A stretch of 48,143 bases of DNA from positions 1-48,143 of the IMG/VR virus record IMGVR_UViG_3300028045_000027; one strand, written 5' to 3'. Below, in pieces: positions 1 to 48,143 of this stretch. How positions within the stretch are numbered: the first letter of the stretch is position 1; each line of letters opens with the position of its first letter. A model generated the notes under the pieces. The model saw nothing but the letters and a program-made list of their open reading frames with translations. It ran no database searches and was not told the origin of the DNA. Source of the DNA: a virus. Position numbers and translations under genes: made by a program.

Positions 1-2699
1 ATAATACTACCGCGGAGGGTGATAAGGTGGAGACATCGGCGGGGGGTGGTGATACAAGTATTACTTGGGGGTCTATTTTTAATAAACCAGTATGGGATGA
101 TAAAAATAAAGGTTATTCGGTGTATTTTAAGCACGCTGAATTTACAAAAGGAGCCATAAAGGAACAAGGACAAGGAAAAGAACTTGAAATCGATAAACAT
201 GTTGGTATGTTAAAAATGGGTATAAAAGATTTTAGGTATAATTTTTATCATACATACGAAGAGGCAGATAATTTAAAAAACGATTCTGGGATTATTTGGG
301 ACTTGGGCTCAAGTAGAACCATAATAACTAATGATAAATCTGCGGTAAAAAAGACTGGTTATAACATGGGTAATTCAACAGCTAGAATGACTAGTGATTT
401 TATTTCAGCCCAAGCACAAATTGGTATGGGTGCTGCTGACGCTTTTGTACAAACACCTTTATGGACAACTAATTACCCACCATATAAATGTCCCATGCAC
501 GCCACATATACGTGGATAACTAACAATGAAATTGTGCTTATGGAAAGCACATCATCGAAACCATTAACAGTTAAAAACCCGCCAAGGGGAACTGGTGACC
601 CTAAAAATGATGACACATTAACAAATGGGTTCAGAAATTTTGCTACATGGTGGGGTGCAAATTCATACTATAAAACCCCACAAGATGAAAGTGGGAAAAA
701 ATATTACTTACCTTTAGCTTATTTAGCGGTTATGAGTTTTGGTTACGAGCCAAACTCATATAACAATGAATTGGCAGCAAAAAATAAAACGGGTCATCAC
801 ATACCTTTTGATGGGAATGTTTTTACAGCACAAGGAGCTTTTAGTAATTTCACAAACCAACACATCGTAGTAGAACCACCTAAATCTTGGTTACTTTTAT
901 TGGGTGCTATTTTATGGAGAGCTAAAGAAGGTTTTCTTCTTGACACAGACTACGATAGTAACTTGTTAACAAAAACACACCAATATAAAGGGTGGAACCA
1001 CGCCGAACAATCAAGAAATTTATTTGATTCCCCTACAGCAGTATCTAATGACCTAGGAGACCCCGTATGGTTTTTCCACACCTCAACTTCTAAACCACTA
1101 CAAAGATATGGTACCATACCAACAATTCAAGGTGATAACGATAATAATGATGTTTATATGTCATATGTTAGAAGGTATTTAGGGTTTGATGACTCTGGGG
1201 TAGATAGATGGACTGATTCTGGTGGGTCTGGAATTTTTAGAATTTCTGAGGTTTACGACCAATTTCAAGGAAACGTGTTAGATACTTACACTTTTTTTGT
1301 TAGTCAAGAAACTGAAGGGGGTGCCAATCTACCAAATAAAGGGGGTAGGACTATTGGGTCATGTCTAGGTGCCAGTTATTCTACTTTGGGATATCCAGGA
1401 CTACTTTGTTATGAAATAAAAAGCCCAGTTTTTCTTAATAGAGGGTGGACAAAATCACAAGCTTGGAACCTCAGTCTTCTCCAACCAGTGGATATAGATA
1501 AAAACAGATTTAATAACCCTTTATCCGCCGATAGCTTTAGAACTGGTCTTAACATAGATAAGGGATTATTTGACCAATGTAGACAAGACCAAATGCCGTT
1601 TATAATACAACAAGAACCTGACGATAAATTTAATAATATGAACTACCCACACACATTGGTTATTACAGATTTATCGGAAACCAGAGAACCATGGAAACCA
1701 GACGGACTACATGTAACTGTGGTTTTAGATGCAGAAAAAAAATATGGATACGAAAGTAGTTCCCCTAACAGGGTACCGAATAGATATATAAATTTAAAAG
1801 AAAAGGTAAAAGAATTAATGTTTTTACCAACAGACTTTAAAATACAACTAATCGACTATTTTGAAACTTGGGCAATAGACGAAGCTGTCGGTGACGAAAC
1901 AAAAGATAGGTGGTGTGGTATATTAGACCCATTAAATTTTGACCCTAAAGATGGTCTAATTTTAGGTAAAGACGGGGTTTCATGGACAGATTGGAAAAAA
2001 ATGGATTTTAATAAAACACAATTTCAATACGGTCTTGACGGTTTTATCCAAAAGTCTTGGACCACAGCTATTTCAGCTGGGAAGGTAAGTACCGATTCAG
2101 TATTAGCTGGTGGCGGTGAAGGTGGTGGTTATTTTAATCATAACCAGATGTCTAGTAATCTTTGGTATTTAGCTTACGCCGGTGACGATAATTTTGGAAG
2201 GACATATACATATGCCGCAACTAAACCTACGAGCACTAGTACCAGTTCAAGTGGAGCTTGGACATCCTCCAATGGTGTTAGTAAACACGGTAACTGTTTT
2301 AAATCAACCGATTTAGTAGAAATGTTTAATGGTGAAATGAAAGTGATTAAAAATGTAGAAGTTGGTGATGGGGTTAAATCTATAAGAAACAACAAAGTTG
2401 TTAAGGGAATTGTTACTAAAAAATTAGTTCACCCAATTAATAACGTGGTAGAAGTTATTAAGATTAATGGAATAACTGCTGAACCTAATCACCCTACCTA
2501 TTTTAAAGGTAAATGGGTTCCTATTAAAGAATTAGGTTCTATTACAACTGAATTTATTGATAATTGGTATAACTTAGAAATTGATGGAAACACTAATAAT
2601 AGTGAACCTAACTACATTATTGGTAATTTAATTGTATCTGGGGTGGGTGATAATATAAAATTAAATAAATTATACAATAGACAAGGTATTTTTAAATAA
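1..2699 (+). CDS. Large virion/tail protein with C-terminal Hint domain (5' partial)
   Basis: The reading frame is open to the left edge (codons from base 3 read NTTAEGDKVET), so the GTG at 27 is an internal valine codon and the true start lies outside the window. About 898 residues are visible. The first ~750 are not recognised: they are rich in Asn, Gly, Trp and Tyr with few charged clusters, as in phage structural proteins. A Ser/Thr linker (nt ~2220-2290) precedes a C-terminal Hint domain that begins at the cysteine coded at 2295-2297. The gene lies 8 nt before two hub-like genes, which suggests a tail or baseplate role. No signal peptide or membrane segment is seen. The virion assignment is inferred from composition and neighbourhood; the Hint call rests on motifs. 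Confidence 0.75.
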   Translation, partial: NTTAEGDKVETSAGGGDTSITWGSIFNKPVWDDKNKGYSVYFKHAEFTKGAIKEQGQGKELEIDKHVGMLKMGIKDFRYNFYHTYEEADNLKNDSGIIWDLGSSRTIITNDKSAVKKTGYNMGNSTARMTSDFISAQAQIGMGAADAFVQTPLWTTNYPPYKCPMHATYTWITNNEIVLMESTSSKPLTVKNPPRGTGDPKNDDTLTNGFRNFATWWGANSYYKTPQDESGKKYYLPLAYLAVMSFGYEPNSYNNELAAKNKTGHHIPFDGNVFTAQGAFSNFTNQHIVVEPPKSWLLLLGAILWRAKEGFLLDTDYDSNLLTKTHQYKGWNHAEQSRNLFDSPTAVSNDLGDPVWFFHTSTSKPLQRYGTIPTIQGDNDNNDVYMSYVRRYLGFDDSGVDRWTDSGGSGIFRISEVYDQFQGNVLDTYTFFVSQETEGGANLPNKGGRTIGSCLGASYSTLGYPGLLCYEIKSPVFLNRGWTKSQAWNLSLLQPVDIDKNRFNNPLSADSFRTGLNIDKGLFDQCRQDQMPFIIQQEPDDKFNNMNYPHTLVITDLSETREPWKPDGLHVTVVLDAEKKYGYESSSPNRVPNRYINLKEKVKELMFLPTDFKIQLIDYFETWAIDEAVGDETKDRWCGILDPLNFDPKDGLILGKDGVSWTDWKKMDFNKTQFQYGLDGFIQKSWTTAISAGKVSTDSVLAGGGEGGGYFNHNQMSSNLWYLAYAGDDNFGRTYTYAATKPTSTSTSSSGAWTSSNGVSKHGNCFKSTDLVEMFNGEMKVIKNVEVGDGVKSIRNNKVVKGIVTKKLVHPINNVVEVIKINGITAEPNHPTYFKGKWVPIKELGSITTEFIDNWYNLEIDGNTNNSEPNYIIGNLIVSGVGDNIKLNKLYNRQGIFK
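2295..2657 (+). other. Hint (intein/hedgehog-type autoprocessing) domain
   Basis: The domain has the order of Hint motifs. Block A starts with Cys-Phe followed by Leu-Val, a Gly turn and a V-x-V-G-D-x-V segment (CFKSTDLVEM then NVEVGDGV). Block B is AEPNHPTYFKGKWVPIKEL, with the conserved His and the Trp-x-x-x-x-x-Leu end. The C-terminal strand pair is WYNLEIDG followed by NYIIGNLIVSG. Inteins end in His-Asn followed by Cys/Ser/Thr. Here the equivalent position reads VSG and no homing-endonuclease insert is present. The layout therefore fits a bacterial-intein-like or hedgehog-type Hint that could cleave at the cysteine but should not splice. Activity is not shown. Confidence 0.72.
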
Positions 2700-3350
2700 C
2701 AAATAATATGGCAGATAGAATATTAGCTTTAAGGAGAGAATTTGAACCAGCGGATGGTAATGTTGAAGGTAAATTTGGTAACCCTAGGGGACTTAATTTA
2801 GGTTTATACAAATCTTTATTTAAAGATACCGCTAAACATTCCGTAATATCTTCCTCACCGAAAGTTTTTTCAGCAATACATAAAAATGACTTTACTGATA
2901 ATTTTTATATTTCAGAAGATGAATTGGAGGCATACGCTCAAGGGTTATTAGATATTCTAACAAACAAAAATATTGATGCAGTATTAGAACAAGAAGCTAA
3001 TGAAGCTCAAATTGATTTAGATGATATTGCTTTAGATGATAAAGACATTAAGTTATCACTTTATCGCTCATTCAAGTCCATTTATGATAAATGGATATCT
3101 AATAGTGGTAAAAGTACACAAAAAACACCCACAAAGGGGTATTTTTTCAATAATTATGGGCAAGATGATGATAGAACTTTATTTGACCATTTTAGTTTCG
3201 TTAACAGAGGTGCTTCGGATATAGGTGGCCAGGCAATAATAGACCCTAATATGTTAAGTGAATTGGTAAGCACCAGCAATGGTAAAGGACCTACAGAATC
3301 TTTATATCAGGTAATAACAAATCTTTTAAGTAAAAATAATTTTGATTTTT
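2697..3350 (+). repeat. Direct repeat copy 1: 5' part of the amidase hub gene
   Basis: This stretch, from the upstream stop TAA and leader CAAATAAT through about codon 214, recurs at 5113-5766 with a constant offset of 2416 bases. Several runs of about 100 bases are identical or nearly so, for example around 2952-3050 and 3092-3190. Other parts differ mainly at third positions. Similarity then falls sharply and returns at lower level further downstream. Confidence 0.9.
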
Positions 3351-4999
3351 TCCCTTTACCAACCTACGTTAAATATTCGTTATCAGGTGAAGAAGATTTA
3401 TTAGATATGTTTAGAGCTATCCCCGATAAAATAAGTAAGGTGGCACCTAACCCTTCTTTTTTGTGTGTTTATATTGGTGGTAACTCCAGAGTTTTAGATA
3501 TCCCTAGGTCTAGTTGTGATAATGAAATAGCTTTTGATTATGGTAATGATGGGTTTGACATCAATGACCCAACACAGTTCCCACAAGATGTTAGTGATGC
3601 TGACGGATATGGATTAACAGCGTTTAAAGTTAGATACGGACAAGAAGCCCAAAACCACTTTAAAAAAATAGAACTAGACCAAACAGAGTTCAAAGAAACA
3701 CAAGAATCATTATTAGTTATTAACGCTTTAGCTAACCCAAAGCAAGGTAATTCACCTTCACAAGCTGGTAAAGGTAATAATATATATGATATGTATTTAA
3801 CTAGGGGGTACACATGTACTGTCACAGCTTTTGGAAACCTACAAATACAACCTTTAATGTACTTTCAGTTAGAAAATGTACCAATGTTTAGGGGAAGTTA
3901 TTTAATAACTAATGTTAAACACGCAATAACACCACACAATGTTGAAACCGTTTTTAAAGGCACAAGACAACCCTTTGTCCAAGCACCACTTGTGGTAGAC
4001 CCAGTTAGTTTATTAGATTTAGCTTTAGCTGAAGAATCTATTGAAGGACAAAAACTAGGTAGCTTAGGTGCTAACACTAATAGGTCCGTTAGTAATATTA
4101 CATCATCAGCATACTCTAGTGGTGGACCAGAAACAATAAAATCTTACGTATTGAGTGAGAAAACAGTTGAAGGTATTACTGTTAAAGAAGGGCCAAAATA
4201 TTTATCAGCCGGACCACTTAATACAAAAAATGTAACTACAGTTGTGTTACACTGGACAGCAATGTTTAAATTACACGTAAGCACAGACACATCTGTTGGT
4301 TACCAATTTACTATTGATATTGATGGTGGGTTGTTTGAAACAAACGCTTTAAAAAACAAATCATCTCACGCTGGCTGTCCAGATACAAAAGAAGGCCCAT
4401 GTCATAGTATGAATTCCAAGTCTATCGGTATTTCATATGTGGGTGGTGTAAAATTCCATCAAAAGTTAGGTGTACCTGGTATTGTTGAAGGTGTACATAA
4501 TTTCCCGAGAAATAAACAAGATAATGAAAAACACGGATACGCATTTACGGAAGATGAATGGAAAAAAAGTGAGGTCATATTACCATACAAGTCACAGTCA
4601 AATGGGGACGCTTCAACACTAAAAGTTAACCCTAAAGCACAATGGGACTCAATCGTTAACGCTATTTTATTAGCTAAATCAGCACACCCAACAATAACAA
4701 ATATTACATCACACCATTGGACATCCGCTGATAAACAAGATGTTAGGGATGAGTTCCCATGGGCAAGATTATTAAATGAACTTAAAGATAGGGGTTTTAA
4801 AGAAGTTAGATTAGTGTCAGATTGGCCTAGTCAAAATAGTTATCGTACAGGTCAAACCGTATATAATGAGGAACTTAATCTACCTGAAAATTTATTTGGG
4901 CCAACAGCAGAAGAACAACAAGAAAACTCAAGTTCTATAGGTGAGAATTTAGGTTCTCAAATAGGGTTATTTTCAACAAAACCTACAGAACCAGTTTAA
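2708..4999 (+). CDS. Baseplate-hub-like protein with N-acetylmuramoyl-L-alanine amidase domain
   Basis: Two-part protein of 763 residues. Residues ~1-455 form a hub-like region shared with the downstream gene. Near its end the segment PLMYFQLENVPMFRGSYLI, followed by TNVKHAI, resembles the C-terminal part of gpD/gp27-type hub proteins. Residues ~495-735 are a zinc amidase (Amidase_2/PGRP/T7-lysozyme fold). His515 (VVLHWTA), His670 (SHHWT) and Asp678 (DKQD, with the AmpD-like K-x-D spacing) are the likely zinc ligands. The enzyme would cut the amide bond between MurNAc and the stem peptide as the tail crosses the wall. The ATG follows the upstream stop by 8 nt with leader CAAATAAT, conserved at the paralog. 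The amidase is well supported; the hub assignment is inference. Confidence 0.82.
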   Translation: MADRILALRREFEPADGNVEGKFGNPRGLNLGLYKSLFKDTAKHSVISSSPKVFSAIHKNDFTDNFYISEDELEAYAQGLLDILTNKNIDAVLEQEANEAQIDLDDIALDDKDIKLSLYRSFKSIYDKWISNSGKSTQKTPTKGYFFNNYGQDDDRTLFDHFSFVNRGASDIGGQAIIDPNMLSELVSTSNGKGPTESLYQVITNLLSKNNFDFFPLPTYVKYSLSGEEDLLDMFRAIPDKISKVAPNPSFLCVYIGGNSRVLDIPRSSCDNEIAFDYGNDGFDINDPTQFPQDVSDADGYGLTAFKVRYGQEAQNHFKKIELDQTEFKETQESLLVINALANPKQGNSPSQAGKGNNIYDMYLTRGYTCTVTAFGNLQIQPLMYFQLENVPMFRGSYLITNVKHAITPHNVETVFKGTRQPFVQAPLVVDPVSLLDLALAEESIEGQKLGSLGANTNRSVSNITSSAYSSGGPETIKSYVLSEKTVEGITVKEGPKYLSAGPLNTKNVTTVVLHWTAMFKLHVSTDTSVGYQFTIDIDGGLFETNALKNKSSHAGCPDTKEGPCHSMNSKSIGISYVGGVKFHQKLGVPGIVEGVHNFPRNKQDNEKHGYAFTEDEWKKSEVILPYKSQSNGDASTLKVNPKAQWDSIVNAILLAKSAHPTITNITSHHWTSADKQDVRDEFPWARLLNELKDRGFKEVRLVSDWPSQNSYRTGQTVYNEELNLPENLFGPTAEEQQENSSSIGENLGSQIGLFSTKPTEPV

Positions 5000-5012
5000 A
5001 AAATAATGTTAT

Positions 5013-5108
5013 ATGAGTACTAAAATAATAAACACCCCCAATTTATTACAAGGATTAACGGGTATTAATTGGGTTAAAAATGGTGACGGCACTTGGTCTC
5101 AAACATAA
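5013..5108 (+). CDS. Small ORF (31 aa) between the two hub genes
   Basis: ATG at 5013 opens a 31-codon frame beginning MSTKIINTPNLLQGL and ending NGDGTWSQT, stopped by TAA at 5106-5108. It fills most of the 124-nt gap between the hub paralogs and is preceded by the A/T-rich leader AAAATAATGTTAT. The composition (Gly, Asn, Trp, Thr, NGDGTW) looks like a piece of a structural or wall-binding protein. It may be a true small gene or a remnant left by the duplication that produced the two hub genes. No family is recognised. Confidence 0.4.
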   Translation: MSTKIINTPNLLQGLTGINWVKNGDGTWSQT

Positions 5109-5112
5109 CAAA

Positions 5113-5766
5113 TAACAAATAATATGGGAGATAGAATATTAGCTTTAAGGAGAGAATTTGACCCAGCGGATGGTAATGCTGAAGGTGCTTTTGGTAGCCC
5201 TAGGGAACTTAACGAAGGTTTATACAAATCTTTATTTAAAGATACCGCTAAACATTCTATTGTTTCATCTAGTCCGAAAGTTTTTTCAGCAATACATAAA
5301 AATGACTTTACTGATAATTTTTATATTTCAGAAGATGAACTTGAATCTTATTCACAAGGGTTATTAGATATTCTAACAAACAAAAATATTGATGCAGTAT
5401 TAGAACAAGAAGCTAATGAAGCTCAAATTGATTTAGATGATATCGCTTTAGATGATAAAGACATTAAACTTTCTTTATATAGGTCATTCAAATCAATTTA
5501 CGATAAATGGATATCTAATAGTGGTAAAAGTACACAAAAAACACCCACAAAGGGGTATTTTTTCAATAATTATGGGCAAGATGATGATAGAACTTTATTT
5601 GACCATTTTAAGTTTATAAATAGGGCCAACTCTGATATAGGTGGCCAGGCAATAATAGACCCTAATATGTTAAGTGAACTAATAAGCACCAGCAATGGTA
5701 AAGGACCTACAGAATCTTTATATCAGGTAATAACAAATATTTTAAGTAAAAATAATTTTGATTTTT
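5113..5766 (+). repeat. Direct repeat copy 2: 5' part of the muramidase hub gene
   Basis: Second copy of the 654-base direct repeat, offset by 2416 bases from copy 1. It includes the TAACAAATAAT leader (here partly doubled as TAACAAATAACAAATAAT) and the first ~214 codons. The long identical blocks indicate a fairly recent duplication or continuing gene conversion. Confidence 0.9.
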
Positions 5767-7589
5767 GGCCAACACCAGCAAATATACCATTAAACACTAA
5801 TAGTCTACCTAGTGAAGAGTTGAAAAAAATGTTTACAGCTTTAGATAGGTTCGAAAAAGCACAATCTGGACCAATATTTAATTGTGTTTTTATGGGTGGT
5901 AGTTCTAGACAACTAAAAGATTTAAACAATAAGGAGGGTGGGTGTGAACTTATTAATTCAGAATATGGTGATGATGGGTTTGACATAACAGAACCAACAG
6001 AATGGCCAGAAGAAATTAGTGGAAATTTAGATTCTGGTTTAGTAGTGTTTAAAGTTAGATACGGACAAGAAGCTCAAAATCATTTTCAGTCATTAGAAGT
6101 AGACCAAACAAACTTTAAAGAAACACAAGAATCATTATTAGTTATAGATAAATTAGCTAACCCAAATCAAGGTAACTCACCTTCACAAGCTGGTAAAGGT
6201 AATAATATATATGACCTTAATTTAACTAGAGCTTATAATTGTACTGTAAAAGGCTTAGGTAATATGTCTATACAACCGTTAATGTATTTTAAATTAGAAA
6301 ATGTACCTATGTTTAGGGGTACATATTTAATTAATAATGTTAAACACACAATAACAGCTCATAAAGTAGAGACAGAATTTACTGGATTAAGACAACCAAA
6401 AGTAACTATACCAGTAGTTGAAGACCCAGTTAGTTTATTAGATTTAGCTTTATCTGAAGAAGCTATTGAAGGGCAAAAACTAGGTAGCTTAGGTACTTTT
6501 GGTGTGGTAGGAAGTGAATTTACTTCAGCAAATGTATCACAATTCACCCAACAAGACGAAGTTGAAAAAGGTTGTGAGATATCAAAAAGACTACAAGTTG
6601 ATTTAGGTTTAACCCTAGCCCAATCCGCCGGTGTTGTAGGTAATTTAATGGCAGAATCATCATTAATTCCAGACAGAATACAAGGTAGTGGTACTAGAAA
6701 AGGTCTAATAACAGAATCTGGTGGGTGGAATGGTACAGATTTTTCGAAAGGTGGTGTACAAGGATACGGTTGGGCTCAATGGACATATTATACATTAAAA
6801 AATAGTTTTATAACATATGCGAATTCAGTTGGAGTTGATTTAACAACAACACCAGCAAACGATGAAGTTAGTTATGGTTATCTAGTAGAATGGATTAGTA
6901 AAAATAGTTCTAAACTTAATAAATTAAAAACTAAAACATCAGCTTATGAAGCTTCGAAATATTTTGCACAAGAATATGAAAGGTGTGCTAGATGTAATGA
7001 ACAAGTTTCTTGGACAAAAAGAGGTGGTTATGCACAACAAGTATTTGATTATTGTAACAGTGCAACATCAAGCCCAAGTAGTAAAACCAGTAATAATGTT
7101 TTTTTACTTGGTGGGTTAGATGATAGAAGTGGTGATTTGGACATAAGTCAACAACAAGAATTATTACAAGAAGGACTTTTTTCTACAGTCTCAAATGGCC
7201 CTAACCAAAGCGGACAATACAATATATCATCTTTTAGATACAACGACCCAAAAAGTTTAATTAAAAAAATAGAACAAAGCACAAAACCAATGAATGTAGT
7301 ATTATTTAGTGCGGGGTGTAGATATTCTAATGATGTTTCTTCCGCAATGAAAATTAAAGGTTTTAACTTATCTAACTTATTTATTGTTGAACCATACGCA
7401 AAAAGTAGTGACACTACTAAATCAGTAAAGGAGGCCGTAAAACTAGGTGTACCTAACAAAAACGTAATAGTTGGGAGTTCTAGTAGTACAGGAAAAGGTG
7501 TTGTTGAAAATACAACAACTACCCCAACATGTTCCCCTAAGCATTGGTGTGCTTTAACTGAAGTTGGTAAAATAATAAAACAAAAATGA
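5124..7589 (+). CDS. Baseplate-hub-like protein with phage tail lysozyme (muramidase) domain
   Basis: Paralog of the upstream hub (821 residues). Residues ~1-455 align with it and carry the same PLMYFKLENVPMFRGTYLI segment. Residues ~490-655 then match the phage tail lysozyme type: AGVVGNLMAESSLIP, with Glu511 as likely catalytic acid, and GYGWAQWT. This should cleave the glycan backbone, complementing the amidase next door. A further domain (residues ~723-815) starts with a hydrophobic strand (MNVVLFSAG) and looks alpha/beta, but I do not recognise it. The order hub region, wall hydrolase, extra domain resembles T4 gp27-gp5 fused into one chain. The muramidase call is good; the hub role is inferred. 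Confidence 0.8.
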   Translation: MGDRILALRREFDPADGNAEGAFGSPRELNEGLYKSLFKDTAKHSIVSSSPKVFSAIHKNDFTDNFYISEDELESYSQGLLDILTNKNIDAVLEQEANEAQIDLDDIALDDKDIKLSLYRSFKSIYDKWISNSGKSTQKTPTKGYFFNNYGQDDDRTLFDHFKFINRANSDIGGQAIIDPNMLSELISTSNGKGPTESLYQVITNILSKNNFDFWPTPANIPLNTNSLPSEELKKMFTALDRFEKAQSGPIFNCVFMGGSSRQLKDLNNKEGGCELINSEYGDDGFDITEPTEWPEEISGNLDSGLVVFKVRYGQEAQNHFQSLEVDQTNFKETQESLLVIDKLANPNQGNSPSQAGKGNNIYDLNLTRAYNCTVKGLGNMSIQPLMYFKLENVPMFRGTYLINNVKHTITAHKVETEFTGLRQPKVTIPVVEDPVSLLDLALSEEAIEGQKLGSLGTFGVVGSEFTSANVSQFTQQDEVEKGCEISKRLQVDLGLTLAQSAGVVGNLMAESSLIPDRIQGSGTRKGLITESGGWNGTDFSKGGVQGYGWAQWTYYTLKNSFITYANSVGVDLTTTPANDEVSYGYLVEWISKNSSKLNKLKTKTSAYEASKYFAQEYERCARCNEQVSWTKRGGYAQQVFDYCNSATSSPSSKTSNNVFLLGGLDDRSGDLDISQQQELLQEGLFSTVSNGPNQSGQYNISSFRYNDPKSLIKKIEQSTKPMNVVLFSAGCRYSNDVSSAMKIKGFNLSNLFIVEPYAKSSDTTKSVKEAVKLGVPNKNVIVGSSSSTGKGVVENTTTTPTCSPKHWCALTEVGKIIKQK

Positions 7590-7622
7590 CCATAGAATAA
7601 ATCAAAGAAATACGGTAACACT

Positions 7623-7643
7623 AAGTAAAAAAAAAGTTTACTT
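7623..7643 (+). other. Weak hairpin in hub/hypothetical intergenic gap
   Basis: Arms AAGTAAA (7623-7629) and TTTACTT (7637-7643) flank an A-rich 7-nt loop in the 81-nt gap before the gene at 7671. All but one stem pair are A-T and no U-tract follows directly. It could be a weak terminator or a processing site, or chance in AT-rich DNA. Confidence 0.25.
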
Positions 7644-7670
7644 GTTTAAATAATTTTAATATTATTTAAT

Positions 7671-8243
7671 ATGAAATTAATTAAAATCACAACTGAAGAC
7701 AGTAATTTAATAAAACCATACATGACAGAAATAATGTCATTTGATGAAGGTATTGTTGAAATTATTGTTGGTTATGATTTAGCGAAAGAAATGGGAGCAA
7801 CCATTTTAAATCATAAAATAAAAAAAAATGTTTATTGGACATTTTCACCTAGAGAAAAAAGAAAAATTTTTGAAGAACACATAAAATCGTTTGTTCAGGA
7901 AACCATTCAAAGTATTGTATCAGAAATTAAAATTAAAAATATAAACCCACTTGATTTTAAAGACCAAACAGATTATTTAAACTACTTAAAAAAGAACATT
8001 AATGGGTGTAGTGGATATTTATATTCAGATAGATTATATATTTATTGTGACAATTTAATTCATCACATAGATATAGGTCTTTTAAGTTTCTTGTCTTGGG
8101 ACATAATAAATGAGGTTAAAAGTTTATTAAAAGTAAAAGAATATGAAAGAATTCCAAAGGAATTGGAAAATCTCAATGTAAAATTCATACCATATTTTAA
8201 TGCAAAAAAAAGTAATATTATTAGCAACATTCACCACCCATGA
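7671..8243 (+). CDS. Hypothetical protein (190 aa)
   Basis: Not recognised. It is a Lys/Ile/Asn-rich cytosolic-looking protein with no signal peptide and no continuous membrane segment. The middle (residues ~60-105) is charged and helical (SPREKRKIFEEHIKSFVQ), and a later part is more hydrophobic (HHIDIGLLSFLSWDIINEV). Its 3' end overlaps the next gene by 44 nt in another frame, and the overlap contains a run of eight A. It follows the tail-hub genes, so it could be a late or virion-related gene, but nothing in the sequence assigns a function. The ATG at 7671 is preceded by an A/T-rich leader. Confidence 0.7.
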   Translation: MKLIKITTEDSNLIKPYMTEIMSFDEGIVEIIVGYDLAKEMGATILNHKIKKNVYWTFSPREKRKIFEEHIKSFVQETIQSIVSEIKIKNINPLDFKDQTDYLNYLKKNINGCSGYLYSDRLYIYCDNLIHHIDIGLLSFLSWDIINEVKSLLKVKEYERIPKELENLNVKFIPYFNAKKSNIISNIHHP

Positions 8244-8604
8244 ATATTTAGAAAATTTTTTATATAAATTATATAAACAATTTGGTGTTAAAAAAAAATC
8301 AGTTTTTTTATTTGAAATCGATAACGAAGAAATAATTTTAACCTATAGATTATTTTTAAATTTTGATGAAAAAATAAACATAAGAAAAGAACTACCTAAA
8401 ACAGTACAAATACATAAAAAAGGTACCACGTTTTTCACAATTAACGCTTTAAATAAATTAATAGAAACAGAGTATGACTTACCAAAAGGTAATGTTAATT
8501 ATAGTAGTTATGAAATCGATTGGTCTAAGTATGAAAATACTATGATTTCTTTAAGGAATAACAATTTAGAAATTTTACCACTAAATAAGAAGATTATGGA
8601 ATAA
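8200..8604 (+). CDS. Hypothetical protein (134 aa)
   Basis: Not recognised. The ATG at 8200 lies inside the 3' end of the previous gene (44-nt overlap, +1 frame), with an A8 run (8204-8211) a few bases later. Residues 1-30 read as a beta strand plus amphipathic helix (KKVILLATF then EYLENFLYKLYKQFG). The rest is strand-rich and charged, suggesting a small folded cytosolic protein. It may be translated independently by coupling, or jointly with the preceding gene through slippage on the A run. Codon usage matches the neighbours. Confidence 0.65.
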   Translation: MQKKVILLATFTTHEYLENFLYKLYKQFGVKKKSVFLFEIDNEEIILTYRLFLNFDEKINIRKELPKTVQIHKKGTTFFTINALNKLIETEYDLPKGNVNYSSYEIDWSKYENTMISLRNNNLEILPLNKKIME

Positions 8605-8608
8605 CAGC

Positions 8609-8620
8609 ATATTTATAAAA
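8609..8620 (+). promoter_or_regulatory. ATATTTATAAAA motif upstream of 8631
   Basis: ATATTTATAAAA starts 22 nt upstream of the ATG at 8631. Close relatives start 21-24 nt upstream of the genes at 13418, 16899 and 37402. The core TTTATAA resembles an AT-rich -10 or T4-late-type (TATAAATA) element, but it could equally be a leader favouring translation. The function is inferred from recurrence and constant spacing only. Confidence 0.35.
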
Positions 8621-8630
8621 AAAAGAAATT

Positions 8631-8816
8631 ATGGAAAACACTGATAAAAACAAAGAAAAAGAACTTGATAACAAGTTAAATAAGTTTTTAAATAAAAACA
8701 AAGATTGTGAAGATGAAGAGTGTTTAGTTAAAGATAACGATGAATTAGTTCAAAGAGAACATAAGAAAATCATCACTAACGATGGTCGTCAACTACTGAG
8801 TGAATATACAAAATAA
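8631..8816 (+). CDS. Small highly charged hypothetical protein (61 aa)
   Basis: A 61-residue hydrophilic protein dominated by Lys, Glu, Asp and Asn, with one Cys-acidic-Cys stretch (CEDEEC) and a C-terminal segment IITNDGRQLLSEYTK. No family is recognised. Its stop is one base before the ATG of the acidic protein gene (TAAAATG), so the two are probably co-translated. The gene is preceded by the ATATTTATAAAA motif and an A-rich leader. Confidence 0.65.
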   Translation: MENTDKNKEKELDNKLNKFLNKNKDCEDEECLVKDNDELVQREHKKIITNDGRQLLSEYTK

Positions 8817-8817
8817 A

Positions 8818-9612
8818 ATGAGTGATAATATTTTAAAAGAAGATTTAGAAAGATTTAAAAATCTATTAGGGTATGACCCGATTAAGGGGAATAAATTAAC
8901 AGAAAGAATCACACCTAACAGAGAAGAATATAGGAGTTCTTTAAATGAAGAAGACCCTGAAGAAAGTGGTGAAGAAGAAATAGCTCCTGAAGAAGGTGGT
9001 GAAGAAGAAAACACTGATTTTGATTTTGGTGACGAAGGTTCACCTGAAGAAGGTGGTGAAGATGAAGCAGCTACTGAAGATGAAGCAGCTACTGAAGATG
9101 AAGAAGGTGGTGAAGATGAGTTTGGTACCGCTGGTGAATTTACTGCAGCAGATGAATTAGAAGGAGCTGAAGAAAGTGATGAAGAAGTGGAAGAAATTGA
9201 TGTTACCGCTATAGTTAAAGGTTCTGATGACGCTAAAGAAATGGCACAACAAGCCGTAACAGTTGGACAACAAAACAGTTCTTATTTACAATCTTTAACA
9301 GATAAATTGTCAAACCTAGAGGCTCAACTAACAAAAATGGATACAATAGCTTCAAAAATAGGTAAACTAGAACAAGACATTAAAACACCTGAAGAAAAGT
9401 TAGAACTTCGTTCATTAGATAGTTACCCTTTTAATATGAAGTTATCTGATTATTGGGAAGAAAAAGCTTCAACAGATAAAAACTACAGAATATCAACAGG
9501 GGAAAATAATGAAGATGGTAACAAAACAGAATATGTTATAGACCCTAAAGATTTAGGTGCTGATTATAGTGAAGACCAAATTAAAAGTTCATTTAACCCA
9601 GAAAGTAATTAA
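8818..9612 (+). CDS. Very acidic low-complexity protein with coiled-coil-like region
   Basis: The ATG at 8818 (MSDNILKEDLERF) is preferred over an in-frame GTG at 8800, because it starts one base after the upstream stop. The product has 264 residues. Residues ~45-135 are a Glu/Asp/Gly low-complexity stretch that includes a tandem EDEAAT repeat. Residues ~150-195 look coiled-coil (SYLQSLTDKLSNLEAQLTKM). The C-terminal ~60 residues are mixed. Such proteins can act as scaffolds, assembly cofactors or DNA mimics, but no family match is visible and no function is claimed. A terminator follows at 9640-9676. Confidence 0.7.
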   Translation: MSDNILKEDLERFKNLLGYDPIKGNKLTERITPNREEYRSSLNEEDPEESGEEEIAPEEGGEEENTDFDFGDEGSPEEGGEDEAATEDEAATEDEEGGEDEFGTAGEFTAADELEGAEESDEEVEEIDVTAIVKGSDDAKEMAQQAVTVGQQNSSYLQSLTDKLSNLEAQLTKMDTIASKIGKLEQDIKTPEEKLELRSLDSYPFNMKLSDYWEEKASTDKNYRISTGENNEDGNKTEYVIDPKDLGADYSEDQIKSSFNPESN

Positions 9613-9639
9613 AAACATAAACTAAAAAAAAATGTGTAG

Positions 9640-9676
9640 AATGGGATTAGAATTTAATATTTTAATCCCATTTTTT
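9640..9676 (+). terminator. Rho-independent terminator after the acidic-protein gene
   Basis: A perfect 10-bp inverted repeat, AATGGGATTA (9640-9649) and TAATCCCATT (9663-9672), is followed at once by TTTT. It sits 27 nt after the stop at 9612 and separates the upstream block from the replication operon. It is one of only two convincing terminators in the window. Confidence 0.8.
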
Positions 9677-9710
9677 ATTTACAAAGAGAATAATTTATAT
9701 TACTATTAAC

Positions 9711-9734
9711 GTATAAATTATTAATTATAAATTA
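9711..9734 (+). promoter_or_regulatory. Candidate promoter element upstream of the SSB gene
   Basis: GTATAAATTAT at 9711-9721 recurs exactly at 16859-16869. Each copy lies just downstream of a terminator and 40-41 nt upstream of the next start codon. A second TATAAATTA follows at 9726-9734. The sequence is close to the T4 late promoter core TATAAATA. Its promoter role is inferred from position and recurrence. Confidence 0.5.
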
Positions 9735-9751
9735 AAAAAAAAAGTAAAATT

Positions 9752-10633
9752 ATGAGTGTACTCGATGCGATTGCTAAACAGTATGAAAAAAGTAAGTCTG
9801 GCGGAAGTTCAGGCGGTTCATACGAACAAGATTTCAGTAAATACTTTGCTGTAAGATTAGAAGAAGGTGTAGATAATGGTGAATTAACTATTAGACTTAT
9901 GCCACCTAAAGAAAGTGTTCACCCTGTTGTGAAAGAAGGTGACACACCATTTGATGAGGGACACTGGCACTCAGTAAAGGTCGGTGGTAAGTGGAGAAAA
10001 ATCTATTGTAGAAAACATAACGATGGAGAACATTGTCCACTCTGTGAAGTTTCCGAAGAACTTTTCAAATCTTGGAAAGAAACAGGAAATAAAACAGACA
10101 AAGAATTGGCTACTCAGTATTCAGCTAGAAAATTCTATTTAGCTAGATTAATTAGTAGAGACAATGAAGGTGATGGTGTTAAATTTTGGAGATTCCCACA
10201 CAACTACAAAGGTGAAGGAGCTTTAGATAAAATTATTCCTTTATTCACAAAAAGAGGTGACATCACAGACCCAAGAGAAGGTAGGGATATCACTTTAATG
10301 GTTGGTCGTGATAATAAAGGTTACGCTAAAATTAATTCTATTCTTACTGAAGACGTAGATATTTTAACAGACCCAAAGTCACCAAAAGCTAAAGAATGGA
10401 TGGGAGACATGACAACATGGAAAGAGGTTTATAAAGCTCAACCGTTAGATTACGTACAACTAATTGCAGATGGTGACACACCACAATGGGATAAAAATCT
10501 AGGAAAATTTGTTTCTAAAGGTGATGACTCTGAATCTGAGTCTTCATTTAAATCAACACCTAAAGAAGAACCTAAGAAAGAAGAACCTAAAAAAACAGAA
10601 TCATCTAACGATGATGATGAACAACCATTTTAA
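9752..10633 (+). CDS. 32: gp32-type single-stranded DNA-binding protein
   Basis: A 293-residue gp32-like SSB that coats single-stranded DNA at the fork and in recombination intermediates and recruits partners through its acidic tail. The zinc-binding knuckle is visible: Cys86, His89, Cys95 and Cys98 in YCRKHNDGEHCPLCE (His94 is also nearby). The N-terminal arm carries a Gly/Ser linker (SGGSSGGSYEQ). The C-terminus is a Lys/Glu-rich linker with two EEPKK units, ending DDDDEQPF, a typical SSB partner-binding tip. It is the first gene after a terminator and candidate promoter, and the UvsX gene follows after 10 nt. Confidence 0.93.
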   Translation: MSVLDAIAKQYEKSKSGGSSGGSYEQDFSKYFAVRLEEGVDNGELTIRLMPPKESVHPVVKEGDTPFDEGHWHSVKVGGKWRKIYCRKHNDGEHCPLCEVSEELFKSWKETGNKTDKELATQYSARKFYLARLISRDNEGDGVKFWRFPHNYKGEGALDKIIPLFTKRGDITDPREGRDITLMVGRDNKGYAKINSILTEDVDILTDPKSPKAKEWMGDMTTWKEVYKAQPLDYVQLIADGDTPQWDKNLGKFVSKGDDSESESSFKSTPKEEPKKEEPKKTESSNDDDEQPF

Positions 10634-10643
10634 AAATTAAACC

Positions 10644-11672
10644 ATGGCTAAAAAAACAGCAATTAAAAAGAAAACTTTTGATATTGATGCTCTATCTGAT
10701 AAATTCAGTAGTAAGACTAAATATAAAAAAGACCAATTCATTGACTTAGGTGAGGTATTCCAGAAAGCAACTGGAGTACCTGGCCCAGCCATAGGTCACT
10801 TGAATGTTTTTTTGGGGCATTCAGATACAGGTAAAACCACAGCTTTAATCAAAGCCGCTACGTGGTGTCAAAAAAATGACATATTACCTGTGTTTATTAT
10901 AACAGAAAAGAAATGGAGTTTCTCTCACGCTAAACTTATGGGTTTTGATTGTGATGAAGTATCCCCAGGTGATTGGAAAGGTTTCTTTTTATTTAAAGAT
11001 GATTTCGATTATATAGAGCAAATAACTGACTACGTTAATGAGGTATTAGATGCACAAGAAAAAGAAATTCAAAAGGACATCTGTTTCTTATGGGATTCTG
11101 TTGGTTCTATTCCTTGTAAGATGACATACGATGGAAAAGGTGGTAAGATGCATAACGCATCGGTATTAGCTGATAAAATCGGTATGGGTCTAAACGGTAG
11201 GATTACTGGTTCTAGAAAAGAAACATCACCATACACTAATACAATTGTGTTTGTTAATCAACCATGGGTTGAGTTACCTGACAATCCTTTTGGACAACCT
11301 AAAATTAAAATGAAAGGTGGGGAAGCTATTTTCTTGAATAGTACACTTATATTCTTGTTTGGTAACCAAAAGAACTCAGGAACTAATAAACTAAACGCAG
11401 TTAAAGGTGGTAGAAAAATCAATTACGCTACAAGGTCAAAGATTTCAATCTTAAAGAACCACGTCAACGGTATTGGATACCAAGATGGTAAAGTAATTGT
11501 CACACCACATGATTTCATTGCAGACGATAAATCAGCAGAAGCAGAATACAAAGAACAGTACGCTGACTATTGGATGGATATGTTTATTAAAAGTGGTTTG
11601 GAAGAGTTGGATGAGAGTGATTCATCATTTGAAACCGAAGTAGTAAAAGACAATATTCAAGGATTAGCTTAA
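10644..11672 (+). CDS. uvsX: UvsX/RecA-type strand-exchange recombinase
   Basis: A 342-residue RecA-fold ATPase. Walker A is GHSDTGKT (residues 58-65) and Walker B lies in ICFLWDS (146-152). A conserved-looking loop with Asn-Gln (VFVNQPW) follows near residue 205. It would load on SSB-coated DNA and drive strand invasion for recombination-dependent replication. Context supports UvsX rather than host RecA: it lies between the gp32-type SSB and a FEN nuclease and close to the helicase. The C-terminus is acidic (LDESDSSFETEV), as in many phage recombinases. Confidence 0.93.
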   Translation: MAKKTAIKKKTFDIDALSDKFSSKTKYKKDQFIDLGEVFQKATGVPGPAIGHLNVFLGHSDTGKTTALIKAATWCQKNDILPVFIITEKKWSFSHAKLMGFDCDEVSPGDWKGFFLFKDDFDYIEQITDYVNEVLDAQEKEIQKDICFLWDSVGSIPCKMTYDGKGGKMHNASVLADKIGMGLNGRITGSRKETSPYTNTIVFVNQPWVELPDNPFGQPKIKMKGGEAIFLNSTLIFLFGNQKNSGTNKLNAVKGGRKINYATRSKISILKNHVNGIGYQDGKVIVTPHDFIADDKSAEAEYKEQYADYWMDMFIKSGLEELDESDSSFETEVVKDNIQGLA

Positions 11673-11682
11673 TACACACACA

Positions 11683-11943
11683 ATGAAAATAAATTACAAT
11701 AGATTAGTAGAACTTAATAAAGAATCTATTTATAGTCATGAAGATGGTGGTTATAGAGAAATGACTTCTTATTTTATCATACATATGGGTATAGAAAAGA
11801 TGGTGAACGGGGAAGAACTAACAAAAGAACATAAAAAAATGCTTTTAGATGTTGGTGTGTTAGAACTAACTGAAGAAGATATTGCTAGAGAAACAATGGT
11901 TAAACAATTTAATTTTAGCCAAAATGGGCCTACGAACTCCTAG
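11683..11943 (+). CDS. Hypothetical protein in the recombination operon (86 aa)
   Basis: Not recognised. The protein is small, acidic and mostly helical (MEKMVNG-like segment near residue 37, then LTEEDIARETMVKQF), with no zinc, P-loop or membrane motif. It follows uvsX by 10 nt, and its last 20 bases overlap the start of the FEN nuclease gene in another frame. The tight placement between recombinase and nuclease suggests a replication or recombination accessory role. That is context only. Confidence 0.75.
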   Translation: MKINYNRLVELNKESIYSHEDGGYREMTSYFIIHMGIEKMVNGEELTKEHKKMLLDVGVLELTEEDIARETMVKQFNFSQNGPTNS

Positions 11944-12955
11944 AACAAAAAATAAACGTACAAAAACCCTTATTGTTGACGGTAACTATCTTATGAAACG
12001 TTCCTATAACGGAGCTAAGAATGTTTACCACAAAGACAATCACATAGGTGGGATATTTGCTTTTTATAGTACCTTACGTAAACTAACCATAGAACAAAAG
12101 ATTGATAAGATAGTTGTTACTTGGGATGGTGAACGTGGGGGTACTTTACGTTTAGACCATTACCCACAATACAAAAAAAACAGACCAAGATTTTTTGACA
12201 AAGACTACGAGTTACAAAAACTTAGGGTAAAACAATACGCTGAAGAATTATTTATTAGACAATACGAACATCCCGACATTGAATCGGATGATTTAATAGC
12301 TTATTATTGTCTTAATAAAAAGAAATTAGAGGATGTAATGATTTTCACTAGTGATAGAGACTTTTGTCAACTAATAAACGAAGAAGTAACTATTTTTTTA
12401 GGTGATAAAAAAATGGAAGTCGGGATAGGAAACTATCAATGGTTCTTTGAACATCATTATAAGAATTCTGGTTTAATAAAAATTATTGAAGGTTGTAGTA
12501 GTGATAATATTAAAGGTATTGATGGTGTAACTGAAAGTACTTTATTAAAACATTTCCCACAACTAAAAGAAAGAGAAGTAACCTTAGAGGAGATATTTGA
12601 TAAAAGTAAGGTTATACAAGAAGAAAGAGGTAATAAACCATTAAAAGTAATTGATAATATTTTAAATGGTAAAACTAGAGGGGAATATAAAGGGCCTTTT
12701 TACGAAGTAAGTAATAAAATAATAAACTTAAAGACACCTTTATTGTGTGGAGAGGCTAGACAATCAGTTAAAAACTTAGTAAGTTTACCCCTAAATCCAG
12801 AAGGAAGAAACCAAAAAAACGTGTTAAAAATGATGATTGAAGATGGTGTCATTTATTCTTTACCTGGTGGTGAAAATGGTTACTTAAATTTTATGGAACC
12901 ATTTGTAAAATTAATTAAAAAAGAAAAATTAAACTTTAAAAAAAGAAAAATATGA
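11924..12955 (+). CDS. rnh: FEN-family 5'-3' nuclease (T4 RNase H-like)
   Basis: A 343-residue flap-endonuclease/5'-3' exonuclease family protein, the type T4 uses to remove RNA primers. Metal-binding acids appear in the usual order: Asp19 (LIVDGNYLMK), Asp68 (VVTWDGE), Glu120, Asp122 and Asp123 (PDIESDD), and Asp144 and Asp146 (FTSDRD). A basic stretch PQYKKNR (residues 81-87) matches the arch that contacts the 5' end, and a helix-hairpin-helix-like segment sits near IKGIDGVTESTL. ATG 11924 is chosen over an upstream TTG at 11882; it overlaps the preceding gene by 20 nt. The stop overlaps the next ATG by 4 nt. Confidence 0.88.
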   Translation: MGLRTPRTKNKRTKTLIVDGNYLMKRSYNGAKNVYHKDNHIGGIFAFYSTLRKLTIEQKIDKIVVTWDGERGGTLRLDHYPQYKKNRPRFFDKDYELQKLRVKQYAEELFIRQYEHPDIESDDLIAYYCLNKKKLEDVMIFTSDRDFCQLINEEVTIFLGDKKMEVGIGNYQWFFEHHYKNSGLIKIIEGCSSDNIKGIDGVTESTLLKHFPQLKEREVTLEEIFDKSKVIQEERGNKPLKVIDNILNGKTRGEYKGPFYEVSNKIINLKTPLLCGEARQSVKNLVSLPLNPEGRNQKNVLKMMIEDGVIYSLPGGENGYLNFMEPFVKLIKKEKLNFKKRKI

Positions 12956-13389
12956 AAAAATTTGAATTTGTGTTATACATTAATAGTAATATTATTTGTC
13001 AAAGGTACTTTACGGTTAGGGATTTTAATTCAAAATCTTTAAAATCTATTGAAGCTAAAGAATGTTTAGATGAGTGTGTTAACTTAATAAAAAAAGACTT
13101 AAAGAAAAAAACTTACGAGTATCTTTACAAAAGTTATAACCCATATAAAAAACAACTACAAGAAGATATTATTTTAGAAAATATTTTTGAAAATGAAGAC
13201 GTTTTTGATTTTGAAATTAAGACAGATGAAAAAGTCATTGTTAAAAAAAGATTTACTGGTAATGTTTATCCACAAAGAGTAAGATATTCTGTGGACGTTA
13301 GAAAGATAATCCCTACCCTAATTAAGGAAATCCAAGAGACATTTTCTTTAGAAAATTTTAGTGTGGAACACGGCGGAATATCGTTGTAA
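12952..13389 (+). CDS. Hypothetical protein (145 aa) between nuclease and helicase
   Basis: Not recognised. It is a basic, Lys-rich protein starting with two predicted strands (KKFEFVLYINSNIICQRYF) and a helical middle with many Lys/Glu. The ATGA overlap with the FEN nuclease gene implies translational coupling. In T4, helicase-loader and single-strand-annealing functions sit in comparable neighbourhoods. I see no motif to choose among such roles, so only a replication-associated context is claimed. Confidence 0.75.
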   Translation: MKKFEFVLYINSNIICQRYFTVRDFNSKSLKSIEAKECLDECVNLIKKDLKKKTYEYLYKSYNPYKKQLQEDIILENIFENEDVFDFEIKTDEKVIVKKRFTGNVYPQRVRYSVDVRKIIPTLIKEIQETFSLENFSVEHGGISL

Positions 13390-13393
13390 ATAG

Positions 13394-13405
13394 TTATTTA
13401 TAATT
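13394..13405 (+). promoter_or_regulatory. TTATTTATAATT motif upstream of the helicase gene
   Basis: A member of the ATATTTATAAAA-like set, starting 24 nt upstream of the ATG at 13418 in a 28-nt intergenic gap. Evidence is similarity and spacing only. Confidence 0.28.
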
Positions 13406-13417
13406 AAATGTAAGAGA

Positions 13418-14818
13418 ATGAGTAAAGAGTTAACGTTAGGGTATTTAGGGTACAAGTTTCAAACAGAATTAATAAACCAAATTTTACATCCAGCTAATAG
13501 GAAATTTTCAGATAGGATAATTGATATTGTTCATGCAAAGTATTTTGATAATGAATATTTTAGATTAATAATCGCAACAATAAATGATTATTATGAAAGG
13601 TTTGAAAAAGTACCAGCTTGGGACACATTAGAAACTATTTTAAAAGTTGAAATTAAAGATAAAATAACACAAGATTATATTTTTGAAATCACAAAAGAAA
13701 TAAGAGCTCTTGATGTTGAAGATTGGGAGTATGTTCAAAAAGAATCTTTAAATTTTTGTAGACAACAGGAATTAAAAAAGGCTAATGATAAAATATCTAA
13801 AATCATTGATAATGGTGAGTTTGGTAGGTATGAAGAATGTGCTGAAATAATGAAAGAGGCTCTATCCGTTGGAGCTGAAAAAGATGACGGAACTTCTATT
13901 ACTGAGGGATGGGACACAGTTTTAGAAGAAGATTTTAGACACCCAGTTCCTACGGGGATAAGTGGTATTGATGAATTAACCGATGGTGGTCTATCAAGAG
14001 GTGAGTTAGGGGTTGTATTAGCTCCTTATGGTGTTGGTAAAACAACTATACTTACGAAAATGGCAAACACGGCCTATAACGTGGGAGCAAATGTTTTACA
14101 AATTGTTTTTGAAGACATACCTGATGTAATAAAAAGAAAACACGCGGCTTGTTGGAGTGGGGTTGAACTTAACCAACTAGCTGAAGATAAAGAAACTGTA
14201 ATAGGTGTTATTAAAGAAAAAACTGAAGGTAGAGAAAATGATTTGATAATTAGAAAGTTTCCTTCTGAAGGGATTACGGTTAATCACATTAAAACTTATG
14301 TGAGACATCTAATCTCAACAGGATTTAAACCTGACATGATTGTTTTAGATTATATTGATTGTGTTGAATCTACAAGAAGATATAATGATGAGTGGTCAGG
14401 TGAAGGTAATGTCATGAGGGGTTTTGAATCTATGTTATCTGAATATAATATTGTGGGTTGGACCGCAGTACAGGGTAACAGAAGTTCAGTATCTTCAGAC
14501 GTTGTCACAGGTGACCAAATGGGCGGGTCAATCAAAAAAGCTCAAATCGGACATTTTATAATGTCTATAGCTAGAAGTCTATCACAAAAAGAAGGTAATA
14601 GAGCGACAATAGCAGTTTTAAAGTCTAGATTCGGAAAAGATGGGGTTATTTTTGAAGATTGTACATTTGATAACGGTAAAGTTTATATCGACACAGAAAC
14701 TTCAGATACTTTTTTAGGTTATGAAAGAAAAGTTGAAGTTAGAAAAGAAGAAAACACAAAAGAACGGTTAAAAATGGCAAGAATAAGAAAACAACAAAGG
14801 GATTCTGAAACAAATTAA
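13418..14818 (+). CDS. 41: Replicative DNA helicase (gp41/DnaB-like)
   Basis: A 466-residue DnaB/gp41-type ring helicase that unwinds DNA at the fork and pairs with the primase encoded at 43090. The N-terminal ~165 residues are a helical primase-interaction-like domain. The RecA-like motor starts near 175 with GISGIDELTDGGLSRGELG, then Walker A APYGVGKT (202-209). A Walker-B-like strand is seen in MIVLDYID and a Gln-containing motif in WTAVQGNRSS. Near residue 375, QMGGSIKKAQIGHFIMSIAR matches the late helicase motif with its sensor residues. The tail is Lys/Arg-rich. Confidence 0.92.
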   Translation: MSKELTLGYLGYKFQTELINQILHPANRKFSDRIIDIVHAKYFDNEYFRLIIATINDYYERFEKVPAWDTLETILKVEIKDKITQDYIFEITKEIRALDVEDWEYVQKESLNFCRQQELKKANDKISKIIDNGEFGRYEECAEIMKEALSVGAEKDDGTSITEGWDTVLEEDFRHPVPTGISGIDELTDGGLSRGELGVVLAPYGVGKTTILTKMANTAYNVGANVLQIVFEDIPDVIKRKHAACWSGVELNQLAEDKETVIGVIKEKTEGRENDLIIRKFPSEGITVNHIKTYVRHLISTGFKPDMIVLDYIDCVESTRRYNDEWSGEGNVMRGFESMLSEYNIVGWTAVQGNRSSVSSDVVTGDQMGGSIKKAQIGHFIMSIARSLSQKEGNRATIAVLKSRFGKDGVIFEDCTFDNGKVYIDTETSDTFLGYERKVEVRKEENTKERLKMARIRKQQRDSETN

Positions 14819-14850
14819 ACCAATAATTATTAACTAAAAATTAAAAAAAA

Positions 14851-16755
14851 ATGGAGTTATCTAACAAAATTTTATCGGACATTACTGTCTACATGAAATA
14901 CGCGAAATACCTTCCTGAAGAGGAAAGAAGAGAAACTTGGGAACAACTAGTTACAAGAAATAAAGAAATGCATCAAAAAAAATACCCTAAGTTAAAAGAG
15001 GACATAGAAGAAGTTTACAAGATGGTGTACAATAAAAAAATATTACCATCGATGAGGTCATTACAGTTTGGGGGTAAATCAATAGAAACATCACCAAACA
15101 GAGTTTATAATTGTGCTTATTTACCGATTGACCACATAGACGCATTTTCAGAAACAATGTTTCTTTTATTAGGTGGTACTGGTGTTGGTTATTCAGTACA
15201 AAAACACCACGTAGAAAAATTACCTGAAATACAAAAGCCAAACCCAAATAGAGGGAGAAGATACTTAATTGGTGACTCAATTGAAGGTTGGGCAGACGCT
15301 ATTAAAGTATTGATGAAATCTTACTTTGGGGTTAACTCATCAACACCTACATTTGATTTTTCAGATATTAGAGCTAAAGGAGCATTATTAGTAACTTCAG
15401 GAGGTAAAGCACCAGGACCACAACCATTAAAAGATTGTATTCATAATATTACAAAAGTATTAGACGCAAAAGAAAATAGTGAAAGATTAACAACACTTGA
15501 AGTACATGATATAGTTTGTTATATCGCTGACGCTGTATTAGCTGGTGGTATAAGAAGAGCGGCTTTAATTTCTCTTTTTTCGGCTGACGACAATGAAATG
15601 ATTTCTTGTAAATCAGGAGCTTGGTGGGAACTTAATCCACAAAGAGGTAGAGCTAATAATTCAGCAGTACTTTTAAGAAATAAAATTACAAAAGAATTTT
15701 TCTTAGATTTATGGAAAAGAGTTGAATTATCTGGAGCTGGAGAACCTGGAATTTATTTTTCTTATGACAAAGATTGGGGAACCAACCCATGTTGTGAAAT
15801 CGCACTTAGACCATTTCAATTTTGTAATTTATGTGAAGTAAATGCCTCTGACATAGAGTCCCAAGAAGACTTTAATGAAAGAGTTAAATCGGCCGCTTTT
15901 ATTGGTACTTTACAAGCTTCATACACAGATTTCCATTACCTAAGAGATATTTGGAAAAGAACAACTGAAAAAGATGCTTTAATAGGTGTGTCAATGACAG
16001 GTATTGGTTCGGGTACTGTTTTAGGTTATGATATGAAAGAGGCGGCTCAAATGGTCAAAGAAGAAAATAAAAGAGTTGCTGAATTATTAGGAATAAATAA
16101 ATCAGCTAGATGTACCACAGTAAAACCAGCTGGAACAACATCCCTTACTTTAGGTACATCATCAGGAATACACGCTTGGCATAGTGATTATTATATTAGG
16201 AGAATTAGAGTTGGTAAAAATGAATCTATGTATACTTACCTATCTAATAATCACCCCGAGTTAATTGAAGATGAGGTGTTTAGACCACACGATACAGCTG
16301 TAATATCAGTACCACAAAAAGCACCCCAGGGTTCTATCCTTAGACATGAATCACCTTTTGATTTATTGGAAAGAATTAAAAAAGTGGCTCAAGAATGGAT
16401 TAAACCTGGACATAGAACAGGACAAAACACACATAATGTCTCAGCTACAATATCTCTTAAGGAAGAAGATTGGGAGTTAGCTGGAGAATGGATGTGGGAA
16501 AACAGAGAACACTATAATGGGTTATCAGTGTTACCTTATAACGGAGGAACGTACCAACAGGCACCTTTTGAAGATTGTGATAAAGAAACTTACCATAAAA
16601 TGATGGAATCGTTAAGTGGTGTTGATTTAACTAAAATCATTGAGACGGAAGATAACACCGAATTAAGTGGTGAAATTGCTTGTGGTGGTCCGAATGGTTG
16701 TGAGATTGATATTGTTATAACTGATTTAAAAACTGAGGCTGACGGTGATTATTAA
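14851..16755 (+). CDS. nrdJ: Class II (adenosylcobalamin-dependent) ribonucleotide reductase
   Basis: A 634-residue monomeric class II reductase, converting ribonucleotides to deoxyribonucleotides with a cobalamin-derived thiyl radical. The active-site signature is TNPCCEIAL followed by QFCNLC. Asn312, Cys314 and Glu316 match the N-x-C-x-E site, and Cys325 lies 11 residues after Cys314, the same spacing as Cys408-Cys419 in Lactobacillus leichmannii RTPR. Cys88 (VYNCAYLP) is the likely partner cysteine, and a C-terminal Cys611/Cys617 pair would re-reduce the site. It is shorter than the ~739-residue L. leichmannii enzyme. As class II it needs B12 from host or medium but no small subunit. A strong terminator follows at 16801. 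Confidence 0.92.
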   Translation: MELSNKILSDITVYMKYAKYLPEEERRETWEQLVTRNKEMHQKKYPKLKEDIEEVYKMVYNKKILPSMRSLQFGGKSIETSPNRVYNCAYLPIDHIDAFSETMFLLLGGTGVGYSVQKHHVEKLPEIQKPNPNRGRRYLIGDSIEGWADAIKVLMKSYFGVNSSTPTFDFSDIRAKGALLVTSGGKAPGPQPLKDCIHNITKVLDAKENSERLTTLEVHDIVCYIADAVLAGGIRRAALISLFSADDNEMISCKSGAWWELNPQRGRANNSAVLLRNKITKEFFLDLWKRVELSGAGEPGIYFSYDKDWGTNPCCEIALRPFQFCNLCEVNASDIESQEDFNERVKSAAFIGTLQASYTDFHYLRDIWKRTTEKDALIGVSMTGIGSGTVLGYDMKEAAQMVKEENKRVAELLGINKSARCTTVKPAGTTSLTLGTSSGIHAWHSDYYIRRIRVGKNESMYTYLSNNHPELIEDEVFRPHDTAVISVPQKAPQGSILRHESPFDLLERIKKVAQEWIKPGHRTGQNTHNVSATISLKEEDWELAGEWMWENREHYNGLSVLPYNGGTYQQAPFEDCDKETYHKMMESLSGVDLTKIIETEDNTELSGEIACGGPNGCEIDIVITDLKTEADGDY

Positions 16756-16800
16756 ATCTTTTACACATGTACAACATTCGTAAACAAAACGGTTAAAACT

Positions 16801-16828
16801 AACCCTATCAGAAATGGTAGGGTTTTTT
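16801..16828 (+). terminator. Strong rho-independent terminator after the RNR gene
   Basis: Stem AACCCTATCA (16801-16810) pairs with TGGTAGGGTT (16815-16824) with a single G-U pair, closed by a GAAA tetraloop and followed by TTTT. It lies 45 nt past the RNR stop and closes the replication operon. Confidence 0.92.
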
Positions 16829-16832
16829 GTTG

Positions 16833-16889
16833 CCTAAAATTTACATTTTATATTTTAGGTATAAATTATATAATTGAATATTTATATAA
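16833..16889 (+). promoter_or_regulatory. Control region of the baseplate operon
   Basis: Three elements follow the terminator. An inverted repeat CCTAAAAT (16833-16840) and ATTTTAGG (16852-16859) has an 11-nt spacer. GTATAAATTAT at 16859-16869 is identical to the element before the SSB gene and lies 40 nt upstream of the ATG. ATATTTATATAA at 16878-16889 lies 21 nt upstream of the ATG. Together they suggest a promoter, possibly with an operator, for the long tail operon. The elements are visible; their roles are inferred. Confidence 0.5.
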
Positions 16890-16898
16890 TAAAAAGAA

Positions 16899-17303
16899 AT
16901 GGCTGAAAGATTTATAAACATAGCTTTTCCCTTTGAGGATGATAATTTAAAAAATTATTTCCTTAAAATGAATAAAGATGGTAAACAGGCTATAAAATCA
17001 GATTTAATCCACCTGTTATTAACAACACCTGGAGATAGGTTATATTTACCAGATTTTGGAGCAGATTTAAGAAGATATTTATTTGAACCTAATGACGCGG
17101 ATACATATGGGGCTATTAGAGCTGAAATACAAGAAGCTATTGACAAATACATACCTAATTTAAAAATAACACAATTAAAAATAGAAAAACCATCTGAAGG
17201 TGAATTTAATGTTGATAGTGAACATACTGCGGTTGTTAGGATAGACTATCTTTTTACTGAGGGAGCTTTAGCAAAAGCTGATTTTATTGAAATAACTATA
17301 TAA
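16899..17303 (+). CDS. 25: gp25-like baseplate wedge protein
   Basis: A 134-residue protein of the GPW/gp25 family, the small lysozyme-like (inactive) wedge component at the tube-sheath junction. The family signature is clear in residues ~30-60: AIKSDLIHLLLTTPGDRLYL, followed by PDFGADLRRYLFEPND. The C-terminal half is beta-rich (KITQLKIEKP to RIDYLF). It is first in the tail operon and directly precedes a gp6-like gene, as expected for the wedge core. The length is close to T4 gp25 (132 residues). Confidence 0.93.
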   Translation: MAERFINIAFPFEDDNLKNYFLKMNKDGKQAIKSDLIHLLLTTPGDRLYLPDFGADLRRYLFEPNDADTYGAIRAEIQEAIDKYIPNLKITQLKIEKPSEGEFNVDSEHTAVVRIDYLFTEGALAKADFIEITI

Positions 17304-17313
17304 AAAAAATATT

Positions 17314-19182
17314 ATGGCAACAAAAAATAAAAAAATAAATTATGCAGCAAGAAACTTTGCTGATGTTAGAACAGAGTTAGTTGATTTCATAAAATCTTAT
17401 TACCCAGAAATATTTTCTGATTTTAATGACGCTTCTGTTGGTATGATGTTGTTAGAGTTAAATGCGGCCGTTGGTGATATGTTATCAGCTAATACTGACA
17501 GGATGTTTAATGAGACACAACTTGATTACGCTCAGGAAAGAAAAAATGTGTTAGCTATAGCTAGAACACTTGGACTTAAAATACCTGGATTAAGACCTAG
17601 TGTTACTTTAGTAGATTATGCTGTAACAGTACCTACTAGGGGTGATACGTGGGACATTAGGTATTCACCAGTAATAAGATATGGTTCACAGGTTACTGGT
17701 GGAGGTCAGGTTTTTGAAAATATTGAGGACATAGATTTTTCTTCACCTTACACCACAGGAGGAGTCCCAAATAGACTAATATTACCAAACATAGATAGTA
17801 ATGGCACACTTGTTAACTACACCATAGTTAAACGAGAGATAGTTGTTAATGGTTTATCTAAAACTTTTAAAAAGACAATATCTCAAAACGAATCAGTACC
17901 ATTTTTAGAAATTTTCTTACCAGACCTTAATGTTTTGTCAGTAGAAAGTGCTATAACTTTAGAGGGAACTAATTATTCTTCTTTACCGACAATAGACCAA
18001 TTTATCGACCCAAATTTAAGATGGTATGAATTAGAATCTTTAGCTGAAGATAAAATTTTTATTGAAGACCCAACTAGAGTATCTGATAATTCAGCGATAA
18101 AGGCTGGTAAGTATGTTAGTACTACTAAAAGGTTTGTAAGAGAGTTCACAGATAATAATTATTGTAAACTAACTTTTGGTAGTGGTATTAATAACGACCA
18201 AGAACAATTAGACGTTATAGGTAGTTTTGGTATTAAAATAGGTGATTTCATAAACACTACGGCTTTAGGTGAAGTTTTAAAACCTAATACAACACTTTTT
18301 ATTAGGTATAGAGTAGGTGGTGGTACATCATCGAATGTGGGGCCAAATGTAATTAATAGTATAGGTTTTAATAATACAATAGTTAGTGGACCCACACCAG
18401 CCATTAATCAAACTGTGGGGAAATCTTTAAGAGTAAACAACCCAATACCCGCGATAGGTGGGGCTGGAGTACCTTCAGTAGACCAAATAAGACAATTAAC
18501 AAAATATAACTTTGCGTCACAAAATAGAGCGGTAACTATTAAAGATTATCACGCTATAATAGGTAAAATACCTGGTAAGTTTGGTTCACCTTATAGGTAT
18601 TTGGTAACTGAAGAACAAAATAAAATACAAATATACATCTTAGGGATAGACGCTAACGGAAAATTAAGTAACTCATCAAATAATACTTTAAAAGAAAATA
18701 TAGCTACTTGGTTGTCCGATTATAGGATGATAAATGATTATGTCTTAATACAAGACGGTAAAATCATTAATTTAGGTTTTGATATAGATTTGTTCATAGA
18801 TAAAATAGCTAACCAATCAGAAGTCATTAATAATGTAATTAATAGTGTTAAAAATTATTTTGACACTAAAAAATGGGAAATGGGTGACAATATCTACATG
18901 GCTCAACTAGTAGAAAATATTAATAATGTTGGTGGTGTTTTAAATGTTATAGATGTGAGGGTTTATAATCTTATAAGTGGGAAACACTCCTTAAACCAAA
19001 CCAACCAACCCTTTCTACCAGCATCACAAATTGGGGCATTACCCTTCAATAAAGCTAAAAGAATTGACTTGGGTGAAGATTATGCTTTATTTGGAGACCA
19101 AGATTCAATGTTTGAAATAAAATTCCCAGAAAGTGACATAAAAGTTAGAGTAAAAAGAGCTTCAACCGTAACAGAATCTTAA
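17314..19182 (+). CDS. 6: gp6-like baseplate wedge protein (baseplate J family)
   Basis: A 622-residue protein similar in length to T4 gp6 (660), which forms the dimeric inner ring of the baseplate. The N-terminus has the characteristic opening with YAARNFADVRTELVDFIKSY, FNDASVGMMLLELNA and a tyrosine/arginine-rich helix (QERKNVLAIARTLGLK). The C-terminal third has the J-type domain: RAVTIKDYHAIIGKIPG, then a strand-rich fold and NYFDTKKWEMGDNIYMAQLV. It lies 10 nt after gp25, and the next ATG is one base after its stop (TAAAATG). Confidence 0.9.
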   Translation: MATKNKKINYAARNFADVRTELVDFIKSYYPEIFSDFNDASVGMMLLELNAAVGDMLSANTDRMFNETQLDYAQERKNVLAIARTLGLKIPGLRPSVTLVDYAVTVPTRGDTWDIRYSPVIRYGSQVTGGGQVFENIEDIDFSSPYTTGGVPNRLILPNIDSNGTLVNYTIVKREIVVNGLSKTFKKTISQNESVPFLEIFLPDLNVLSVESAITLEGTNYSSLPTIDQFIDPNLRWYELESLAEDKIFIEDPTRVSDNSAIKAGKYVSTTKRFVREFTDNNYCKLTFGSGINNDQEQLDVIGSFGIKIGDFINTTALGEVLKPNTTLFIRYRVGGGTSSNVGPNVINSIGFNNTIVSGPTPAINQTVGKSLRVNNPIPAIGGAGVPSVDQIRQLTKYNFASQNRAVTIKDYHAIIGKIPGKFGSPYRYLVTEEQNKIQIYILGIDANGKLSNSSNNTLKENIATWLSDYRMINDYVLIQDGKIINLGFDIDLFIDKIANQSEVINNVINSVKNYFDTKKWEMGDNIYMAQLVENINNVGGVLNVIDVRVYNLISGKHSLNQTNQPFLPASQIGALPFNKAKRIDLGEDYALFGDQDSMFEIKFPESDIKVRVKRASTVTES

Positions 19183-19183
19183 A

Positions 19184-20965
19184 ATGGAAAGAATAGAACA
19201 GTTACTAGGTAGTGCCAAATATAAGTTAGCTGTAGATACTGATTTTAATTATAAGTTAAATTTTGAATCTAATGTTAAACCTTTAAAAGATAATTTAAAT
19301 AAGATAATATCTGTTTTAAGTCAAGAAAGTGTTGCGAGAGAAGAAAGACTTGTGTCCACTAAATATAGATTTTTAGGTAGATTAAATGTAATAACTGATA
19401 ATACAATAAACATAAACAACAATGGGGTGGTAACACCTAGGTCCGAGGACTGGTCACCAATGTTCTACGGTGGGAACCAAAACACACCACCAACGCACCC
19501 ATATAATTGGGTACTACAAATACTATACCCCCATAGTATAGATAAATATTCTTCAGTACAGACAAACCAAGCTTATAGAGGCATTACTGTAAACAACGGT
19601 TATAATAAAAATATATCTGGGACTAAACCACAAATTTACTTAGAAACATTACAAAAACATGGTTTAGAAGAAGATGATTTTTTTTATTTATATAGTATAA
19701 CCAGTAATAGTAACTATACAGGTATACAACAAGTAGAATTTTTAGGTGATAATGGTGAAAAAGTGGATAATATAATAAGATTAAAAGCTAAATATAAAAC
19801 ACCCCTAACTGATTTATTAATATTAAAAAAAGTTATTGGACCATCGGACGATGACAAAAATTTTATAAACCCAATCAACATGTTAAGAATAACAACTTGT
19901 GATTTAACAGGGGGTACAACAAACTCTAATTACCTTAAAGTTACAACAGGGACATTAAATATTTTTTCAGGTGTAACACATAAATTAACTGAGAGTGATT
20001 ATGTTGATGTTAGAGCAAATGATAATAATTTTATTTTAAATGGTACTCATAGAGTAGAACATATTGTAAATAGATACGAATTTGTTTTAGACCTAAAACT
20101 AGGGAACACACCTAACATAGTTATAAATAACATAGATGTTAGTTTTAGAAGAATGGACGGAATACCTTCAGATTATTATATTAGAAAATTTAGTTTATTA
20201 TCTGATACTAGTTATGAAGTAACAAAGGCAACTGAATTCGGTCATAGTATATACCCCGATAGTGTTAATGATTTATTTGGTGTAGCTAACAATACTTGGT
20301 TGTTTAATTTTTTAAACAATGTAGAGACAAAAAATTTGTATAACCATAGAGGGGGTGAACTAACACAAATACATATAGCAACAATTAAAAGAGCGGGTAA
20401 AAATCCTTTTAATTGGTCTGATGTAACTGCCCATTGGGATTTCCAAAGGAGGACCACATCTGGTGGTGTTGAGTTAGAGAATATTTCTATAAATAACCCT
20501 AACGGTGTGGGTACAATAGAAAAAAAAATAGTGGGTAATGACGAATACTTTGGTGATTTTGTTGAATATAATAGGTTTGAGTTATTAGAAAAAACAATAT
20601 CTAAAATTATACATCGATTTGGTTTAAACGTTAGGAATACCCCAGAAGAAGGATATTATTTATACCCTTTCCAACAAATAAACATAAGAAAATACTCTAA
20701 CCAAATAGAAACAGCTTTATTTAAACAAAAAGTTGTTGGTATACCTGGTGATGCAGAAAAAAGGCCAAACGGTGATGTACGATGGAGGGATGTTTTAACT
20801 CCAGGTTTTATAGAAGAAGGTAATAACGGTGTGGATTATCCATTTTTAAATGGGTGTAATTATATATACACTAATAAACATATTTTTGTTAGAAGGCAAA
20901 ACCCAGATGAAACTATAACTGTTTTTGGTAATAAAGCAAGTGTAAAACCAATAATTATTTGTTAA
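19184..20965 (+). CDS. Uncharacterised tail/baseplate structural protein (593 aa)
   Basis: Not assigned to a family. The N-terminal ~55 residues are helical (LKDNLNKIISVLSQESVAREER). The rest is beta-rich with many Asn, Thr, Tyr and Gly residues, typical of virion proteins. A basic helical patch near residue 480 (FELLEKTISKIIHRFGLN) precedes a strand-rich end. The position directly after gp6, within an unbroken tail operon, makes a baseplate wedge or peripheral baseplate role likely. It shares its stop with the next start (TAATG). Confidence 0.8.
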   Translation: MERIEQLLGSAKYKLAVDTDFNYKLNFESNVKPLKDNLNKIISVLSQESVAREERLVSTKYRFLGRLNVITDNTININNNGVVTPRSEDWSPMFYGGNQNTPPTHPYNWVLQILYPHSIDKYSSVQTNQAYRGITVNNGYNKNISGTKPQIYLETLQKHGLEEDDFFYLYSITSNSNYTGIQQVEFLGDNGEKVDNIIRLKAKYKTPLTDLLILKKVIGPSDDDKNFINPINMLRITTCDLTGGTTNSNYLKVTTGTLNIFSGVTHKLTESDYVDVRANDNNFILNGTHRVEHIVNRYEFVLDLKLGNTPNIVINNIDVSFRRMDGIPSDYYIRKFSLLSDTSYEVTKATEFGHSIYPDSVNDLFGVANNTWLFNFLNNVETKNLYNHRGGELTQIHIATIKRAGKNPFNWSDVTAHWDFQRRTTSGGVELENISINNPNGVGTIEKKIVGNDEYFGDFVEYNRFELLEKTISKIIHRFGLNVRNTPEEGYYLYPFQQINIRKYSNQIETALFKQKVVGIPGDAEKRPNGDVRWRDVLTPGFIEEGNNGVDYPFLNGCNYIYTNKHIFVRRQNPDETITVFGNKASVKPIIIC

Positions 20966-21999
20966 TGAGTTTATATAGATTTAAAATAAAGAATAACAAT
21001 AAGTTTATAACAGGGGGTACAATAAACCCTATGATAAATACTGGTCATACCGGAAACCAAAAATTTACAGAATACTTAAACATAAATTATAAACTCGGAC
21101 CATCAAGAAGTGTTTTTTCTGCAAATATAAAAAGTTTAAGAATCCCAACCTCTGGGGATGAATCAGATGTCAACTACACAAATAACGCAATAGTAAAATC
21201 AGACTATGAACTATATCCCCTACTAAATCAAAGAAATAAAGATAATTTTAAAAATAGAAAAATAACCATATCATCAGGACAAACAATAAATAAAGCGTAT
21301 AATTATAAAAACATTATTATACCAATAAACACATCCTTTGAGGTGGTGGACTATGGTGACGAGATTAAAAATTTCGTAAAAGAAGAAGAAAAAAAATCTA
21401 TAAATAAGATAGTTGACTATGAAAGAATAAAGTATCTTAGTATACCTTATCCTGGGTTAAATTTAAAATTTAGGTTTTTTAATAAAGATACGGCTCAATA
21501 CGATGACAATACCTTAACAGGTGGTTATAATTTAGCCGGATTTGATGATGATGAAATTAATATAAAAAGTAACTTTAAAAAAAGTTTTTTTAGGTTATAT
21601 TTTTTAGATAGTAATGACACTAGAAATCAAAACTTATTATTAACAGAAGAAATAGATGTTTTTGGGAGCAAAAAACCTCAGTTTAATTTTGGTAGAATTT
21701 TTTGGTTAAAAAATGACGAATTATTTTCTAATAGTTTTGATAATAGAATTGTTTATATGGAAGCTAGATTTTTTAACGCTAAAACAGGGAGAGTACATAG
21801 ATTTATGAACCCACCAGATGGTTCTAACAGTCTAATAAGTATTGATGGTATAAAAAATAATCAAGAATGGAAAACTAGTCAATTATTAATATATAACCCT
21901 AAAAACACAAATGGGTTCTACCAATTTAGAGCGGTAAATGGGATTGGAGCTAATACACAAAATACGATAACGATGACAGAATATATATTAGAAACTTAA
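20965..21999 (+). CDS. Uncharacterised tail/baseplate structural protein (344 aa)
   Basis: The start is ATG 20965 (MSLYRFKIKNNNKF), overlapping the upstream stop as TAATG; a TTG two codons earlier is less likely. The protein is Asn/Phe/Tyr-rich and strand-dominated. A short charged helix near residue 135 (FVKEEEKKSINKIVDYERIK) is the only clear helical part. No signal peptide or known motif is visible. It sits between two unassigned structural genes and is coupled to both by TAATG junctions, which favours a fixed-stoichiometry assembly partner. Confidence 0.78.
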   Translation: MSLYRFKIKNNNKFITGGTINPMINTGHTGNQKFTEYLNINYKLGPSRSVFSANIKSLRIPTSGDESDVNYTNNAIVKSDYELYPLLNQRNKDNFKNRKITISSGQTINKAYNYKNIIIPINTSFEVVDYGDEIKNFVKEEEKKSINKIVDYERIKYLSIPYPGLNLKFRFFNKDTAQYDDNTLTGGYNLAGFDDDEINIKSNFKKSFFRLYFLDSNDTRNQNLLLTEEIDVFGSKKPQFNFGRIFWLKNDELFSNSFDNRIVYMEARFFNAKTGRVHRFMNPPDGSNSLISIDGIKNNQEWKTSQLLIYNPKNTNGFYQFRAVNGIGANTQNTITMTEYILET

Positions 22000-24590
22000 T
22001 GTCATACTACGAAAGAAAAATAAAATATTATAAATCATTTAGATTAATAGATACTGATGGTGATAATCGTAATGACACTCTAGCCTATAAACCCTACTCT
22101 GACAACTATCACTTACAGATAGGCATAGACCAAGAGATTAAAAATATTGGACATTATAATTTGGGTGTTAGTTCTGATTTTGAAATTGTGGATTTTTCTT
22201 CTATATGGGGTGAAGACGGAAGTGGTATTATAAACGATGGTGGTTATACACCACCACCATTAGTTAACCCACAAGGAACTGATGACAGTACAGTACCACT
22301 AAACCCATCTGAGTTTTGCCCCGATGAAGCAGCACTTAATTACCAACCACTTAATGGTGTGTCAGGATTTAGTCCATGCCCAAATAATAGTTGTTGTCAA
22401 TACGTAAATACTGATAATTATACTTACGGTGGGGGTGGTGGTAGTGGTTTTAACTCTCTTGATTGTTTGACTGTTTACACTGATTGGGGTCCATGGAATG
22501 ATGACTTAATTTTAAATGATACTGAACAAATTTATGTAACTAAAAATGGGAGTGATTGTACAATGAACTTTAGATTGTGGAATCTTGATAATGAGCAGCC
22601 AGTGTCAAATGCTGACCCATCTAAACAAGGTGGTTGGTACGGAGCTTCAATAAAAATAGAGGTAGACAATGGTGGTGGGTACCAAATTGTAACACCTAGT
22701 AGTTCAGAAATAATATACCAAGACAATGAAATTACTTATGACTCTAATAAAGGTAGTTTTAGTTTAGATGAAAAAGTTAAAATATTTTTAGCTAAAGATG
22801 GAAACCTTTTTTCAGGTAACAATTCTTATTCAACAAAACCTTTTAGAGATTTTACAATAACATTAGGTGGGGGGTCACAAATAAAAATTACGTACCTAAA
22901 CCCCACAAATGGGGTTGGCAGTACAGCCGATAATTTATACCAACAGAAAGCTAAATTTCTATCTTTACAGATATTCAAATCTGATAATAACGAAATACTA
23001 AGACCACTAGAACCAGACACATTTTCCAGTTTTTCTAATCCAAATATAGCACAAGATTTAGAATGGTTAACTGGACCTCTGTTTAATGGACCTTCGAATC
23101 TTAGCCCCGAAGGTCGAACTGTGACAGGGACAGAATCATTTGTGTTTGTAACACCTTCCGTAAATATTACGGCTGCAGAGAATCAATCTCAACTACTGTG
23201 GTTATATTATCATAACGGGTACCAAACCCCCAATTACGATGTACCATGGGACGCCGTTACCCTTACTAATAGACGGGTAGGTAATTTCTATGAATGTAAT
23301 CAGGAGCTAATTTTTAGTCAAGTAATACCAAACCTTTGTCAAGGACCTTATAGTGTACAACATGTTCAAACTATTGGAGCCAGTTTAGCAGGGCTTCAAG
23401 CAATACCGTCTAATGGTACAAGTTATATTCAAAATACTCAAGAAGAAATATTTGAAACCACATTTAGTTGTCCAACAAACACTAACCCAGTTAGTTATTT
23501 TGATAGGGATGGTGACGGGTTTATTGAATTTGATGAAAATTACCCAACAATAGACCCGTCAAAACCAGGTTCAGTTGATAGTGGTTTATTTAGTATAACT
23601 AGATACGATTCACCCTACATATATACTAAACCAGGTACAAAAGGTCCAGGTACGGGAGACTTTACCCAAAGTAACGCATTAGAACAGTACTTTATTAGTA
23701 ATCCAAATACGTCTGGTTCGATTTCTGACCCATCTAGAGCTGGTTGGAGGTCTTATAAATCTACCCCCTTTTATTACAAAACTAGCCCAACATGTCAAAT
23801 AGGGGGTTGTGATAACCTTCCGAACAGTTTTTCGGGACTAATAGACCCATCAAACGCAAATATATTCTTACCTCAATTTGACGAGACTACTTACTTCACC
23901 CCACTAGCCGGTAAATATAGTAATGAAGAGTGTGCTAATTTTGGTACAAATAATGAACCGTTCTTCTCTTGGTGGAGTAAACTTAATGTCCCACAGTCTA
24001 ACCCGTTCTCGTTAATTAATAATGAATGGGACGCATTAGGCGGTTGTTGTGCATTACCACAAAATACCGATGTTGAGCAAGATAATGGCGGTCCTTGGCC
24101 AAAATCTAAATGTTCAAGATGTCACTCTGAGTTAACTAGTAGGTCAGCACAACCAGTACTAGACGAGAACACTAAATCAAATATGCAAGATATAGGCAGT
24201 GATACCTATTACGGACCATTTTATGATACAAGTAACCCAACCTATAACGGTTATGGTTTAGCTTTCTCAAAAGCTAATAATTTTTGTAGAGATAAAAACA
24301 AAGAAGTAGAAGTTAAAACTGGAATGGTTTCTTACCAGGGTAAAAACCTTACTATAAATGGTGGTATTGTACATGGAGGTGTAAAAGTAAAAACAACTTT
24401 TTCTAATTTCGACCTCGAACAAAATATAAATGAGTTTTTTGAACCATTTGGTGGTTGTAGCAATAATTCTTTTCCTTCTGGAATAGACCCAATCTTGTCT
24501 AAAAAATGTGAAGAAGCTAAACAGGGTGACCCGAGATGTCCAGTAGGTAGAAGGTGTATGGTTTGTTTTTATTGTTTTAAGTGTGTATAA
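21999..24590 (+). CDS. Large cysteine-containing tail protein with EF-hand-like loop (863 aa)
   Basis: Mainly beta-rich and likely surface-exposed. Residues ~9-25 contain DTDGDNRND, similar to thrombospondin-type-3 calcium repeats. Around residue 107 the pattern C-P-D-x-A-A-x-N-Y continues to SCCQY, a diverged copy of the GCTD module seen in genes at 25971 and 30182. A Gly-rich linker (YGGGGGSG) follows. Residues 502-513 (DRDGDGFIEFDE) are a perfect EF-hand loop. The C-terminus is Cys-rich (CPVGRRCMVCFYCFKC). The family is unknown; adhesin, fibre or outer-baseplate roles are plausible. Confidence 0.8.
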   Translation: MSYYERKIKYYKSFRLIDTDGDNRNDTLAYKPYSDNYHLQIGIDQEIKNIGHYNLGVSSDFEIVDFSSIWGEDGSGIINDGGYTPPPLVNPQGTDDSTVPLNPSEFCPDEAALNYQPLNGVSGFSPCPNNSCCQYVNTDNYTYGGGGGSGFNSLDCLTVYTDWGPWNDDLILNDTEQIYVTKNGSDCTMNFRLWNLDNEQPVSNADPSKQGGWYGASIKIEVDNGGGYQIVTPSSSEIIYQDNEITYDSNKGSFSLDEKVKIFLAKDGNLFSGNNSYSTKPFRDFTITLGGGSQIKITYLNPTNGVGSTADNLYQQKAKFLSLQIFKSDNNEILRPLEPDTFSSFSNPNIAQDLEWLTGPLFNGPSNLSPEGRTVTGTESFVFVTPSVNITAAENQSQLLWLYYHNGYQTPNYDVPWDAVTLTNRRVGNFYECNQELIFSQVIPNLCQGPYSVQHVQTIGASLAGLQAIPSNGTSYIQNTQEEIFETTFSCPTNTNPVSYFDRDGDGFIEFDENYPTIDPSKPGSVDSGLFSITRYDSPYIYTKPGTKGPGTGDFTQSNALEQYFISNPNTSGSISDPSRAGWRSYKSTPFYYKTSPTCQIGGCDNLPNSFSGLIDPSNANIFLPQFDETTYFTPLAGKYSNEECANFGTNNEPFFSWWSKLNVPQSNPFSLINNEWDALGGCCALPQNTDVEQDNGGPWPKSKCSRCHSELTSRSAQPVLDENTKSNMQDIGSDTYYGPFYDTSNPTYNGYGLAFSKANNFCRDKNKEVEVKTGMVSYQGKNLTINGGIVHGGVKVKTTFSNFDLEQNINEFFEPFGGCSNNSFPSGIDPILSKKCEEAKQGDPRCPVGRRCMVCFYCFKCV

Positions 24591-24621
24591 AAAAATATAA
24601 AAAAAATATAAAAAAATAATT

Positions 24622-25065
24622 ATGATTTTAAGTGGGTATACAGACGATAGATTATCAGAGGTAAAAACTTATAGTAAAAGCCAACCGTACCAAATAGGGT
24701 ATCTTGGCGTTACACAACTTACTTTTAACACATTTGGTGATGTAGATTCTGTTGAATACGTTATAGATGGTATAAAATATCTAACAACAATAGGTAAACC
24801 ATTATTCCCTGATAGTACAGATTTTTTTAAAACCCAAACTGTTTATTTTTTTGAGTCTAGTGGATTATCGGAAGAAAATATTAATGTTATTAAAAAAGAA
24901 GTAGAAATGAACCTTTCAGAACCGCCCAAAGTAGATGAAGAGATATTTATTGAAAGACAGGAAACTTCTGTTTTTGAAAACCATTTAAGAATGGGTGAAA
25001 TAATAACATTAGACCAATTAGTAGAATACAAAAATGGGTATTACAATATATTTAAAATAAATTAA
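24622..25065 (+). CDS. Hypothetical tail-operon protein (147 aa)
   Basis: Not recognised. It is a small mixed alpha/beta protein. The N-terminal half is strand-rich (YQIGYLGVTQLTF), with an acidic helical middle near residue 80 (SGLSEENINVIKKEVEM). It is preceded by a 31-nt A/T leader made of near-tandem ATAAAAAA units and followed, after one base, by the next ATG (TAAAATG). A small baseplate component or chaperone is possible; no motif decides. Confidence 0.75.
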   Translation: MILSGYTDDRLSEVKTYSKSQPYQIGYLGVTQLTFNTFGDVDSVEYVIDGIKYLTTIGKPLFPDSTDFFKTQTVYFFESSGLSEENINVIKKEVEMNLSEPPKVDEEIFIERQETSVFENHLRMGEIITLDQLVEYKNGYYNIFKIN

Positions 25066-25066
25066 A

Positions 25067-25966
25067 ATGGCAACAGGAAATTATGGAACAATTAGACCCG
25101 CTAATGTAACACCAGATGATGTAGATATTTTTTATACCTACACACCAAGCAGGGACGAACCACCGTTAGCACCAATTAGAATATTAGACGCTAATAATTT
25201 TTTAACACAATTTAAAAACCCATTAGCGGTTAACGGAACACAACCAACATTATCTGGTTTATATAACTTAAATTTACCATCTGATTTATTTTCAGATAAG
25301 GGGTTCTACACTATAATGATTAGACCCAAACAATATAATATAGACATACTTGATTGTGGTGTTTTGTCCGCTTATCCTGACATTAAAGGTTTAATTTTTG
25401 ATACTAACCAACTACCACCAATTTTAGCACAAAACGACTCAATGGTTGGTTATAGAATAGAGTATTATGAAGATAATCAAATAATACCTAATTTATATAG
25501 GATAGTTACTTCAGCAAATTTAACTGAAGCTGTAGCCGCTAACATACCTAACACAACACAAAAATCGACTAGATATAGGTTTAATGATAACTCCAATTTA
25601 TTATTTTGTACTCTAACACCGAGTTCACCAGCTTCGATAACACCAAACAAAATACCTTTTATTGGTTCACCTGGTGGAACGGTTGTAATCACAAACACTT
25701 TCTTTAACCCTGTAACCATAGAATTAGAAATGGTTGAGTTTGATACGGAAAGCTTAGCTTATGGGTTATTCGGTAATCAAAGTAAAGGTATTCAAGATGG
25801 TAAATACACAATTTATGATTTTGATAATCAAATTTATAAACAATACAATTTATATGAAATACAAGATGAATTCACTGGAGAACCATTATTTGAGATTAGA
25901 GAACAAACAGACCAGATAGATGACACTAAAGATTTTGAAACAATAACTGACGTACCAAACGCATAG
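25067..25966 (+). CDS. Uncharacterised structural protein (299 aa)
   Basis: Not recognised. Beta-rich and Pro/Asn/Thr-rich, with a run suggestive of an Ig-like or jelly-roll fold (GFYTIMIRPKQYNIDILDCG) and a second strand-dense part (SPGGTVVITNTFFNPVTIEL). The last ~40 residues are acidic and helical (EFTGEPLFEIREQTDQIDD). It directly precedes the gp7/tail-protein-I-like gene, so a wedge-associated role is reasonable but unproven. Confidence 0.78.
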   Translation: MATGNYGTIRPANVTPDDVDIFYTYTPSRDEPPLAPIRILDANNFLTQFKNPLAVNGTQPTLSGLYNLNLPSDLFSDKGFYTIMIRPKQYNIDILDCGVLSAYPDIKGLIFDTNQLPPILAQNDSMVGYRIEYYEDNQIIPNLYRIVTSANLTEAVAANIPNTTQKSTRYRFNDNSNLLFCTLTPSSPASITPNKIPFIGSPGGTVVITNTFFNPVTIELEMVEFDTESLAYGLFGNQSKGIQDGKYTIYDFDNQIYKQYNLYEIQDEFTGEPLFEIREQTDQIDDTKDFETITDVPNA

Positions 25967-25970
25967 ATAG

Positions 25971-28900
25971 ATGGCTAGAAAAGTAGTACCAGGTTCGATA
26001 ACGGAACCATATAAAATAGGGAAAGGTGATTTTTCACCTAACTTAGTAGGTTTACAATTTACACAAGGGACAACTTTATTTACGTTGGGTAATTTTGATA
26101 TCACCACTAACTCTAGTACGGGTATTAGTAAAGTTTATAATACAGGTTCTTTTTCTGATTCATATAGTTTAGAAACGCTAAGTTTAACATCACAAGAATC
26201 AGAGATACTCTCAAACGAGTCAGTAAAAACCATATTAAATCTAGACCCTACTAATATAGAAAGGTATGTTTATTTTGGTAGTTTTTATGAATTTATTTCT
26301 GAAAAAATAAAAAATATTTTATTAAAATGGAAAGGTTCTTTATATGTAAACAACTTACAACCTACAGACCCAACACAAACAGAAAAAAACACAATTTTAA
26401 ATTATAGTTACGATAGTGTTAAAGATAAATCATACTTTAAAATACCAGCTTCAGTTATAATAAATAACTACGCTTTAGTTTATGATTTGAAATATAGTGA
26501 TAATAGTGAGTACACAAGTACATTATTTAATCAAAATGAAAATTATGGGGAAATATATAACCTTAATTTTCATTTTGGGGACTACCAAATTAGTAACACT
26601 TTTGGTGATTTTTTTGTTACTAACTTTACAGGTAGTACCGAAACTGACCCATACATTTATGTTGAAGTTAATAAAAATGCTTGGCCACCATTAGAATCTA
26701 TTGGTTTTGGTAGTTACAATTACCACCTAAGACCTAAAGAAGAAATTTTAAATAAATATTTTTTTAATTTGTTAAACGAGTTTGAAAAACAAATGTTAAA
26801 TGAATTAACAACACCTCGTTATAGCTTTAAAATCCAATCACCAAAAAAGACAGATAGTGGAACAATAATTCTAGCTCAAAAAACATTAACATGGCCAACT
26901 TCAGATGGTTATAATTTAGATAGTGGGGGAGGTAACTTCCAAATATATGTATCAAGTTGGTTAAATGAAGCTAACAGTTTTGACGAACTAAAGACAGATT
27001 TAATATCTAGAAGATTTGTAACAGGGTCAATTATTGATTTTGATACTGATGGTGGTGGAAATGAAGTTTATGGTAGAAAAGTTAATAAATTATTAAAAAT
27101 TTACGGTAGGGAATTTGATGAAATTAAAAAATACATAGATGGTATATCTTTCGCTAGGGTAGTTACCTATAATAAAAAAGATAACATACCAGACCAGCTA
27201 GTTAAAATTTTAGCTAGTGAATTAGGTTTAGATGTATTACTAAGTTTTTTTGAAAATAATCTTTTTAAAAACGATTTACCAAATGATACTACACAAGAAG
27301 GTTATGGTAATTTACTAAATATACCTTTTTCAGGATATTCAAGAAACTTATCACCAAAAGAAATGGATATTGAATTATGGAGACGGTTGGTTATAAATGC
27401 TTGGTGGTTATTTAAATCTAAAGGTCATAGGAAAGTTTTAGAATTTTTCTTAAATTTATTTAAAATACAAAAATGTGTTATAAGTTTAGATGAGTACATT
27501 TACATAGCCAAAAATGCCCCATTAGATGTAGATGAAACATTTGACGTTATAGCAAAATATTTAGGTGTAGAACCTTTAGGGTCAGGTGTTGAGGTTACCG
27601 ATGGTGAACCAGTTACCAACGTATATGGAGCTGAATTAAATGCTAGCGATTACCCAATCGATGTATATGGTTTCCCTAAAGTAGCTAATAATTCACCAGA
27701 ATACTATTACCAATTAAATGGTTTTTGGTATAATGGTGGTAACTTGTCAGAAGAAGGAAATAACCCACACACAGGACCTTATGATTATGGTAAAGCTTAT
27801 TTAAGTTCCCTTGAATGTCTTATAGATTCTTTTGAAGGTGTAACAACAGGTACGACCACCTTTAATACATTAGATAATTTATTTATAGATTATGAAAATG
27901 GTACCATTGAAAATGGTTTAAACAATTTTGGTGAAGATTATGCTGAAATAATGAACACCACAAATAGGGGGTTAAATAATGTTAATATAGTTTCAGCAGG
28001 GGCTGATAATCAAATTTCTTTTGGTGAAAGCCAACAATCCTTTAGGATTGTTTTTAACCTTAATTGTGTAATACCATGTCCTAGTGAATTTATTAACTAT
28101 GGTAATGGTGTTATTTTTATTGGTTTCGATGACACTAAAAGTCCACTTTCTAGTAGTGCGGAACCAAAGTTATCCCAATTCCCACAACTTTATTTGTCAA
28201 AACCACAAGTATTGATACAATCTTTAGAAATAACAGAAATTTGTTGTAAAGAAATAGGTGGATATTATTTACCAAACCTAGACAATGATATAAATATTGC
28301 TGAGGATATCTTTACTATAGAAGAGTTATTTAAAGAAAATAGTACAACAAAACCTTTACCAGAACCAAAAACACTTTGTTATTGGTGTCCACCAACACAA
28401 ATACTGTGTGATGAAGATTATTATGGTGCGATACTAGCTAAACAAAATTCTAATAACGAACCAACTAATAAACAAAGAGTTCAACCCCAAGGACAAGGTG
28501 ATGATGTAAAAGAGGTTATTGGTTGTACAGATGGTTCAGCTATAAATTATAACGCTTTCGCTAATAAAATGTGTGAAGGGTATACAGGCACTTATTTAAA
28601 AAGTAATTGTAATTCTGGTGCACCAGCTAACGCTATATGTTCTGGGTGTTGTTATAAAACTATACCCAATAATGAGGAATCAATTGATGGAGAATTAATA
28701 TCTGAAGTTTTTATCAATAATGACCCTTGTGGTGGGTTAATCACACAAGAAAACCAATCACCCAACCAGTTTTTAATAAACGGAAAAACGGTTAAAGATA
28801 TCGGATGTTGTACCGAACTCTTAATGGGTGCACCTGTTGAATTCACATCTTTTGATTCAAATGGTGATGGAAAGTTAGACAGTTCAGGATGTGTACCCAA

Positions 28901-30167
28901 AGTAAGTTCTATAGATTGTTCACAAAAAGAGATTTATATTAATGGTGGTGTTGTGTTTGGAATTAAAGATTCAAGATGTTGTACTGACGATTTTGTTGGT
29001 CAACCTGTAGTGTGGGACGGCATCCAGTGTAAAGTAAAAGAAGATAGTTTATGTGTTATTTTAACAAACGATAATCAAAATATAACTAATGCTGAATGTT
29101 GTAAATTAAAAATGGGTTATTTAAGTAAAGACTATTACGGTAATACAGTGTGTATTAAAGAAAGCGTTGATGGTGGAGGAAGTGGTACTGGTGGTAATGG
29201 TGGTACTGGTTTTACTAGGTGTTCCCAAACTGAATTAGCTAGTTTTACAACTATAACTATTTTAGATAATGACGGTAATTATGAATTATTACAAACACAA
29301 GACGGTAAAGCGGTTAGTAAACTATGTTGTGCAGCATACGATAATTTGAACAATAACGAAACTTGGACTTTCAACAGTAACCTTGGTTGTACTAGAAACA
29401 TAGAGAGCCAAAACATGGAATACCAAACGGGTAGATACCAATTAGTTGAAAGTTTCCTTGGAAGGTTCATAGCTGGAATAAACAACACTAACCAAACCGG
29501 ACAATTTGTGGAAGAAGGTATTTTTTCTTTAGAAACATTTTTTGGTAGCCCAACTTTAGAAAATGCTGGTGATATAAGAGTTCTATTAAAAATAAGAAAG
29601 TTAACAATAAACGGTGTGGAGTACATACAAGGTAATCCACCATCAGCGGTAATTGGACAACAATTAGCTTCACCTGATATAAAAAATAGTGTATTATTTT
29701 TACAACAAGTGTTTAACCAGTACGGTTTAACTGATTATAAAGCCCAATTACCTGGAACACCAAAAAATATAAGCGGAAATTCACCATCTAATACTGGGGG
29801 AGTAGATAACAAATATGGTTTTTATATAATTAGCCCTAAAGAAGATAATTACTATATAGAATACTATTTCCATTACCTAACTTTACCTGAAAGTAAAGGT
29901 GCTTTTACTTTTGAAATACGTAAACCAAGTGTTGTTACAAACTTAAACGTTAATCCGGAAGGGTCATTCAGTAGTAACATAAATTTCTTTTTCGATTCCG
30001 TAGCCAACAATAGCTTTGTACCCAACCCCACCTTCGGTTATGTCGCTAATAAAATAACATCAGTAACAAATGAAACATGTTTTACGATAAATCAAACCAT
30101 ACCTACGTATGGTGTAGAACCAGAACAGTGTTACCCATATACATTAGGGCAAATAACTTACGATTAG
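25971..30167 (+). CDS. Tail-protein-I/gp7-like wedge protein fused to cysteine-rich surface modules (1398 aa)
   Basis: Largest gene in the window. Residues ~370-500 resemble tail protein I (gpI, equivalent to T4 gp7): a helical run around VNKLLKIYGREFDEIKKYI, then LWRRLVINAWWLFKSKGHRK and VLEFFLNLF. After residue ~800 the protein changes character. A GCTD module (residues ~846-905) is followed by four domains each marked by a Cys-Cys pair (IGCCTE, SRCCTD, AECCKL, KLCCAA). Within these are a calcium-type loop (DSNGDGKLD, from residue 962) and a Gly-rich linker. The final ~250 residues are beta-rich. The first part would join the baseplate; the Cys-rich part is probably exposed. The gpI similarity is moderate, the modules are clear. 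Confidence 0.8.
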   Translation: MARKVVPGSITEPYKIGKGDFSPNLVGLQFTQGTTLFTLGNFDITTNSSTGISKVYNTGSFSDSYSLETLSLTSQESEILSNESVKTILNLDPTNIERYVYFGSFYEFISEKIKNILLKWKGSLYVNNLQPTDPTQTEKNTILNYSYDSVKDKSYFKIPASVIINNYALVYDLKYSDNSEYTSTLFNQNENYGEIYNLNFHFGDYQISNTFGDFFVTNFTGSTETDPYIYVEVNKNAWPPLESIGFGSYNYHLRPKEEILNKYFFNLLNEFEKQMLNELTTPRYSFKIQSPKKTDSGTIILAQKTLTWPTSDGYNLDSGGGNFQIYVSSWLNEANSFDELKTDLISRRFVTGSIIDFDTDGGGNEVYGRKVNKLLKIYGREFDEIKKYIDGISFARVVTYNKKDNIPDQLVKILASELGLDVLLSFFENNLFKNDLPNDTTQEGYGNLLNIPFSGYSRNLSPKEMDIELWRRLVINAWWLFKSKGHRKVLEFFLNLFKIQKCVISLDEYIYIAKNAPLDVDETFDVIAKYLGVEPLGSGVEVTDGEPVTNVYGAELNASDYPIDVYGFPKVANNSPEYYYQLNGFWYNGGNLSEEGNNPHTGPYDYGKAYLSSLECLIDSFEGVTTGTTTFNTLDNLFIDYENGTIENGLNNFGEDYAEIMNTTNRGLNNVNIVSAGADNQISFGESQQSFRIVFNLNCVIPCPSEFINYGNGVIFIGFDDTKSPLSSSAEPKLSQFPQLYLSKPQVLIQSLEITEICCKEIGGYYLPNLDNDINIAEDIFTIEELFKENSTTKPLPEPKTLCYWCPPTQILCDEDYYGAILAKQNSNNEPTNKQRVQPQGQGDDVKEVIGCTDGSAINYNAFANKMCEGYTGTYLKSNCNSGAPANAICSGCCYKTIPNNEESIDGELISEVFINNDPCGGLITQENQSPNQFLINGKTVKDIGCCTELLMGAPVEFTSFDSNGDGKLDSSGCVPKVSSIDCSQKEIYINGGVVFGIKDSRCCTDDFVGQPVVWDGIQCKVKEDSLCVILTNDNQNITNAECCKLKMGYLSKDYYGNTVCIKESVDGGGSGTGGNGGTGFTRCSQTELASFTTITILDNDGNYELLQTQDGKAVSKLCCAAYDNLNNNETWTFNSNLGCTRNIESQNMEYQTGRYQLVESFLGRFIAGINNTNQTGQFVEEGIFSLETFFGSPTLENAGDIRVLLKIRKLTINGVEYIQGNPPSAVIGQQLASPDIKNSVLFLQQVFNQYGLTDYKAQLPGTPKNISGNSPSNTGGVDNKYGFYIISPKEDNYYIEYYFHYLTLPESKGAFTFEIRKPSVVTNLNVNPEGSFSSNINFFFDSVANNSFVPNPTFGYVANKITSVTNETCFTINQTIPTYGVEPEQCYPYTLGQITYD
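28504..28682 (+). repeat. GCTD-module direct repeat, copy 1
   Basis: About 179 bases recur at 30213-30391 (constant offset 1709) with few differences, encoding the module that starts VIGCTDGSAINYN and ends SGCCYK. The central ~90 bases (28571-28660) are almost identical between the copies. The module type is common in secreted Bacteroidota proteins. Confidence 0.88.
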
Positions 30168-30181
30168 ATATTTAGAAATAT

Positions 30182-32662
30182 ATGGCACAAGCAAATAATA
30201 TAGTAGGGGATGATGAAAAAGATGTAATTGGTTGTACAGATAGTACAGCTATAAATTATAATGTTTTTGCCACAAAAACATGTGAAGGGTATACAGGCAC
30301 TTATTTAAAAAGTAATTGTAATTCTGGTGCACCACCTAACGCTATATGTTCTGGATGTTGTTATAAAATTATATCTACTAATGAGGAATCAGGTGACCCA
30401 ATTAAAGGTGATGGTGGTACTGAATCTAATGACGGTATTCCAGACTTAGGTTCAGGTGTGTCAATCATAGATTTTGGTGACATATTTAATTGCCCTAGAA
30501 CAGAACAGCTCACATGGAGTAATACCGACCCAATCGTAATTACATTTGAAGGTCAAAATTTAAGTGATGAATGTTGTACTGAAAGTGTGGTAGGAGCACC
30601 TGTAACCTACACTCAGATTAGTAGTAGAAAATACGCGTGTACATTAAATAAACAATCTAACCCTTGTCCACCGATTGAAGCAATACAAATATCAGCGGAA
30701 GACCAAACAACTATACTTGGGATTAAAACAAAAGAATGTTGTGAATTTTATAATAGTGAAAATTTCCTTACTGTTTGGGATGGTAGATTTTGTTTATACC
30801 AAAAAGAAACTAATGATTGCCCTTTCGATGATTTTATTGTAGAACAAAGTGCTAGTAACCCCGACACACCATTAAACACATTACAAGTTTTTGGTTCAGG
30901 AACGTCATCTAAAGAACTTATACCTTTATCTCACTATCCAAACTGTTGTACAACAGAAAACGTTGGGGTTGAAGTTATATATGATACAGAATTAAAGTTA
31001 TGTTTATACCAAGTAGTAACACCACCGCCAGCACCACAACCTATTATAGTAATAAATGAAGAACCTATAATAAATGATGATTGTGATGATTTATTGATTT
31101 CAGCAAAAATTTATTTCGCTAGACCACCTAAAGAGTGTTTTTCTGATATAGTAGCTTCATTACTACCTGACAACCCTTCTTTTACAGTAGAACAATTAGG
31201 TATTTTTAACTCACAAGACGATGAGTTTAATACTTGGGTAGATTTAGGGTTAAGAGTCGTAACAACTACTAGTGACAGTTTTAACGTAAATTTAGTGTTT
31301 AATGGATTATTAATTTGTTGTGACTACGATATAAGGATTGACAATGTTAGGGTAGATTGTTTTAAGGAAGAAGATAGAGCTTTTTACCAAAAAAACGATT
31401 GTCCTGGGTTTGATTTAAAAAGAGTAATAGATAATAAAAAGTCTTGGGTATATAATCCAGGAACAGATGAAATTGGGCTATCAACTGAGGATATAATAGA
31501 TAGAAACCAAGGTGATGTAGGTTTATTAGAAAAGTTTGGGTTTGTTAATAGAACTTTCGCTCCAAGTAGTGACGCCGATTTACCTTGGAGGTATACTGAC
31601 TATTATGAACAATCAAACATTAAAGAACCACACAGTAAAGCTGTTATAAACAGTAAAGAAATGGAACTCACATTCAATATGTGTTCTGAATGTTGTATTG
31701 AAGATAGCCCTTGTCCGGCTGGATATACTTTAAGTGCTAACACAAAAAGTTGTTACAAGACAACTTGTCCGGATGGGTACAAACTTAGTGGTACGAGTAT
31801 GTGTTATAGTGCGTCTACAGAAGTTCCTGTATTTATTACTAGTGGTTTTACATCACAAGGAGCTGTACCACCGCAAGATTTAATAAATACTAACATAATT
31901 TCAAATCCAGTACCTTTTAATAGTTTTTTAACGGCAGGTATATCGACTGGTGATACGGTTAACATACCATTATCTGGCATATCTTATACCATATCAAGTA
32001 TTATAGATTATAGAAGTTTAGATTTGAATTCACCACCACTGATTAGCCCAACATTCGATTTTTCTGGGGTATACTATGAAATATATACTACACCACCTGA
32101 AACCCTATACACTAACCCTACAATATTAACTGAAGAATATGGCTCTTATTGTCTTAAAAAAGTTAGTTTATTACAACTAGAAGATTATAAAAAAACTTTC
32201 CAAAGTTTTTGGGTTAGGATGATTGAACAGTTTGTTCCGGCAACCACAATATTTGTTTCAGGTGAAAAATGGTGTAATAATAACGATTTAATATGTACAG
32301 AATTTGGAGAATGTGATTATGATTATGAATATGTTGATTCTGAGATAACTGTTATTGAGTATGGTACAGATTTTGCACCTGTCGCAACTGGTACAACAAA
32401 TACGAATAATGGTGGTGATGTTCCAGATGAAAATAGTAGTGATACTACTATTAATAATGAGTCGGGTGGGGAACCAAATAATTCAGATGATGGACCAATA
32501 ATGGAAGACGGTACTACAGTAATAACAACACCTTCAGAACCTACAGGACTAACTGAAACTAATGAAAAAGATTTTACAGGCCCAACTGATACACAAAAAA
32601 AAGGGCTAAATAACTATATGTCTATAACAACGAAAGCAAAATCAGAAACAATATTTAAATAA
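30182..32662 (+). CDS. Cysteine-rich modular tail protein (826 aa)
   Basis: It starts with a GCTD module (residues ~12-70) nearly identical to that of the preceding gene, then three Cys-Cys domains (DECCTE, KECCEF, PNCCTT) and a Pro-rich linker (PPPAPQP). A beta region with ICCDYD follows, then SECCIED and two tandem C-x-x-GY-x-LS...CY units near residues 511-541. The C-terminal ~100 residues are a low-complexity Asn/Gly/Thr/Asp tail. No enzyme motif is seen. Shared modules and adjacency suggest it packs with, or duplicates part of, the gp7-like protein. The most likely role is an exposed fibre or baseplate decoration, stabilised by disulfides after release. Confidence 0.78.
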   Translation: MAQANNIVGDDEKDVIGCTDSTAINYNVFATKTCEGYTGTYLKSNCNSGAPPNAICSGCCYKIISTNEESGDPIKGDGGTESNDGIPDLGSGVSIIDFGDIFNCPRTEQLTWSNTDPIVITFEGQNLSDECCTESVVGAPVTYTQISSRKYACTLNKQSNPCPPIEAIQISAEDQTTILGIKTKECCEFYNSENFLTVWDGRFCLYQKETNDCPFDDFIVEQSASNPDTPLNTLQVFGSGTSSKELIPLSHYPNCCTTENVGVEVIYDTELKLCLYQVVTPPPAPQPIIVINEEPIINDDCDDLLISAKIYFARPPKECFSDIVASLLPDNPSFTVEQLGIFNSQDDEFNTWVDLGLRVVTTTSDSFNVNLVFNGLLICCDYDIRIDNVRVDCFKEEDRAFYQKNDCPGFDLKRVIDNKKSWVYNPGTDEIGLSTEDIIDRNQGDVGLLEKFGFVNRTFAPSSDADLPWRYTDYYEQSNIKEPHSKAVINSKEMELTFNMCSECCIEDSPCPAGYTLSANTKSCYKTTCPDGYKLSGTSMCYSASTEVPVFITSGFTSQGAVPPQDLINTNIISNPVPFNSFLTAGISTGDTVNIPLSGISYTISSIIDYRSLDLNSPPLISPTFDFSGVYYEIYTTPPETLYTNPTILTEEYGSYCLKKVSLLQLEDYKKTFQSFWVRMIEQFVPATTIFVSGEKWCNNNDLICTEFGECDYDYEYVDSEITVIEYGTDFAPVATGTTNTNNGGDVPDENSSDTTINNESGGEPNNSDDGPIMEDGTTVITTPSEPTGLTETNEKDFTGPTDTQKKGLNNYMSITTKAKSETIFK
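30213..30391 (+). repeat. GCTD-module direct repeat, copy 2
   Basis: Second copy of the 179-base repeat, coding residues ~11-70 of the 826-residue protein (VIGCTDSTAINYN to SGCCYK). High nucleotide identity between adjacent genes points to recent duplication or gene conversion and is a likely recombination site. Confidence 0.88.
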
Positions 32663-34263
32663 TGTGTATACTTTGTAAAAATAAAAAAACAAATATCCCT
32701 ACCATAGATATTAAAAAATCAATACAAACAGATGTCGATAGGTCAGGTCTTTCTAATATATTTAATTTAGAAAATAGTGTTAATTTTTGTAATGAAGAAT
32801 TTAAACAACCACTTTATTACATGGATGGTACTGTTAAAGCTACAACAGGGTACACAACAACAGCCTGTAGTGGTATTACCACAGGTACAACCTATTCTGT
32901 TTCTGGTTGTTCAGCTGTTTATAATTTATCTGAAATAGAAGATTTTGATTTAACTTTTAATATAACAGGTAATACAGAATATAGTGGGTATACAGGTAGT
33001 TTTTGTTATCACATATTTGATTTAGATTTACTTAACAAAAACACAGATTTTATCACACAAAATGATTCTATTTTAACTGATTGTTTTGTTTTTTCCGCGA
33101 TAACAGGCAACACAATTGTCGACAAGATAGTCCAAGGAGATTTACCAGTAAAAGATGCTCAATATTTTTTAAAAGATTACTCTATATTTAAAACTAAAGA
33201 ATGCCCTACTAACTTATCTATAAACACTTTTAACTTATCCACCTACCCTAAAGAAGACTTATATTCAGATGGGTGGTATTTTATTACGGTCACAAATCCA
33301 GAAAAACCAATACTATTCACTAATAATTCAGGCGGTTTAATTAAAGATACTGTTTTAAATACAGAACTAGTACCAATCCGAGCCGGTCAAACAACATTTT
33401 TTAAAATTAACGGCATACCTTTAAATAATAAAATGCTTGTTTACCTGAATGGAATACAATTAACCGAAGGGGCTGATTGGGTAAGTTCTGTAGATAATGT
33501 AGGTTTAATAGAATTAGTTAACGGAACTTTAGAGCCAGGAAGAGACCAATTAAAGGTTACGTATTTAGATTTACAGGAAGATACTAAGGATATATTTAAC
33601 TTAAATGAAGATTACTTAGAAATGGATGCTTTTATTGTATCTGGAATAACAACTGATGTCACATATTCAGGAGCTTCAAGACCATCAATTAATTATAACA
33701 CAGTAAGGTCAAGACAAGAACTATTAACAACACAACCGATAAAAGATAGTTCTAAGATTATTTTTACTATTAACGGTGTTACACTCACAGAAAATATTGA
33801 ATTTTTTACAAGTAATTCAGATAATACAAAGTTAATTATGGAACCTAATACCGTAATAAAAGAAGGTGATGCTGTATCGGTATTTTATTTAACAGACTCA
33901 CCAAGCGGGTATCTTGATGTTGGGATTTATAGAACATTGACACCAACAGTAAATTGGTATGTTCCGGAAAGTTATGAACAATATTTACCTAAAAATGGTG
34001 AATTCTTAATACAAGTAACCACTGAAGAAGATGAAAATTTTGACAACCCAATACAACAAATATTTGTTGACCTTATAAAGGGGGAACCCTTCTACTCAAA
34101 AGAGTTAGAAGAACTACCAACAACAGTAGGAAATAATTTTTTATTTAAGGTATATTTTTTTAAAAATTACCCTATATTATTCGGAAATAATGTTAAAACT
34201 AGGAATGTTAGTGAAACTGGATTTTTCCAAGTTAATATGAATTACTCTAAAAATAGTTATTAA
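32662..34263 (+). CDS. Uncharacterised fibre-like structural protein (533 aa)
   Basis: It begins with a short Cys motif (MCILCKNKK) that could bind metal or form a disulfide. Two beta-sandwich repeats are visible, near residues 243-305 (VYLNGIQLTEGADW to DQLKVTYL) and 365-415 (FTINGVTLTENIEFF to AVSVFYL). Each has the pattern of a strand, NG, a turn, and a closing GD/GR strand, common in phage tail-fibre and neck proteins. The rest is Thr/Asn/Gly-rich. TAATG junctions couple it to both neighbours. A fibre or baseplate spoke is inferred. Confidence 0.78.
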   Translation: MCILCKNKKTNIPTIDIKKSIQTDVDRSGLSNIFNLENSVNFCNEEFKQPLYYMDGTVKATTGYTTTACSGITTGTTYSVSGCSAVYNLSEIEDFDLTFNITGNTEYSGYTGSFCYHIFDLDLLNKNTDFITQNDSILTDCFVFSAITGNTIVDKIVQGDLPVKDAQYFLKDYSIFKTKECPTNLSINTFNLSTYPKEDLYSDGWYFITVTNPEKPILFTNNSGGLIKDTVLNTELVPIRAGQTTFFKINGIPLNNKMLVYLNGIQLTEGADWVSSVDNVGLIELVNGTLEPGRDQLKVTYLDLQEDTKDIFNLNEDYLEMDAFIVSGITTDVTYSGASRPSINYNTVRSRQELLTTQPIKDSSKIIFTINGVTLTENIEFFTSNSDNTKLIMEPNTVIKEGDAVSVFYLTDSPSGYLDVGIYRTLTPTVNWYVPESYEQYLPKNGEFLIQVTTEEDENFDNPIQQIFVDLIKGEPFYSKELEELPTTVGNNFLFKVYFFKNYPILFGNNVKTRNVSETGFFQVNMNYSKNSY

Positions 34264-37200
34264 TGCAAAATAAAAGTGTTAGAATAAAAACCAAGATTGG
34301 TGATAAAAATTTAACGGTAAATTTAGACCAAAATTTTGATTTTTTAGAAATATTAAGTTTAAAAATATCACAACAAGATTTATATAGAACTTTTTGTGCC
34401 GATTATGGTGTTTTGGTTGGTAGAGTTATCGCTAATAAAGGGTTTGGAGTACCAAACGCTAAAATTTCTGTTTTTATACCAGTAACAGATGAAGATGAAA
34501 GGGATGATTTGATTGAACAACTATACCCATTTAAAGATATTACATCAAAAAATAGTCAAGGATATAGATATAATTTATTACTATCTGAAGCAACTTGTGA
34601 GTTAAACACACCAGTTGGTACTTTTCCTACAAAAGAAGATGTTTTAAATAGTGATATTCAGTTAGATATATTTGAAAAATACTATAAATATACTACTAGA
34701 ACAAATAGTGCTGGTGATTACATTCTTTTTGGTGTACCTGTAGGTCAACAAACAATTCACATCGATATTGATTTGAGCGATATAGGTTCTATTTCTTTAA
34801 GACCTTATGATTTAATTGAACAAGGAATGCCTAAAGAGTTATTTAACGGTTATAATCGTTTTAAATCTTCAGAAAATTTAGATGAATTACCACAATTAAA
34901 AACGCAAAGTAAAAGTGCGAATGTCGTACCTTTTTGGGGTGACCAAGAGACATGTGATTGGGGTATTACAAGAACAGATTTTGATACGGGTATAGAAATA
35001 GTACCGACATCTATTTTTATGGGGTCTATTTTTTCAGATGTTAAAAAAAATTCTTTAAATAAAAGATGTAACCCTAAAAATGATACTGGAGAACAATGTG
35101 AGTTATTGACTAGAGGTGGCACTATGGACATATTAAGAGTTACTTATGACGATGCCGAAAACCCTATAGGTATAGAAAATTATAATATAACAGGTGGGAA
35201 TGACGTTATAGATGATGCTGGTGCTTATGCTTTTAATTTACCTATGTACTATGACAGGTTAGTAACAGATGAGTTTGGTAATTTAGTACCATCATTAGAA
35301 CCCGGTGTTGGGATAGCGACAAAGGGTAAATATAGATTTAAATTAAAATTTAATGACCCTTCTTTAAGGAAAAAATTTACTACAGCTAGTTTAATTGTAC
35401 CATCTTTACATAGATACCATGGGGGTACCGAAGGTACTGAACAACAAAGATGGACCACTGAAATTGGACAATATGACGATGTAAACCAAACTAATGTAGG
35501 GTTAGAATTCGGTGGAGATAGTGGTAACCCTCCACAATCCATAATCACACCAAAAACAATTAGTAGTGATTTAGACTTAGATTTTCACACATTTGAATGG
35601 AAACAAGTTTACACTCTTTCACATTTTATAAAAAAATATAAAAGAGGTGGTGATAGATTTAGTTTTTTAGGTATTAAAGGTGGTAATGAGTGTGATGATA
35701 AAAATTATTTCCCTATGAGTACTGCAATGAAAAAAGCTAGTTTTCTTTTTTCTATAATCTCACTAATAATAACTATAATTACTTTTATTTTTTTTCTTGC
35801 AATATTTTTAGGTAATTTAAGAATCTGTTCTTATGTTAGATTTATTGGTACTGATAGATGTAGACAGATAGCTAACTTCCAACCATTTAGGTTTATAATT
35901 GATTTTATACCACCCATACCACTGCCTTGTGGTGATAGAGAATACATTATTGACCCACAATGCGCTGGTTTTGATAGTTGTTCTTGTGATGGTACTGCTG
36001 TCGCAACAGGTTCTGGTACATCTGGTGACCCTTGTTGCCCTGACAGTAGTGGTGGGGGATGTGATACTGACGCTTGTATATCTTTTAATTTATTAGCACC
36101 AAACGCACTTAACTGTAATTCACTAAACCAACTACAAAATTGGAAATGTTGTGCAATATATGAAGCGGCTTTAACAACAAAAGCTTTAAAATTTACTTTT
36201 TTTGACGCGTGGTTAAATGGTTCAGCTTATCTGTTCCAATTTAAAAGTAAAAATAAAATTAAAAATAATGGTAAAGTTAAAAATAAATTTTGTGGTCCTG
36301 GAAGTACCAATTTAGGTGGTGATAATTACGCTGGGTATAGTGCACTTTCACAATTTTTTCTTGACATCATTGGATTGGGAAGTTATCTAGAAAATACTTG
36401 TAGTGAAGGTCAATGTTTAATTTTAGGACCTTCAGGTGACCCTAGTGATAGAAATTATGTTGGTGGTGATATTACTGGTTCCCCTAAAATAAAAGTACCA
36501 TTAAATACACCTGGATTACCTAATGGAGCTAACGATTCTGGTGAATATATTTATTGTAATTGGATGTCTTCCACAAAAATAGTTAGTCTAGGTAGGTTTG
36601 AAATGTGTGCCGATACTTTTAGTGATATTGAAAATTGTATAAGTACGAATTCTGAGAATACTAATGGAAACACTGTTTTTAATTGTAGGATAAATGATTT
36701 AAGGTTGGGTGATAAAATAAACCCTTATACTGGTGATAATCTAGGTCAATTAAGCCCTTACCAAATACCATCATCATCACCAGGTGTTAACCCACCACAG
36801 GTAATTAAAGTCGGTACAGGTGGGGAAAATGGTTTTGATAGACAAGAAACAACCAAAAAATTTGACGAATCTTCATTCGAAGACCCAAAAGACGTTTTTA
36901 TTTTTTTAATGCGTCAAGAAAGCTGTAAGTTTAAAGAACTATTCACAAAAAGGGGTAAACCACAATGTAAAGAATTTGAACTAAAAACAAAATATAGAAC
37001 TACTGTTGCTGAAGTAGCTAAAGAACATAATTCAATTGTTCGTGTACCAGTACAATACACTAACGCAAATGGTGTATTGGTTTGGGATATTGATAACCCA
37101 CCTGTTTGGGATGTTACTGGTAGTTTCACTAATTTTGACCCAGACGGTGTTAACGGTCCTTTCGCTGTTGATAGTTTATTAAAAGATAGGTATGAACCAA

Positions 37201-37355
37201 ATGAAGTGGTACCAAGTCCACAATGGACAGTAACAAACCAAAGTATTTACTCAAACCCATATATAGATGTTAAAACTAACATGCCATATTTTTATTTTGG
37301 GTTAGTCCCTGGTCAATCAGCAATTAACAAATATAGAGAGAAATATTTAGTATAA
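34263..37355 (+). CDS. Tail protein with carboxypeptidase-regulatory-like fold and hydrophobic segment (1030 aa)
   Basis: The N-terminal ~180 residues look like a CarboxypepD_reg/Ig-like beta-sandwich: VLVGRVIANKGFGVPNAKIS, an insert of ~85 residues, then TNSAGDYILFGVPVGQQTI. A similar fold may recur near residues 285-370. Residues 492-518 (nt 35736-35816) are 27 almost purely hydrophobic residues, bounded by Lys before and Arg-Cys after, and long enough to cross a membrane. A Cys-rich stretch follows (DSCSCDG, DPCCPD, WKCCAI) and then a helical, basic part. The C-terminus ends NKYREKYLV. A hydrophobic segment is unusual in a fibre protein and may act in membrane penetration. No family is named. 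Confidence 0.78.
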   Translation: MQNKSVRIKTKIGDKNLTVNLDQNFDFLEILSLKISQQDLYRTFCADYGVLVGRVIANKGFGVPNAKISVFIPVTDEDERDDLIEQLYPFKDITSKNSQGYRYNLLLSEATCELNTPVGTFPTKEDVLNSDIQLDIFEKYYKYTTRTNSAGDYILFGVPVGQQTIHIDIDLSDIGSISLRPYDLIEQGMPKELFNGYNRFKSSENLDELPQLKTQSKSANVVPFWGDQETCDWGITRTDFDTGIEIVPTSIFMGSIFSDVKKNSLNKRCNPKNDTGEQCELLTRGGTMDILRVTYDDAENPIGIENYNITGGNDVIDDAGAYAFNLPMYYDRLVTDEFGNLVPSLEPGVGIATKGKYRFKLKFNDPSLRKKFTTASLIVPSLHRYHGGTEGTEQQRWTTEIGQYDDVNQTNVGLEFGGDSGNPPQSIITPKTISSDLDLDFHTFEWKQVYTLSHFIKKYKRGGDRFSFLGIKGGNECDDKNYFPMSTAMKKASFLFSIISLIITIITFIFFLAIFLGNLRICSYVRFIGTDRCRQIANFQPFRFIIDFIPPIPLPCGDREYIIDPQCAGFDSCSCDGTAVATGSGTSGDPCCPDSSGGGCDTDACISFNLLAPNALNCNSLNQLQNWKCCAIYEAALTTKALKFTFFDAWLNGSAYLFQFKSKNKIKNNGKVKNKFCGPGSTNLGGDNYAGYSALSQFFLDIIGLGSYLENTCSEGQCLILGPSGDPSDRNYVGGDITGSPKIKVPLNTPGLPNGANDSGEYIYCNWMSSTKIVSLGRFEMCADTFSDIENCISTNSENTNGNTVFNCRINDLRLGDKINPYTGDNLGQLSPYQIPSSSPGVNPPQVIKVGTGGENGFDRQETTKKFDESSFEDPKDVFIFLMRQESCKFKELFTKRGKPQCKEFELKTKYRTTVAEVAKEHNSIVRVPVQYTNANGVLVWDIDNPPVWDVTGSFTNFDPDGVNGPFAVDSLLKDRYEPNEVVPSPQWTVTNQSIYSNPYIDVKTNMPYFYFGLVPGQSAINKYREKYLV

Positions 37356-37365
37356 AAAAAAATAA

Positions 37366-37390
37366 ATCAATGTTATTGATATTTATAAAA
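37366..37390 (+). promoter_or_regulatory. Inverted repeat plus ATATTTATAAAA motif before the fibre genes
   Basis: ATCAAT (37366-37371) and ATTGAT (37375-37380) form a 6-bp inverted repeat with a GTT loop. It overlaps the start of ATATTTATAAAA (37379-37390), which lies 23 nt upstream of the GTG start at 37402. This is the third strong member of that motif set. It may be a promoter for the distal fibre genes; the evidence is positional. Confidence 0.35.
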
Positions 37391-37401
37391 AAACATAAAA
37401 A

Positions 37402-39432
37402 GTGAGTTATATAGATAAAAATTCTGATATTGTTGTAAGTGCTAGACTTACAAACAAAGGTAGACAATTATTAGCTAATGGAGCCTTAACCTTTATTTCA
37501 TTTAAATTAGGTGATTCTGAAATAGACTATAGTACTTTAGGTGCTACATACGATGTTACATTGGAGAACATACTTAGAGCTAACGCTAAACAGCCTGAAA
37601 TGAAAACATTTCTACTACCTCTAACAACAACCAACCCAGCTCAAGCGGGTGTTGGATTGACGAATGTAACAGCTCTAGAATTATCTACTGTTTCACAAGC
37701 CCCTGAACTAGGTTTTTTTGAAACATTAACAGGTTCAACAAATTATACCGCACACACAACAACTGACTATTCATTACAGTCTGACACGGTAGTACCATTA
37801 AGTGGTTTAACAGGGTCAACAATGTTTGTACAAGTTAGACAATCATCTTCTTACGGTACAAACACATACGAACCTAGTTATGGTGATTTTATGTTGGTTA
37901 AAATGAGTAATGATGAATTAACAACAACACAAACTAATGGTGTGGTTGAAAGTAATTTACCTGTACCTTATTTATGGTATAAAGTACAAGGAACTTCAGG
38001 TACACTTTCAGCTAATACTTTATCGGTTGAGGTTGATAGGAACTTCGCTTATTTCCCAGGTTATGCCGGAGCTAATGAGTGTTGGGCAGCTTTCTATCCT
38101 AGTGGTAAAACTTTTGACTCAAGTAGTATATATAGTGCCGGAACTGTATGGAATCAAAGTAATGTGTGGTCTTACGATATGGCAGGTGTTTCTGATGGGT
38201 TTGGGACATACGAAACTTTCCCTAGTTATGGTTCAGAAAATTTTATAGGGTCAAAAGAATACTTTGGTTATACATCTGAAATAACTAGTAACTGTGATGA
38301 TTATAGAGCTATTTCTATTATACACTACACTAATGAACAAACATGTGATAACCAGTTAGAAAAAACGTATGGACAATGTTTGTATGTTGATACAACAGTA
38401 CCATCGTCACCTATAGTTAAAATACCGACAATTATGTGGCATAATAGAGTTTTTTCAGGCTCAGGCACTGCTGATATGATTGGACAATCTTTTTCAGGTA
38501 TAAGTAGTGAAAAATTTGTAACAATAAGTGGTGTTACGACAGAAGTTAGGTATTATGATTTAGCTGATGAAAATAATAATGTTGTTGGTAGAATTTTCCC
38601 TGACCAACAATTAATAACAATAGACGACCAAGAAGTTGTTACTGCATTGTCCTACAAATCTAATAGAAATTGGACTTTACCAACGTTAAATTATGGGCTA
38701 CAAACAGCGACAGACGGTTTGTTAGGTCAAACACAAGACTTATATGTATCTTATTTATTAGAAAATAACTCAGGATACACAACAGGTATTCACGCACAAA
38801 ACTACACCTGTGTTGTTTTATCAGAAGAAGAATGTCCTGACAACGCTAAGAAAGACGTACAAATAACATTCCCAACGTCAAGTCTACCTTATATGACCAT
38901 AAGTGGTGGTACAGGGTTTGAAGCCAATAATTTTAAAATTATAGCACAAAGAGTTAGTTCAGGCGAAAAACCAGTATCAAATAGCTGGAGAATAATGGAT
39001 TTCACTAATGAAATAGACGGTCATATAACAGGGTCCACTATTAACCCGATAAACTTAGAAAATACCACATATACAATAACTAAAGCTAAATACAACACAT
39101 CCAGTAACTATTTGTTACATGACTACATTAATATACCTACATCAGTAGAACCTAATTTATTACAGTTTGGTGATGAAAACTTTTTCTTTGGTAATATTGA
39201 ATCAGCAGGTTTAACAAAAAAATGGAGAACAAAATTTAATATAGTGGTACCACCAACACAATTTAATACAACAACAAACCCAACATGGGCTAATAGTGGT
39301 CAAAATCCACACATATCAGAAGTTGGTATATATAGTTCTAGTGGTGATTTAGTTGCTATAGGTAAAATGAATTTACCAATAGAGAAAAATAACACAACGA
39401 CAGTGATTATAGAGATAGCCTTTGATTTATAA
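37402..39432 (+). CDS. Tail-fibre-like protein with N-terminal docking module (676 aa)
   Basis: A GTG start fits: VSYIDKNSDIVVSARLT follows an A-rich leader and no ATG lies nearby. Residues ~8-45 (SARLTNKGRQLLANGALTF then FKLGDSEIDY) are an N-terminal module shared with the next two genes. The middle is beta-rich with Ser, Thr, Gly and Tyr. The C-terminus has the motif EVGIYSSSGDLVAIGKM followed by alternating hydrophobics to the end, as in many phage tail-collar and fibre proteins. It probably attaches to the virion by the N-terminus, with receptor contacts elsewhere. Confidence 0.8.
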   Translation: MSYIDKNSDIVVSARLTNKGRQLLANGALTFISFKLGDSEIDYSTLGATYDVTLENILRANAKQPEMKTFLLPLTTTNPAQAGVGLTNVTALELSTVSQAPELGFFETLTGSTNYTAHTTTDYSLQSDTVVPLSGLTGSTMFVQVRQSSSYGTNTYEPSYGDFMLVKMSNDELTTTQTNGVVESNLPVPYLWYKVQGTSGTLSANTLSVEVDRNFAYFPGYAGANECWAAFYPSGKTFDSSSIYSAGTVWNQSNVWSYDMAGVSDGFGTYETFPSYGSENFIGSKEYFGYTSEITSNCDDYRAISIIHYTNEQTCDNQLEKTYGQCLYVDTTVPSSPIVKIPTIMWHNRVFSGSGTADMIGQSFSGISSEKFVTISGVTTEVRYYDLADENNNVVGRIFPDQQLITIDDQEVVTALSYKSNRNWTLPTLNYGLQTATDGLLGQTQDLYVSYLLENNSGYTTGIHAQNYTCVVLSEEECPDNAKKDVQITFPTSSLPYMTISGGTGFEANNFKIIAQRVSSGEKPVSNSWRIMDFTNEIDGHITGSTINPINLENTTYTITKAKYNTSSNYLLHDYINIPTSVEPNLLQFGDENFFFGNIESAGLTKKWRTKFNIVVPPTQFNTTTNPTWANSGQNPHISEVGIYSSSGDLVAIGKMNLPIEKNNTTTVIIEIAFDL

Positions 39433-39665
39433 TGGGTTTTTTAGAAAAAAATACGAATGAAGTTAAACTAATTTTAACGCCTTATGGTAAAACTAAATTT
39501 TTAACAAAAGGGTTTAAAGATACGTTTAGTTACTTTAGTTTTTCTGATGATGACATTATATATCATTTATGTGTCGAACCACAAGGTGTATTAGAAATAA
39601 CAGGTAGTCATAAAAGTTCTACAACACAAAAAGAACCTAGATACATAGTAAAAGCAAAAAAATAA
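39432..39665 (+). CDS. Stand-alone fibre docking-module protein (77 aa)
   Basis: Consists almost wholly of the N-terminal module seen in its neighbours: VKLILTPYGKTKFLTKGF, then FSYFSFSDDDIIYH, then LEITGS. It is overlapped by TAATG at both ends (39432 and 39665), so it is translated as a linked step between two longer module-bearing proteins. It could cap or space the fibre attachment site, or be a truncated paralog. The small size and conserved motif argue that it is expressed. Confidence 0.75.
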   Translation: MGFLEKNTNEVKLILTPYGKTKFLTKGFKDTFSYFSFSDDDIIYHLCVEPQGVLEITGSHKSSTTQKEPRYIVKAKK

Positions 39666-40807
39666 TGGCAAATAATGTAAATTTAAAATTAACTAATTAT
39701 GGTTTACGTAGACTAATGTCTAACGGAGCAGAACAAAGTTTTAAGTATTTTAGTTTATCAGATATGAATGAAATTTATTATGTTGAGGTTAATCCAAACC
39801 TAAATGACATCATGAATATAACAGGTTCTAAATCTTTATTTACCGCTAGAAAATCTTGTACTGACGCAATATCTACTACGGCTCAAATATCAGCACCACC
39901 AGAAGTAAACATAACTAAAACACAACAAAGGTGGGTAGTTAATTATTACAAAAATAATTGTGGATTACAAGATTATACAAAATCTAATTTAGATGTAACA
40001 ATTAACTTACACGAATATTTTGAATGGTTAGAAGATGTGGCTAAAACTAGTGGTTATAGTGAAAGTTTAGAAACAAGTTTAAAAGTCATACAAGGGGTCT
40101 ATTTAAATAAACAAGAACAAAATTTTGTTAACAAAACTTGGGAAAATATAGACACTACCAGTAGGTTCACCACTTTATACGACTTTAATACTAGTGTAGA
40201 CAGACAGAATTATTTAAAAATTAATAGTAGGTACGTTGAATATAAAGGGGAAGAAAAAACTCAAACAGATAAATCTTTTGAAAGATTTTATACTGGCTTG
40301 TTACTAGGTTTTGGTGTTAACATTGAGGGTAGTTATTATTTAGAAGGACATAATTCTTATATCACATTCAACCCACCACAGTTTGGGTATGTTATTAACG
40401 GTAAAACTAATTTTGTGAATTTAGAGACAGTAACTAATGTAGATAACTATAAAGAAATTACTCCGGCAGTTATTTTAGGGACAAATAACGATGATTTATA
40501 TTATTTAAAAGAACCAAGAAATTTTAAGACATTAGACATTAATGGTTTTATGGGTCAAGCGGTTTGGGGGTATATTAACAGTAAGGGACAGTCACTAATA
40601 AAAGGTATGATTGAAAAGGCCAAAAATCATATTGAATTTTATTTTAATGAAACTTCTTTTGATAAATGGGAATTACCTATTAACCTAAGTTTAAAAATAC
40701 CTGATACAGGAGGTTTAAAAGTTATTGGTGGTAATATAAAATATAATTTTGTGTATGACCCTAACGCAACCATTTTAGGTTATAATAATATCTTAATAAT
40801 TAATTAA
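39665..40807 (+). CDS. Fibre-like protein with docking module (380 aa)
   Basis: The first ~55 residues repeat the module of the two genes before it (LKLTNYGLRRLMSNGAEQSF then KYFSLSDMNEIYY then MNITGS). The remaining ~310 residues are distinct. They include WVVNYYKNNC, helical stretches around SESLETSLKVIQGVYLNKQE, and a strand-rich C-terminal half (INLSLKIPDTGGLKVIGG). No catalytic motif is visible. TAATG coupling with the upstream gene suggests coordinated assembly. The specific role is unknown. Confidence 0.78.
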   Translation: MANNVNLKLTNYGLRRLMSNGAEQSFKYFSLSDMNEIYYVEVNPNLNDIMNITGSKSLFTARKSCTDAISTTAQISAPPEVNITKTQQRWVVNYYKNNCGLQDYTKSNLDVTINLHEYFEWLEDVAKTSGYSESLETSLKVIQGVYLNKQEQNFVNKTWENIDTTSRFTTLYDFNTSVDRQNYLKINSRYVEYKGEEKTQTDKSFERFYTGLLLGFGVNIEGSYYLEGHNSYITFNPPQFGYVINGKTNFVNLETVTNVDNYKEITPAVILGTNNDDLYYLKEPRNFKTLDINGFMGQAVWGYINSKGQSLIKGMIEKAKNHIEFYFNETSFDKWELPINLSLKIPDTGGLKVIGGNIKYNFVYDPNATILGYNNILIIN

Positions 40808-40809
40808 TT

Positions 40810-41109
40810 ATGTTAAAAATATATTACAACAATAGTACTGACTATAATAACAAAAACAGGTTTAAAGATAAAATAGAGGGTAATAATAATGTAGCTTATA
40901 ACCCTTTCCTTTCCTCAACATCTATCGACCTTTATTATAAGACTAATGACAGGAGTGAAACCATAAATTTTCAAACAGCAGACTTTATACCTTTAGCTGT
41001 TAACGATATTGGGTTAAGACCTAGTAATTTTACTATAATAAAAGTTGATTCTAATATAGTAACTTTAACTTACAACAACAATAATACACTTCGTGTAACA
41101 AATAATTAA
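40810..41109 (+). CDS. Small hypothetical fibre-region protein (99 aa)
   Basis: Not recognised. Asn, Tyr and Thr are very abundant and the pattern is beta (STSIDLYYKTND, NFTIIKVDSNIVTLTYNN), consistent with one small beta domain. The ATG follows the previous stop by 2 nt (TAATTATG), and an A-rich 12-nt leader separates it from the next gene. It is likely a small virion component. Confidence 0.68.
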   Translation: MLKIYYNNSTDYNNKNRFKDKIEGNNNVAYNPFLSSTSIDLYYKTNDRSETINFQTADFIPLAVNDIGLRPSNFTIIKVDSNIVTLTYNNNNTLRVTNN

Positions 41110-41121
41110 AAAAAAAATAAA

Positions 41122-42291
41122 ATGAGTTCATTAGTAGAAACGGAAAGTACCAAAGTAGAAAATACTACAGAAGAAAGTAATTATTTTTACGCTATTCCTG
41201 GTGATAAAATAGAATGGACATACGTACCACCTTCTACAAACGTAAATTTTAAAACAAACGTTTGGTCACATTTTTACGCTAATTTAGGTTTATACACAAA
41301 TGAAATAGCGGATAATTATAATATTGACATTAGTCAGGGTGGGTACAAAAACACTTCTTTAGAAAAAATATATGAGGCCTATAATGATACCGGTATTATT
41401 GTTGGTTTAGTTAGTAACGAAACTTACAGACAATCTCTAATAGGTAGGGATGGAGCAGTAGTGATACCAACCCTATTCACTGGAGCAACTTTTAGTGGTG
41501 ACACTACATTAACAGGTTTAACTTCTATTACAAATTATTTAACTTTCTTTAATAGTCCAGAACTTTTACAAAGAGAAACATCAGGAACTTGTGCTAAAAC
41601 TGTTGGTGATACTAGAAAATTTGAATTTCTAAAAGAGGTAACTATCGATACAGGTATGGGCCAACAATCAGGTAAGGGTAATAGTGGTAGTTCTTATGAA
41701 AGTGCTATTGGTTTTATGTTTAATGATTACACCAGTTTAACATCAGGTTCTACATCAGGTTTTAGTCAAGGACATAAAGTAGACAACCCATATTTAAATA
41801 ATAAAAAAACAGCACAATTTAACGGGTTTGGTTATGACAGGGCTGTGGGTATGGTAGATTGTATTAGTGGTATCATATGTTTTTGGGACCCTAATATTGT
41901 ACAAGGGTTTAACTTTTATTCCGCAACAGGTGGGACGGGAACCACAAGAGCAACTTTCCCACCAACAGAAGCTTACGCGGTGGTTAAAGACTTTGATACA
42001 AGTATTTCCGCAAACGTTAGAGTTAACGCCAATCCTGATGTATTAAAATTTACAACAAACCCATCTAGAGCACAGGCTATAGCTGAAGGAGATTCAAATT
42101 GTGAAGAAGAAGTTAAGGTGACACAAGTTTGTTTATACGACTCATCTGGTCAAGTAACAGCAATAGGAACACCAACAGAGATTATAAAAAAATCTGATAA
42201 CTATGTGGTCATGAACCTTAAAGTTAGATTAGATGGTGGTATTGGTGATGTTTACGGACCAGATGTAAATCCGGCTATATATCCATCATAA
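41122..42291 (+). CDS. Fibre-like protein with C-terminal 'YDSSG..AIG' motif (389 aa)
   Basis: The N-terminus is acidic (MSSLVETESTKVENTTEESN), then beta-rich Gly/Thr/Ser sequence with several Gly-Thr runs (SLTSGSTSGFSQG, TGGTGTTRA). Residues ~340-375 contain VTQVCLYDSSGQVTAIGTP, the same C-terminal motif as in the 676-residue protein. Unlike its neighbours it lacks the N-terminal docking module. It is the last tail gene before the second replication block. A distal fibre or collar role is inferred. Confidence 0.75.
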   Translation: MSSLVETESTKVENTTEESNYFYAIPGDKIEWTYVPPSTNVNFKTNVWSHFYANLGLYTNEIADNYNIDISQGGYKNTSLEKIYEAYNDTGIIVGLVSNETYRQSLIGRDGAVVIPTLFTGATFSGDTTLTGLTSITNYLTFFNSPELLQRETSGTCAKTVGDTRKFEFLKEVTIDTGMGQQSGKGNSGSSYESAIGFMFNDYTSLTSGSTSGFSQGHKVDNPYLNNKKTAQFNGFGYDRAVGMVDCISGIICFWDPNIVQGFNFYSATGGTGTTRATFPPTEAYAVVKDFDTSISANVRVNANPDVLKFTTNPSRAQAIAEGDSNCEEEVKVTQVCLYDSSGQVTAIGTPTEIIKKSDNYVVMNLKVRLDGGIGDVYGPDVNPAIYPS

Positions 42292-42314
42292 TAAATAAAT
42301 AAAAATAGTTTTAA

Positions 42315-42959
42315 ATGGCAAGAATATTAGGATTAGATGTATCAACGAAGACCATCGGTATTTCATTATTTGAAGAAGATGGTAAACTCTTAGAACTCAC
42401 ACACATAACACCAAAAATTAAACCAAGACCCGAAACAAAGTTAGAGGAATTGTTTAAAAAGGTAGATGCGTTTGAAAGATTACTGACTCGTTACATTGAG
42501 TTAGATATCGAAAAAGTAGTTATTGAAGAACCTCTTTTAAATAGTAATAATGTTTATACTGTAGGCACACTACTAAAGTTTAATGGAATGATTTCTAAAA
42601 TGGTTTCAGAAGTTTTAAATGTTATACCTGACTTTATATCCTCATATGAAGCTAGAGCTTACTCTTTCCCTGAATTAATGCAAATAAGAACTCACAATAA
42701 AAAGGGTGAACCTTATAACGAAAAACAATTAAGTAAAAATAAACCAGTTTTATTTGGTGCTTACGATTGGAAGGTAGACAAAAAAACTGTTATTTGGGAT
42801 AAGGTAGCTGACTTAGAACCACAAATTGTTTGGGAGTATACAAAAAATAATACACTTAAAAAAGAAAACTTTGATATGACTGATGCCTACGCTTGTACTA
42901 GAGCTATTATGTGTAAAGAAGGTAAGTGGGATTGTACGGAAAAGGTTAAATTAAAGTAA
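42315..42959 (+). CDS. RuvC-like Holliday-junction resolvase (RNase H fold)
   Basis: A 214-residue nuclease with the RNase H/RuvC arrangement of acids: Asp8 in ILGLDVSTKTIGISLF, Glu71/Glu72 in VVIEEPLL, and Asp187 and Asp190 in FDMTDAYACTRAI. It would cut four-way junctions formed by UvsX-driven recombination before packaging, a job done in T4 by the unrelated endonuclease VII (gp49). An insert of ~60 residues between the second and third motifs is larger than in bacterial RuvC. It opens the second DNA-metabolism block after the fibre genes. Confidence 0.8.
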   Translation: MARILGLDVSTKTIGISLFEEDGKLLELTHITPKIKPRPETKLEELFKKVDAFERLLTRYIELDIEKVVIEEPLLNSNNVYTVGTLLKFNGMISKMVSEVLNVIPDFISSYEARAYSFPELMQIRTHNKKGEPYNEKQLSKNKPVLFGAYDWKVDKKTVIWDKVADLEPQIVWEYTKNNTLKKENFDMTDAYACTRAIMCKEGKWDCTEKVKLK

Positions 42960-42960
42960 T

Positions 42961-43047
42961 TTGACAATTTTGTTAATTATATCAGCTATAGTCGTTACTG
43001 CTGGTTTAGTGATATACATTAACAATGATGATTACCATTGGTGGTAA
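42961..43047 (+). CDS. Possible 28-aa membrane peptide with TTG start
   Basis: A TTG one base after the resolvase stop opens 28 codons reading (M)TILLIISAIVVTAGLVIYI, then NNDDYHWW and TAA. Residues ~2-20 are a strong single membrane-spanning segment followed by a short polar tail. No ATG is available, and the 3' end overlaps a hairpin at 43031-43048. The compact membrane-plus-tail pattern suggests a genuine small protein, perhaps acting on the inner membrane. Expression is uncertain. Confidence 0.38.
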   Translation: MTILLIISAIVVTAGLVIYINNDDYHWW

Positions 43048-43048
43048 T
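43031..43048 (+). other. Hairpin in the resolvase-primase gap
   Basis: ATTACCA (43031-43037) and TGGTAAT (43042-43048) form a perfect 7-bp stem with a TTGG loop. A pyrimidine-rich stretch with TTTATTTTTT follows after a short AGCCCC. It could be a weak terminator or an RNA-processing site. The U-tract is not adjacent to the stem, so a terminator is not asserted. Confidence 0.35.
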
Positions 43049-43089
43049 AGCCCCTTTATTTTTTAATAAATTTTAATTAAAATTATACC

Positions 43090-44055
43090 ATGGCTGAAAA
43101 CAGACTAATCTATGGTATTTTAACTGATGTTTTGGGTAAACCTAAACGTAAACATGAATCAAAACAACAATACGCTTTTGATTGTCCCACTTGTTCTGCT
43201 GAAAAAGGTGAGTATGATGGTGATGGTAAAGGAAATTTAGAAGTTAACTTAGCTGAGGGTGTTTACCATTGTTGGGCTTGTGGTGAAATAAATGGCACTA
43301 AAGGTGGTTTAAAAAAATTATTTAAAACTTTCGCAACTAAAGAACAAGTTAAGAAGTTAAAAATGATTGGTTATGATTTATCTAGCTTTAAAACTAAAGT
43401 TAAAGACAAAAATGTTATAGAAGACCTTACATTACCAAAAGGGTTCACCTCCTTTGAAGATGGAAACCCAAAGTCACTTTTAGTTAAACAAGCTTGGAAT
43501 TATTTAACTAAAGAAAGGAAATTATCAGAAGAAACTATTAAAAAATTTAAAATGGGGTTTGTTAGTGGCGGACAATATGATTCAAGAATTGTGATACCTT
43601 CATATGACACCAATAATGAACTTAACTATTGGGTAACTAGAACTTATATTAACGCAAAACCAAAATATCTTAACCCTGATTCTGATAAAGAACAAATAAT
43701 TTTTAATGAGTGTTGTTTGAATTGGGATTCTGATATCTATTTAGTTGAAGGCCCTTTCGACCATTTGGTTGTACACAACTCAGTCCCAATCTTAGGTAAA
43801 AAAATATCAGACAAATTAATGCATTTACTTTTTCATAAAGCTTCGGCTAATATTATAATTTTATTAGATTCCGATGCTTGGGGTGACGCAAAAAAACATT
43901 ACACAAAGTTGAATGTTGGGAAATTATTTAATAGAATTAAAGTAGTAAAAATAAAAGAAGATTATGACATAGCCAAAATACATGAAGAGTTTGGTAGAAA
44001 GGGTGTGGTAGATGTTATGAGAAGTGCTTACAAACTAAAAGAAAGTGAATTATAA
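43090..44055 (+). CDS. 61: DNA primase (gp61/DnaG-like)
   Basis: A 321-residue primase. The zinc ribbon is Cys32/Cys35 (DCPTC) with His60-Cys61 and Cys64 (YHCWAC). The TOPRIM domain has Glu220 in IYLVEGPFDH and the D-x-D pair Asp260/Asp262 in IIILLDSDAWG. It would make short RNA primers for lagging-strand synthesis with the gp41-type helicase encoded at 13418. Its length is close to T4 gp61 (342). It shares a TAATG junction with the next gene. The helicase and primase genes are about 28 kb apart, separated by the tail operon. Confidence 0.9.
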   Translation: MAENRLIYGILTDVLGKPKRKHESKQQYAFDCPTCSAEKGEYDGDGKGNLEVNLAEGVYHCWACGEINGTKGGLKKLFKTFATKEQVKKLKMIGYDLSSFKTKVKDKNVIEDLTLPKGFTSFEDGNPKSLLVKQAWNYLTKERKLSEETIKKFKMGFVSGGQYDSRIVIPSYDTNNELNYWVTRTYINAKPKYLNPDSDKEQIIFNECCLNWDSDIYLVEGPFDHLVVHNSVPILGKKISDKLMHLLFHKASANIIILLDSDAWGDAKKHYTKLNVGKLFNRIKVVKIKEDYDIAKIHEEFGRKGVVDVMRSAYKLKESEL

Positions 44056-44264
44056 TGGGGTTTAACAAAAGACATATAAACAAAGAAATTTTAATAGAAA
44101 AATTCAAGTCAGAAGGTTATCAGGGGGTTATTGATTATGTTGGTAAATCTGACGTTTTAATCGATATGGATGATGATATACAAAGGATATTAGACATAAC
44201 TTATTGCGATGATTGTCCCACTAAAAAAAATATTGAAATTAAAAAACTAATTAATGGCAAGTAA
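44055..44264 (+). CDS. Hypothetical protein (69 aa) linked to primase
   Basis: A small protein starting MGFNKRHINKEILIEKFKSE, with an acidic middle (DVLIDMDDDIQRILD) and a Cys pair CDDC near residue 53. Four-cysteine zinc binding is not possible with two cysteines, although a dimer could bind metal. It is coupled to the primase by TAATG and overlaps the PD-(D/E)XK nuclease gene by 11 nt. The function is unknown; the context points to DNA metabolism. Confidence 0.7.
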   Translation: MGFNKRHINKEILIEKFKSEGYQGVIDYVGKSDVLIDMDDDIQRILDITYCDDCPTKKNIEIKKLINGK

Positions 44265-45012
44265 AAGAAAATCAAAAGTTTGGTTAGAACCAGAAGAGCA
44301 TGTTTATATACATGAAGACACGGAGGTCAAATATAAATCTGTTACAACGGTCCTATCTATGTTGGAACCACATTTTGACACTAAAGGTGTCGCTAGAGCC
44401 ATATCTCTACAACTAGATGAAAATAAAAAGCCTGAATATATTGGGATGACACAACAAGAAATACTTGATGAGTGGGGACGCATTAACCGTGAAGCAAATG
44501 AATATGGTACTGAGGTTCATGAAATTTTAGAAAGATACCTATTAGCAGATAAAATTTATATCCCAAAAAGTGATTACGAAAAAGAAATCATAACTAAGTT
44601 TCAAAAAGTAGACCCTATGACCACAGGAGATATCTATCCTGAAACAATCCTTTTTTCAGAAAAACATTCTTTAGCTGGAACAGCCGATATTATTGAAGAT
44701 TGTGGTGATTACTTTAATGTGTGGGATTTTAAAACAAATAAAAAATTAAACTATATGTCACAATATGGGCAATGGTTAAAAAACCCAGTTTCCCATTTAT
44801 CTGACTGCCAATTTAATGTGTATGCTTTACAGATGTCTATATACGCTTATATGTTTCAGATGGAAACTAGAAAAAAAGTTGGTAGGATGGCCTTATTTTA
44901 TCTTAATCCAGAAAAAGATTATGAATTTGAGGTAATACCTGTTAATTATATGGGTTATGAAGCTAAAAAAGTTTTAGACTTTTGGTTAGAAAAACAAAAA
45001 AATAAAAGCTGA
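44254..45012 (+). CDS. PD-(D/E)XK nuclease (RecB/Cas4-like)
   Basis: A 252-residue nuclease with the motif order of RecB-family exonucleases: His89 in GTEVHEILERYL, Asp145 in LAGTADIIED, Asp158-x-Lys160 in VWDFKTNKK, and a Gln-x-x-x-Tyr helix at Gln193 (ALQMSIYAYMF). Such single-domain enzymes resect DNA ends or process recombination intermediates. No Cas4-type cysteine cluster at the C-terminus is evident, so this is a RecB-like phage exonuclease rather than Cas4. It overlaps the upstream gene by 11 nt. A helicase partner is not seen in the window. Confidence 0.83.
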   Translation: MASKRKSKVWLEPEEHVYIHEDTEVKYKSVTTVLSMLEPHFDTKGVARAISLQLDENKKPEYIGMTQQEILDEWGRINREANEYGTEVHEILERYLLADKIYIPKSDYEKEIITKFQKVDPMTTGDIYPETILFSEKHSLAGTADIIEDCGDYFNVWDFKTNKKLNYMSQYGQWLKNPVSHLSDCQFNVYALQMSIYAYMFQMETRKKVGRMALFYLNPEKDYEFEVIPVNYMGYEAKKVLDFWLEKQKNKS

Positions 45013-45059
45013 AACCAAAACATAAAATACAAACACACACATTTTCAATAGAAAAAGAA

Positions 45060-45206
45060 ATGGAAAGATGTAAAAATGACCCAACCTATTTTTATGAAAA
45101 ATATTGGTTGCCTTATGCTTTAGGGGTATCTACATCAAGACCTATTAAAGATATAGAAAAATTTCTTTTAGAAACTTATTGGAAAATGGGTAATATAGAC
45201 GATTAA
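45060..45206 (+). CDS. Small protein (48 aa) with terminase-like N-terminal pattern
   Basis: ATG 45060 opens MERCKNDPTYFYEKYWLPYA and continues to TAA at 45204-45206. The frame is open upstream to 45006, so a longer product using a non-ATG start next to the preceding stop is possible. The C-x-x-D-P-x-Y-F-x-x-x-Y pattern resembles the extreme N-terminus of phage terminase large subunits, but no ATPase or nuclease follows, so it is not a terminase. It occupies most of the 305-nt gap between annotated genes. Confidence 0.5.
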   Translation: MERCKNDPTYFYEKYWLPYALGVSTSRPIKDIEKFLLETYWKMGNIDD

Positions 45207-45317
45207 TTTAATACTAATATTTGTATTATTTTCATTTTAGTTAAAGTGTTTATTGTTTTAGTGATTATTCTTACTATTAGTATATAAAGACATAAAAAGA
45301 TATTAATAAATAAAAAA
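45207..45317 (+). promoter_or_regulatory. Intergenic leader before the DUF4338-like gene
   Basis: This is 111 nt of AT-rich DNA. It includes GTATATAAAG (45280-45289), about 38 nt upstream of the ATG at 45318 and similar to the GTATAAATTAT element of the two main operons. ATATTAATAAA at 45300-45310 is one base off the ATATTTATAAA motif. A second possible hydrophobic peptide frame here has no good start codon. A weak promoter is plausible. Confidence 0.3.
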
Positions 45318-46469
45318 ATGGCAGAAAAAAAAGAATTCGAACCTTTATTAACAGAAGAAGAGACTTTAGGGATTAGAGACACTTTTGTTGGGTTTTATCA
45401 GGGGTTAGATACAATACAAGATTATTTTCTAGCGAGAAAAAAAGAAAAGATAGATGGTATAGACCACTCTAAATATACTGGTGAAATGTTTAATGATTTT
45501 TCTATTGAACCTAAAGATATGAACTTTGAACTTGAGGTTATAGAAGGTAAGGTATTCACACCTACAACACAAATAATAACATCATTACCCTTAGAGTCTC
45601 AAATAGGTAGACAAATCATGATGGGTATTAAAGAAACCAATTCAAATAAGTATGTTGGTTTTATTAGAATGGCTTCACCAGTATTAGCAATCAAACCTAG
45701 AAATGAATATTTTGGTGAAAAGGTAGTAGCAACACAAGTTAATCGAAGTATGATTAACGGAGCTATCATAGTACCTGTACAACCTTTTGGTTATAATTGT
45801 CTTGGTGGTAAATTATTAGCTTTAATCGCTTGTTCTCATGAAGTAAGAAATATGTTAAAGGAAAAGTATGGTGAAAAAATTGAAACTTGTTTTATGGAAA
45901 CAACATCACTATATGGGGACCTTAAAGGTGTTTCACAATATGACGGACTTAAACCATTTATGAGATACCAAGCTATGACCGAATCTGATGTCTTTTTATT
46001 CCCAACACAAGAGGTTTACGACCCAATTAGAAGAAGAATTAGAGAGTTATATGGTAAGGAAGAGTGGAATGGGAATACAGTTGACCCTAAACCTTCAGGG
46101 CCAAAAATGAGAGAGTTTAATAAAGCTATCTCAGTTCTTAAAAATCATTTAAGACACTATGATGAAGAGGCCTACAAAGAATTTCATCTATTCACAAAAG
46201 AAAGTATGAAAGCCAAAACCAAAAAAAGATATTACTATTCTAACTTTGGTTTTGATAATGTAAAAGAACATGTTAACTCCCAAGGAGCCGTACCTTTAAA
46301 AGAAGGACAAAACTTTCATAAACATAATTTGGATTACATGTATGAGTGGTGGAAAAAGAAAGCTCAAAAACGATGGGAGAAATTAAACTCTGAAGGTAGA
46401 ATTAGAACAGAGTTAGAGATTTACACAGAAGATAGTATAAATAACAAAGAAGTCGACATGGTTCGATAA
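45318..46469 (+). CDS. DUF4338 (DruA-like) domain protein (383 aa)
   Basis: The central region (residues ~85-215) fits the DUF4338 pattern known from DruA of the Druantia defence system and transposon-linked relatives. IGRQIMMGIKETNSNKYVGF and SPVLAIKPRNEYFGE are followed by a block equivalent to the family's nL..vvn.rFLiLP segment. NCLGGKLLALIACSHEVRNM, LKEKYGEKIETCFMETTSLYG and Y..LKPF then match the conserved 'K.LAL...YG..ivLlETF...G' end. The C-terminal ~120 residues are basic and helical (AKTKKRYYY, WWKKKAQKRW) and could bind nucleic acid. It lies among phage nucleases. The biochemical function of the family is unsettled. Confidence 0.58.
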   Translation: MAEKKEFEPLLTEEETLGIRDTFVGFYQGLDTIQDYFLARKKEKIDGIDHSKYTGEMFNDFSIEPKDMNFELEVIEGKVFTPTTQIITSLPLESQIGRQIMMGIKETNSNKYVGFIRMASPVLAIKPRNEYFGEKVVATQVNRSMINGAIIVPVQPFGYNCLGGKLLALIACSHEVRNMLKEKYGEKIETCFMETTSLYGDLKGVSQYDGLKPFMRYQAMTESDVFLFPTQEVYDPIRRRIRELYGKEEWNGNTVDPKPSGPKMREFNKAISVLKNHLRHYDEEAYKEFHLFTKESMKAKTKKRYYYSNFGFDNVKEHVNSQGAVPLKEGQNFHKHNLDYMYEWWKKKAQKRWEKLNSEGRIRTELEIYTEDSINNKEVDMVR

Positions 46470-46481
46470 AAAATTAATACA

Positions 46482-46706
46482 ATGAAAGAAAGAATTTTAA
46501 AAATGTTAAAGGCGAAAGCCAATGAGAAAAGAGAAAAAGCACTAACAAGTTTAGAGTTATTAATGGACAATTCAGTAGGGATTGGTGACCACTCTACAGG
46601 TGATTTCTATAAAAATATTGAAGAGGCTTTCCAAAATTTAGTAGACGCGGACGATACGTTAGAGACACTAGGAAAATATGATTGGAATAACATGAAAGAT
46701 ATGTAA
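46482..46706 (+). CDS. Small helical hypothetical protein (74 aa)
   Basis: Not recognised as a named family. A basic amphipathic N-terminus (KERILKMLKAKANEKREKAL) leads to a polar turn with NSVGIGDHSTGDFY and an acidic helical C-terminus (LVDADDTLETLGKYDW). The 12-nt gap after the DUF4338-like gene and the 6-nt gap before the P-loop gene indicate one operon. It may be an accessory or adaptor protein. Confidence 0.7.
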   Translation: MKERILKMLKAKANEKREKALTSLELLMDNSVGIGDHSTGDFYKNIEEAFQNLVDADDTLETLGKYDWNNMKDM

Positions 46707-46712
46707 TAAGTT

Positions 46713-47105
46713 ATGTATATTGAACTAACGGAAAGACAAACAGGAAAAACCACAAGACTAATAGATTCTATTATTAATTTTTTAAAACAAAACCCCGATA
46801 AAACAGCTTTGATTGTTGGGTTAAGTTATACTAGAAAATTAATACAACAAAAGGTTGAACATAAATGTGGTAAACCTTGTGAATATAGAACTATAACATC
46901 ATATAAAATGTTACCCGCTTCCCCAAGCGGAACTATAAAACAGTTTGTAGATGAATTTGGGCTTATTAAAGATTTAGAATTAGACCCTGAAGCCTACTAT
47001 GTTGGGACCCCACCGCTTAACAATAAAGCTATTGAGATATGGAATCATTATAAAGAAATTTCAACTCTTACACCAAATAATATTTTAAAAAGACATAAAA
47101 TGTGA
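46713..47105 (+). CDS. Small P-loop protein (130 aa)
   Basis: Residues 7-14 (ERQTGKTT) form a Walker-A-like loop directly after a first strand (MYIEL). They are followed by a helix and a second strand (KTALIVGLSY), as in P-loop NTPases. At 130 residues there is no room for a full helicase core and no clear Walker B acid pair is seen. A minimal NTPase, a nucleotide-binding accessory factor, or a shortened terminase/helicase-like domain are all possible. A CGKPC motif sits near residue 52. The stop overlaps the next ATG as TGATG. Confidence 0.68.
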   Translation: MYIELTERQTGKTTRLIDSIINFLKQNPDKTALIVGLSYTRKLIQQKVEHKCGKPCEYRTITSYKMLPASPSGTIKQFVDEFGLIKDLELDPEAYYVGTPPLNNKAIEIWNHYKEISTLTPNNILKRHKM

Positions 47106-47395
47106 TGGATATGTATCAAAGATTAAAAAATTGGTTTAGACTAAATTATAGTCATCTAGGTTATGATTTAACACCTTACTACACTGTTGGTGAAGATTTA
47201 ATACCTAAATTCGATATTTTAAAATTTGGTAGGGAGACTGAAATAAAAGAATTGAATTTGGAAAAGATTATGGATTTCACTTCAGGTAATAGAGAATTAA
47301 GAAAATTATTATTTGATGCTTTATTTATACAACATGGATATAGAGTTGACAATGATTTCACACCATTAAAACAAGTAAAAGAATTTAAGTTATAA
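47105..47395 (+). CDS. Hypothetical protein, tandem paralog A (96 aa)
   Basis: Start ATG 47105 overlaps the upstream stop (TGATG); a GTG at 47102 is less likely. It shares the layout of the next gene: a Trp-Phe helix followed by HLGYDLTP near the N-terminus and a C-terminal FTPLKQVKEFKL, with a less similar middle. It has no metal, P-loop or membrane motif. The length and terminal FKL are the same in both paralogs, indicating a tandem duplication. The function is unknown. Confidence 0.7.
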   Translation: MDMYQRLKNWFRLNYSHLGYDLTPYYTVGEDLIPKFDILKFGRETEIKELNLEKIMDFTSGNRELRKLLFDALFIQHGYRVDNDFTPLKQVKEFKL

Positions 47396-47691
47396 TGAAT
47401 GAAATATCAGAATGGTTTTTAAATGAGTTTGGTCATTTGGGTTTTAGTTTAACCCCTACGATGTATAACCCAGAAAACTTTGCACCAATTAAGGGTGTTA
47501 TATTTAAACCTTACAATGGACCTATGATTGTAACTAGAATTAGAATAGCTCCCATCTTTGAGGATATAATAGGTGAAGATATAGAAACTGAGTATAAATA
47601 TATTGTAACACAAGAGATACATAGATTTTTAGAAGAAAAAAAACCAAAAGACTTTAAACCGACACAAAAATTAAATAAATTTAAATTATGA
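47395..47691 (+). CDS. Hypothetical protein, tandem paralog B (98 aa)
   Basis: Opens MNEISEWFLNEFGHLGFSLTP and ends FKPTQKLNKFKL, matching paralog A at both ends. The middle is strand-rich and hydrophobic (PMIVTRIRIAPIF) and differs from paralog A. It is coupled by TAATG to paralog A and by ATGA to the gp47/SbcD gene, so it is probably made in step with that nuclease. No known family is recognised. Confidence 0.7.
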   Translation: MNEISEWFLNEFGHLGFSLTPTMYNPENFAPIKGVIFKPYNGPMIVTRIRIAPIFEDIIGEDIETEYKYIVTQEIHRFLEEKKPKDFKPTQKLNKFKL

Positions 47692-48143
47692 TAAAACATT
47701 TATACCACTGTGCAGACATTCACATCAGACTTTATAAAAGACATGATGAATATAGAGAACAAATTGAAAAGTTTTTTAGTTCTGTAAAACAACATATGGA
47801 AGATAATGAACTAACTAGAGAAGAAGTTAGAATTGTTATTGCTGGAGATATTGTTCATTCTAAAAATCAGATGACACCTGAGTTAATTAATATTGTTACT
47901 TGGTTATTTAAAGGTTGTTGTGATATGGCAGATACCATTGTTATCTTGGGTAATCACGATTTCTTGGCTAATAACTTAGATAGAATGGATGCCTTAACCC
48001 CCATTATAGAAACTATGGGAGATAATAGACTTAAGTTTTTAAAACATACAGGGTGTTATGAGGATGATAATATTGTTTGGTGTCTATACGGTCACATGGA
48101 AGGTTCTGAGAGACCTAACATAGAAGAAGCAAGAGAACAGTAT
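47688..48143 (+). CDS. 47: gp47/SbcD (Mre11-type) nuclease, 3' partial
   Basis: Runs off the right edge after 152 codons with no stop. Calcineurin-like phosphoesterase motifs appear in order: Asp10-x-His12 in CADIHIRLY, Asp54 in IAGDIVHSKN, and Asn89-His90-Asp91 in ILGNHDFLANN. A further His lies near the window's end in LYGHME. This is the Mre11-type nuclease that works with a gp46/SbcC ATPase to resect double-strand ends for recombination. The partner gene would be expected just beyond the window. Start ATG 47688 overlaps the upstream stop (ATGA). Confidence 0.92.
   Translation, partial: MIKHLYHCADIHIRLYKRHDEYREQIEKFFSSVKQHMEDNELTREEVRIVIAGDIVHSKNQMTPELINIVTWLFKGCCDMADTIVILGNHDFLANNLDRMDALTPIIETMGDNRLKFLKHTGCYEDDNIVWCLYGHMEGSERPNIEEAREQY

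Follow-up and report, generated by a model that had tools for sequence, protein, structure and literature searches.

Organization of the locus

The window analyzed here is a fragment of 48,143 bases from an IMG/VR virus record. Its first open reading frame encodes a baseplate protein that ends in a Hint domain, and two putative hub genes lie downstream. The features referred to below are as follows:

3–2699, plus strand: first ORF, open at the 5' end because the record begins inside the gene, 898 aa
3–2294, plus strand: tail half, the baseplate protein ahead of the Hint domain, N-terminus missing (open frame; segments 34–36% identical in L002 and L006; alignment A1)
2214–2294, plus strand: Ser/Thr-rich linker preceding the Hint domain, AATKPTSTSTSSSGAWTSSNGVSKHGN (read from sequence; at this position orthologues likewise carry low-complexity linkers)
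2295–2660, plus strand: Hint domain, Vint-type
2295–2297, plus strand: Cys765, the Hint Cys1 and predicted nucleophile; scissile bond Asn764-Cys765
2469–2504, plus strand: block B, GITAEPNHPTYF, with His830 at 2490–2492 and Glu827, in place of Thr, at 2481–2483
2562–2654, plus strand: blocks F/G, NWYNLEIDG...NYIIGNLIVSGVGDN, with Ser-Gly at the His-Asn position of inteins
2655–2699, plus strand: 14 residues past the Hint domain and the stop codon, without a C-extein domain (from the ORF; low model confidence)
2708–4999, plus strand: putative hub protein 1 with a C-terminal Amidase_2 domain, starting 9 bases past the stop codon of the Hint; fused to the tail half in relatives
5124–7589, plus strand: putative hub protein 2, a paralogue of hub 1 with a tail lysozyme domain

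The gene neighbourhood is that of a contractile-tail phage, with gp25- and gp6-like baseplate wedge genes and genes for UvsX, DnaB, primase, phage exonucleases and ribonucleotide reductase. There was no Pfam or PHROG match to the first 764 residues of the ORF (PHROGs gave nothing useful on the tail half), no VWA match anywhere in its 898 residues, and no relative of the tail half alone by tblastn or single-protein scan; relatives of this region were reached solely via the hub and via alignments. PDB profile searches on the N-domain and the hub yielded no identification, and their coiled-coil/GCN4 matches look like chance.

The proteins encoded at 2708–4999 and 5124–7589 are 76% identical across their first ~458 residues and divergent beyond. 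Members of this family weakly match the PHROG categories 'tail protein' and 'baseplate hub'. The hub yielded an AF2 model of low quality (pLDDT 57), and the Foldseek list of this model, used only as a consistent hint since no match fell below E 1e-3, consists mostly of the P1, Mu gp44, pyocin, VgrG and T4 gp27 hubs. On the basis of these weak PHROG matches and this hub-dominated list, we identify both proteins as hubs with moderate confidence. Two or three copies of the hub gene lie side by side in the window (2708–4999 and 5124–7589), L002 (5969–12514) and L018 (9998–15405); the N-terminal parts of adjacent copies are near-identical and their C-terminal enzymes differ (amidase, lysozyme, M15-peptidase-like end or unassigned).

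Identity and fold of the Hint domain

An earlier note on this DNA had placed a Hint domain at 2295–2657, at the C-terminus of a large tail protein, and had suggested a search with Pfam Hint and intein profiles. That search, structure prediction and Foldseek bear out the proposal, with coordinates correct within about one residue: the window ORF ends in a genuine Hint domain. Pfam Vint (PF14623) matched 2295–2660 with 36.8 bits (gathering cut-off 27; E 4e-9) and scored 31.4 bits over the whole ORF; Pfam Hog and PT-HINT also matched, both below cut-off. A phage-Hint profile built without the window matched the domain at 32–34 bits. The AF2 model, made from 17 sequences (the window domain and 16 viral homologues), has a mean pLDDT of 80.9 and a pTM of 0.75 and is poor only in its last 16 residues. 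Its best PDB match in Foldseek was the Tetrahymena Vint domain 8r2c (E 9e-7, TM 0.77), followed by BIL2 of the ciliate BUBL1 locus, DnaB inteins and a Clostridium BIL domain and, lower, by the Hedgehog Hint. The fold and blocks A and B that define the Hint superfamily are therefore present; blocks F/G are divergent. Codon usage in the Hint-coding stretch is native-like. No relative of the window Hint was found by searching directly in INPHARED (tblastn), IMG/VR and GTDB genomes, and the window record holds no second Hint match.

Catalytic residues

The catalytic Cys and block-B His read in the earlier note are both present. Across 17 aligned phage domains, Cys1 and the block-B His are invariant (17/17) and His-Asn is variable; Cys765 is the single Cys of the window domain. 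The block-B TxxH motif reads EPNH in the window, Glu827 thus replacing the Thr characteristic of the Hint superfamily. In Hedgehog, H329A is inactive and T326A has greatly reduced activity (PMC9163320); because of the latter effect, it is chiefly Glu827 that casts doubt on full activity of the window domain. Val or Ala takes the place of this Thr in four further viral domains in which Cys1, His and His-Asn are intact.

The terminal His-Asn and the residue for a second splicing step are missing, as the note had also recognized. In contrast to the ...VLVHN of inteins and A-type BILs, the window domain ends in ...LIVSGVGDN, with 14 more residues before the stop codon. It thus lacks what marks an intein, namely a C-terminal His-Asn, a +1 nucleophile and a C-extein. 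Judged by its residues, the domain appears equipped for the first Hint step except for the Thr, and equipment for later steps is absent. His810, 45 residues past Cys1, has the spacing of the Hog Asp (D46); we set this candidate aside, as the spacing runs through a variable loop.

Hint domains of orthologues

Orthologues of the tail protein were found via a hub search. The L002 tail protein (1725 aa; identical in five contigs) ends in another Hint, ...GNHNFIINNVLVHNVT-stop, whose HN-VT end has the His-Asn of A-type BILs. The L018 tail protein ends in ...NFIAGNVLVYN-stop, a Hint with YN for HN that is also off consensus at the block A GD. The L006 tail protein stops before any Hint, though its genes are split. 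For the L002 and L018 Hints, the matching models are AXH, Intein_splicing and Hint, with only a weak match to Vint; the best sequence match of the L002 Hint is the ciliate BUBL BIL2 domain. Between L002 and L018, the Hint is 57% identical and the remainder of the protein 59%.

In a Hint tree, the window domain, which has a very long branch, joined the L002 and L018 domains in 0% of 200 bootstrap trees. This comparison favours replacement over a common origin of the window Hint and the L002/L018 Hint, without proving it. Since orthologues bear different Hints at the same end, a C-terminal Hint is a repeated feature of this baseplate protein, and probably one that is exchangeable between orthologues. 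The tail tree does not resolve a single Hint gain with loss in L006; the hub tree branches L006 off first, with 93/89 support for the rest. The L018 record also contains a second, two-piece Hint/intein-like match (G003, minus strand, 29965–30192 and 28894–29016), perhaps an intein interrupted by an endonuclease.

Fused relatives and the tail-hub gene split

Using alignment A6, which covers the conserved N-terminal region of the tail protein, we found 247 viral relatives and kept 80. In the retained loci, the tail N-domain is joined to the hub domain on one polypeptide in 60 ORFs (43 distinct lengths, from 1684 to >3300 residues), and a Hint occurs in none of them (0/60). A short conserved tail-half segment (...FLP...FE.W...DPLNF) is recognizable in 20 of the 60, with the hub usually 28–100 residues further on in the same ORF; in the window clade, this segment is followed by the linker, the Hint, a stop codon and the hub gene. 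Both the hub tree (100/99) and the tail tree (100/100) recover the split clade as monophyletic. Hub genes are multiplied only where split from the tail half, being single in fused relatives, and all hub starts of the split clade are MS, MA or MG.

When whole records were searched, those of the window, L002 and L018 each gave a Hint match, and none was detected in L006 or in 11/11 fused relatives. Split genes are accompanied by a Hint in three of four lineages, compared to 0/60 fused ORFs, though these lineages form one clade and represent effectively one or two events. For this reason, and since a C-terminal Hint at this place is possible only after the split, we do not take the association as proof of function. 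L152 was considered as a second gene split and rejected: a single in-frame stop lies inside a fused tail-hub ORF (TAA, L152:5329–5333), which may reflect erroneous sequencing, recoding or a genuine interruption.

Loss of catalytic residues in tandem arrays of viral Hints

With the L002/L018 Hint as query, we recovered 67 further viral loci; in the products of many of them, three or four Hint domains stand in tandem behind an N-domain. Single C-terminal Hints occur in L037, a collagen-containing, tail-fibre-like protein, and in L082, a protein of 1407 aa whose gene lies downstream of a gp6-like one. The full set of Cys1, Thr, His and His-Asn is present in 66 of 129 distinct viral Hint domains, many of which are close relatives, such that coarse clustering leaves a handful per class. 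His-Asn is lost in 22 of the 129 (21 SD, 1 YN), all of which keep Cys1, Thr and His (22/22); those inspected are the last domain in their protein. Cys1 is lost in ~35 domains that come first in an array, all of them with His-Asn; the block-B His is also clearly lost in 27 of these and ambiguous in eight, where the stretch is variable. No domain lacks both residue sets (0/129).

Because the loss tracks reaction steps, which is not expected of decaying domains, viral Hints of this kind are likely active. This pattern is our best indirect evidence that viral Hint domains act as cutters, the last array member presumably at its N-end only. By position and end, the window sequence places its domain in the last-in-array class; the last array domain often ends in VLVSD, resembling the LIVSG of the window. 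Arrays of a ~300-aa N-domain and three or four tandem Hints are found at L047:2581–5265, L073:186–2933, L052:5618–7888 and ~50 similar loci (L035–L097), a clamp loader and 2OG-Fe(II) oxygenase being encoded close to the L052 array gene.

Proposed self-cleavage and alternative explanations

We propose that the window Hint does not splice but removes itself via an N-S acyl shift at Asn764|Cys765, with the thioester hydrolysed or passed to a nucleophile; this is the most likely of the explanations considered, though we regard it as evenly poised between right and wrong. The baseplate protein would fold, after which Cys765 would attack the Asn764 peptide bond with the assistance of His830. The resulting thioester would be hydrolysed or captured by a thiol or amine (thiolysis, aminolysis), releasing the Hint and leaving a tail half with a trimmed C-terminus beside the separately made hub proteins. 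The scheme rules out splicing or a C-terminal cut because there is neither a His-Asn nor a C-extein. We infer the reaction, its timing and its end product from the observed fold, residues, position, orthologues, fused relatives and residue-loss pattern.

Several observations support such a self-cut: the invariance of Cys1 and the block-B His despite variation at His-Asn, a Hint that is as conserved between L002 and L018 as the remainder of the protein, the good-confidence Hint fold together with native-like codon usage, the loss of residues by reaction step among the 129 viral domains, and the precedent of B-type BILs, which cleave without His-Asn (PMC4031507). It is weakened by the Thr to Glu change, the divergent blocks F/G, the very long branch and the Hint-less L006, and also because the residue-loss pattern comes from other Hint lineages, many of them mutually close. 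The claim of the earlier note that the domain cleaves or ligates rather than splices thus gains from the residues and from the step-wise loss in other viral Hints, but Glu827 urges caution.

On account of the same substitution, weak or lost activity has to be taken seriously as a rival. The Hint could be a catalytically weak or dead relic, or merely a structural C-terminal domain retained after splicing was lost, which we consider doubtful. The Glu in block B, the lost His-Asn and the long branch are in line with decay, as are the L018 deviations (block A GD, YN for HN) and the absence of the domain from L006; however, Cys1 and the block-B His persist, the predicted fold is intact, and none of the 129 viral domains has lost both reaction steps.

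It is unlikely that the thioester is instead handed to a partner, thereby ligating the tail half to a virion component (e.g., the N-terminal amine of a hub), lipid or wall material. In 60 ORFs of relatives, tail half and hub form a single covalent chain, and the Hint lies at the very point at which this link is absent, but L006 has split genes without a Hint, and the Hint is at the split partly by definition, since a C-terminal Hint needs a free C-terminus. A-type BILs ligate via a free amine on the thioester (PMC4031507), and hubs are multiplied only in the split clade; Met removal from their MS, MA or MG starts is expected to expose a small residue, although such starts are common and the acceptor site and partner are only hypothetical. 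Quite unlikely is the specific form of this idea, in which the Hint thioester of the tail half would react during virion assembly with the N-terminal amine of separately encoded, interchangeable hub-lysins and so restore the covalent tail-hub link, which in relatives is encoded by a single gene. An ordinary or split intein whose C-part or C-extein lies elsewhere, and which was mistaken for a C-terminal domain, would fit the fold and the abundance of inteins in phages but is very improbable, given that block F and the expected strands are present, the record (a fragment only) has no second Hint match, the hub gene begins 9 bases past the stop codon and orthologues also end at the Hint.

Comparison with known Hint systems

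Vint (PF14623, 8r2c) provides the best Pfam model and best solved fold for the window domain and shares its C-terminal position; it keeps motifs A and B and not intein block G (PMC2362128). However, Vint is defined in eukaryotic VWA proteins, whereas the window domain is in a phage baseplate protein without a VWA/Vwaint match and has ExxH for TxxH. B-type BILs likewise lack the intein-like C-terminal motif and are described to perform N-terminal cleavage uncoupled from splicing (PMC4031507, PMC7765530). In contrast to the window domain, they are found in variable bacterial proteins, and the likeness drawn here is the absent block G. Hedgehog Hog resembles the proposed scheme, being a C-terminal Hint that performs the first step only, with the thioester taken by an outside nucleophile; the window domain differs from it in having neither a sterol-recognition region (14 residues follow) nor a SCYA-type end. 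A-type BILs and the ciliate BUBL BIL2 (6y75, 6tmm) provide the second-best solved fold, but their His-Asn end is absent in the window and present in the L002 orthologue. Other viral Hint proteins, including the L035–L097 arrays, also carry the Hint at or near the C-terminus, though in other host proteins that have no link to a tail-hub junction.

Hint domains as such are already known, as are N-terminal cleavage without splicing and phage proteins with a Hint annotation. Such cleavage is known for Hog and B-type BILs, so the suggestion of an undescribed mechanism is not borne out. The block-B Thr to Glu change, the hub-gene junction, the swapped or missing Hints of orthologues and the Hint-less fused relatives were all absent from that first reading. 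The literature searched, whose silence does not prove absence, contained no description of a Hint in a tail or baseplate protein and none of an exchangeable Hint at a tail-hub junction or of step-wise loss in tandem viral arrays; the phage Hints that we found there are discussed as inteins of replication, repair and packaging enzymes. The viral Hints described here form the ends of virion proteins, lack splicing residues in a pattern specific to the reaction step and, in one clade, lie at a tail-hub gene split. If real, the cut would be a self-timed maturation step in a contractile tail. The orthologue set (HN-, YN- and SG-ended, without a Hint, and fused) makes the self-cut directly testable, and N-cleaving Hints without a C-terminal step could serve for protein thioester production.

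The AXH Pfam model, an ataxin-1/HBP1 module, matches phage Hints with up to 141.6 bits (cut-off 33), including L002:5490–5966, L018:9524–9994, L073:186–2933 and others. Ataxin-1 AXH structures are also among the best PDB sequence matches of the phage Hint, and AXH may have descended from a Hint domain.
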